Source: Nitrospirota bacterium
Lineage (GTDB): Bacteria; Nitrospirota; Nitrospiria; Nitrospirales; Nitrospiraceae
Direction of reading: 5' to 3'
Length of the DNA: 38,270 bases
Assembly: GCA_002737345.1 (NCBI GenBank)
Contig: NSIK01000029.1
Span: 1-38,270, forward strand
The notes beneath the pieces were generated by a model. It was not told where the DNA came from. It did no database searches and saw nothing but the letters and a program-made list of their open reading frames with translations. The first letter of the stretch is position 1. Each line of letters starts with the position of its first letter. Below, one piece after another: positions 1 to 38,270 of the stretch. The position numbers were made by a program, and so were the translations under genes.

Positions 1-132
1 CGGCACATGGCCCGAGAGACCGACGAAGGTGGCCTGGGGATTGATGGTGAGAACCACCCCCTGCATGCTCGCCACGAACGAGTCCCGATCTTCGAAGTCG
101 GTCAGCAGCGTGATGCGCCCAGGAGGGGGCGC
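1..132 (-). CDS. SAM hydroxide adenosyltransferase (DUF62 family), N-terminal fragment
   Basis: Only the first roughly 40 codons are present; the gene runs off the left edge. The translation contains ITLLTDF, then D-x-F-V-A-S-M-Q-G-V and L-x-I-N-P, followed by a His near the edge. This matches the N-terminus of the family that hydrolyses S-adenosylmethionine to adenosine and methionine (also related to fluorinases). It follows greA immediately, so it is the last visible gene of the pyr operon. The start is unresolved: between the greA stop and the first conserved motif there is no ATG, GTG or TTG in this frame, and the frame stays open back into greA. The left coordinate is a truncation and the right one only marks the first codon after the greA stop. 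The family call is moderately sure; the start is not. Confidence 0.65.
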
Positions 133-134
133 GA

Positions 135-611
135 CTACAACTCTTCGAAACGAATCTCCACCACTTCGTATTCGACAATCTTCACCGGGGTCTTGACCTC
201 GACGAACTCGCCGACTCGCTTACCGATCAGCGCCTTGCCGACCGGAGACTGAATCGAGATGCGGTTCACTTTCATATCGGCTTCATCCTGGCCCACCAGC
301 GTGTATTGACGCTTCGACTGCGACTCCTGTTCGATCACGACCACCGTGGCGCCGAACACGATGGTCTCGGAGACCCGCCCTGCCGTTTCGATGATGCGGG
401 CGTCGGCTAGCTTCGATCCGAGCTCGATGATGCGCGATTCGATGAACCCCTGGCGCTCCTTGGCGGCATCGTACTCCGCATTCTCGCTCAAGTCGCCATG
501 GGCTCGCGCTTCGGCAATGGCTTCGATATTTTTGGCGCGTTCGACTTTGCGAAGGCGATCAAGCTCTGCCTGAAGTGCCTCGTGCCCCTTTCGCGTGATC
601 GGTGTCGGCAT
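135..611 (-). CDS. greA: transcription elongation factor GreA
   Basis: At 158 residues this is the normal GreA length. GreA enters the RNA polymerase secondary channel and stimulates cleavage of backtracked transcripts. The N-terminal half is the coiled-coil finger. Its tip carries GDLSENAEYDAAKE with the catalytic acidic pair D40 and E43, equivalent to D41/E44 of the E. coli protein. The C-terminal half (about 80-158) is the FKBP-like domain with the usual VGKALIGKRVGE segment. The ATG gives the standard start MPTPIT and has GAGGACG upstream. It lies 13 bases after carB, so it is probably transcribed with the pyrimidine operon. No anomalies seen. Confidence 0.97.
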   Translation of the reverse strand: MPTPITRKGHEALQAELDRLRKVERAKNIEAIAEARAHGDLSENAEYDAAKERQGFIESRIIELGSKLADARIIETAGRVSETIVFGATVVVIEQESQSKRQYTLVGQDEADMKVNRISIQSPVGKALIGKRVGEFVEVKTPVKIVEYEVVEIRFEEL

Positions 612-624
612 AGTATAACGTCCT

Positions 625-3600
625 CTATAAGTGGTGGTGATATTCCTGTAACGACCGAATCGTGAGCTCTGTCTTCAAAATCGCTTCAATGCCCATGACC
701 GCCGCTCGCGCGCCCCGGATAGTCGTATAATAGGCTAGCCCTCTATTCAAGGCCTCCCGGCGAATCGACAAGGAATCGGCATGAGACGCCGCGTTGCTCA
801 CAGTATTCACAACCAAGGCCACCTGCCCGTTCTTGATATGGTCCACGATATGGGGACGGCCTTCTTTGACCTTGTTCACGGTTTCCGCCGGCACCCCATG
901 GTCCCGCAAATAGCCAGCCGTGCCGCTCGTCGCCTGGATGTTGAACCCCAGCTTATGCAGCTGTTTCACCACCTCCAGCGCCGCGGGACGATTGCTTTCT
1001 TTCACGCTGATGAAGGCCGTGCCTTCCTTGGGTAGCGGCGCGCCGGCTCCCGCCTGGGACTTGGCGAAGGCCCAACCGAAATCCTGATCGATGCCCATCA
1101 CTTCGCCGGTCGACTTCATCTCCGGCCCCAAGAGGACATCCACCCCGGGAAACTTATTGAAGGGGAATACTGATTCTTTCACGGACAAATGCACCGGCGC
1201 AGGGGCCTCGGTGAACCCCAGTTCCGGCAAGGTTTTGCCCACCATCACCTTCATGGCCAGCTTGGCCAAGGGCACCCCGATGGCCTTACTGACAAAAGGC
1301 ACAGTACGCGAGCCTCGTGGATTGACCTCGAGCACGTAGATCGTATCCTCTTTCACGGCAAATTGCGCGTTCATTAAACCGATCACGCCCAGTTCCAGGG
1401 CCAGAGCCTTCATTTGCCGGCGAATCTCTTCTACGACGCTCGGCTTGAGCGAATAGGGCGGCAAGGAACAGGCCGAGTCCCCCGAATGGACCCCGGCTTC
1501 TTCGATATGCTCCATGATCCCTGCCACCACAACGTTCGTCCCGTCTGAAATGGCGTCGACATCGACTTCGATTGCATCAGAAAGGTAGCAGTCGATCAGC
1601 ACCGGATGTTTCGGCGAGGCCTTAACCGCCGTGGTCATATATTCCAGCAAGCCTGCTTCGGCATAGACGATCTGCATGGACCGCCCGCCCAACACATACG
1701 AAGGCCGCACCATGACCGGATAGGTGATCTGCGCCGCAATCTTCAACGCCTCGTCTACGGATCGGGCCATACCACACTCCGCCTGGCGGAGCCCCAGTTT
1801 ATCCAGGAGGTCGCGGAATCGTTCCCGATCTTCGGCCCGGTCGATCGCCTCAGGACTCGTACCCAAAATTTTCACCCCGGCCTTGGAGAGAGGCAAGGCA
1901 AGCTTCAGGGGCGTCTGCCCGCCGAACTGCAGCACGACGCCCAGCGGCTGTTCACGCTCCACGATATTGAGGACGTCTTCCTCTGTCAGCGGCTCGAAAT
2001 AGAGCCGATCCGAGGTGTCGTAGTCCGTGCTCACCGTTTCAGGATTGCAATTCACCATGATCGATTCGATGCCCTCTTCGCGCAGGGCCATGACCGCATG
2101 GACGCAACAGTAGTCGAATTCAATCCCTTGCCCGATGCGGTTTGGCCCGCTACCGAGGATGATCACTTTCTTCCGGTCCGTCGGGCGAGCCTCGCATTCA
2201 CTGCCGTAGGTCGAATAGAGATAGGGGGTATGGGCTTCAAACTCCGCGGCGCAGGTGTCCACGCGCTTATAGGTCACGCCTCGTTTGCCCTGGGGCTTGG
2301 TCCGCTGCTTCCGGATCGAGGCAGCAGTACCGCCAATGAGTTGCGCGATACGATCATCCGAGAACCCCAGTTCCTTGGCCTGCCATAAGAGCGACTCCTC
2401 AAGCACCGCTGGCTTCTTACCAGCCTGGCCGACCAACACCGCTTCGAATTGAATCAACTCCCGAACCTGTTCCAGGAACCAGGGGTCGATCATCGTGAGG
2501 GCAAAGAGGTCGCCGTTCGACAGACCGAGACGCATGCCGTCCGCCACATGCCACAATCGCTCGGCAATCGGAGTCCGCAGATGTTGCCGAACCCGCTCCA
2601 GCCCCTGCGCCCTATCGAATCCCTCTGGGATGCCGCAATCCAACCCCTCCCGCGAAGAGAGGCCGCTCATGTTCAATTCCAACGAACGAATCGCCTTGTG
2701 CAAAGCCTCTTTAAAGGTGCGACCGATCGCCATCACTTCGCCCACCGATTTCATCTGCGTCGTGAGGGTCGGATCGGCCCCACGAAACTTCTGGAAAGTA
2801 AAGCGGGGGATCTTCACCACCACATAGTCGATGGTCGGTTCGAAGGAGGCTTTGGTCACGCCGGTGATGTCGTTGGTGATTTCATCCAGCGTATAGCCCA
2901 CGGCAAGCTTCGCCGCAATCTTGGCGATAGGGAACCCCGTCGCCTTGGAGGCGAGCGCGGAACTTCTCGACACGCGCGGATTCATTTCGATGACGACCAT
3001 GTCGCCATTCTTGGGATCCAGGCCGAACTGCACGTTCGAACCGCCTGTATCGACGCCAATCTCGCGGATGATCCGGACTGCGGCATCCCTCATACGCTGA
3101 TACTCTTTGTCCGAGAGGGTCATGGCCGGCGCGACAGTGATGCTGTCCCCCGTATGGACTCCCATCGGATCCAGGTTCTCGATGGGACAGATGATGACGA
3201 CATTGTCCTTAAGGTCGCGCATCACCTCGAGTTCATATTCTTTCCATCCGATGAGCGATTCCTCAATCAGCACCTGGCTGACCGGACTCATGGCCAAAGC
3301 CCAATCGATCAGCTTCTCGAACTCTTCCCGGTTATAGGCAATGTTTCCGCCGGTTCCGCCCATGGTGAAGGAGGGACGGATAATCGAAGGGAATCCGGTC
3401 TGCTCGAGAATCTTGATGGCTTCATCACGGTTATGGGCCGTGCCGCTAGACGGTACCCGCAAACCGATTCGCTGCATCGCATGTTTAAAGGCTTCGCGGT
3501 CCTCGGCCTTATGGATCGCCTCGGCTGAGGCGCCGATCAGTTTCACACCATACTTTTCGAGCGTCCCCCGTTTGACCAAGGCCATCGTGGTATTCAACGC

Positions 3601-3882
3601 GGTCTGGCCCCCCATGGTCGGGAGCAGGGCGTCTGGCCGTTCTCGCTCGATCACCTTTTCGACCACTTCGGTCGTGATTGGCTCTACATAAGTCCGATCG
3701 GCCAGTTCCGGGTCGGTCATGATCGTGGCAGGATTGCTGTTGATGAGAATGACCCGGTAGCCTTCCTCTTTCAGCGCTTTGCAGGCCTGCGTGCCGGAAT
3801 AGTCGAACTCACAGGCCTGACCGATCACGATCGGGCCGGACCCGATTAATAGAATGGATTTGATATCTGTTCGCCTTGGCAC
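625..3882 (-). CDS. carB: carbamoyl-phosphate synthase large subunit CarB
   Basis: This is the ammonia-using synthetase subunit that makes carbamoyl phosphate from bicarbonate, two ATP and ammonia channelled from CarA, feeding pyrimidine and arginine synthesis. The protein has the full duplicated layout: ATP-grasp half 1 ([17 protein letters not shown] near the N-terminus, MGGTGGNIA), an oligomerisation region, ATP-grasp half 2 ([16 protein letters not shown]) and the C-terminal MGS-like allosteric domain ([13 protein letters not shown]). I chose the GTG at 3882 (1085 residues, MPRRTDIKS). It has GAGG six bases upstream and reproduces the canonical CarB N-terminus. A TTG five codons earlier is possible. 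The gene is separated from carA by sppA and an M48 protease gene, unlike the usual adjacent carAB. Confidence 0.97.
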
Positions 3883-3903
3883 AAAAACCTCGCTCAAAGT
3901 CAG

Positions 3904-4866
3904 CTAGCTCGGTTGTGGCATGGGCCCGATCGCAGGCCTGTATGGCGCAGCGGGCGGCGGAGCCACCCCGCCCCCCGGCCCATGATAATGCTGGAGCGCC
4001 TCAGGAAGCCAGGATTCGATCTGGTTGATACGAGTTAAATCGGACGGATGGGTGGACAAAAATTCCGGGATCGACTGCTGCGACCTGAAGCAGACCTTAC
4101 CGATCATCTGCCTCGGGCAGCCACTCATGCGCTCCCAAAAAGGAACGGCCTCACGCGGGTCGTATCCCGCTTGCGCCATCAAACGGAGCCCGACGTAATC
4201 GGCTTCCGATTCCTGTTTTCGGTTGAAGGGCAAAGACACATTGACTCCGTAAGCGCCCAAGAGCCCCTGCATCGCACCGGGGTTGACACTGCCTGAGACC
4301 GCCCCGGCCAAAGCCCCCAATTGCGCGATTTGATCCAGGATGCTCCGGCTCATCCGCTCCACTCCATGCCGCTGTAACGCATGGGCGACTTCATGCCCCA
4401 CCACCGTCGCCAATCCAACGTCGTCTTTCGTATGTTTGAGAATCCCGGTGAAAATCGCCACCTTTCCACCAGGCAGCGCGAAGGCGTTGACCATCTTGTC
4501 GTCTTGAATGACGGCAAACTCCCACTGATACTCAGGCTTGTTGGCGGCGGCCGCGATTCTCCGTCCGACCCGTTGCACCAGCTCGTTGATTTCCGCATTG
4601 TCGCTGAGGGGCGCTGACCGCAACACCTCGCGGTAGGCGCTCAAGCCAAACTGCATTTCCTTCTCTTCGGAGAAGAAAATCACCTGATCGCGAGCCGTGC
4701 CTGGCGCGCGATAACAGCCAGTCAGGCTGCCGAACAAACTCATGGCGGCCCCGACTCCGAGCGCGGCGCAGAGGCGCATCGCCCCCTGGGCGCCTAGCGC
4801 CAACATCGCCCGCCGCCCGATGGGAGTGGCTAAGGCTCGATCAATGGATTGAGCAGCACGTGCCAT
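3904..4866 (-). CDS. M48 family metalloprotease, lipoprotein
   Basis: This 320-residue zinc peptidase resembles the periplasmic Loi/BepA-like M48 group that acts on envelope proteins. The N-terminus has a hydrophobic stretch ending in a lipobox, SLTGC with Cys51, so it is probably membrane-anchored on the periplasmic side. The zinc motif HEVAH lies at 158-162 and the third ligand region ESEAD at 219-223, followed by GLRLMAQAGYDP, typical of the family. The C-terminus is Pro/Gly rich (GPGGGVAPPPAAP). It starts 6 bases after sppA and ends just before carB, so it is co-transcribed with pyrimidine genes. Substrate cannot be deduced. A second, quality-control link with SppA is plausible but inferred. 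Confidence 0.9.
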   Translation of the reverse strand: MARAAQSIDRALATPIGRRAMLALGAQGAMRLCAALGVGAAMSLFGSLTGCYRAPGTARDQVIFFSEEKEMQFGLSAYREVLRSAPLSDNAEINELVQRVGRRIAAAANKPEYQWEFAVIQDDKMVNAFALPGGKVAIFTGILKHTKDDVGLATVVGHEVAHALQRHGVERMSRSILDQIAQLGALAGAVSGSVNPGAMQGLLGAYGVNVSLPFNRKQESEADYVGLRLMAQAGYDPREAVPFWERMSGCPRQMIGKVCFRSQQSIPEFLSTHPSDLTRINQIESWLPEALQHYHGPGGGVAPPPAAPYRPAIGPMPQPS

Positions 4867-4872
4867 GGCAAC

Positions 4873-5841
4873 CTACGGCATCCAAAGGTACATGAACTGC
4901 GGCGTTCCACCCCGCACCATCGACAGCAAATCTAAATTGGCGAACCCGGCCATGCCGGCACTCGTCCCGAACAAACGCGAATAGATATTATTCTGATACT
5001 CGCCCCTGTGCCCATAGGTCACGACCCGCGCCTCCGTCAGACCGGCTTTTTTTTTGGCCATCTCGATCGCGTCATCCAGATACCCGATCTCGTCGATCAA
5101 GCCCACCGCCTTGGCTTGGTCTCCTGAATAGATCCGCCCGTCGGCCAGTTTCCTGATCTGCGCAGACGACAGTTGCGGTCGCCCCTCCTCCACCACCGAC
5201 AGGAACCGATGATAAAACGAATCGATCACACTTTGGAAAATGGCTCGTTCTTCAACCGTCATCACCCGAAAAGGCGAACCCATATCTTTGCGGGGGCCGG
5301 ACGTAATCGCGTTGGCTTCGAGTCCCACTTTCTCCAGCAGGCCTCGCGCATTGACGGTCAGCATGATCACGCCGATACTCCCCGTCACCGTCGAGGGATG
5401 GACCCAAATACTGTCCGCCGCCATGGCCAGGTAATAGCCCCCAGATGCGGCCACATCCATCATCGAGGCGATCACGGGCACCTTCTTTTTGAGCTTGAAC
5501 TCCCGCAACTCGTGATAAAGGATGTCCGAGGCGGTCACCGTGCCACCGGGACTATTGATGCGAAGCACCAGGGCTTTGATCTGGTCGTCTTTCGCGGCCC
5601 GCGTCAGCTCTTCCTTGAACAGGGCCACCATGTTGGGATGCGGCATGAGGCCGTCTTTATCTTGCGCGCTGATGACCCCAGACAGATCCAGCACCAGCAC
5701 TTTTCCGTCGCCCGTGCCGCTCAGCTGCACTTCCCGGACCGGCCCGGAGGGCTCGATTAGATTGACCGTGATGCAGCCTGACTGCAAACCGATGATGACG
5801 AGGAGACAGAGCCGGCCAACCATGGTGACAATCCTATACAT
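4873..5841 (-). CDS. sppA: signal peptide peptidase SppA (S49 family), lipoprotein
   Basis: This S49 serine protease is expected to degrade cleaved signal peptides or membrane-associated peptides. I chose the ATG at 5841 (322 residues), which overlaps the carA stop by 8 bases and has GGAG upstream. Longer upstream starts would overlap carA by over 100 bases. The N-terminus MYRIVTM leads into a hydrophobic segment and a lipobox LQSGC (Cys23). The catalytic dyad is visible as Ser133 in AASGGYYLA and Lys185 in [18 protein letters not shown] at 94-100 is the family substrate-binding motif. The length fits the short single-domain (B. subtilis-like) SppA. A run of nine A in the coding strand (5047-5055) encodes KKK near residue 264. 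Confidence 0.93.
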
Positions 5842-7009
5842 GCTGTTTCTCCATGAGCTGAGTAAACTCGGCAAATAAGTAACCAGAGTCATGGGGGCCA
5901 GGAGAGGCTTCCGGGTGATACTGGACCGAAAATACCGGACGATCCACACAGGCCAATCCTTCGATCGAATGGTCGTTCAAACTTACATGGGTCACGGCGA
6001 CTTTCCCGAAGGTTGTCTCAACCACGAGCGGACGATCCGGCACGGATGTGATTGGCTGCGTGACTTGCACCGCAAAATTATGGTTCTGCGAAGTAATCTC
6101 GACCTGTCTCGTGCGCAGGTTCATGACCGGATGGTTCGCCCCATGATGGCCAAACTTCAACTTATAGGTCTTGAGCCCCAACGCGAGGCCGAGGATCTGA
6201 TGACCCAAACAAATACCGAAGAGCGGATATTGGCCGATCAGTTCCCGCACCGATTGAATCGCGTAGGGCACGCCTTCCGGATCGCCCGGGCCGTTTGAAA
6301 GAAAAATCCCGTCCGGTCTGAGGGACGCCACCTGTTTCGCCGTCGTCGAAGCCGGCACGACAGTCACATGGCAGCCGGCATCCACGAGCTGACGAAGGAT
6401 ATTCTGCTTTACGCCGAAATCATAGGCGATAACATGCCACCGCTTGGTCGCAGCGGCGCGGGGCTTCTTGCCGAGCGAAGGAATCCATTCACCCGATCCC
6501 TCTATCCATTGATAGGCTGTCTGACAGGTCACAGTGGTCGCGAGATCCCGACCAATGATGCTGGGGGCCGCCTTGGCCTTGGCTACAGCACGACGGGCGT
6601 CCGTCTCGATATGGGTAATGAGGCCCTGCTGCGAACCATGTTCACGCAGATGACGCGTGAGGGCCCTGGTATCTAGCCCCTCAATGCCGACGATCTTCGC
6701 TTCCTGGAGGTAGGCCTGTAGCTGTTGCTTGCTGCGCCAGTTGCTGGCGAGCGTGCTGGCCTCTTTGACGACAAACCCTTCGGCCCAGATCTTCCGCGAC
6801 TCAATATCCTCCGGCGTCACCCCGTAATTGCCGATGTGAGGACAGGTCATCGTGATGATCTGTCCTTTATAGGAGGGATCGGTCAAGACTTCCTGATAGC
6901 CGGTCATGGCCGTGTTAAACACGACTTCGCCGGCCGTCTCCCCTTCGTATCCCAACGCGCGCCCCTCGAAGAGGGTGCCATCTGCCAATGCCAACAATGC
7001 TTGTTTCAC
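5834..7009 (-). CDS. carA: carbamoyl-phosphate synthase small subunit CarA
   Basis: This glutamine amidotransferase subunit supplies ammonia to CarB. At 391 residues it is full length. The N-terminal CarA-specific domain ([29 protein letters not shown]) is followed by a class I glutaminase domain with the catalytic triad Cys267 (GICLGHQ), His365 and Glu367 (YHPEASPGP). The start is GTG, in the sequence ACGTGA where it overlaps the stop of the preceding DUF4149-like gene by 4 bases, indicating translational coupling. Downstream it overlaps sppA by 8 bases. The partner carB lies about 2 kb further along the same transcript. Confidence 0.97.
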
Positions 7010-7527
7010 GTCACCACTCTATCCCGCCGCAGCGACCGTTGAGCTTTCATTCCTGTCAGCACAATTCCCAGTACGAGATTGACCATGTAGAGCGACCGGA
7101 CCGGCATATGGATACGGAAGAACGCTTCGAACGCCGCCTTCCGCGCCGCCTCCTCTTTCACCGCAAAAGCCTGCGCCTGGAGCGAAGCCACGAGCGGATG
7201 CAGCCAGAGAATGATGATACCGGCGATCACCGTCATCCCCATCAGCAAACCCATCTCAGCCCGGCTGACCGCCACGTCCTGATTGCCACTCCACCAGCGA
7301 TACCAGGTGCCAGCACACAACACCGTCAGCGCTCCAATCGCGAATCGATTATACCCCTCAAAGGCTCTCGTCAGAAAGAACCCGCCTGAGTCCTGCCCGC
7401 CGAACGTATTGAAAACGGCGGGAATGACCGCCCCGATAAGCACCAGCAGCCCGCCGACCCAGATGCCCAGCGCCAGCCATTCACAGGTCAAACAACCGAT
7501 CAGCCACCAACGGGATGAGCGCAACAC
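7006..7527 (-). CDS. DUF4149-like (TMEM205-type) integral membrane protein
   Basis: I chose the GTG at 7527, which overlaps the pyrC stop as TAGTG and has GGAGGG about six bases upstream; it gives 173 residues. A longer reading would run far into pyrC. The protein has about four hydrophobic segments: [18 protein letters not shown], a second after [12 protein letters not shown], a third at [15 protein letters not shown], and a last at [12 protein letters not shown]. It also has the [13 protein letters not shown] stretch before the last segment, as in DUF4149/TMEM205 membrane proteins. Function is unknown. Position between pyrC and carA, with overlaps on both sides, makes co-expression with pyrimidine synthesis almost certain. 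Confidence 0.8.
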
Positions 7528-8813
7528 TAGCCCTCCGCCCGGCTGGCTTCGAATACCACTCGGCCACTGACGATGGTCGTCCTCACGCGCCCCTTCACCT
7601 TCCAGCCGGCAAAGGGAGTGTTGCGGCTCTTTGAAAAAAACTTGGCCGGATCGACTTCCCACTGTTCATGCTGATCCACAATCGTCACATCGGCATCCGC
7701 CCCGATTGCCAAAGTGCCCTTGGCCAATCCAAACACCTTCGCGGGAGCCGTGCTCAATTTATCGACCGCGGACTCCAAGGACAAGATGCCCTCCTCGACC
7801 AAGGCAAGGGTCAAGGGTAGCGCCGTCTCCAATCCGACGATGCCGAAGGGCGCTTCCGCAAACCCCAGTTGTTTTTCCTGCGTGGCATGAGGCGCATGGT
7901 CTGTGGCAATGGCATCGATCGTGCCGTCGCGCAGACCTTCTTTGATCGCTTGCACATCTTTCTCGGTCCGGAGCGGAGGATTCATTTTGGCATAGGTGTT
8001 ATAGCCCCGAACCGTTTCCTCCGTGATGGTGAAGTGATGGGGGCAGGCCTCGGCAGTGACTCTCAACCCGCGGGACTTGGCCTCCCGCACCATCCTAGCC
8101 GATCCCTCGGTGCTGATATGGGCCAGATGCAGCCTGGCGCCAGTCAGTTCCGCCAGGGCGATATTCCGCGACACCATCACATCTTCCGCCGCAGACGGCA
8201 TACCAGGGAGCCCCAACTCAGTCGAGACAACTCCTTCATTCATGCAGCCCCCCTCGGCGAGATGCAGATCTTCACAATGGTCGACCACCGCCACGTCGAA
8301 GGCCAGGGCATATTCCATTGCGCGCCGCATCACGAGGCTGTTCATCACTGGCTTCCCGTCATCCGAGATGGCCACACACCCAGCGCGCCGCAAGTCGCCA
8401 ATCTCCGCCAACTCCTTGCCTTCCAAGCCTTTCGTGATCGCGCCGATGGGAAACACATTCGCCAGCCCGGCCGCTTTCCCCCGCTCCAGCATGAATTCCG
8501 TAATTGCCTGATTGTCGTTCGCGGGGTTCGTATTGGGCATGCAACAGACCGAGGTGAAGCCGCCTGCCACCGCTGCGGCTGCGCCGCTTTGAATCGATTC
8601 TTTGTATTCAAAGCCTGGCTCCCGGAAATGGACATGGAGATCGACAAACCCGGGAAGGACCAACCGACCCTTGGCATCGATCTTCGTGGCGCCAGCCGGA
8701 ACTTTGAGGTTGGGCCCCACCGCCACGATCCGCCCCTCATTGATCAACACATCGGCCACGCCATTGAACCGTCCCGGATCGATCACGTGCCCGCCTGCAA
8801 TGTGAATAGCCAC
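7527..8813 (-). CDS. pyrC: dihydroorotase PyrC (class I)
   Basis: This enzyme cyclises carbamoyl aspartate to dihydroorotate, the third pyrimidine step. At 428 residues it is the longer class I type seen with Bacillus and Aquifex rather than the E. coli type. Metal and active-site residues are visible: H60 and H62 (DLHVHFREPG), D151 (ISDDGKPV), H179 (VDHCED), H232 (LAHIST) and D305 (ATDHAPH). The N- and C-terminal strands form the amidohydrolase composite domain. The start is GTG at 8813, three bases after the pyrB stop, with AGGAG inside the pyrB end. It is translationally linked to the DUF4149-like gene downstream. Confidence 0.97.
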   Translation of the reverse strand: MAIHIAGGHVIDPGRFNGVADVLINEGRIVAVGPNLKVPAGATKIDAKGRLVLPGFVDLHVHFREPGFEYKESIQSGAAAAVAGGFTSVCCMPNTNPANDNQAITEFMLERGKAAGLANVFPIGAITKGLEGKELAEIGDLRRAGCVAISDDGKPVMNSLVMRRAMEYALAFDVAVVDHCEDLHLAEGGCMNEGVVSTELGLPGMPSAAEDVMVSRNIALAELTGARLHLAHISTEGSARMVREAKSRGLRVTAEACPHHFTITEETVRGYNTYAKMNPPLRTEKDVQAIKEGLRDGTIDAIATDHAPHATQEKQLGFAEAPFGIVGLETALPLTLALVEEGILSLESAVDKLSTAPAKVFGLAKGTLAIGADADVTIVDQHEQWEVDPAKFFSKSRNTPFAGWKVKGRVRTTIVSGRVVFEASRAEG

Positions 8814-8816
8814 GAT

Positions 8817-9737
8817 TTAGTTCGCTCCTGACATGAGATAAAGAATACCCATGCGAACGGCCACGCCGTTCGCCACCTGGTCCAAGATCACCGACGACAA
8901 ACTATCCGCCACTTCCGGCGCGATCTCGACTCCCCGATTGATCGGCCCAGGATGCATCACGATCACCTTGGGATCGGCCAGCTTAACTCGCTCGGACGTC
9001 AATCCGTAGAGCCGCGCATATTCGCGAATGGTCGGGAACAGGGCCTTCCCTTGCCGCTCCAGCTGCAGACGCAACATCATGATGACCTGCACGTCGCGCA
9101 GAGCCTCATCGAGATGGTAGTAGACGCGCACGCCCAGCTTCTCGACTCCTGCCGGGATCATCGTCGGAGGCCCCACTACCCGAACTTCCGCTCCCAACTT
9201 GACCAAAGCATAAATGTTCGAACGGGCCACCCGGCTATGGGCTACGTCACCGACGATCGCCACCTTGAGCCCCTCGAACGACAGGCCCCGCTCGCGAATC
9301 GTGTAGAGATCCAAGAGCCCTTGCGTCGGATGCTCATGCCATCCGTCTCCGGCATTGATCACGGCGGACTTCACCCCGCGGGCCAGGGCCTCGGCTGCGC
9401 CGGCCGAAGGATGACGCAGGACGATAATATCCGCCTGCATCGCTTCGATATTGCGCGCGGTATCGAGCAACGTTTCCCCTTTGACGACACTGCTCGACGA
9501 AGGCGAAAAGTTGATCACGTCGGCGCTCAGCCGTTTCGCCGCCAGCTCGAACGATGTGCGCGTTCTCGTACTGGGCTCGAAAAAGAGATTGACCACCGTG
9601 CGGCCACGGAGCGCCGGAACTTTCTTGATTTCCCGCCCGGTCACTTCCTTGAACGAATCGGCTGTCTCCAGGATCAGCTTGATCTCGTCCACCGACAAGG
9701 GCGCCAGGCTCAAGAGGTCTTTGCGTTTGAGACTCAT
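8817..9737 (-). CDS. pyrB: aspartate carbamoyltransferase catalytic subunit PyrB
   Basis: This enzyme joins carbamoyl phosphate and aspartate to carbamoyl aspartate. I chose the ATG at 9737 (306 residues), with GGAGGG six bases upstream; a GTG 4 codons earlier is less likely because it contains the Shine-Dalgarno. The carbamoyl phosphate-binding STRTRTS motif is at 56-62, followed by [14 protein letters not shown], then [12 protein letters not shown], the aspartate-domain MMLRLQLER and [11 protein letters not shown]. No regulatory pyrI subunit gene is seen, so it is probably the unregulated or PyrC-associated type. It lies directly after pyrR. Confidence 0.97.
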
Positions 9738-9750
9738 CGTTCCCTCCACC

Positions 9751-10311
<561 letters not shown>

Positions 10312-10404
10312 TCATTCAACTTTCTGGCATAAAAAAACCCCCTCATCGACATTCGATGAGAAGGTTGAGATGTGTCGGCAGACACAAGCCTGAATAACGA
10401 TCAT
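10312..10404 (-). CDS. possible pyr leader peptide ORF
   Basis: A 30-codon ORF starts at the ATG at 10404 with AAGGAG exactly five T residues upstream, the best Shine-Dalgarno in the leader. It reads M-I-V-I-Q-A-C-V-C and ends with TGA at 10312-10314, one codon before the pyrR ATG and in the same frame. It spans the whole terminator hairpin and T-run. Its Shine-Dalgarno forms part of the antiterminator arm. Whether it is translated is unknown; it could be a leader peptide coupling ribosome movement to attenuation, or a chance ORF. The peptide itself has no recognisable domain. Confidence 0.4.
   Translation of the reverse strand: MIVIQACVCRHISTFSSNVDEGVFLCQKVE
10331..10366 (-). terminator. 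pyr attenuator terminator
   Basis: On the minus strand, AACC-TT-CTCATCG pairs with CGATGAG-GG-GGTT across a 5-nt loop AATGT: 13 pairs including two G-U. It is followed directly by a run of seven T. This is a classic intrinsic terminator, but it sits in the leader, upstream of pyrR and after the promoter, so it must be conditional. Its 5' arm CCTTCTC can alternatively pair with GAG(T)AAGG just upstream, which would form the antiterminator. Confidence 0.9.
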
Positions 10405-10415
10405 AAAAACTCCTT

Positions 10416-10435
10416 ACTCACCTCGCAGGATGAGT
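10416..10435 (-). promoter_or_regulatory. PyrR-binding anti-antiterminator hairpin
   Basis: The minus strand reads ACTCA-TCCTGCGAGG-TGAGT. The 5-bp stem ACTCA/TGAGT encloses UCC-U-G-C-GAGG, an exact match to the conserved UCCNGNGAGG core of PyrR-binding loops known from Bacillus. It is in the right order, anti-antiterminator first, then antiterminator arm, then terminator, and it precedes a pyrR gene. When PyrR-UMP stabilises this hairpin, the antiterminator (GUGAG(U)AAGG with CCUUCUCAU) is blocked and the terminator forms. The sequence match is direct; the mechanism follows the known PyrR family. Confidence 0.88.
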
Positions 10436-10450
10436 ATTAAAGGTTGCTGC

Positions 10451-10479
10451 ATCATACTGAGGCCCAGGAACCCTGTCAA
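10451..10479 (-). promoter_or_regulatory. sigma-70 promoter of the pyr operon
   Basis: The minus strand has TTGACA (10474-10479), a 17-bp spacer, and TATGAT (10451-10456), a near-perfect housekeeping promoter. The expected start is around 10444, which gives a leader of about 135 nt before pyrR holding all attenuator elements. The stretch from 10480 to 10642, up to the unrelated gene ending there, shows no convincing feature. Confidence 0.88.
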
Positions 10480-10642
10480 TCCCCCAGGCGGTGGCTCCAC
10501 CTATGAGGGAGGCGCGCACTTTCACGGCCTGTCCAATATGAGGGGCGATACGTGGGTCGAAGGCCACAATGCGGCAGAAGAGAGGATTCGCGACCGCGCC
10601 GCACACCGCGGACGGCGGCGCGTGCCAGACTACTAACGAGCC

Positions 10643-11335
10643 CTAGGGACGTTTGAGCTCTTCGAGCGCAAACTGCTTGGGCAGCATCACTGGCACCACG
10701 ATCCCAATGGGATCGCCCCGTTTGATCGTCGTCGGCTTGGTGAGTTGCAACAGAAAATTCGAGGTGAAAGCGTCGTAGTCCGGAAGCCATTCGTACATGT
10801 TCGGCGTACGTTTGTATTCCTGCGTCTTAATCCCCTCCCACACAAAAAACGTCCGATCGGGATAGTGGTAGAAGTGGTTCGGCACGTCCTTCATCATCAA
10901 GCCCACCTGTTTGGGATAATAGAAACGGATCCCGCAACAGAGCTTGGGATAGCCGCTATTTAAAATCAAATCGACATAGGTCCCTGAAAAGGACTTGTAG
11001 CCAAGGATTCGCTCCTCCGGCAGGATCGGCGGAGCTTGCCACTTCACTCCCTCGGTCGTGCGGCGAATCTTACAGTCAGCCGGAGACCGAATGAGCCAGC
11101 CATACTGACCCACCGTTCGCACCGGGCCGCAATCGTCAGGAATCACTTTATAACCCTCGACCGCGACCGTCCGCTGCTCGTTCAGCGACATTCCTGACAG
11201 CAGGGGCCGATGCGGCATGAAGTCAAGCTTCAGCCGCTCTGGCGCGATGGCCGTCGAATATTCCCGCTCCCAATAAATGACGATCTTGTCGCCCGACTCC
11301 TCACCTGCAATCTGTTCTGACGTCAGTTCATTCAT
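10643..11335 (-). CDS. conserved-looking protein of unknown function (230 aa)
   Basis: I do not recognise this 230-residue protein with confidence. It is soluble, without signal peptide or membrane segment, rich in Trp, Tyr and Pro, and has clear blocks: YGWLIRSPAD near residue 80, LCCGIRFYYPKQVG in the middle, DVPNHFYHYP, and a C-terminal KRGDPIGIVVPV. The layout (GW-x-I-x-S-P, PN, then G-D/E-P-I near the end) loosely recalls DUF6065-type proteins, but this is from memory and unverified. It starts 42 bases after the 593-residue gene and is the last gene of the proA cluster. Codon use looks like its neighbours. The following pyr operon has its own promoter. Confidence 0.75.
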   Translation of the reverse strand: MNELTSEQIAGEESGDKIVIYWEREYSTAIAPERLKLDFMPHRPLLSGMSLNEQRTVAVEGYKVIPDDCGPVRTVGQYGWLIRSPADCKIRRTTEGVKWQAPPILPEERILGYKSFSGTYVDLILNSGYPKLCCGIRFYYPKQVGLMMKDVPNHFYHYPDRTFFVWEGIKTQEYKRTPNMYEWLPDYDAFTSNFLLQLTKPTTIKRGDPIGIVVPVMLPKQFALEELKRP

Positions 11336-11377
11336 GGAGGCAACCGTAATCGATCCGTGATACCCAGTGCAAGCGGA

Positions 11378-13159
11378 CTAGACCTTCTTCAGGTGAAATA
11401 AAGTGAGCCCCGCCCGCAGCTTCGCTTTCGGCAGGATCGTGCGATGCATCCGAAACGTAGGGAGCTGCTCGACCGGTTCTTCCCAGCAGACATGGAGTCC
11501 AGTGGACGAGCCATGCCGGCCCAGTTGCGCCGGACCGACGACGAAGGCATTGCCTCCTCCCCGAAGAGTTCGCGCCATCTCCTTCATCCCTTCAGCCAAC
11601 CTGGCCGGCTGCTCCCCGTCACCATAGGGGATCCACCAATAGATCAAATCATAGAGAGGAGGGGCTGCCTGGTCCTGCGATGCGTTTACCGGAAGAAATC
11701 GAATGCGCGAGAGCCAATCCCACCGCTGCATCTCGGCGCAGACCGTCCAAAGTTGCTGCGCCTGTTTTTGCGCCAGGGCCGCCTCATGAATGCGCACCAT
11801 ATAGTCTCTCGGCCGATCGAAAAGGACGCAGGTCGCAATCACCGCATCGCCATTGTCGATGAGGACCTGCTCGGCATGGGACAGGGCCGCGCCGATCTCA
11901 CGATCCTGTTCGCCACGATCGTGTAGATAATCCGCCACGAAGGGCTGCGCCGCTCGTTCGTTGATTTCAGATTCGTCTTCCGGGTAGAGCAATACCGCGC
12001 CATAGGCCTCGGCAGGAGAGATCACGGGAACCCCCTGCACAAAGACCGATCGCCAATCGACCGGGCTCATGGCCACTGATGCGTCTGGCTGCTCCCTGCT
12101 CTCGTGCGGCAGGGTCACAGGCAAGGGAGTCTGGCGCTCTCGCTCCTTCAAAATCACCTGGCCTTGGGCAATCTCTGCGCTCCGATCGCAGGGCAGCATG
12201 CGACGGCCTTTCGCACTCATGTAGGAGAGCCCTGCGACATCGGATGCCAGCGTCACCTTATGCAGCAGGCCTCCCTGAAGGGTTAGGCAGGCGCCGCTAC
12301 TCTGGTCGAAATATCGAACCGGCAGTATCCCCGCCGGCAACCAAGTGATTTGATTGGACCGTTCTTGATTCATGAAGAGCGTGAAGGGGTTCGTCCCACA
12401 GGAGGCCTGAGGAGTAAAGAAATTACTGAACAAGCGAAAGGCTGCTTCCGACGGATAGGCGGGAATCCCGCGATAGCGCAACGGCCTGGGGCTCTGGCTC
12501 CCCTCGTTCTGATCGTCGTAGAGGCCGCGGATGAATTCAAACACCGCAGACCCGGTTCCCGGCAAGAGCGACTTAAACAGTTCGACGACTGGCAGAAAGT
12601 CGATCGAGGCCCAACTCATCGCCCCCATACAGGACATGAAGCTGGCCCCCTCGAAATCCCCATCCTGCAACACATAGAAGGCATCTTTCCGCTGGCGAAT
12701 CGTAGCCCGACCGGTCGGCCCGATCACAAGATCCTCATCGCGATAGAAAAACCGCACGTCCTCGATCGGAACCCGGAGCGCCTGAGCGGCCATCGCCCGC
12801 AGATCGTCAGCCGTAAGCCGTTGCCAGCCAGGCTTGCTGGCGAGATTGAGGCTGGTTTCATTCACTAAACCAGCCGGTTTCAACCCGACCCATTGGCCCC
12901 AATCCAACCGGATTCTGGCACGGAGAAGCACCGCTTCGCCTACGGCATTGCTCCCCCACTCACATTCATGTAACGGATTCCCTGCCGGGTCTGTGGCGAG
13001 AAATCTGCGCCCGTCCTGGCGATAGAAGACCAGATGGCCGGTGGCTTGGCGGACGACTCGCCCGCCCGCCTGTTCGAGAGCCTGTGCGAAAGAACGATTC
13101 GTGGGAAAACGAAGATGGCCAGCTGTGTGCAATGCGGCCAAGAGTGGGTCAGCAGACAT
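11378..13159 (-). CDS. large protein of unknown function with methyltransferase-like C-terminal segment
   Basis: The start ATG directly abuts the proA stop (TAGATG), so the 593-residue protein is probably translated with ProA. I do not recognise the family. No signal peptide or membrane helix is evident. The N-terminal part has GHLVFYRQDGRRFLATDP and a Trp-rich segment; the middle has FMSCMGAMSWASIDFLP and a run of PRPLRYRGIPAYPSEAAFRLFSNFF. The last 150 residues contain YDLIYWWIPYGDG and then TLRGGGNAFVVGPAQLG, which resemble the post-motif I and motif III region of SAM-dependent methyltransferases. A glycine-rich SAM loop is not obvious, so this may be degenerate or a misreading. A 230-residue unknown follows 42 bases later. 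Confidence 0.8.
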   Translation of the reverse strand: MSADPLLAALHTAGHLRFPTNRSFAQALEQAGGRVVRQATGHLVFYRQDGRRFLATDPAGNPLHECEWGSNAVGEAVLLRARIRLDWGQWVGLKPAGLVNETSLNLASKPGWQRLTADDLRAMAAQALRVPIEDVRFFYRDEDLVIGPTGRATIRQRKDAFYVLQDGDFEGASFMSCMGAMSWASIDFLPVVELFKSLLPGTGSAVFEFIRGLYDDQNEGSQSPRPLRYRGIPAYPSEAAFRLFSNFFTPQASCGTNPFTLFMNQERSNQITWLPAGILPVRYFDQSSGACLTLQGGLLHKVTLASDVAGLSYMSAKGRRMLPCDRSAEIAQGQVILKERERQTPLPVTLPHESREQPDASVAMSPVDWRSVFVQGVPVISPAEAYGAVLLYPEDESEINERAAQPFVADYLHDRGEQDREIGAALSHAEQVLIDNGDAVIATCVLFDRPRDYMVRIHEAALAQKQAQQLWTVCAEMQRWDWLSRIRFLPVNASQDQAAPPLYDLIYWWIPYGDGEQPARLAEGMKEMARTLRGGGNAFVVGPAQLGRHGSSTGLHVCWEEPVEQLPTFRMHRTILPKAKLRAGLTLFHLKKV

Positions 13160-14497
13160 CTACTCGCGGACTTGCCCGCTCCCCAAGACGATAAACTTAA
13201 AGCAGGTTAATTCTTCTAGCCCCATCGGACCCCGGGCATGGATGCGGGACGTACTGATCCCAATTTCCGCGCCCAGCCCGAATTGATAGCCATCGTTCAA
13301 TCTCGTCGAAGCGTTCACCAGCACGGCGCTGGCATCGACCTCCCGCAAGAACCGCATGGCCTTGGGATAGTCGGAGGTGACAATCGCTTCTGTATGGCGT
13401 GAACCATACTTGGCAATATGTTCCATCGCCTCATCAATGTTCTTGACCACTTTGACTGCCACGGTGAGGTCGAGGAATTCCTTTCCGAAATCCTCGTCGC
13501 TCGCCGGCTTGGCCGAGGATGACAACTGACAGGTCTTCGGGCAACCGCGCACCTCGACCTTAGCCTCGACTAACTTTGCAATGAAAGGCGCGAGCCAGTT
13601 CCTGGCAATGCCCTGATTCACCAAGAGGGTCTCCACTGCATTGCAGGTCGAGGGCCGCTGCACCTTGGCGTTGAAACAGACCCGCTCGGCCATGGCAGGG
13701 TCAGCATCGCCATCGACATAAATGTGACAGACGCCGGCATCGTGCCTGATGACAGGAATCGTGGCATGTTCGGTGACGACCTTCATCAGCGATTCGCCGC
13801 CGCGCGGAATAATCAAATCGATGTAGCGATCCTGCTTCAGCAAAAAAGGCACCAGCTCACGCTCAGGCCGCGCAACAAAGGTGATCGCCCCGGTCGGGAC
13901 GCCGGCTTTTTCGGCCGCGTCAGAAAGGACCCTCGCAATCGCCGTATTGGAATGGATCGCCTCGCTCCCACCACGCAGGACGCAGACATTCCCGGACTTT
14001 AAACAGAGGGCGGCGGAATCAGCCGTGACGTTCGGACGGGACTCGTAAATAATGCCGATAACGCCGATCGGAACCCGCACTCGCCCTACCTGCATACCAT
14101 TCGGCCTCGGCCACATCTTCGGCATGGTACCAAGCGGATCAGGGAGCGCTGCCACTTCGCGCAGGCCCACCGCCATCTCGGCGATTCGCTCCTCCGTCAG
14201 GCGCAGCCGGTCCGCCATCGCCTTCCTCTCCGGCTCAGTCCCGAAAGCCTCCAGATCCAGCTCATTGGCGGCGATCAGCGCGTCTTTATGTTCTTCCAAG
14301 GCCTCGGCCATCGCCAGGAGCGCCCGGTTCTTCGTAGCCGTTGACAGCGTCGCCAGCCGAACTGCGGCCTGCTTGGCTCGCGTGACCAATTCATTGACAT
14401 ATTCTGGAATAGGAATGAGGGCGACCACCTCTTCCACGCCCGTCGCTTCGATAGGCTCGACCGACGTTTCCGCCTGGTTACTTTGATCAGACAACAT
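13160..14497 (-). CDS. proA: glutamate-5-semialdehyde dehydrogenase ProA
   Basis: ProA reduces gamma-glutamyl phosphate to glutamate-5-semialdehyde with NADPH, the second step of proline synthesis. The 445-residue protein has VPIGVIGIIYESRPNVT at 142-158, CLKSGNVCVLRGGSEA at 165-180, and the nucleophile Cys285 in QRPSTCNAVETLLV; the C-terminal FGLGAEIGISTSRIHARGPMG is typical. The N-terminus is about 30 residues longer than usual (acidic, low similarity); internal starts are possible, though AAGGA precedes the chosen ATG at a long spacing. proB is not in the window. The next gene begins directly at its stop codon. Confidence 0.96.
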   Translation of the reverse strand: MLSDQSNQAETSVEPIEATGVEEVVALIPIPEYVNELVTRAKQAAVRLATLSTATKNRALLAMAEALEEHKDALIAANELDLEAFGTEPERKAMADRLRLTEERIAEMAVGLREVAALPDPLGTMPKMWPRPNGMQVGRVRVPIGVIGIIYESRPNVTADSAALCLKSGNVCVLRGGSEAIHSNTAIARVLSDAAEKAGVPTGAITFVARPERELVPFLLKQDRYIDLIIPRGGESLMKVVTEHATIPVIRHDAGVCHIYVDGDADPAMAERVCFNAKVQRPSTCNAVETLLVNQGIARNWLAPFIAKLVEAKVEVRGCPKTCQLSSSAKPASDEDFGKEFLDLTVAVKVVKNIDEAMEHIAKYGSRHTEAIVTSDYPKAMRFLREVDASAVLVNASTRLNDGYQFGLGAEIGISTSRIHARGPMGLEELTCFKFIVLGSGQVRE

Positions 14498-14534
14498 AAA
14501 AAAGACTTATCCTTAGTAATAGTAAGACTTAGAC

Positions 14535-14564
14535 AGGATACAGCGGGAGTTTCGATGCGGTCAA
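14535..14564 (-). promoter_or_regulatory. candidate proA promoter
   Basis: On the minus strand TTGACC (14559-14564) is followed by 18 bases and TATCCT (14535-14540), about 40 bases before the proA ATG. A TATAAT also occurs at 14572-14577 but lacks a -35 at proper spacing. The gap after the upstream sugar-nucleotide gene (134 bp) supports a separate promoter here. Confidence 0.45.
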
Positions 14565-14631
14565 GGCGGCCATTATAGGCCGTTTTCCCTGAGATGGACG
14601 CAAGACCGCGCCCGCTCACACCGAACCGAAA

Positions 14632-15636
14632 CTAGATGACTTTCTTGAAGTAGTCGATCGTGCGAAGGAGGGCATCTTCAAGCAGCACTTGGGGTTCCCA
14701 GTTCAGCAGCGCGCGCGCCCGAGAAATGTCCGGCCGTCTGACTTTCGGATCATCGGCCGGCAAGGGGTGATGGGTGATCTGGCTCGATGAGCGAGTGAGC
14801 TCCAGCACCAGTTTCGCGATCTCCATCACCGTGAGCTCGCGCGGGTTCCCAATATTCACCGGCTCATGCATGCTGGCCATCTCGGCGCCTGTATTCCCCG
14901 AGATAAGAAATTTACGATCCATCCGCTGCTCAGGCGTCTTGTCCGAATCCAGCATGAGCAAAGAGATAATACCTCGGGCCAAGTCGTCGACGTAACAAAA
15001 GCTCCTGGTCTGGAGCCCGTCGCCGAACACGCTAAGCGGCTTCCCCTGGAGCGCCTGGACGATAAAACTGGAGACAACCCTGCCATCATGCGGCCTCATA
15101 CGGGGGCCGAAGGTGTTAAAAATCCGCACGATTCTGGTGTCCACCCCGTGGTAGCGATGGAAGGCCATGGTCATGGCTTCGGCAAACCGTTTAGCCTCAT
15201 CGTAGACCCCACGAGGACTAATGGGGTTCACATTCCCCCAGTAGGTTTCCGGCTGAGGATTCACAAGAGGATCGCCGTAAACTTCCGAGGTGCTGGCCAG
15301 AATAAACCGCGCGCTTTTTGCCCGAGCCAGCCCCAATACTTTATGCGTCCCCATGGCCCCGACCTTCATCGTCGCAATCGGGAACTCCATATAGTCCTGA
15401 GGACTGGCGGGCGACGCAAAGTGCATCACCGCATCGAGGGGCCCTTCGACATGCAGGTAATCGCAGACGTCGTATTTAATGAAGGAGAACCGCTCATGCC
15501 CGAGCAGATGGGCCAGGTTATCCATGCGCCCGGTGAGGAGATTGTCCATGCAGATCACGGAATGGCCGCTCTGCAGCAGCATGTCAGAGAGATGACTCCC
15601 GAGAAATCCGGCTCCGCCTGTGATGAGAATACGCAT
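14632..15636 (-). CDS. UDP-glucuronate decarboxylase-like NAD-dependent epimerase (UXS)
   Basis: This extended short-chain dehydrogenase of 334 residues most resembles UDP-xylose synthase, which converts UDP-glucuronate to UDP-xylose for surface polysaccharide. The NAD-binding GGAGFLG is at 7-13, FASPASP at 73-79, STSEVYGDP at 115-123, and the catalytic YxxxK as Y145 and K149 in [16 protein letters not shown] and SFCYVDDL (about 212-219) follow. Odd point: residues about 232-256 (between MLDSD and EPVNIGNP) look like an extra loop, where most relatives go straight on. No other sugar genes are in the window, so its glycan is unknown. dTDP-glucose dehydratase-like activity is a less likely alternative. 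Confidence 0.88.
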
Positions 15637-16250
15637 ATAAGAATTTCTCTTCTACGCTTCTCTCACCACGAATGCCAGATAATTTATGTGGATCGACGCC
15701 TTCTCCCTGCCACACTCACATCGCAACGGTCGGATTAAAACACAACTTTGCGCCTGACGAAATATAAACCAGGCCCGTCATTGTTGCCGAAGGACAAGTT
15801 CCTCGTCCACCGCACTTCCCCAAGGATCGGATTCTCTACCGCGGAGATGGGAGTCGGTATATAGACTTTTATCACTTGCTCGATCGCCGGGGCCTAATCC
15901 ATTAATACGTGTTTGAGGGAAGAAAAAAGGAACACGAAAAAGTGTGTGTGCGTTGAGAAGTTGTTCTGGCTACACACTTACTCACACACCGCAGGCAGTC
16001 GCTTGCTAAGCCGCGTAAACGGTGACTACTTTTTGCGTGTCTTTTCTCATAATCCTCAACAGTACCTGTGGCAAAAATATCACAGTGCGCTATATGCAAC
16101 ACGCCGACTACTCACGAATGCTATATTTATCGTGTATAATAAACAACTTATGGTGGTAACATTTGGCCCATTGATTGCATTACATTATCACTGCAATCAA
16201 ATTAATTACTGTGTTTACGTCCAAAACAGACGGGATAGGGCTGAAGTAGC
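15637..16250. other. AT-rich intergenic region between divergent genes
   Basis: This 614-bp gap separates the minus-strand UXS-like gene from the plus-strand lipoprotein gene. From about 15900 it becomes clearly AT-richer than its surroundings. It contains an 8-bp inverted repeat AAGTGTGT/ACACACTT (15940-15947 and 15972-15979), a TATAAT at 16135-16140 with only a poor -35, and a second inverted repeat near 16171-16200. An open frame from 15913 to 16254 has no protein-like composition. Promoters for both flanking genes presumably lie here, but I cannot place them firmly. Confidence 0.6.
16171..16200. repeat. 9-bp perfect inverted repeat upstream of the lipoprotein gene
   Basis: TTGATTGCA (16171-16179) and TGCAATCAA (16192-16200) are exact reverse complements with a 12-bp spacer, 50 bases before the lipoprotein start. 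The arms are AT-rich and no T-run follows, so an operator for a dimeric regulator or a structured leader is more likely than a terminator. The binding protein is unknown. Confidence 0.6.
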
Positions 16251-16739
16251 ATGAAGAACCTTCAATTGATATTAGCCGGTATCCTCGTTTCAGTGGCTGG
16301 GTGCCAAACCGGCCAGCCGGCACACACGGCCGCCATCGACAACGGAAACTTTATGGGGCTCTGGAGCACCTACTCCCATTGCCAAGCCACCAGTGACAGC
16401 ACTCAACTGCACAACGATGCGGTAGCCCTGGCCAAGGCGGCCAATCGCTCACTCAGAGCGGAAGCGTTTACTCTCCCGCTCCCAGGCAAGATCGAAAAGC
16501 TCATAGCGACTCCTGCTGACAGATTTGCGGTGGATATGAAGGCAATGGCAGCAGCCTGCTCCTTACGGGCCGGTACCGCTGCCATCGAGGCAGGGAACCT
16601 TGATGCGGCGAAAGACCTGCTCAGGACCGTCCTCAGCTACCAACCCCAATCCGAGTACGCCTATTACACGCTGCAAGCGAAAGCGTTGCTTTCAGATCTT
16701 GAGGCCAACATCCTTGAAGTCACGCTCAACCTACCCTAG
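16251..16739 (+). CDS. small lipoprotein of unknown function with TPR-like C-terminus
   Basis: The 162-residue protein begins MKNLQLILAG and has a lipobox SVAGC with Cys18, so it is a predicted lipoprotein. The mature part is Ala-rich and helical. Around 116-150 it reads AAIEAGNLDAAKDLLRTV and SEYAYYTLQAKALL, a pattern like a tetratricopeptide repeat pair. Two further Cys residues (about 44 and 103) could form a disulfide. It is the only plus-strand gene between two long minus-strand blocks, and converges on the DUF971 gene; no terminator is evident in the 187-bp gap after it. Function unknown. Confidence 0.8.
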   Translation: MKNLQLILAGILVSVAGCQTGQPAHTAAIDNGNFMGLWSTYSHCQATSDSTQLHNDAVALAKAANRSLRAEAFTLPLPGKIEKLIATPADRFAVDMKAMAAACSLRAGTAAIEAGNLDAAKDLLRTVLSYQPQSEYAYYTLQAKALLSDLEANILEVTLNLP

Positions 16740-16926
16740 CCGACTCGCCTCGCGCCTCTCTCGACCCTCTCGCGATCTTCCATTCCAATAGATCTGCTCA
16801 CAGACCATTGTATTAAGGAATGATGTCCATTACGGACGATTCGAGAGGAATCTTTACCGCGCTTCATAAACGCCCATCCAGAGCGGCGCGACACATCACG
16901 GTCGCTGAACCGATCCGCGAATCTTC

Positions 16927-17283
16927 TCATAAAAGACGGCGGCTCCTTGGTTCAATCGGTTTGACCGGCTGACAGACATCACATTGACAGATCCGCCGGA
17001 GGAGGCCATAGGAGTAAATTCCCGTGTCGTGGCCATCGCTCCAGGTAAATTGCAAGGCATAGCGTCCGACCGGCTGCACATCCTGCAACATGATCACGAT
17101 CGGCACATCGCCCGGCTGCAAACGCAGGACGCCGGACCACTCGTCCACACAGGCAGCGCAGGGGCATTGCTGACGGAGATACCGGACGGGATAGACGGAC
17201 TTGTGCCCATCGTTCCATTCGATGCCCAGCACGCCCTTGTCCACCCAGGACATATCTTTTGGCTCATACAGGGTCTCAGTCAT
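16927..17283 (-). CDS. DUF971 domain protein
   Basis: I chose the ATG at 17283 (118 residues); a TTG eight codons earlier is possible. The protein matches the small DUF971 family related to the N-terminal domain of gamma-butyrobetaine hydroxylase: IEWNDGHKSVYPVRYLR at 21-37, then CPCAAC (40-45), and later LQFTWSDGHDTGIYSYGLLR. Bacterial relatives often sit near Fe-S or Mrp-type genes; here the neighbour is recO, 40 bases upstream. A second cluster CQCDVC (99-104) gives six to seven Cys in two groups, suggesting a bound metal (zinc or Fe-S). The biochemical role is unknown. Confidence 0.85.
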   Translation of the reverse strand: MTETLYEPKDMSWVDKGVLGIEWNDGHKSVYPVRYLRQQCPCAACVDEWSGVLRLQPGDVPIVIMLQDVQPVGRYALQFTWSDGHDTGIYSYGLLRRICQCDVCQPVKPIEPRSRRLL

Positions 17284-17322
17284 CCTTGTCGCTTCCTTCC
17301 ACTGCAACCCCCTCGCGCCTGA

Positions 17323-18075
17323 TCAGGACGGATAGGATAAAAAATTCACCGGAGGCAGTTGCCGGCCCGCCACCACCGTGACATAGCCTTCAATCGCATT
17401 TTCCACCTCGTACCGGACTTGCCCTACGGCCCTCAAGCGATCGACCATCGAAGAGGACAGCTGCAACGCCTGATGCAGAAAGGCCAGGCTCCCTCGTGAA
17501 AGCGGCAAACAACGGAAGGATTGGCGCGCCGCACAGGCCATACAGACCAGGCCTCCTGACAGAGGTGAGAACTGTAGCTCTCCCACCAACCGTCCCTTAC
17601 CGCAGGCGGCACAGTGATCGGTCTGGGGGCGAAACCCGAGAAACCCCAGCAGCCTGATCTGAAACAGCAATGCCGTCATCGCCGGATCCTGGCTCGTGAT
17701 CAAGGCGCGCAGGCCCTGTTCGAGCGTGTCGAAGAGCTGCGGGTCCGGATCCCCGTCCGGCGTCACCGCTCCCACCACATTGACCATCCGCGCGGCAGCG
17801 GTCATCAGCGTCAAGTCTTCACGAAACTTTATGAAGGGTTCCACGAGATCAACCTGCGAAATACGATAGAGCGAATCGCCGGACTTTTCGAACAGGTTGA
17901 GATGGCAGATCGTGAGAGGCTCGAGCGAGGCGCCAAGCCGGCTCTTCATCCGTCGCGCCCCCCGCGCCACACCACGAACCTTGCCCATCTCCTTGGTATA
18001 GAAGGTGACGATACGATCCGCATCGCCCCACTTCCGGCTTTTCAATGTGATCGCAGCGGTCTTGATCAGCGGCAT
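17323..18075 (-). CDS. recO: DNA repair protein RecO
   Basis: RecO loads RecA on SSB-coated DNA with RecR in the RecFOR pathway. The 250-residue protein has the N-terminal OB-fold (TAAITLKSRKWGDADRIV, VARGARRMKSR) and an all-helical C-terminal part with a zinc knuckle, Cys155, Cys158, Cys178 and Cys181 (HCAACGKG and VCMACAA). The start ATG at 18075 gives the standard N-terminus MPLIKT. It lies 106 bases after mgtE and about 40 before the DUF971 gene. The family often neighbours era, and here era is only one gene further upstream. Confidence 0.95.
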   Translation of the reverse strand: MPLIKTAAITLKSRKWGDADRIVTFYTKEMGKVRGVARGARRMKSRLGASLEPLTICHLNLFEKSGDSLYRISQVDLVEPFIKFREDLTLMTAAARMVNVVGAVTPDGDPDPQLFDTLEQGLRALITSQDPAMTALLFQIRLLGFLGFRPQTDHCAACGKGRLVGELQFSPLSGGLVCMACAARQSFRCLPLSRGSLAFLHQALQLSSSMVDRLRAVGQVRYEVENAIEGYVTVVAGRQLPPVNFLSYPS

Positions 18076-18143
18076 GGGGAAAATCCATGCGGTACGACTC
18101 GCACCACGTGAACGGTTTCAGCGGACGAGCAACCGGCAGTTCT

Positions 18144-18178
18144 ACGTTTCACGCTTCACGCCTCACGTTTGACGGTTC
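18144..18178. repeat. heptanucleotide tandem repeat (five units)
   Basis: Five imperfect 7-bp units run head to tail: ACGTTTC, ACGCTTC, ACGCCTC, ACGTTTG, ACGGTTC. The array fills part of the gap between the mgtE stop and recO. No coding potential. A related GAACGTC-GAACGTC doublet lies just before mgtE, so a family of heptamer repeats may exist. Confidence 0.7.
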
Positions 18179-18181
18179 TTG

Positions 18182-19648
18182 CTAGCGCAGATGGTCCATA
18201 AACAGAGTGGCCAGGGTGAGATAGATGGTAATGCCCGTGATGTCGTTGGCCGTCGTCACAAAGGGACCAGCCGCCACGGCAGGATCCACCCCTATGCGTT
18301 TTAGCAGAATGGGCATGAACGTCGCCATGCTGGTCGAGACCATGAAGGCCATAATCAGCGATGCCCCCACGACCATGCCCAGAAAAGCTTGATGCCACAG
18401 CCAGCCCACAATGGTAAGAATCAGCCCGCAGGCGAACCCCATCAGGAGGCCAACCTTAATTTCTCTGATAAACACGGTCCGCACATCTGTCAGCGCGATC
18501 AGCCCTGTCGCCAATCCGCGAATAATCAGCGTCGAGGACTGAAGACCCACGTTTCCACCCATGGCGGCGATGACCGGGATAAAACTGACGATAGCCACCA
18601 CTTCCTGAATCGTGTAGCGGAACTCCCACAGAATCGCACCTGAGAAGAGACTGCCGACGAGGTTCGTAAAAAGCCAGGGAAGCCGGTGCTTCGCCGATGC
18701 CACGCTGGAGGATTTCGAGACCGAGTCCTCCTCGATCGCGCCGGCCATCTTGAGCATATCTTCGGTCGCTTCTTCCCGGATCACGTCCACCACGTCGTCA
18801 ACCGTGATGATGCCGACCAATTTGTTGTCTTTGTCGATGACGGGAATCGCGAGCAAGTTGTAACTTGCCACCTGGCGAGCAACTTCCTCCTGGTCCATAT
18901 CGACCGTCACGCTGATGACATCACGCGTGGCGATGTTTTTCAGTGGCGTCGAGGGCGGCACCGTCAGCAACTGTCGAAGCGAGAGCACCCCGACCAGACG
19001 CTCATCCCGGTCGGTCACGTAAATGTAGAACACCATTTCCGCATCGGTCGCCAGCTGGAGGCGGTGGATGGCATCCTGCGCCGTCGCTTCTTCCGGCAGC
19101 GCGAAGAACTCCGTCGTCATGATACCGCCGGCTGTATCCTTCGGATACTTCAGCAGGTCGGCGACTTCCGTGGAGTCCTCCGTCCGCATCAACGAGAGAA
19201 TCTCCGTCGCTCGCTCTTCCGACAGCACCCCGAGGATGTAAGCCACGTCGTCAGGGCCGAGGTCCTTGATCAACCCAGCAATATCCGAAGGCAACAGATC
19301 CGCCAACACCTGATTGATGCTGTCGCTATCGAGCTCGCTTAGCACCTGACCACGCTTCGACTCGCCCTGTACCAGCTCGAACACTTCGCGTTTTTCTTTG
19401 GAGGACGACAGATGGACGATCACTTTGGCCACATCGGCCTGGTGCATCCGACCCAGCATCTTGGCGAGATTAGTAATCGCGCCACGACGCAAGAGCCGCT
19501 GCACCGACAACAAGACGATGTCGGACTTGGCCCGGCCTCGATCGGCGGGGTCGCGCAACGCGTCGCGGAGGAGATCCTTCTCTCCCGGACGAGGGCGCGG
19601 ATCTACCGGACTTGATTCTGGCATGCGTTCAGTTGGCTGCATTGTCAT
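18182..19648 (-). CDS. mgtE: magnesium transporter MgtE
   Basis: MgtE is a homodimeric Mg2+ channel of the inner membrane gated by cytosolic Mg2+. The protein (488 residues from the ATG at 19648; an ATG two codons later is equally possible) has the superhelical N domain (LGRMHQADVAKVIVHL and later DLGPDDVAYILGVL), a CBS pair (about 130-255, ending VDDVVDVIREEATEDM) and a C-terminal membrane domain of about five helices. The pore region includes NVGLQSSTLIIRGLATG and FVTTANDITGITIYL. The upstream gap is too short for an M-box riboswitch. It follows era by 79 bases. Confidence 0.95.
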   Translation of the reverse strand: MTMQPTERMPESSPVDPRPRPGEKDLLRDALRDPADRGRAKSDIVLLSVQRLLRRGAITNLAKMLGRMHQADVAKVIVHLSSSKEKREVFELVQGESKRGQVLSELDSDSINQVLADLLPSDIAGLIKDLGPDDVAYILGVLSEERATEILSLMRTEDSTEVADLLKYPKDTAGGIMTTEFFALPEEATAQDAIHRLQLATDAEMVFYIYVTDRDERLVGVLSLRQLLTVPPSTPLKNIATRDVISVTVDMDQEEVARQVASYNLLAIPVIDKDNKLVGIITVDDVVDVIREEATEDMLKMAGAIEEDSVSKSSSVASAKHRLPWLFTNLVGSLFSGAILWEFRYTIQEVVAIVSFIPVIAAMGGNVGLQSSTLIIRGLATGLIALTDVRTVFIREIKVGLLMGFACGLILTIVGWLWHQAFLGMVVGASLIMAFMVSTSMATFMPILLKRIGVDPAVAAGPFVTTANDITGITIYLTLATLFMDHLR

Positions 19649-19665
19649 TCCAAGCCTAAAATTCT

Positions 19666-19720
19666 GAACGTCGAACGTCGGCAAGTCTTCGACCGAGACT
19701 TGATGACGTTATGGACTTGC
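19666..19720. repeat. dispersed intergenic repeat, copy 1
   Basis: This stretch between era and mgtE has a GAACGTC doublet, then AAGTCT and AGACTT as arms of a small hairpin, then GAGACTTGATGACGTT. The last 16 bases recur with one mismatch at about 26680-26695, in the glmS-gatC gap. The shared core and intergenic position suggest a short interspersed element; the boundaries are approximate. Confidence 0.5.
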
Positions 19721-19727
19721 GGACCAT

Positions 19728-20612
19728 CTAATATCCCAGCTCCGTGAGTGCATGCTCATCTTCCCGCCAGGCCTCCCGCACTTTCACCCACAGCTGCAGA
19801 AACACTTTCATCTCAAAGATCTCTTCCAGTTCCGTCCGCGCCTCGGTCCCGACCTCCTTGAGCCGATCTCCGTGCTTCCCGATCAGGATCGCCTTATGAG
19901 ACTCCCGCTCAACCAGCACCGTCGCGCTGATGCGGGCGAGCTTCCCCTCCTCCACAAAGGCATCGATCTCCACCGCCACCGAATAGGGCACTTCTTCATA
20001 GGTCTGGAGCAAGATCTTCTCGCGAATCATCTCGGCGGCCAAAGTCCGCATGGACTGATCGGTTACGGTGTCTTCCCCATAGCCCGCATCTCCTTCCGGA
20101 AGATGGGCCACGGTCACAGACAGCAGACGATCGACATTGTCGCCGGTTTCAGCCGACACCGGCACCACGTCCGTCCATGCGAAAAGCCGCGCGTAGGTCT
20201 CCATTACCGGCAGCAACTTAAGCTTATTGACCAGATCCACCTTGTTCAGCACCAAGATCACCGGACGCAGACGCTTCCGGATCGCCCCTTTCACATGATC
20301 GATCACCAACAGATCGCCGGGACCGGGCGAACTCGTCGTGTCCATCAGCACGTACAAGATGTCCGCCTCCTCCAACGTCTCGACCGTGGTGCGGACCATA
20401 CGCCGGTTAAGCAAATGTTGCGGCTTGTGCAGCCCAGGCGTATCGAGCAACGCGATCTGCGCGCCAGGCACATGCACGACTCCCAAAATTCTCGTTCTCG
20501 TTGTTTGCGGTTTATCAGAAACGATCGCCACTTTCTGCTTCAACAATTGGTTGAGTAAGGTCGACTTTCCGACGTTCGGCCGGCCAATGATTGCGACTGT
20601 GCCAAACCTCAT
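19728..20612 (-). CDS. era: GTPase Era
   Basis: Era binds the 3' end of 16S rRNA and is needed for 30S assembly. I chose the ATG at 20612 (294 residues, MRFGTVAIIG), just after the ftsB-like stop; a longer frame would cover that gene. The G motifs are GRPNVGKST (10-18), DTPGLHKPQ, NKVDL and a VSAETGDN G5 region. The C-terminal KH domain has KAILIGKHGDRLKEVG. The classic Era order and length are kept. The downstream gene is mgtE and recO follows, consistent with the frequent era-recO linkage. Confidence 0.97.
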   Translation of the reverse strand: MRFGTVAIIGRPNVGKSTLLNQLLKQKVAIVSDKPQTTRTRILGVVHVPGAQIALLDTPGLHKPQHLLNRRMVRTTVETLEEADILYVLMDTTSSPGPGDLLVIDHVKGAIRKRLRPVILVLNKVDLVNKLKLLPVMETYARLFAWTDVVPVSAETGDNVDRLLSVTVAHLPEGDAGYGEDTVTDQSMRTLAAEMIREKILLQTYEEVPYSVAVEIDAFVEEGKLARISATVLVERESHKAILIGKHGDRLKEVGTEARTELEEIFEMKVFLQLWVKVREAWREDEHALTELGY

Positions 20613-20619
20613 GGTGCAA

Positions 20620-20970
20620 CTACGGACGAGGCCGCTCCTGTGATGGTGAAGGAACCAATTGATACACAGTTTCACCTTTACGGACATACCCGAGCTGCTC
20701 TCGCGCCAACTGTTCGATCGTCGCAGGATCTCGCTCCAAACGGTCGATCTTCCCCCGCAGCGTGAGGGTCGCGCGCTGCAGCTCTTGAAGATCGAGGCCC
20801 AGTTGTTGTGCGTGATTGCGCATAGAGAAATACAGCGGCAGCCCCAGATCACCAAACACCAACGCGACCAGCAGCAACAGACAAGCGGCTCCTCCGGCAT
20901 AATGTGCGCCCGTGACCAGGCGGCGCTGCCAGTCGAGCCACTGTCTACTTCTGTTTTGCTTAATGATCAT
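20620..20970 (-). CDS. ftsB: FtsB/DivIC-like septum formation initiator
   Basis: This 116-residue bitopic protein has a short basic cytoplasmic N-terminus, one membrane helix (about 24-45, GGAACLLLLVALVFGD), and a periplasmic coiled coil (NHAQQLGLDLQELQ through GKIDRLERD). It then carries the hallmark ATIEQLAREQLGYVRKGETVYQL. FtsB works with FtsL and FtsQ to activate septal wall synthesis. It sits directly after eno, the common eno-ftsB arrangement in proteobacteria, and 7 bases before era. The symbol is by family and neighbourhood. Confidence 0.88.
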   Translation of the reverse strand: MIIKQNRSRQWLDWQRRLVTGAHYAGGAACLLLLVALVFGDLGLPLYFSMRNHAQQLGLDLQELQRATLTLRGKIDRLERDPATIEQLAREQLGYVRKGETVYQLVPSPSQERPRP

Positions 20971-20990
20971 CGTCGTACTCGCATGATCGA

Positions 20991-22289
<1,299 letters not shown>

Positions 22290-22395
22290 TTATGACTGGT
22301 CACCCTCAGAGCGAGAATGAGATATCTTCAACTACGCACGTCCAACGGGGGCCTTCTGAGGCCGCGCGCTGTGCGAGCAAACAAGGCGCCCAACC

Positions 22396-23826
22396 TCATC
22401 CCAATTTCTTCTTTAACAACTCATTCACCTTCCCGGGATTCGCCTTGCCGCCTGACGACTTCATCACCTGTCCGACCAGGAATCCCAGCACCTGCTGCTT
22501 GCCCTCTTTGAATTGCGTTACCTGTGACGGATTCTTTGCCAGCACGTCAATAATGATCTGGCCCAGCGCCCCTTCATCGGAGACTTGCACGAGCCCCTGC
22601 TCCTGAACGATCTGCTCGGGCGTCTTCCCGCTGCTATACACTTCCGGGAAAATCTCGCGCGCGACCTTCAAACTGATAGTCCCCTGCTCGACCAACTGCA
22701 ACAGACTCACCAGCCGTTCCGGCGAAACCGGCGACACGCTCGCATCGGTTCCTGAATTATTCAGTTCCCTGGTAAGTTCGCCCATCACCCAATTGCTCAC
22801 TGTCTTGGGCTGACTGAAGAGTTTCACCGCCGTCTCAAAGTAATCAGCCACAGCCCTCGACGCAGTCAGCACGCCAGCATCGTACTCGGACAGAGCAAAC
22901 TCGCTGACGAATCGCTGCAGCCTGGCGACAGGCAATTCCGTCACCTGCTTGCGACAGCCCTCGATCCATTCCTTGTCCAGCTTGAGCGGCACCAGATCGG
23001 GATCGGGGAAATAGCGATAGTCGTGCGCCTCTTCCTTGGAGCGCATGACTGCCGTCTCGCCGCGATCGAGGTTCCAGAGCCTAGTCTCCTGATTGATCTT
23101 CCCGCCCTCGCTCAGCACCTTGGTCTGGCGCTTGATTTCATACTCGATGGCATCCTTGACGAACTTGAACGAATTGATATTTTTCAGTTCGACCTTGGTA
23201 CCAAATTCCTTCTGGCCCACAGGACGAAGCGAGAGGTTCGGCTCGCAGCGGAAGCTCCCCTCATCCATATTGCCGTCACAGACTTCCAGATACATGAGCA
23301 CATCGCGAAGGCCCTTCAAGTAGGCCACAACTTCATCGGCCGACCGGAGGTCTGGCTCCGTCACGATCTCCAGTAGTGGCGTGCCGGCCCGATTCAAATC
23401 GACACGGCTCCCATTGGCGCCAACCACATGGACGCTCTTCCCCGCGTCTTCTTCCAAGTGGGCGCGCCTGATACGAACGCGCCGTGGCTTACCGTCAGCC
23501 GAGACAATCTCGATCCAGCCATGTTCGCAGATCGGCTCCTCGTATTGCGAAATCTGATAGCCCTTGGGCAGGTCCGGATAGAAGTAGTTCTTGCGCGCAA
23601 AGAGATTATTCCCCGCGATGGTGCAATTCAACGCCAAACCGGCCCGCACCGCCATCTCGACCGCCGCCCGATTGATCACCGGCAACGTGCCGGGAAGTCC
23701 CAAGCAGAGCGGGCAAGTCTGGCTATTGGCCGTCAGCCCGAATTGCGTCCCGCAGCCGCAAAACAACTTGGACTTAGTCCGCAGCTGCGCATGCACTTCT
23801 ACTCCGATGACGACTTCATACGTCAT
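22396..23826 (-). CDS. gatB: aspartyl/glutamyl-tRNA amidotransferase subunit GatB
   Basis: GatB is the tRNA-binding kinase subunit of the GatCAB complex, which converts Glu-tRNA(Gln) and Asp-tRNA(Asn) to the amides. The 476-residue protein begins [15 protein letters not shown], has the cradle-domain [32 protein letters not shown] and [16 protein letters not shown], and the C-terminal YqeY-like domain with [20 protein letters not shown]. It is three bases after a small gene and is the last gene of the gat cluster. Cysteines near residues 23-41 (FCGCGTQ, CPLC) fit the zinc-binding form. Confidence 0.98.
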
Positions 23827-23829
23827 AAT

Positions 23830-24021
23830 TTAGCTGCGTTCCTCTCCACGCAATCGGTCGCACTCGCGTTTCATCGCCTCACCTCCAACATCGAACGCCT
23901 CGCGCAAAACCGCCTTCTTCGAGTTCACAACCTCTTTCCCCTCTTCCACGACCTCTTCCACCGGTTGCCGCACCACCCAGAAATGCCAGCATGACTGTTG
24001 CGGCCGAGGAACCTCGATCAT
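23830..24021 (-). CDS. small hypothetical protein coupled to the DUF948 gene
   Basis: The 63-residue frame starts at an ATGA overlap with the DUF948 gene stop and ends three bases before gatB, so its position argues for a real gene. The C-terminal half is helical and charged (EEVVEEGKEVVNSKKAVLRE, then AFDVGGEAMKRE) and recalls the tails of YtxH-like stress proteins that often sit with DUF948 genes. The first 25 residues are unlike that family, so it may be a shortened or frameshifted relative. No domain is recognised with confidence. Confidence 0.55.
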   Translation of the reverse strand: MIEVPRPQQSCWHFWVVRQPVEEVVEEGKEVVNSKKAVLREAFDVGGEAMKRECDRLRGEERS

Positions 24022-24425
24022 CCGACATTGCGATGCGTTCCTTCTTCACGAAACCGCTTTTTCATGACTTGAGTTGCGGCTTTAAATCCTGCCACCACGC
24101 TCGCCACATTGTTTACGAACAATCCGCTCGAGCCCCTCACGACATCATGCGCATCCTGAATCGACTCTCCCACTTCCCCGACTGCATGCAAGAGGACGGC
24201 AGCATGTTCGGCTCCCCCGCGAGCCTGTTCTGTCAGGTCGTTGAGGTTGTGGCTTATGGCTAGAAGCTCGCCGATCAACGGCGGCAAATCCTTATTCATC
24301 GTCACGAACAGCTGCTCGGATTCCGCCACGGTCTTGCGAAGCTGAATCAGCACCGGCACGAGATAGCTCACCAACACTGCAAACGCGACCGCCACCAGCA
24401 GCACAGCCATTTCAACAATTGTCAT
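24018..24425 (-). CDS. DUF948 domain membrane protein
   Basis: A 135-residue protein with one N-terminal membrane helix (about 4-27, VEMAVLLVAVAFAVLVSYLVPVL) followed by a long amphipathic helical region (TVAESEQLFVTMNKDLPPLIGELLAISHNLNDLT) matches DUF948/YtxG-like proteins, which are of unknown function and possibly stress or envelope related. The ATG at 24425 has GGAGGTG upstream. It lies 43 bases after gatA and overlaps the next small gene by 4 bases. Co-transcription with gatA and gatB is likely. Confidence 0.8.
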   Translation of the reverse strand: MTIVEMAVLLVAVAFAVLVSYLVPVLIQLRKTVAESEQLFVTMNKDLPPLIGELLAISHNLNDLTEQARGGAEHAAVLLHAVGEVGESIQDAHDVVRGSSGLFVNNVASVVAGFKAATQVMKKRFREEGTHRNVG

Positions 24426-24468
24426 AAGGCACCTCCGCTAACGCGTTCTCCCTATATCTCCTTGCCCC

Positions 24469-25935
24469 TCACCGTATCACCGGCTTCTTCATCCGCCACT
24501 GCGTGCTCTGTTCATAGGCATAGGCTGCCCGCAAGAGCGTGTCCTCTTCGAAGGGCCGACCGATCAGCTGCAACCCAATAGGCAAACCTGTCTGACTAAA
24601 ACCACAGGGCAGCGAAATCGCCGGCACCCCAGCCAGGTTCACCGAAATGGTGAAAATATCCGACAAATACATTTGCAGCGGATCTTCGCTCTTCGCGCCG
24701 AACTGAAATGCCGGCGTGGGCGTCACGGGAGTCACGATGAGATCGACGTCGTGAAAAGCCGCATCGAAATCCTGGCGGATCAAGGTACGCACCGCCTGCG
24801 CTTTCCCGTAATACGTATCGTAATAGCCGGCGCTAAGCACATAGGTGCCCAACATGATCCGGCGCTTCACTTCCGGCCCGAACCCCTCCTGCCTCGTCTT
24901 CATATAGAGATCCAGCAGGTCTTTCGTTTCCTTGGCGCGAAGTCCGAACTTTACCCCATCGTAACGGGCCAGATTCGAACTGGCCTCGGCTGTCGCAATG
25001 ACATAATAGGTCGCCACGGCCGCATCCGTCCGGGGCAACTGAATTTCCTTGATCGTGCATCCAAGCGCTTTCAGCTCCTCGATCGCTGCCCGCACGGCCT
25101 GCTCCACATCCGGGTCCAGTCCCTCAGCAAAGAACTCGGCTGGCACCCCGACCTTCAGTCTCTTAAGATCTTTCTTCTTCAACGCCTTCATGTAGTCCGG
25201 CACTGGGACATCCGCCGACGTTGAATCCAACGGATCGTGGCCAGCAATGGCGCCGAGAAGGAACGCCGCGTCCGTCACATCTTTCGTGATCGGTCCAATT
25301 TGATCAAGCGAGGAGGCAAAGGCGATCAACCCATATCGGGAAACCCGCCCATAGGTCGGCTTGAGCCCGACCACCCCGCAAAATGCCGCAGGCTGACGGA
25401 TCGATCCGCCCGTATCGGAGCCCAAGGCCGCCGCACATTCGTCCGCCGCCACAGCAGCAGCAGAGCCTCCGCTGGACCCTCCCGGCACACAATGCAGATT
25501 CCAGGGATTGCGGCTCGGCCCAAAGGCAGAGTTCTCGGTGGAAGAGCCCATCGCAAATTCATCGAGGTTGGTCTTCCCGAGAAGCAAGTATCCCTGTTGA
25601 CGCAACTTCGCAATCACCGTCGCATCGTATGGCGGCACAAAGTTTCCAAGCATCCGTGAGGCGCAGGTCGTGGTCACGCCCTCGGTGCAGATATTATCTT
25701 TGATCGCTAGGGGCATGCCCATCATCGGCGCCGTCTTCCGCCAGCCTTTCAGGGACGCATCGAGTGCGCTCGCCTGTGCCATCACCGAATCCTTGGTCTG
25801 CGTGATGTAGGCCTTCACCTTGGACTCCACCTGGCCGATCCGCAACCCGTAGGCGCGCACGATCTCCGTGGCCGTGACTTCCCCGGCGGTGAATTTCTTA
25901 TGGAGCTCATAGAGCGTGAGTTTATGAATCGACAT
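24469..25935 (-). CDS. gatA: aspartyl/glutamyl-tRNA amidotransferase subunit GatA
   Basis: GatA is the glutaminase subunit that supplies ammonia to GatB. The 488-residue protein carries the amidase signature with the Ser-cisSer-Lys triad: Lys79 (LAIKDN), Ser154 ([14 protein letters not shown]) and Ser178 ([10 protein letters not shown]). The C-terminal end has [25 protein letters not shown], as expected. Its ATG shares one base with the panD stop (TGATG). With gatC and gatB in the cluster, the complex is complete, implying indirect charging of Gln and/or Asn tRNA. Confidence 0.98.
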
Positions 25936-26300
25936 CAGGGCTTCGTCTTCCCCTGCACCATCTGATTTTTCTCATTGACCTGGATGATCTTGGGCGCATG
26001 CCGGGCGATTTCTTCTTTGGAATAATACTCGTAACAGAAAATGATGATCTGATCGCGCACCGCGCCCTTCCGAGCCGTCGGCCCGTTGAGAATAATTTCG
26101 CCTGCGCCGCGCTTGCCTGCCATCGCATAGGTCATGAACCGCTCGCCGTTATTCAAATTAGAACAGACGATCGCCTCATAGGGTAAAATCCCCGCCGCTT
26201 CCATCAGATTCTCATCGATTGTGAGACTGCCTTCATAATCGAGGCAGGACTCGGTGACCGTGGCGCGATGAATTTTCGACCGCAACATTTGCCTGAACAT
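25935..26300 (-). CDS. panD: aspartate 1-decarboxylase PanD
   Basis: PanD makes beta-alanine from aspartate for pantothenate and CoA. The 121-residue proenzyme has the self-cleavage site Gly24-Ser25 (YEGSLTID), which yields the pyruvoyl group, the active-site SKIHRATVT region with K9 and H11, and NGERFMTYA and [16 protein letters not shown]. The ATG has GAGG upstream. Its position between gatC and gatA, with a one-base overlap to gatA, is unusual; aspartate is a link only by metabolism, and coupling may be chance. Confidence 0.97.
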
Positions 26301-26319
26301 TCAAACCTCGCTTACTTAC

Positions 26320-26622
26320 TTAAAGGGGTTGGCGATCTTCGATAATTTTCGGTACGACAAAAAATCCGTCGGCTGACTCCGGTGCATTAGTCACCGCCCG
26401 CTCGACGGGCAGGGACGGCCGTGCCTCATCGGGGCGGAACACATTGACCTGCCCCAACACCGTGGCCGTCGGCTCAACGCCGGTGGTATCATACTGTTTC
26501 AACGTTTCCACATGTGTAAGGATCTGGCTCAGCTGCTTGATAAAAGCAGCCTGCTCGCTCTCCGTCAACTGCAGCCGCGCCAGCTTCGCGACCTTCTCTA
26601 CTTCCTGTTTGGTAATGTTCAT
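26320..26622 (-). CDS. gatC: aspartyl/glutamyl-tRNA amidotransferase subunit GatC
   Basis: GatC is a small stabilising subunit wrapped around GatA and GatB. The 100-residue protein has VEKVAKLARLQLTESEQAAF, QLSQILTHVETL and a C-terminal part reading LRPDE-like VFRPDEARPSLP, all family hallmarks. The ATG at 26622 has only a weak ribosome site. It lies 19 bases before panD and leads the gat cluster; the upstream 96-bp gap contains a dispersed repeat and no clear promoter. Confidence 0.95.
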   Translation of the reverse strand: MNITKQEVEKVAKLARLQLTESEQAAFIKQLSQILTHVETLKQYDTTGVEPTATVLGQVNVFRPDEARPSLPVERAVTNAPESADGFFVVPKIIEDRQPL

Positions 26623-26645
26623 GGAAATTCGTCCCTCACGGCATC

Positions 26646-26713
26646 AAGTCTGTAAAGTCGAAAATCGAGTCCTACGTCGAGACTTGACGACGTTCTGACA
26701 TAGCGACCTTCCG
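26646..26713. repeat. dispersed intergenic repeat, copy 2
   Basis: The gap between the glmS stop and gatC holds AAGTCTGTAAAGTCGAAAAT, then GAGACTTGACGACGTT, which matches copy 1 near mgtE at 15 of 16 bases. AAGTC and GACTT arms could fold. Boundaries are approximate and the relation outside the core is weak. Confidence 0.45.
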
Positions 26714-26718
26714 ACGCA

Positions 26719-28548
26719 TCACTCTACCGTCACGCTCTTGGCCAAGTTCCGTGGCTGATCCACATCTGCTCCCCGCAGCACGGCGATATGATAGGCCAAG
26801 AGCTGCAAGGGAATCGTAAACAAAATTGGGGAGAGCAAGGGATGCGTGTCGGGAATCGTGAAGATCGCATCAGCGATCTTCCCCAACTCCCGCTCGCCTT
26901 CCGCCACCAACGCAATGACCGGCGCGCGCCGGGCCTTCACTTCCATCAGATTGCTCACGGTCTTTTCGTACAACCGGTCCTTCGGCGCCAACACGACCAC
27001 CGGCATGTCCTTGTCGATGAGCGCGATCGGGCCATGCTTCATCTCTCCCGCTGCATAGCCTTCGGCATGAATATAGGACACTTCCTTCAGCTTCAGAGCC
27101 CCTTCCAGCGCGATCGGAAAGTTGATGCCGCGCCCGAGAAACAAGAAATTTCGCTTCTTGTAATACCGCTTGGCAATCGCCACGATCTCCGCCTCGCGGC
27201 CGAGCACCTGCTCGACCAAGACCGGGAGCCGCACGAGACGGTCGAGCCAGGCCTTCCCGTCCGCAACCCCCAGAGTGCCGCGCACGCGCCCTAAATGGAG
27301 CGCCAACATGTAGAGCGCTGTAAGCTGCGCCGTGAAGGCCTTGGTCGAGGCGACGCCGATCTCTGGCCCGCAATGGGTATAGAGGACTCCGTCCGACTCG
27401 CGGGCCAGGGTACTCCCCATCACATTCACGACCGAAACGACCCGCGCCCCCTTCTCCTTCGCTTCACGCGCTGCGGCCAGCGTGTCGGCCGTCTCGCCGG
27501 ACTGCGAGATCGTGATGAAGAGATCCTCTTTCTTGACCAGCGGATCGCGATAGCGGAATTCGCTGGCGATATCCACTTGCACCGGCGTGCGTACCATCTC
27601 CTCCAGCAGATACTTCCCCACCAGCCCCGCATGCCACGAGGTGCCGCAGGCCACGATCCAAATCCGTCCGACTGCGGCAAACTCTTTCGGCGTCAAGCCG
27701 ATATCCGGCAGATCGGCCTCGCCGGTATCGTAGGAATACCGCCCGCGCATCGTATCGAGGATTGTCTGCGGCTGTTCGTGAATCTCCTTCAACATGAAAT
27801 GCGGAAAGCCACCCTTTTCTGCCGCGGAGGCATCCCAGGTGATCTTCGTCGATTTCCGTTTCACCGGACGGCCCTCGATATCGGTAAGAGAGATATCCGT
27901 CGCGGTCACAACCGCCACATCCCCCTCTTCGAGGTAGGTCACGTCGCGGGTATGGGCCAGCATCGCCATGACATCCGAGGCAACAAAGGACGCTGTGGCC
28001 GTTGCCCCCACGACCAGCGGGCAACCCGCGCGCGCCGCGATCATCGTTCCCGGTTCCCGCTCTGAAATAACCGCGAGCGCATAACTGCCTCGCACGTCTT
28101 TGGTCGCCGCCCGCACCGCCTCAGCCAGCGTCACGCCAGGCTGGAAATATTTGTCGATCAGGTGCGCGACTACTTCCGTATCCGTTTCCGAGTGAAACTT
28201 GTACCCTTCCTTCTCCAACTGCTGTTTCAACGGTTGATAGTTTTCGATGATGCCGTTATGCACCAGCACGCAGCCCTTCGAGCGGTGCGGGTGGGCGTTT
28301 TGCTCCGAAGGCCTTCCGTGTGTCGCCCAGCGCGTGTGGCCGATCCCCACGGTGCCGGCGAGCTCTTTTTCCTTGAGCGACTTCTGAAGATTGGCCAGCT
28401 TGCCGACGCTGCGGCGGACTTCAATCTTCTCGCCTTGCAGCACCGCAACGCCGGCCGAGTCATACCCTCGATACTCCAGCTTCGCCAGGCCGCCGATGAG
28501 AATCGGTACCGATGCCTGATCGCCCACATATCCGACGATTCCACACAT
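26719..28548 (-). CDS. glmS: glutamine-fructose-6-phosphate aminotransferase GlmS
   Basis: GlmS makes glucosamine-6-phosphate from fructose-6-phosphate and glutamine, the first step to UDP-GlcNAc. The 609-residue protein starts MCGIVGYVGD with the catalytic Cys after the initiator Met, followed by the class II glutaminase domain (TRWATHGRPSEQNAHPH, NGIIENY), then two SIS domains (CGTSWHAGLVGKYLLEE, ISQSGETADTLAA, LGRGINFPIALEGALKLKE) and the C-terminal RNLAKSVTVE. It follows glmU by 9 bases. No glmS ribozyme is expected or seen upstream because the gene is intra-operonic. Confidence 0.98.
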   Translation of the reverse strand: MCGIVGYVGDQASVPILIGGLAKLEYRGYDSAGVAVLQGEKIEVRRSVGKLANLQKSLKEKELAGTVGIGHTRWATHGRPSEQNAHPHRSKGCVLVHNGIIENYQPLKQQLEKEGYKFHSETDTEVVAHLIDKYFQPGVTLAEAVRAATKDVRGSYALAVISEREPGTMIAARAGCPLVVGATATASFVASDVMAMLAHTRDVTYLEEGDVAVVTATDISLTDIEGRPVKRKSTKITWDASAAEKGGFPHFMLKEIHEQPQTILDTMRGRYSYDTGEADLPDIGLTPKEFAAVGRIWIVACGTSWHAGLVGKYLLEEMVRTPVQVDIASEFRYRDPLVKKEDLFITISQSGETADTLAAAREAKEKGARVVSVVNVMGSTLARESDGVLYTHCGPEIGVASTKAFTAQLTALYMLALHLGRVRGTLGVADGKAWLDRLVRLPVLVEQVLGREAEIVAIAKRYYKKRNFLFLGRGINFPIALEGALKLKEVSYIHAEGYAAGEMKHGPIALIDKDMPVVVLAPKDRLYEKTVSNLMEVKARRAPVIALVAEGERELGKIADAIFTIPDTHPLLSPILFTIPLQLLAYHIAVLRGADVDQPRNLAKSVTVE

Positions 28549-28557
28549 ACGCGCTAC

Positions 28558-30105
28558 CTATCTCCGACTTTTGGATTGGCGTGCCACGGGCTTCTTCGCC
28601 GCCTTACCCGGTACGGCTGTCGCTAAGGCGCGGCGGCGCGCCGCCCATCCGACGCGATTCACTTGTACCACCCGCGAGATCGCCAACGCATGCGCCGGCA
28701 CATCCTCCGTGACCGTGGTACCGGCTGCGATGACGGCTCCTGCTCCCACCGTTACCGGCGCAACCAGCTGGGTGTTGCTCCCGAGGAAAACCCCATCCCT
28801 GATGACTGTTTGAAACTTTCGCGACCCGTCGTAGTTGCAGGTGATGGTCCCGGCACCAATGTTGACCCTTTTCCCGATCTTCGCATCCCCCAGATAGCTG
28901 AGATGGTTCGCCTGCGAGCCCTCGCCTAGATCGGTGTTCTTCATCTCAACAAAGTTCCCGACCTTGGCCTTCTTTCGCACCACCACGCCGGGCCGCAGAT
29001 GCGCGAAGGGGCCCAGGCGCGCCTCGTCCTCGATCTGCGAATCGGTACAGACACAGTGATCCAAAATCTCAACGCCGTTCCCGACAGTGCAATCCGTCAA
29101 TCGCGTATGGGAGCGCACCAGGCAATCTTCGCCGATGGCCGTCGTCCCTTCGAGCGTCACGTTAGGATAGAGCACCGTGTCTTTCCCGATCGTGACGGTC
29201 GCGTCGATCCAGACCGAAGCAGGATCGAGCATCGTCACCCCCGCATCCAGCCACCGGTCCCGGATCTGCCACCGCACGACCTGCTCCGCCTCGGCGAGCT
29301 GCCGCCTCGTATTCACGCCCAGTCCCTCGTCGGGATCGTCAAGCACGACCGCTGCGATGCGCCGTCCGGCACGTTCCGCAAGCCGGACGATATCCGTCAA
29401 ATAATATTCACCCTGAGCATTGCTGGGGTCGAGGTTTTCCAGCGCGCTAAAGAGAAACTCTCCGTCGACCACATAGGTGCCCACGTTGATTTCATGAATC
29501 GCTCGCTCCGCGGCGCTGGCGTCACGATCCTCGACGATGCCAACGACACTCCGTTCGGCTGAAGGAGCACGGACGACCCGCCCATAGCCACTCGCGTCGT
29601 CCATCTCCGCGGTCAGCAGAGTCACGATCGCACGCTCCGTTTTATGCACGCGCAGAAGTTCACGCACGGTCTTTTCTCGGAGCAGCGGTGTATCGCCGTT
29701 CAGAATCAAATAGCTGGAAGGAGCGCCCCGTTTGCCCACCCCGAACACCGGACGGCTCTGCAACACCGCATGGCCCGTGCCTAATTGTTTCCGTTGCTCG
29801 ACGATCGACACGCGAGCGCTCTTCTTGTCCGACACCAATTGATCGATTGCCTGGCGAACCCGCTCTGCCTGATGACCGACCACGACCGCCACAGGCTCTC
29901 CGGCGACGCGCAATGCGAGTCCGACCGAATAGAGGACCATCGCCTGGCCTGCCACAGGATGTAACACCTTCGCCTGCTTTGAGCGCATGCGTGCCCCCTG
30001 CCCAGCCGCCATAACAACCACTGCGAGGCCGGGGATCTTTCCCTGTCGGTCTGAGTTGGCCTGCTTGTTCACCGCTGCAGGTTCAGTGGTTCGTGAACGG
30101 CTCAT
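28558..30105 (-). CDS. glmU: bifunctional GlmU (GlcNAc-1-P uridyltransferase / GlcN-1-P acetyltransferase)
   Basis: GlmU acetylates GlcN-1-P and couples it to UTP, giving UDP-GlcNAc. The N-terminal pyrophosphorylase domain has MAAGQGARMRSKQAKVLHP (about 32-50), LNGDTPLL and YGRVVR; the C-terminal left-handed beta-helix has hexapeptide repeats, FVEMKNTDLGEGSQANHLSY and GAGTITCNYDG. At 515 residues it is about 60 longer than E. coli GlmU, with about 25 extra residues before the nucleotide loop and a basic C-terminal tail (KAAKKPVARQSKSRR). The ATG overlaps the DUF502 gene stop by 4 bases. Confidence 0.97.
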   Translation of the reverse strand: MSRSRTTEPAAVNKQANSDRQGKIPGLAVVVMAAGQGARMRSKQAKVLHPVAGQAMVLYSVGLALRVAGEPVAVVVGHQAERVRQAIDQLVSDKKSARVSIVEQRKQLGTGHAVLQSRPVFGVGKRGAPSSYLILNGDTPLLREKTVRELLRVHKTERAIVTLLTAEMDDASGYGRVVRAPSAERSVVGIVEDRDASAAERAIHEINVGTYVVDGEFLFSALENLDPSNAQGEYYLTDIVRLAERAGRRIAAVVLDDPDEGLGVNTRRQLAEAEQVVRWQIRDRWLDAGVTMLDPASVWIDATVTIGKDTVLYPNVTLEGTTAIGEDCLVRSHTRLTDCTVGNGVEILDHCVCTDSQIEDEARLGPFAHLRPGVVVRKKAKVGNFVEMKNTDLGEGSQANHLSYLGDAKIGKRVNIGAGTITCNYDGSRKFQTVIRDGVFLGSNTQLVAPVTVGAGAVIAAGTTVTEDVPAHALAISRVVQVNRVGWAARRRALATAVPGKAAKKPVARQSKSRR

Positions 30106-30776
30106 CGGATCGGCACTCCCGACTCAGGCTGCTTGGCCATACTCTGCTTCGTCGCGGCCATCACGGCCGAGGACAGGGACGTGGAAGGCGAACAGAGCCC
30201 GCCTGAGACGATGAGCTTCATCGCCTCCTCTACGCTCATATCGATAGAAGCAACTTCATGCTCCGGCACCAAGAGGAAATAGCCAGACGTCGGATTCGGC
30301 GACGTCGGCACATAGACATGGAGCAAGGGCGCCTGCGCGAGACCCTGCATCTCCCCTTTCGTCGAGCCGGTCACGAACGCGAAACAATAGCTGCCGTTCT
30401 TGGGAAACTGGATCAGCACGACGCGGTTATAGGAGGGATGATCGGAATCGGCAAACGACAAAATGTCCATCATGGACTTCAAGGTCGAGTAGATCCCCCG
30501 CACGAGTGGGACACGGTTCAATAATGCCTCCCACCACTTCACCATTTGCTTGCCCATAAAGTTCGTGGCAAAGAGCCCGGTCACTAGCACCAACAGAATC
30601 AACGAAAGAATCCCCAATCCTGGCACATAATGACTCGGCACCAGCCGGACCAGGAGGTCTCCCAAAATCCCATCCACCGCCACGAAAAGGGTCTTCAAAA
30701 TGAGGACAGTTCCCCACAGGGGGATAATGACCAGCAGGCCTGTCAGAAAGTAGCGTTTTAGCGAGGTTTTCAGCAT
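30102..30776 (-). CDS. DUF502 family membrane protein
   Basis: I chose the ATG at 30776 (224 residues, MLKTSLKRYFLTG) because an earlier start at 30809 lies inside a palindrome and upstream of the likely transcription start. The protein has two membrane helices (YFLTGLLVIIPLWGTVLIL and GLGILSLILLVLVTGLFA), then VPLVRGIYSTLKSMMD and a C-terminal soluble domain with TGSTKGE and VYVPTSPNPTSGYFLLVP, the DUF502 hallmarks. Function is unknown; it leads the glmU-glmS cluster and overlaps glmU by 4 bases, suggesting a link with envelope precursor synthesis. Confidence 0.9.
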   Translation of the reverse strand: MLKTSLKRYFLTGLLVIIPLWGTVLILKTLFVAVDGILGDLLVRLVPSHYVPGLGILSLILLVLVTGLFATNFMGKQMVKWWEALLNRVPLVRGIYSTLKSMMDILSFADSDHPSYNRVVLIQFPKNGSYCFAFVTGSTKGEMQGLAQAPLLHVYVPTSPNPTSGYFLLVPEHEVASIDMSVEEAMKLIVSGGLCSPSTSLSSAVMAATKQSMAKQPESGVPIR

Positions 30777-30796
30777 AAATGAGAGCCGCCGCAAGT

Positions 30797-30829
30797 AGGC
30801 CCTCATCATACAGAGAATGATGAGGGCCT
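30797..30829. repeat. 13-bp perfect palindrome in a divergent promoter region
   Basis: AGGCCCTCATCAT (30797-30809) and ATGATGAGGGCCT (30817-30829) are exact reverse complements around a 7-nt loop. It lies between the divergent DUF502 and tmk genes, so it is not an ordinary terminator. GCAAG direct repeats flank it (30791 and 30831). It covers the -10 and spacer of the candidate DUF502 promoter. Confidence 0.8.
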
Positions 30830-30834
30830 CGCAA
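30805..30834 (-). promoter_or_regulatory. candidate promoter of DUF502-glmU-glmS
   Basis: On the minus strand TTGCGA (30829-30834) precedes TATGAT (30805-30810) by 18 bases. The expected start near 30798 leaves a leader of about 22 nt before the chosen DUF502 ATG. The palindrome overlaps it almost entirely, so control by a dimeric protein is possible. Confidence 0.45.
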
Positions 30835-30842
30835 GCCTTTTC

Positions 30843-30871
30843 TTGCTATTTTCAACAACTTGGAATACTAT
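30843..30871 (+). promoter_or_regulatory. candidate promoter of tmk
   Basis: TTGCTA (30843-30848), a 17-bp spacer, and TACTAT (30866-30871) form a fair sigma-70-like promoter about 38 bases before the tmk ATG. Each element matches consensus at four of six positions. Confidence 0.45.
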
Positions 30872-30908
30872 CCCGCCCGTTTTCTCCACCGGTGAAAGAA
30901 CCAGCTCA

Positions 30909-31586
30909 ATGGGCATAAAAAAACGGGAGACTCGCGGTCTCTTCATTACCCTGGAGGGGACCGAGGGTAGCGGGAAAAGCACCCAGATCAGTTACCTCGC
31001 CAAGGTGCTGACCAAGGCAGGCTATCGCGTACTCCAAACAAGAGAGCCGGGTGGCACTGCGACAGCTGAAGCGATCCGCCATATTCTCCTCACTGCCTCG
31101 TCAAAAGAACCGGTCACGCCTCAAGCGGAAGCCCTCCTCATTCTCGCGGCGAGAAGCCAGCACGTCACCCACTTCATCAAACCGGCCTTACGGAAGGGCA
31201 CAATCGTGCTCTGCGACCGATTCTCCGATTCCACCTTGGCCTATCAAGGATTCGCGCGAGGCCTTGATCTGCAATGGCTGAAAGAGGCCAACGAGGTCGC
31301 GACAGACGGACTGGCGCCGGACCTGACCCTCGTCCTTGACCTCCCGATTTCCGTGGGCTTGGCCAGGAGGAGAGCCGATCGTGGCCCGCAGAATCGACTG
31401 GACCGGGAGGCAGAACGTTTCCATCGCAAGGTGCGACGGGGCTTTCTGGCTCTCGCAGCAGAAGAACCAGGCCGCATGAAAGTCGTGAATGCAAATCAGC
31501 CCCCGCAAGAAGTCCGGGACGAGCTTACAGAGATCGTGCTAGGCTGGATCGGTAACCCTCGTCGGTCGTCACGCAGCCGGAGCTAA
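30909..31586 (+). CDS. tmk: thymidylate kinase
   Basis: Tmk phosphorylates dTMP to dTDP. I chose the ATG at 30909 (225 residues, MGIKKRETRGLFITLEG), since upstream codons overlap the promoter. The P-loop GTEGSGKST is at 17-25, TREPGGT follows, then the DR motif CDRFSDSTLAYQG, and a LID region RRADRGPQNRLDREAERFH. The Shine-Dalgarno is weak. holB starts one base after its stop, the usual tmk-holB pairing. Confidence 0.96.
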   Translation: MGIKKRETRGLFITLEGTEGSGKSTQISYLAKVLTKAGYRVLQTREPGGTATAEAIRHILLTASSKEPVTPQAEALLILAARSQHVTHFIKPALRKGTIVLCDRFSDSTLAYQGFARGLDLQWLKEANEVATDGLAPDLTLVLDLPISVGLARRRADRGPQNRLDREAERFHRKVRRGFLALAAEEPGRMKVVNANQPPQEVRDELTEIVLGWIGNPRRSSRSRS

Positions 31587-31587
31587 C

Positions 31588-32616
31588 ATGCCCTTTCGGG
31601 ACTGTATCGGCCATCAGCAATCCATTACGCTCCTACAAGCCGCCGTCGCCCATGAGCGATTGGCGCACGCCTACCTGTTCCATGGGGAAGAAGCGATCGG
31701 GAAACGATTGACGGCCATTCGCTTCGCGCAAGCGCTCAGCTGCGAACGGCCGCCGGACACAGAAGGCCTCGACAGTTGTGGAACCTGTCGGTCCTGCCAA
31801 CAAATTGAAGCCCGCACCCATCCGGACTTTTTCGTCATCGAACCGGACCCGGAACAGGCCACCCAGCAAATTAAAATCGAACAGGTCCGCGAGATCGAAC
31901 ATCAGATCATGTATCGCCCGCTTATCGGCGAGCGGAAAATTTGCTTGATCAACGACGCAGACCGCATGACGATCGGCGCGGCCAATGCTTTACTCAAAAC
32001 ATTGGAAGAACCGCCAGGCCACAGTCTCTTCCTCCTGATCTCCAGCCGCCCCGCCGCCCTCCCTGCGACCATCCGGTCACGCTGTCAGGCCCTGCGCTTC
32101 ACGACCCCGGCTCGCACCCAGGTGGAGGCCGCGCTCATTCTCAAACGTGAAATCCCTCCGTCAGACGCGCGATTCCTCGCCATCATTAGCGAAGGCCGTA
32201 TCGGGGAAGCCCTCACGTCCGACGTCAAAGACACACGCCAGCGTCAACAAGAACTCGTGGACTTGGTCCGGCCCCAATCCTTGCAATCCATCGGCTCCAT
32301 CCTCTCTTCGGCGGAAGCGATTGCCAAGGCAGACCGGGCCCAGGACATCCTCGCCTGGATGACTCGCTGGATCCGCGACCTCGTCGTGATCCAGGTTGGA
32401 GGAGATCGCGACCAGATCCTCAACCTCGATGACCTCACCACGCTGGAATCCTACGCGCAGCAAGCCGATACCGATGCATTGCTGGGCCTGCTCCGTGAAA
32501 TCGAACTGACCGAGCAGCGAGCCACGCGTCATCTCAATCTCCAGATGGCGCTGGAAATGATTCTGCTCCGCCTGCGCGATGCGCTCACCCTGTCGTCCGC
32601 CCCCCTGCCTGCCTAG
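31588..32616 (+). CDS. holB: DNA polymerase III delta prime subunit
   Basis: Delta prime is the stator of the clamp loader. The 342-residue protein has RLAHAYLFHGEEAIGKR at 25-40 (a P-loop degenerate at its last residue), the zinc knuckle with Cys52, Cys64, Cys67 and Cys70 (CGTCRSCQQI), HPDFFVIEPD, and the AAA+ sensor region NALLKTLEEPPGHSLFLLIS followed by TIRSRCQALRF. A DnaX/gamma identity is excluded by length and the degenerate ATP site. It is between tmk and metG; GGAG precedes the ATG. Confidence 0.93.
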   Translation: MPFRDCIGHQQSITLLQAAVAHERLAHAYLFHGEEAIGKRLTAIRFAQALSCERPPDTEGLDSCGTCRSCQQIEARTHPDFFVIEPDPEQATQQIKIEQVREIEHQIMYRPLIGERKICLINDADRMTIGAANALLKTLEEPPGHSLFLLISSRPAALPATIRSRCQALRFTTPARTQVEAALILKREIPPSDARFLAIISEGRIGEALTSDVKDTRQRQQELVDLVRPQSLQSIGSILSSAEAIAKADRAQDILAWMTRWIRDLVVIQVGGDRDQILNLDDLTTLESYAQQADTDALLGLLREIELTEQRATRHLNLQMALEMILLRLRDALTLSSAPLPA

Positions 32617-32655
32617 CTTTCGCCGTTTATTACCTGCTATCTTTTGTGACGCCCC

Positions 32656-34656
32656 ATGAGTAATCCCAACAGTCTCTACATCACGACGCCGATCTATTAC
32701 GTGAACGACGTGCCCCATATCGGGCATGCCTATACCACCGTAGCGGCCGACGTCCTGGCCCGCTACTGGCGCCTGCGTGGGCGCGACGTATTCTTCCTCA
32801 CAGGGCTCGATGAACATGGGCAAAAGGTTCAGCAGGCCGCCGTCAAAGCTGGCATCGATGCGCAGGCCCATTGCGACAGGCTCGCGCCCCAGTTTCAGGA
32901 ACTCTGGAAGAGGCTGAACATCTCGCACGACGCCTTCATCAGGACGACCGATGCCCCGCACAAATCAGCCGTCCAGCGATATCTTCAAGAGCTCTTCAAT
33001 GCAGGCCTGATTTACAAAGCCGATTACACTGGCTGGTACTGCACCTTCGACGAACGGTTCTGGACGGAGAAGGATGTCACAGCCGGCCTCTGCCCTGACT
33101 GCAAACGCCCGGTAGAGCAACTCAGCGAGCATAACTACTTTTTCAAGATGGGACAGTATCAGGAACGCCTGCTCGACCACATCAAACAACATCCTGACTT
33201 CATCCGCCCCGAATCGCGGCGCAACGAAGTCCTGGGATTTCTGACGACACAAACCCTCGGCGACCTCTCGATCTCCCGGCCCAAATCGCGCCTCTCCTGG
33301 GGCATCGAGCTCCCCTTCGACAAGGACTGCGTGACCTACGTCTGGTTCGACGCGCTGGTGAACTATGTCTCCGCCTTGGAATATCTCTCGAAGAAGCCCG
33401 CCTTCGATGAGTTCTGGCCTGCCTCGGTTCATTTAGTGGGGAAAGATATTCTGACCACCCACGCAGTCTACTGGTCCACGATGCTCATGGCGCTGAACCT
33501 GCCGCTACCGAAAATGATCTTCGCCCATGGCTGGTGGACCGTCAATGGCGAAAAGATGTCGAAGAGCCGCGGCAATGTTGTGGACCCGCACAAGATAATC
33601 GAAACCATCGGCACCGATGCATTCCGGCATTTCCTGTTTCGGGAAGTGCCCTTCGGACAGGACGGAGACTTTTCACAAACCACCATGGTCACCATCCTCA
33701 ACAGCGACTTGGCCAACGGGATCGGCAATCTCCTGAGCCGCACCTTGACGATGATCGAGCGGTTCGCCAATAGCACGATTCCCGCTGCCGGCCCTCCGGC
33801 CCTACCGGAATTGGAAGCGAAGATTGCCGCTGCCGCGACCAGCCTCCCGGGAAAAATCGAGCATGGATTCCGTTCCCTCGCCTTTCGGGAAAACCTCCAG
33901 GCCATCTGGGAACTCATCGGTCTCTGCGACGAATACATCGACAAGGCTGCGCCCTGGAAACTGGCCAAGAGTCCCGACAACCTCCCACAGCTCAACACCG
34001 TCCTGCATACCGCTTCGAGAGCGCTGCGCTTAATCTCTGTTCTGCTCTATCCCTACATGCCGCACACGGCCGGGCAACTGGCCCAACAACTCGGCCTTTC
34101 GTGGGACTTTTCAAAACCGCTACCACAAACAGCCTACGAATGGGGCGCGCCGTTTCCTCAAGCCAAAATTTGCAAAGGCCCTGGCCTCTTCCCTCGCATC
34201 GAAACACAACCACAAGGAGCGAAGACCGTGAGCGACGCAACCATTCCCCCGCAATCGACCGCAGCAATCCCAACGCCGGCCATTCCCGCGCCACCGCCAA
34301 CAACTGCTGCTGCGCCAGCCGCGCCGGCGCAGATCACCATCGACGACTTCATGAAGATTCAGCTCAAGACCGCGAAGGTCATCAGCGCGGAGCGAGTGCC
34401 AAAATCGGAAAAACTTCTCAAGCTGCAAGTCAGCCTTGGCGAGGGAGGGGAGCAACGACAAATCGTTGCAGGGATCGGCAAGAAATACGAGCCGGAGGCC
34501 CTGATCGGCAAAATGATCATCATTGTCGCGAACCTCAAGCCGGCGAAGCTCATGGGCATCGAATCCCAAGGCATGGTCCTGGCCGCAGGAGACAGCGAAG
34601 TGCGCGGCCTTGCCACCATCCTCGAAGACGTGGATCCTGGGACCAAGGTGAAGTAA
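32656..34656 (+). CDS. metG: methionyl-tRNA synthetase with C-terminal tRNA-binding domain
   Basis: MetG charges tRNA(Met). The 666-residue protein has HIGH at 21-24, a connective peptide with one CPDC knuckle, ENYFF-like HNYFFKMGQYQE, and KMSKS at 300-304. The anticodon-binding helical domain follows to about 510. A Pro/Ala-rich linker (about 525-555, PTPAIPAPPPTTAAAPAAPA) leads to an EMAPII/Arc1p-like tRNA-binding domain (DFMKIQLKTAKVISAERVPKSEKLLKL to the end), which promotes dimerisation and tRNA binding. Ribosome site is weak. It is 39 bases after holB. Confidence 0.97.
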   Translation: MSNPNSLYITTPIYYVNDVPHIGHAYTTVAADVLARYWRLRGRDVFFLTGLDEHGQKVQQAAVKAGIDAQAHCDRLAPQFQELWKRLNISHDAFIRTTDAPHKSAVQRYLQELFNAGLIYKADYTGWYCTFDERFWTEKDVTAGLCPDCKRPVEQLSEHNYFFKMGQYQERLLDHIKQHPDFIRPESRRNEVLGFLTTQTLGDLSISRPKSRLSWGIELPFDKDCVTYVWFDALVNYVSALEYLSKKPAFDEFWPASVHLVGKDILTTHAVYWSTMLMALNLPLPKMIFAHGWWTVNGEKMSKSRGNVVDPHKIIETIGTDAFRHFLFREVPFGQDGDFSQTTMVTILNSDLANGIGNLLSRTLTMIERFANSTIPAAGPPALPELEAKIAAAATSLPGKIEHGFRSLAFRENLQAIWELIGLCDEYIDKAAPWKLAKSPDNLPQLNTVLHTASRALRLISVLLYPYMPHTAGQLAQQLGLSWDFSKPLPQTAYEWGAPFPQAKICKGPGLFPRIETQPQGAKTVSDATIPPQSTAAIPTPAIPAPPPTTAAAPAAPAQITIDDFMKIQLKTAKVISAERVPKSEKLLKLQVSLGEGGEQRQIVAGIGKKYEPEALIGKMIIIVANLKPAKLMGIESQGMVLAAGDSEVRGLATILEDVDPGTKVK

Positions 34657-34735
34657 ACCTGGCGTGGCACAGCCAGGCGCCCGCCCCTCCCCTGAAGGCT
34701 TGCTGAGACCCAAAGACCGTGCGAAACTATCACTA

Positions 34736-35680
34736 ATGTCGACTCCGGCCTCCTACGAAAATCTCCGCTTCCGTCTCACGCTCGCCCTGGCGCTGAACGC
34801 CGCGATCATCGTCGCGGAGTTCATCGGTGGATGGATCCTCAATAGCATCGGGCTCATGAGCGACGCAGGCCATAACCTCGTCGACCAGGGCTCTCTCTTT
34901 CTGGCCCTCTATGTTCATCTCCTCGCGGCCAGGCCTGCCACAGAAGCCAGAACCTTCGGCTATCACCGGGCCGGCATCATTGCCGCGTTTTTGAATTCGT
35001 TCATCTTGTTGCTCACGGCCATCGGCATCGCCTTCGTCGGATTCTATCGGTTGCTGCAACCGGTCCCGGTGGATGGAGCCTGGGTCATGGCCATCGCAGC
35101 ACTCAGCTTCGCAGCCAATCTGAGCATCGCCCTGCTCTTGCAGCATGGAGCCAAAGACGACCTCAATATCCGCAGCGCCTTCTGGCACATGTTGAGCGAC
35201 GCCTGGGTGTCGCTGGGAGTCGTGATCAGCGGCGCCGCTATCCTCTTCGCCGGATGGACCATTTTCGATCCGCTGATCAGCTTGTTAGTCGTCGTGGCCA
35301 TTGCCAAAGGGGCCTGGCCCCTCTTCAAAGAATCGCTGGAAGTCTTGATGGAATCGACGCCGTCCCATATCAGCACCACGCATGTGGCCACCACGATCGA
35401 AGCTATTCCTGGCGTGAAGAACGTCCACGACCTCCATATCTGGGCCGTAGAACCACGGTTGATCATGCTGACCTGTCACATCCTCATCGATGAAGACGAT
35501 TCGGCCATGGCCACTGGCCTGCTTCAGACTATCCGCACCAAAGTCAGCGCCGAATTCGGCATCAAGCACCTGACGATTCAGATAGGCACTGCCTGCTGCC
35601 AGCCGAACAACATCTACTGCGATCTCACTACGCTGGCCAACTACCCCCGGGATGAAGGGCTCGCACACGTACAGCACTGA
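34736..35680 (+). CDS. cation diffusion facilitator, zinc-type exporter
   Basis: This inner-membrane antiporter of 314 residues (ATG 34736; upstream codons are unlikely) has six predicted helices. The transport site reads H46-x3-D50 in SDAGHNLVD of helix 2 and H151-x3-D155 in HMLSD of helix 5, the HD-HD pattern of ZitB/CzcD-like zinc (or cobalt) exporters. The cytoplasmic C-terminal domain has VHDLHIWAVEP and ends with a Cys pair (GTACCQPNNIYC). No His-rich loop is present between helices 4 and 5. It precedes a COG0523 GTPase by 57 bases on the same strand, supporting metal handling. Confidence 0.93.
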   Translation: MSTPASYENLRFRLTLALALNAAIIVAEFIGGWILNSIGLMSDAGHNLVDQGSLFLALYVHLLAARPATEARTFGYHRAGIIAAFLNSFILLLTAIGIAFVGFYRLLQPVPVDGAWVMAIAALSFAANLSIALLLQHGAKDDLNIRSAFWHMLSDAWVSLGVVISGAAILFAGWTIFDPLISLLVVVAIAKGAWPLFKESLEVLMESTPSHISTTHVATTIEAIPGVKNVHDLHIWAVEPRLIMLTCHILIDEDDSAMATGLLQTIRTKVSAEFGIKHLTIQIGTACCQPNNIYCDLTTLANYPRDEGLAHVQH

Positions 35681-35737
35681 TGGATCACTTATCGTGCACG
35701 GCCTATCCGTCGCATTCACAGCCCATACAGTAAGACC

Positions 35738-36694
35738 ATGACCACAAGCCCGATTCCATTCTATATCCTCTGCGGCTCTCTCGGCGCAGGCAAAACCACC
35801 CTCCTCATGAGGCTTCTTGAACATTGGAAGAGCCAGGGTAAGAAAGCCGGCGTCTTGATGAACGAAGCAGGCGCGGTCAGCATCGACGGGCCCCGCGCCG
35901 GCACCATCGCGGAACAGGTGATGAACCTCGCAGGTGGCTGCGTCTGTTGCGATACGAAAGAAGACCTGTCGTGGGGCATTGCCCAACTGGTGCGGGACTA
36001 TGAATCGGATGTGCTCATCCTCGAATGTTCTGGCATGGCAGACCCGGCCGAAGTCATCGATGCCGTCACCGATCTCTACACCGCACAGCTTGCACGGCTG
36101 GATAAAGTCATCGCTCTGCTGCAGCCGATCCCGACCGATCGGGAGAGCATGGCAGGCTTCGTGACGACACAGGCGATTCGCTGCGCGGACGAGTTGATTC
36201 TCAATAAAAAAGATCTCTACGTCGCAGGCCATTGGGAAGGATTTAAGGACTCGATCACCAAACAGAATCCCTATGCCAGGGTCTGGGAAACCAGCCAGGC
36301 CAGGGTCGACCCCTCCTCGCTACTCGAACCAATCACCCGCATAGCCCCACCCCCAGCGATCAATGTGGAATTCGGCCACGCTCGCTCGTCCGCGACAAAC
36401 AAGCGAGCCTCGTACCACCCGATTGTCGCAACGGTGTTGCTGCCAGGCCCCTTAAACTTTGAGCGATTTCTGCGCTGGATGAAAACCCTGCCACCCGAGC
36501 TTGAACGGGCGAAAGGGTTCTTCCGCTTCGCCAAGGGGCCGGAGCTGCAGGAATTTCAATATGCCCTGCCAGGCAACGCGACCATTACGCCGATCACCCT
36601 GCTCGACGAACCGAAGCACGCCATCGTCTTGATTGGACGAGGCTACGACCAGGAGCGCTGCCAAGCAGAATTGTTGAACTGTCTGGAAAAGTAG
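35738..36694 (+). CDS. COG0523/CobW-family GTPase (G3E), probable metallochaperone
   Basis: The 318-residue protein has Walker A GSLGAGKTTLL (13-23), NEAGAVSIDG, the metal-binding GGCVCC (66-71), Walker B-like ECSGMADPAEV, and LNKKDL. The C-terminal part has the CobW_C features (LPGPLNFERFLRWMKTL, GFFRFAKGPELQEFQYALPG). Relatives (CobW, NikW-like, ZNG1/YeiR) insert metals into proteins; substrate cannot be told here. No His-rich tail is present. It follows the CDF exporter and converges on a PAP2 gene 14 bases away. Confidence 0.9.
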   Translation: MTTSPIPFYILCGSLGAGKTTLLMRLLEHWKSQGKKAGVLMNEAGAVSIDGPRAGTIAEQVMNLAGGCVCCDTKEDLSWGIAQLVRDYESDVLILECSGMADPAEVIDAVTDLYTAQLARLDKVIALLQPIPTDRESMAGFVTTQAIRCADELILNKKDLYVAGHWEGFKDSITKQNPYARVWETSQARVDPSSLLEPITRIAPPPAINVEFGHARSSATNKRASYHPIVATVLLPGPLNFERFLRWMKTLPPELERAKGFFRFAKGPELQEFQYALPGNATITPITLLDEPKHAIVLIGRGYDQERCQAELLNCLEK

Positions 36695-36708
36695 AGGGCG
36701 ACAGGCCG

Positions 36709-37260
36709 TTAGGCGGGAAGGCGTTTAGGTGAAATCCGAAAATGCGAGTAGCGCAACAATAGCCAGGCCGATCCAGCCCCCAGCAATCCACCAATCATCC
36801 AGCCTCCCAGCACATCTGTGACATAGTGTGCCCCGATATAGACACGCGAGAGACCGATCAGTCCAACCAGGGGCCAGCTTACCCACCCAGATCTCGGATA
36901 GAGCATCTGGAGAAAGGCCGCGGCCGTCGCGCTATTAATCGCGTGGTTCGACGGGAACCCAAAGGTCTTGCCGCAGGCTTCGATCTGATGGATATCAGGA
37001 AGCGCCATGCAGGGCCGTGGACGAGCCACAAGATCCTTGAGCCTCGCTCCGATGAAATCCAGCAGGCCGATGGAAGCAGCCAACACTGGGGCTGCCATCA
37101 CCGCTTCCCGCCACGACAACCAGAGCCAATAGCCGGTCATGAGGAGACAGGGCGCCCACAAGAGGCCCGGGTTGGAAAAATTGAGCGCCCACTGGTCCAA
37201 CCAAGCCGACTGTCCGGCAAGGCCATTGATGGCGCGGAAGAGCGATTCATCAAAACTCAT
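36709..37260 (-). CDS. PAP2-family phosphatase (integral membrane)
   Basis: The 183-residue membrane protein contains the three-part PAP2 signature: K75-x6-R82-P83 (KDLVARPRP), PSNH at 103-106 and SR-x5-H-x3-D at 138-149 (SRVYIGAHYVTD). These give a phosphatase acting on lipid or isoprenoid phosphates, for example undecaprenyl pyrophosphate or phosphatidate. The fifth residue (N for G in PSGH) is a known variant. About five membrane helices are visible. It lies 56 bases after the TonB-like gene and may share its transcript. Confidence 0.92.
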   Translation of the reverse strand: MSFDESLFRAINGLAGQSAWLDQWALNFSNPGLLWAPCLLMTGYWLWLSWREAVMAAPVLAASIGLLDFIGARLKDLVARPRPCMALPDIHQIEACGKTFGFPSNHAINSATAAAFLQMLYPRSGWVSWPLVGLIGLSRVYIGAHYVTDVLGGWMIGGLLGAGSAWLLLRYSHFRISPKRLPA

Positions 37261-37315
37261 TTGATTATCCAGATTCTTGCCAGCGCTATCAGCCGTCAGC
37301 TATCTGCTCTTGTTG

Positions 37316-37753
37316 CTACCTGGTGCGAAAGTGGAGCCGGACGGTGAGCGCCCCGTCGATCGGCTCATCGCCTTTCAACTGAGGGTCAAAGGTCCATTGG
37401 CTCAGCGCAGTCATACCGGCGATGGTGAGTTCCCGATGCCGAGCTGGCTCCAAGATCACAACGGTCACAGCCGCACTCTTGGAAACCAACATACGCACCT
37501 TCATCCAATCGTCGAGGTCTTTGCCATCCAGCGACGAAGGAATGGCAGGCCAGGGCGTCGCTTTAGGGACAGGGCCTACTTGCTGGTCCTTGTTGAGCGG
37601 CAAGCCATGGACATGGACTTCTGGCAGCTCCAGCACATCGTCATGGTGATCGTCCGCATGCGTCGCCTCGTCACCAGCCGCTGCAAACGCAGCGACTGGG
37701 ACAAGACACAAAAACGACCCAATGAACAGTACGCGAAGACGATGATAGTGCAT
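37316..37753 (-). CDS. secreted His-rich protein with TonB C-terminal-like domain
   Basis: The 145-residue protein has a signal peptide-like N-terminus (MHYHRLRVLFIGSFLCL ... AFA-AAG). Its mature start is rich in His and Asp (THADDHHDDVLELPEVHVHG). The last 60 residues read like a TonB C-terminal fold: AAVTVVILEPARHRELTIAG, then ALSQWTFDPQLKGDEPIDGA and LTVRLHF. It lacks an obvious Pro-rich spanning region, so it is unlike a classical TonB. It follows a TonB-dependent receptor gene on the same strand, 172 bases apart. Metal binding by the His-Asp region is an inference. Confidence 0.75.
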   Translation of the reverse strand: MHYHRLRVLFIGSFLCLVPVAAFAAAGDEATHADDHHDDVLELPEVHVHGLPLNKDQQVGPVPKATPWPAIPSSLDGKDLDDWMKVRMLVSKSAAVTVVILEPARHRELTIAGMTALSQWTFDPQLKGDEPIDGALTVRLHFRTR

Positions 37754-37800
37754 GTGCGAATGACTCTATAATTCGAGCACTGGCTCGACTCTTATACCAT

Positions 37801-37924
37801 CAGATGCCCAGCAAGGTCATCCATCAAGGCCGCAGGGAGCCCGGCGACTGCGGCGTACCCTTTGGGGTACGTCGCAAGGAGACGGGCGACTGCGAACGCC
37901 GCTGGTGACCGTGTTCGGCATCTG
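37801..37924. repeat. 124-nt imperfect palindromic element
   Basis: Outer arms CAGATGCCCAGCAAGGTCA (37801-37819) and TGACCGTGTTCGGCATCTG (37906-37924) pair at 16 of 19 positions; the outer 8 bp are exact. In the centre, GCGGCGTACCC and GGGTACGTCGC (37850-37860, 37865-37875) form an 11-pair stem with a TTTG loop. It fills most of the gap between the receptor stop and the TonB-like gene. No T-run follows and no transposase is nearby. It resembles a mobile palindromic repeat (REP or MITE-like). Confidence 0.75.
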
Positions 37925-37925
37925 A

Positions 37926-38270
37926 CTAGAAGAACCATTGGCCACGGAAAAAGAACGACCGTGGCATCCCCGCATGTGACACCCCCAAGCCGATACTCCC
38001 CTCGCCTGCGTTAATCAAATACTTCTGGTCCAACAGGTTGATCACGTCAAAGCCCAACAGAAACTTCTGATTGTCCCAGGGCAAGGGAATGATATGACTG
38101 AGGGACATATTGTAGATTGTGTAGGAAGGGCTATGGGTGGAATTGGTCTTAGCATCTTCATCCACCGCCGTACGCAACCCCGACGCAAACAGCATCTGAC
38201 CCGTCAGCGTCGTCCGCTCCAGGAAGCGATACGCCGCTACCGCAGAACTCGTCAAGGTCTGCTGGTGATC
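37926..38270 (-). CDS. TonB-dependent receptor, C-terminal fragment
   Basis: About 114 C-terminal residues are present; the rest is off the right edge. The reading frame is open to the edge. It has a late beta-strand pattern, GFDVINLLDQKYLINAGEGS, and ends with the terminal aromatic strand PRSFFFRGQWFF, a typical outer-membrane porin end. NxxLxxHxxxx and SHIIPLPWDNQK fit receptor C-terminal strands. Substrate is not determinable from this part. Its partner TonB-like gene is next, and a palindromic element separates them. Confidence 0.85.
   Translation of the reverse strand, partial: DHQQTLTSSAVAAYRFLERTTLTGQMLFASGLRTAVDEDAKTNSTHSPSYTIYNMSLSHIIPLPWDNQKFLLGFDVINLLDQKYLINAGEGSIGLGVSHAGMPRSFFFRGQWFF

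Follow-up and report, generated by a model that had tools for sequence, protein, structure and literature searches.

PyrR attenuation is the textbook case of transcription termination controlled by an RNA-binding protein without participation of the ribosome. In the enteric pyrBI operon, which has no PyrR, the decision depends on UTP-sensitive pausing of RNA polymerase in a U-rich leader, while PyrR of Mycobacterium smegmatis acts as a translational repressor and hides the ribosome site of pyrR itself. For the pyr leader of Thermus strain ZO5, Van de Casteele reportedly proposed in 1997 a combination of PyrR and a translating ribosome without an antiterminator, and the Thermus-type attenuator is defined by a leader ORF that reaches the terminator, a Shine-Dalgarno (SD) sequence overlapping the PyrR loop, and the lack of an antiterminator. 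Bacillus-type PyrR attenuation, which employs an RNA antiterminator, is an established mechanism, as described in two reports (PMC4347634, PMC10986495). Among the matches listed from the open-licence literature, no leader ORF in a PyrR attenuator was seen, which is a weak indication of absence, and the combination of a PyrR loop, an antiterminator and a leader ORF with stop/start junctions was likewise not seen among those matches.

The leader described here lies on the minus strand of a 38,270-nt stretch of Nitrospirota DNA (the window), in which a promoter, a PyrR-type loop, an antiterminator and a terminator are followed by pyrR, pyrB and pyrC, with carA and carB further downstream (Table 1). 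An initial annotation had described a leader with all PyrR elements and a 30-codon ORF running through the terminator; all of these were present in the sequence and their coordinates were confirmed. This anatomy is probably that of a PyrR attenuator with a ribosome built into it, in which PyrR and translation of the leader would exert dual control. The RNA is expected to start near the PyrR loop, at about 10445. The gap between the -10 box and the loop is 7 nt in the window, and the promoter layout is shared by the related leaders described below: the best promoter-like site 5' of the loop scored 9-11 of 12 in 129 of 129 leaders, compared with 4-9 in shuffled upstream DNA, and the -10 box ended 7 nt ahead of CCTTTAA in 124 of them. 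The pyrC product scored below the cut-offs of several narrower dihydroorotase models. Between carA and carB, the region 3904-5949 (-), on the operon strand, encodes a signal peptide peptidase with an SppA domain above cut-off, as well as an M48-protease-like protein that scored below the cut-off of its best model.

Table 1. Features of the pyr leader and the first genes of the operon in the window
Feature	Position	Strand	Basis or remark
Sigma-70-type promoter, TTGACA-N17-TATGAT	10451..10479	-	Promoter score 11/12
PyrR-binding loop (anti-antiterminator), CCUU...AAGG closing stem and UCAUCC/GGUGA stem	10412..10443	-	RF00515, pair conservation
Antiterminator 5' strand, GGUGAG-U-AAGG	10412..10422	-	Pairs with 10364-10355
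AAGGAG, Shine-Dalgarno of the leader ORF	10410..10415	-	AAGG also closes the PyrR loop and joins the antiterminator
Leader ORF, 30 codons, MIVIQACVCRHISTFSSNVDEGVFLCQKVE	10312..10404	-	Through the terminator, TGA 10314-10312
Antiterminator 3' strand = terminator 5' arm, CCUUCUCAUC	10355..10364	-	Pair counts, U opposite G
Intrinsic terminator hairpin, T-run 10337-10331 (seven T)	10331..10366	-	Fold
pyrR	9751..10308	-	NCBIfam PyrR NF003549, 238.6 bits (cut-off 138)
pyrB, aspartate carbamoyltransferase	8817..9749	-	NF002032, 414.1 bits (cut-off 263)
pyrC, dihydroorotase	7527..8813	-	TIGR00857, 445.2 bits (cut-off 279.05)

With the pyrR of the window as query, matches at E of at most 0.001 were obtained in 29 of the 32 genomes of the genus, one of which (G006, E 2.6e-4) is another phosphoribosyltransferase. 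The family search yielded matches in 136 of 147 genomes and in 22 of 22 genera at E of at most 1e-20, and a leader was present at 134 loci. Five of these leaders did not differ from another one between the loop and 60 nt past AAGG and were merged, leaving 129 distinct leaders from 22 genera; as the leaders are related, they do not amount to 129 independent trials. Two loci without a leader were left out, namely L029, which is another phosphoribosyltransferase, and L028, where pyrR is in two pieces on the contig with no leader within 420 nt. The family matches in G111 and G105 (partial match) and a divergent second match in G018 are likewise not part of the set. Loci L137-L156 are repeats of earlier places and were not used, and the start of L008 was taken as GTG. 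Outside the family, 60 stretches were drawn from at least 140 genomes with a match (families f10 and f18 are not in the sample); one of these, L171, had no pyrR anchor, and the remaining loci comprised 9 from f2, a family of the same order, and 50 from other members of the phylum. Under a stricter rule, which demanded both loop and terminator, 9 of 9 f2 loci, 29 of 50 other phylum loci and 26 of 63 Bacillota-type loci were retained, the last group having been sorted by record title and including a few others, e.g. a Synergistaceae MAG. A looser rule accepted start offsets of 4-14 nt and a looser loop motif.

The loop of the window (CCTTTAATACTCATCCTGCGAGGTGAGTAAGG, 10443-10412) is part of a match to the Rfam model RF00515 at 10447-10330 (-), with 46.3 bits and an E of 2.5e-5. 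This score is below the curated cut-off of 54, at which a scan of the window found nothing, so that Rfam's own rule does not admit the leader to RF00515; judged by its anatomy, it works like an RF00515 PyrR attenuator and is probably a diverged relative. One RF00515 match was found in the window's own genome, and a search of 147 genomes with the loop pattern gave a match in 135, at a single site each except for G029 with two. The latter genome carries pyrR twice, and a separate leader loop accompanies each copy (L002 and L030); the L002 leader is identical to that of the window over the compared stretch, and the ORF of L030 has 33 codons. On contig G005:C23, pyrR matches at 33167-33607 and 43018-43131 are about 10 kb apart, with a loop at 42891-42923 beside the N-terminal piece, and this split could stem from either an insertion or an assembly error.

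Pairs of the PyrR loop are kept in 126-129 of the 129 leaders and those of the terminator in 109-129, while the ten antiterminator pairs are complete in 102 leaders, reach nine in 23 more and 4-6 in the other four. According to these pair counts the three structures are mutually exclusive, and this, together with the position of pyrR as first gene of the operon, is shared with the Bacillus-type leaders (RF00515). At two positions of the terminator, U in the 5' arm faces G on the other side of the hairpin in 42 and 48 of 129 leaders, respectively, as is expected if the 5' arm must also pair with AAGG. The terminator of the window folded with -19.6 kcal/mol (z -5.48). Its loop and antiterminator duplex were equally strong at -10.5 kcal/mol each, and RNA ending with the antiterminator 3' strand folded best with the PyrR loop and without the antiterminator (-19.1 kcal/mol, z -0.81). 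The antiterminator energies are less telling, as 21% of shuffled arms match the median real arm; the whole-leader fold was only moderately better than shuffles (z -1.97), and the complementary strand of the leader folded as well or better (z -2.85). A small hairpin, UGUGUC-UGCC-GACACA, is located at 10371-10386 (-) within the leader ORF of the window, and similar sequence occurs in some members of the genus.

What distinguishes the family from the Bacillus type is a conserved SD and start codon in and behind the closing arm of the loop, followed by an ORF that extends into or through the terminator. In the window, ATG 10404 sits 5 nt after AAGGAG, and a start codon 5-13 nt after AAGG was found in 129 of 129 distinct leaders from the 22 genera (ATG in 119, GTG in 10), or in 22 of 22 genus representatives (21 ATG, 1 GTG). 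The background level of ATG was 2 to 9 of 129 per 10-nt window at offsets of 14-58 downstream; the final two windows, extending to the end of the terminator, had more (23 and 35 of 129). The spacer between AAGG and the start varies in both length and sequence and the codons drift as well, no base in the six positions before the start or in codons 2-11 being common to more than 16 of the 22 genus representatives. The two bases 3' of AAGG, in contrast, are kept (A in all 129 leaders, G in 126), with no conservation beyond them. This AG lies outside the PyrR stem, the antiterminator and every RNA pairing modelled, and its retention although unpaired is the mark of an SD site and not of RNA pairing. 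The initial annotation had assigned the entire AAGGAG to the antiterminator arm, which holds for AAGG but not for the final AG. A duplex of this site with a generic anti-SD had -5.4 to -8.9 kcal/mol in all 129 leaders. As in M. smegmatis, binding of PyrR would hide a ribosome site, but the site belongs here to a leader ORF ahead of a terminator and not to pyrR.

The ORF might be a mere by-product, AAGG being forced by the PyrR stem and the nearby start having arisen by chance. Pairing does force AAGG itself, and among the Bacillota-type leaders 6 of 26 have a start at such a distance and 20 of 26 have none; under the looser rule 11 of 27 have one and 6 of the 27 are open past the T-run. Single cases outside the family can therefore be chance. 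We regard this explanation as very improbable for the family in view of 129 of 129 against 6 of 26 leaders with a start, the retained unpaired AG, the depletion of stop codons and the stop/start junctions, and a chance ORF was ruled out by the start-codon, frame and junction counts. The alignment of related leaders, which had been proposed as a check on dual control, gave the supporting outcome, with ATG, AAGGAG and open frame kept beyond the RNA pairing.

The leader frame was open past the T-run in 115 of the 129 leaders, compared with 32 and 72 for the other two frames, and between start and T-run it contained 15 stops in 2657 codons, against 61 in 2639 and 78 in 2544. The 14 leaders that stop before the end of the T-run (12 of 48 in genus g6, 1 of 27 in g1 and 1 of 2 in g15) do so inside the terminator hairpin in 12 cases and one base ahead of it in two. 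If a ribosome at the leader stop is taken to shield a further 12 nt downstream, it would fully cover the terminator 5' arm in every one of the 129 leaders (46 and 101 in the control frames), in agreement with the earlier suggestion that a ribosome on the ORF would unfold the terminator. The encoded peptide appears to matter little: substitutions were distributed evenly over codon positions 1, 2 and 3 (39, 44 and 36 in 34 disjoint leader pairs), so that no selection on the peptide is seen, and the peptides differ, which rules out a conserved regulatory peptide. A conserved run of regulatory codons, the hallmark of amino-acid leader-peptide attenuators, was not found either, with no codon-position bias in the 34 pairs. 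It thus seems to be the passage of the ribosome, and not the peptide, that is kept. Relative to the start, the T-run has one phase in 95 of 129 leaders and in 15 of 22 genus representatives; this may be due to shared ancestry and was not used as evidence.

A leader ORF through a terminator is also found in enteric pyrBI, where it is translated, and the initial annotation had drawn this parallel. The present leaders, however, belong to a PyrR system and have no U-rich tract: in 128 of 129 leaders no T-run longer than 4 lies between AAGG and the terminator, and the TTTTT of the window is the sole exception. This rules out a U-tract of the pyrBI kind. The parallel is therefore not supported, and the Thermus pyr leader, from what is reported of it, is the nearer precedent.

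At the downstream end of the ORF, the leaders differ in how they meet pyrR. The pyrR ATG of the window (10308) is in the frame of the leader ORF, whose stop lies 3 nt (one codon) before it, and the earlier description of the two as being in frame is correct for this locus; as a family feature it failed, since only 22 of 129 leaders share the pyrR frame, and the stop-one-codon-start layout was found in L001, L003, L004 and L005 only. The commonest junction, present in 62 of the 129 leaders and in 15 genera, is a 4-nt overlap of the leader stop with a start in the frame of pyrR, the leader itself being in another frame (ATGA in 57 and GTGA in 5; 2 and 6 in control frames). One of these (L107) is doubtful, as the overlap is within the terminator and the ORF has 19 codons, but the other 61, still from 15 genera, have ORFs of 30 to 94 codons, and hence ORFs of different lengths end at one kind of junction. 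Such junctions would also suit an ORF that serves as a loading ramp for pyrR, with termination left to RNA pairing and PyrR alone as in Bacillus, and the conservation of the canonical switch helices is in keeping with this. We nevertheless consider the ramp unlikely to be the whole explanation. In 25 of 129 leaders, the stop lies more than 20 nt ahead of any in-frame pyrR start, yet SD, start and reach into the terminator are kept, which argues that the ORF contributes to attenuation besides loading pyrR. Moreover, the f2 ORFs pass the T-run in 2 of 9 leaders and stop before it in 7 of 9, and any ribosome on the leader would have to occupy the 5' arm of the terminator.

Only 9 of the 62 overlapping pyrR starts have an SD of their own. 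As proof of translational coupling, the missing SD was weakened by a control in which all in-frame starts were allowed to compete: in 41 of the 62 leaders another in-frame start is found right after the T-run, with the best SD there in 37 of the 41, and pyrR may therefore have two starts in these leaders. Across the family, an ATG (103) or GTG (12) directly follows the T-run in 115 of 129 leaders (10330-10328 (-) in the window) and stands behind the SD-like 3' arm of the terminator. The frame of the 103 ATG codons is open into pyrR in 41 cases, in frame but stopped in 17 and out of frame in 45. None of the 9 f2 leaders has this arrangement, which was found in 11 of 26 leaders of the Bacillota type and in 16 of 29 from other phylum members; it may be a second start that antitermination of the RNA sets free, or it may reflect a preference of the terminator.

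Beyond the family, a start codon 5-13 nt after AAGG was found in 9 of 9 f2 leaders, in 27 of 29 leaders from other phylum members, and in all 7 Deinococcota leaders (Thermus, Meiothermus, Truepera and a Thermaceae MAG). Under the looser rule, other phylum members had a start in 33 of 34 leaders and a frame open past the T-run in 19 of 34. By script, the Deinococcota frame was open past the T-run in 6 of 7, and in the seventh (L220) it is open from a GTG 2 nt after the ATG. Three Bacillus-like leaders (L268, L271 and L278) also have an ATG after AAGG and a frame open past the T-run, the ATG being only 4 nt from AAGG in L268 and L278, a poor SD spacing. CCTT ahead of the terminator loop was distributed differently: it occurred in all 22 genus representatives and all 9 f2 leaders, in 23 of 29 other phylum members, in 13 of 26 Bacillota-type leaders, and in 1 of 7 Deinococcota leaders, where this lone CCTT (L229) is early in the ORF and, as judged by eye, outside the hairpin. 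Taken together, these counts indicate that the family has both devices, while the sampled Deinococcota have mainly the ribosome device and the Bacillota-type leaders mainly the RNA one. As a test for the antiterminator across phyla, z-scores of the duplex between loop arm and leader did not separate the groups, and the comparison therefore uses the occurrence of CCTT together with the pair counts.

The likeness to the Thermus pyr leader is considerable, as in both the SD adjoins the AAGG of the PyrR loop and the leader ORF runs through the terminator; an SD overlapping the loop combined with an ORF reaching the terminator was found in 129 of 129 family leaders. The leader could thus be a Thermus-type attenuator, in which termination is averted by the ribosome alone, the antiterminator helix playing no part. 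This would be consistent with the layout of PyrR loop, SD, start and ORF shared with the Deinococcota, and with the best fold of the window RNA, which is formed without the antiterminator. It is, however, improbable, because all ten antiterminator pairs are present in 102 of 129 leaders and U is placed against G, neither of which is needed for a terminator alone. As the antiterminator is conserved in the family, whereas 6 of 7 Deinococcota leaders are without CCTT before the terminator loop, the leader works like the Thermus type but is not filed there.

Dual control by PyrR and translation, as proposed in the initial annotation, thus remains the best reading of the sequences, in which start codon, SD, ribosome reach and stop/start junctions are kept alongside three RNA helices. 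A possible sequence of events is as follows. RNA polymerase would start just 5' of the PyrR loop, whose closing AAGG would then have three possible partners: the CCUU at the 5' end of the loop, stabilised by PyrR-UMP (off); the CCUU in the 5' arm of the terminator, giving the antiterminator (on); and the ribosome, for which AAGGAG is the SD of the leader ORF. At high UMP, PyrR, which we infer binds the loop as in Bacillus and lowers read-through, would clamp the loop, so that the ribosome site is hidden and the terminator is free to form. At low UMP, a ribosome would load and translate into the 5' arm of the terminator, and no hairpin would form, the ribosome either replacing or reinforcing the RNA antiterminator. 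The leader ORF would thus be translated, with its ribosome deciding on read-through, and translation of pyrR would be coupled to it: in most leaders the ribosome would end at or near the pyrR start, where re-initiation is possible. What counts against this scheme is that the antiterminator helix also covers AAGG and, if formed first, would exclude the ribosome, that the window RNA folds best with the loop and not the antiterminator, and that the T-run is passed by only 2 of 9 ORFs in f2 and, under the looser rule, by 19 of 34 in other phylum members. In its most specific form, PyrR-UMP, the RNA antiterminator and the ribosome would compete for a single AAGG in a three-way switch, and reading of the operon would require both low UMP and translation that keeps pace with transcription; this we put forward tentatively, as a proposal with somewhat less than an even chance of being right.

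If the three-way switch is true, the clamp that ends transcription also blocks the delivery of ribosomes to pyrR, and the leader combines the switch of Bacillota, which works by RNA only, with that of Deinococcota, which works by the ribosome only, in a hybrid that the whole family, and in outline the phylum, has retained. A change of the start codon alone could ask whether the ribosome stands in for the antiterminator. Leader ORFs of the same kind are also present in Thermus and its kin, which makes the 1997 proposal testable by sequence in many genomes. The comparison suggests that pyrimidine supply and translation probably act on the same switch, and that the ribosome is probably a fixed part of the PyrR switch in at least one family.
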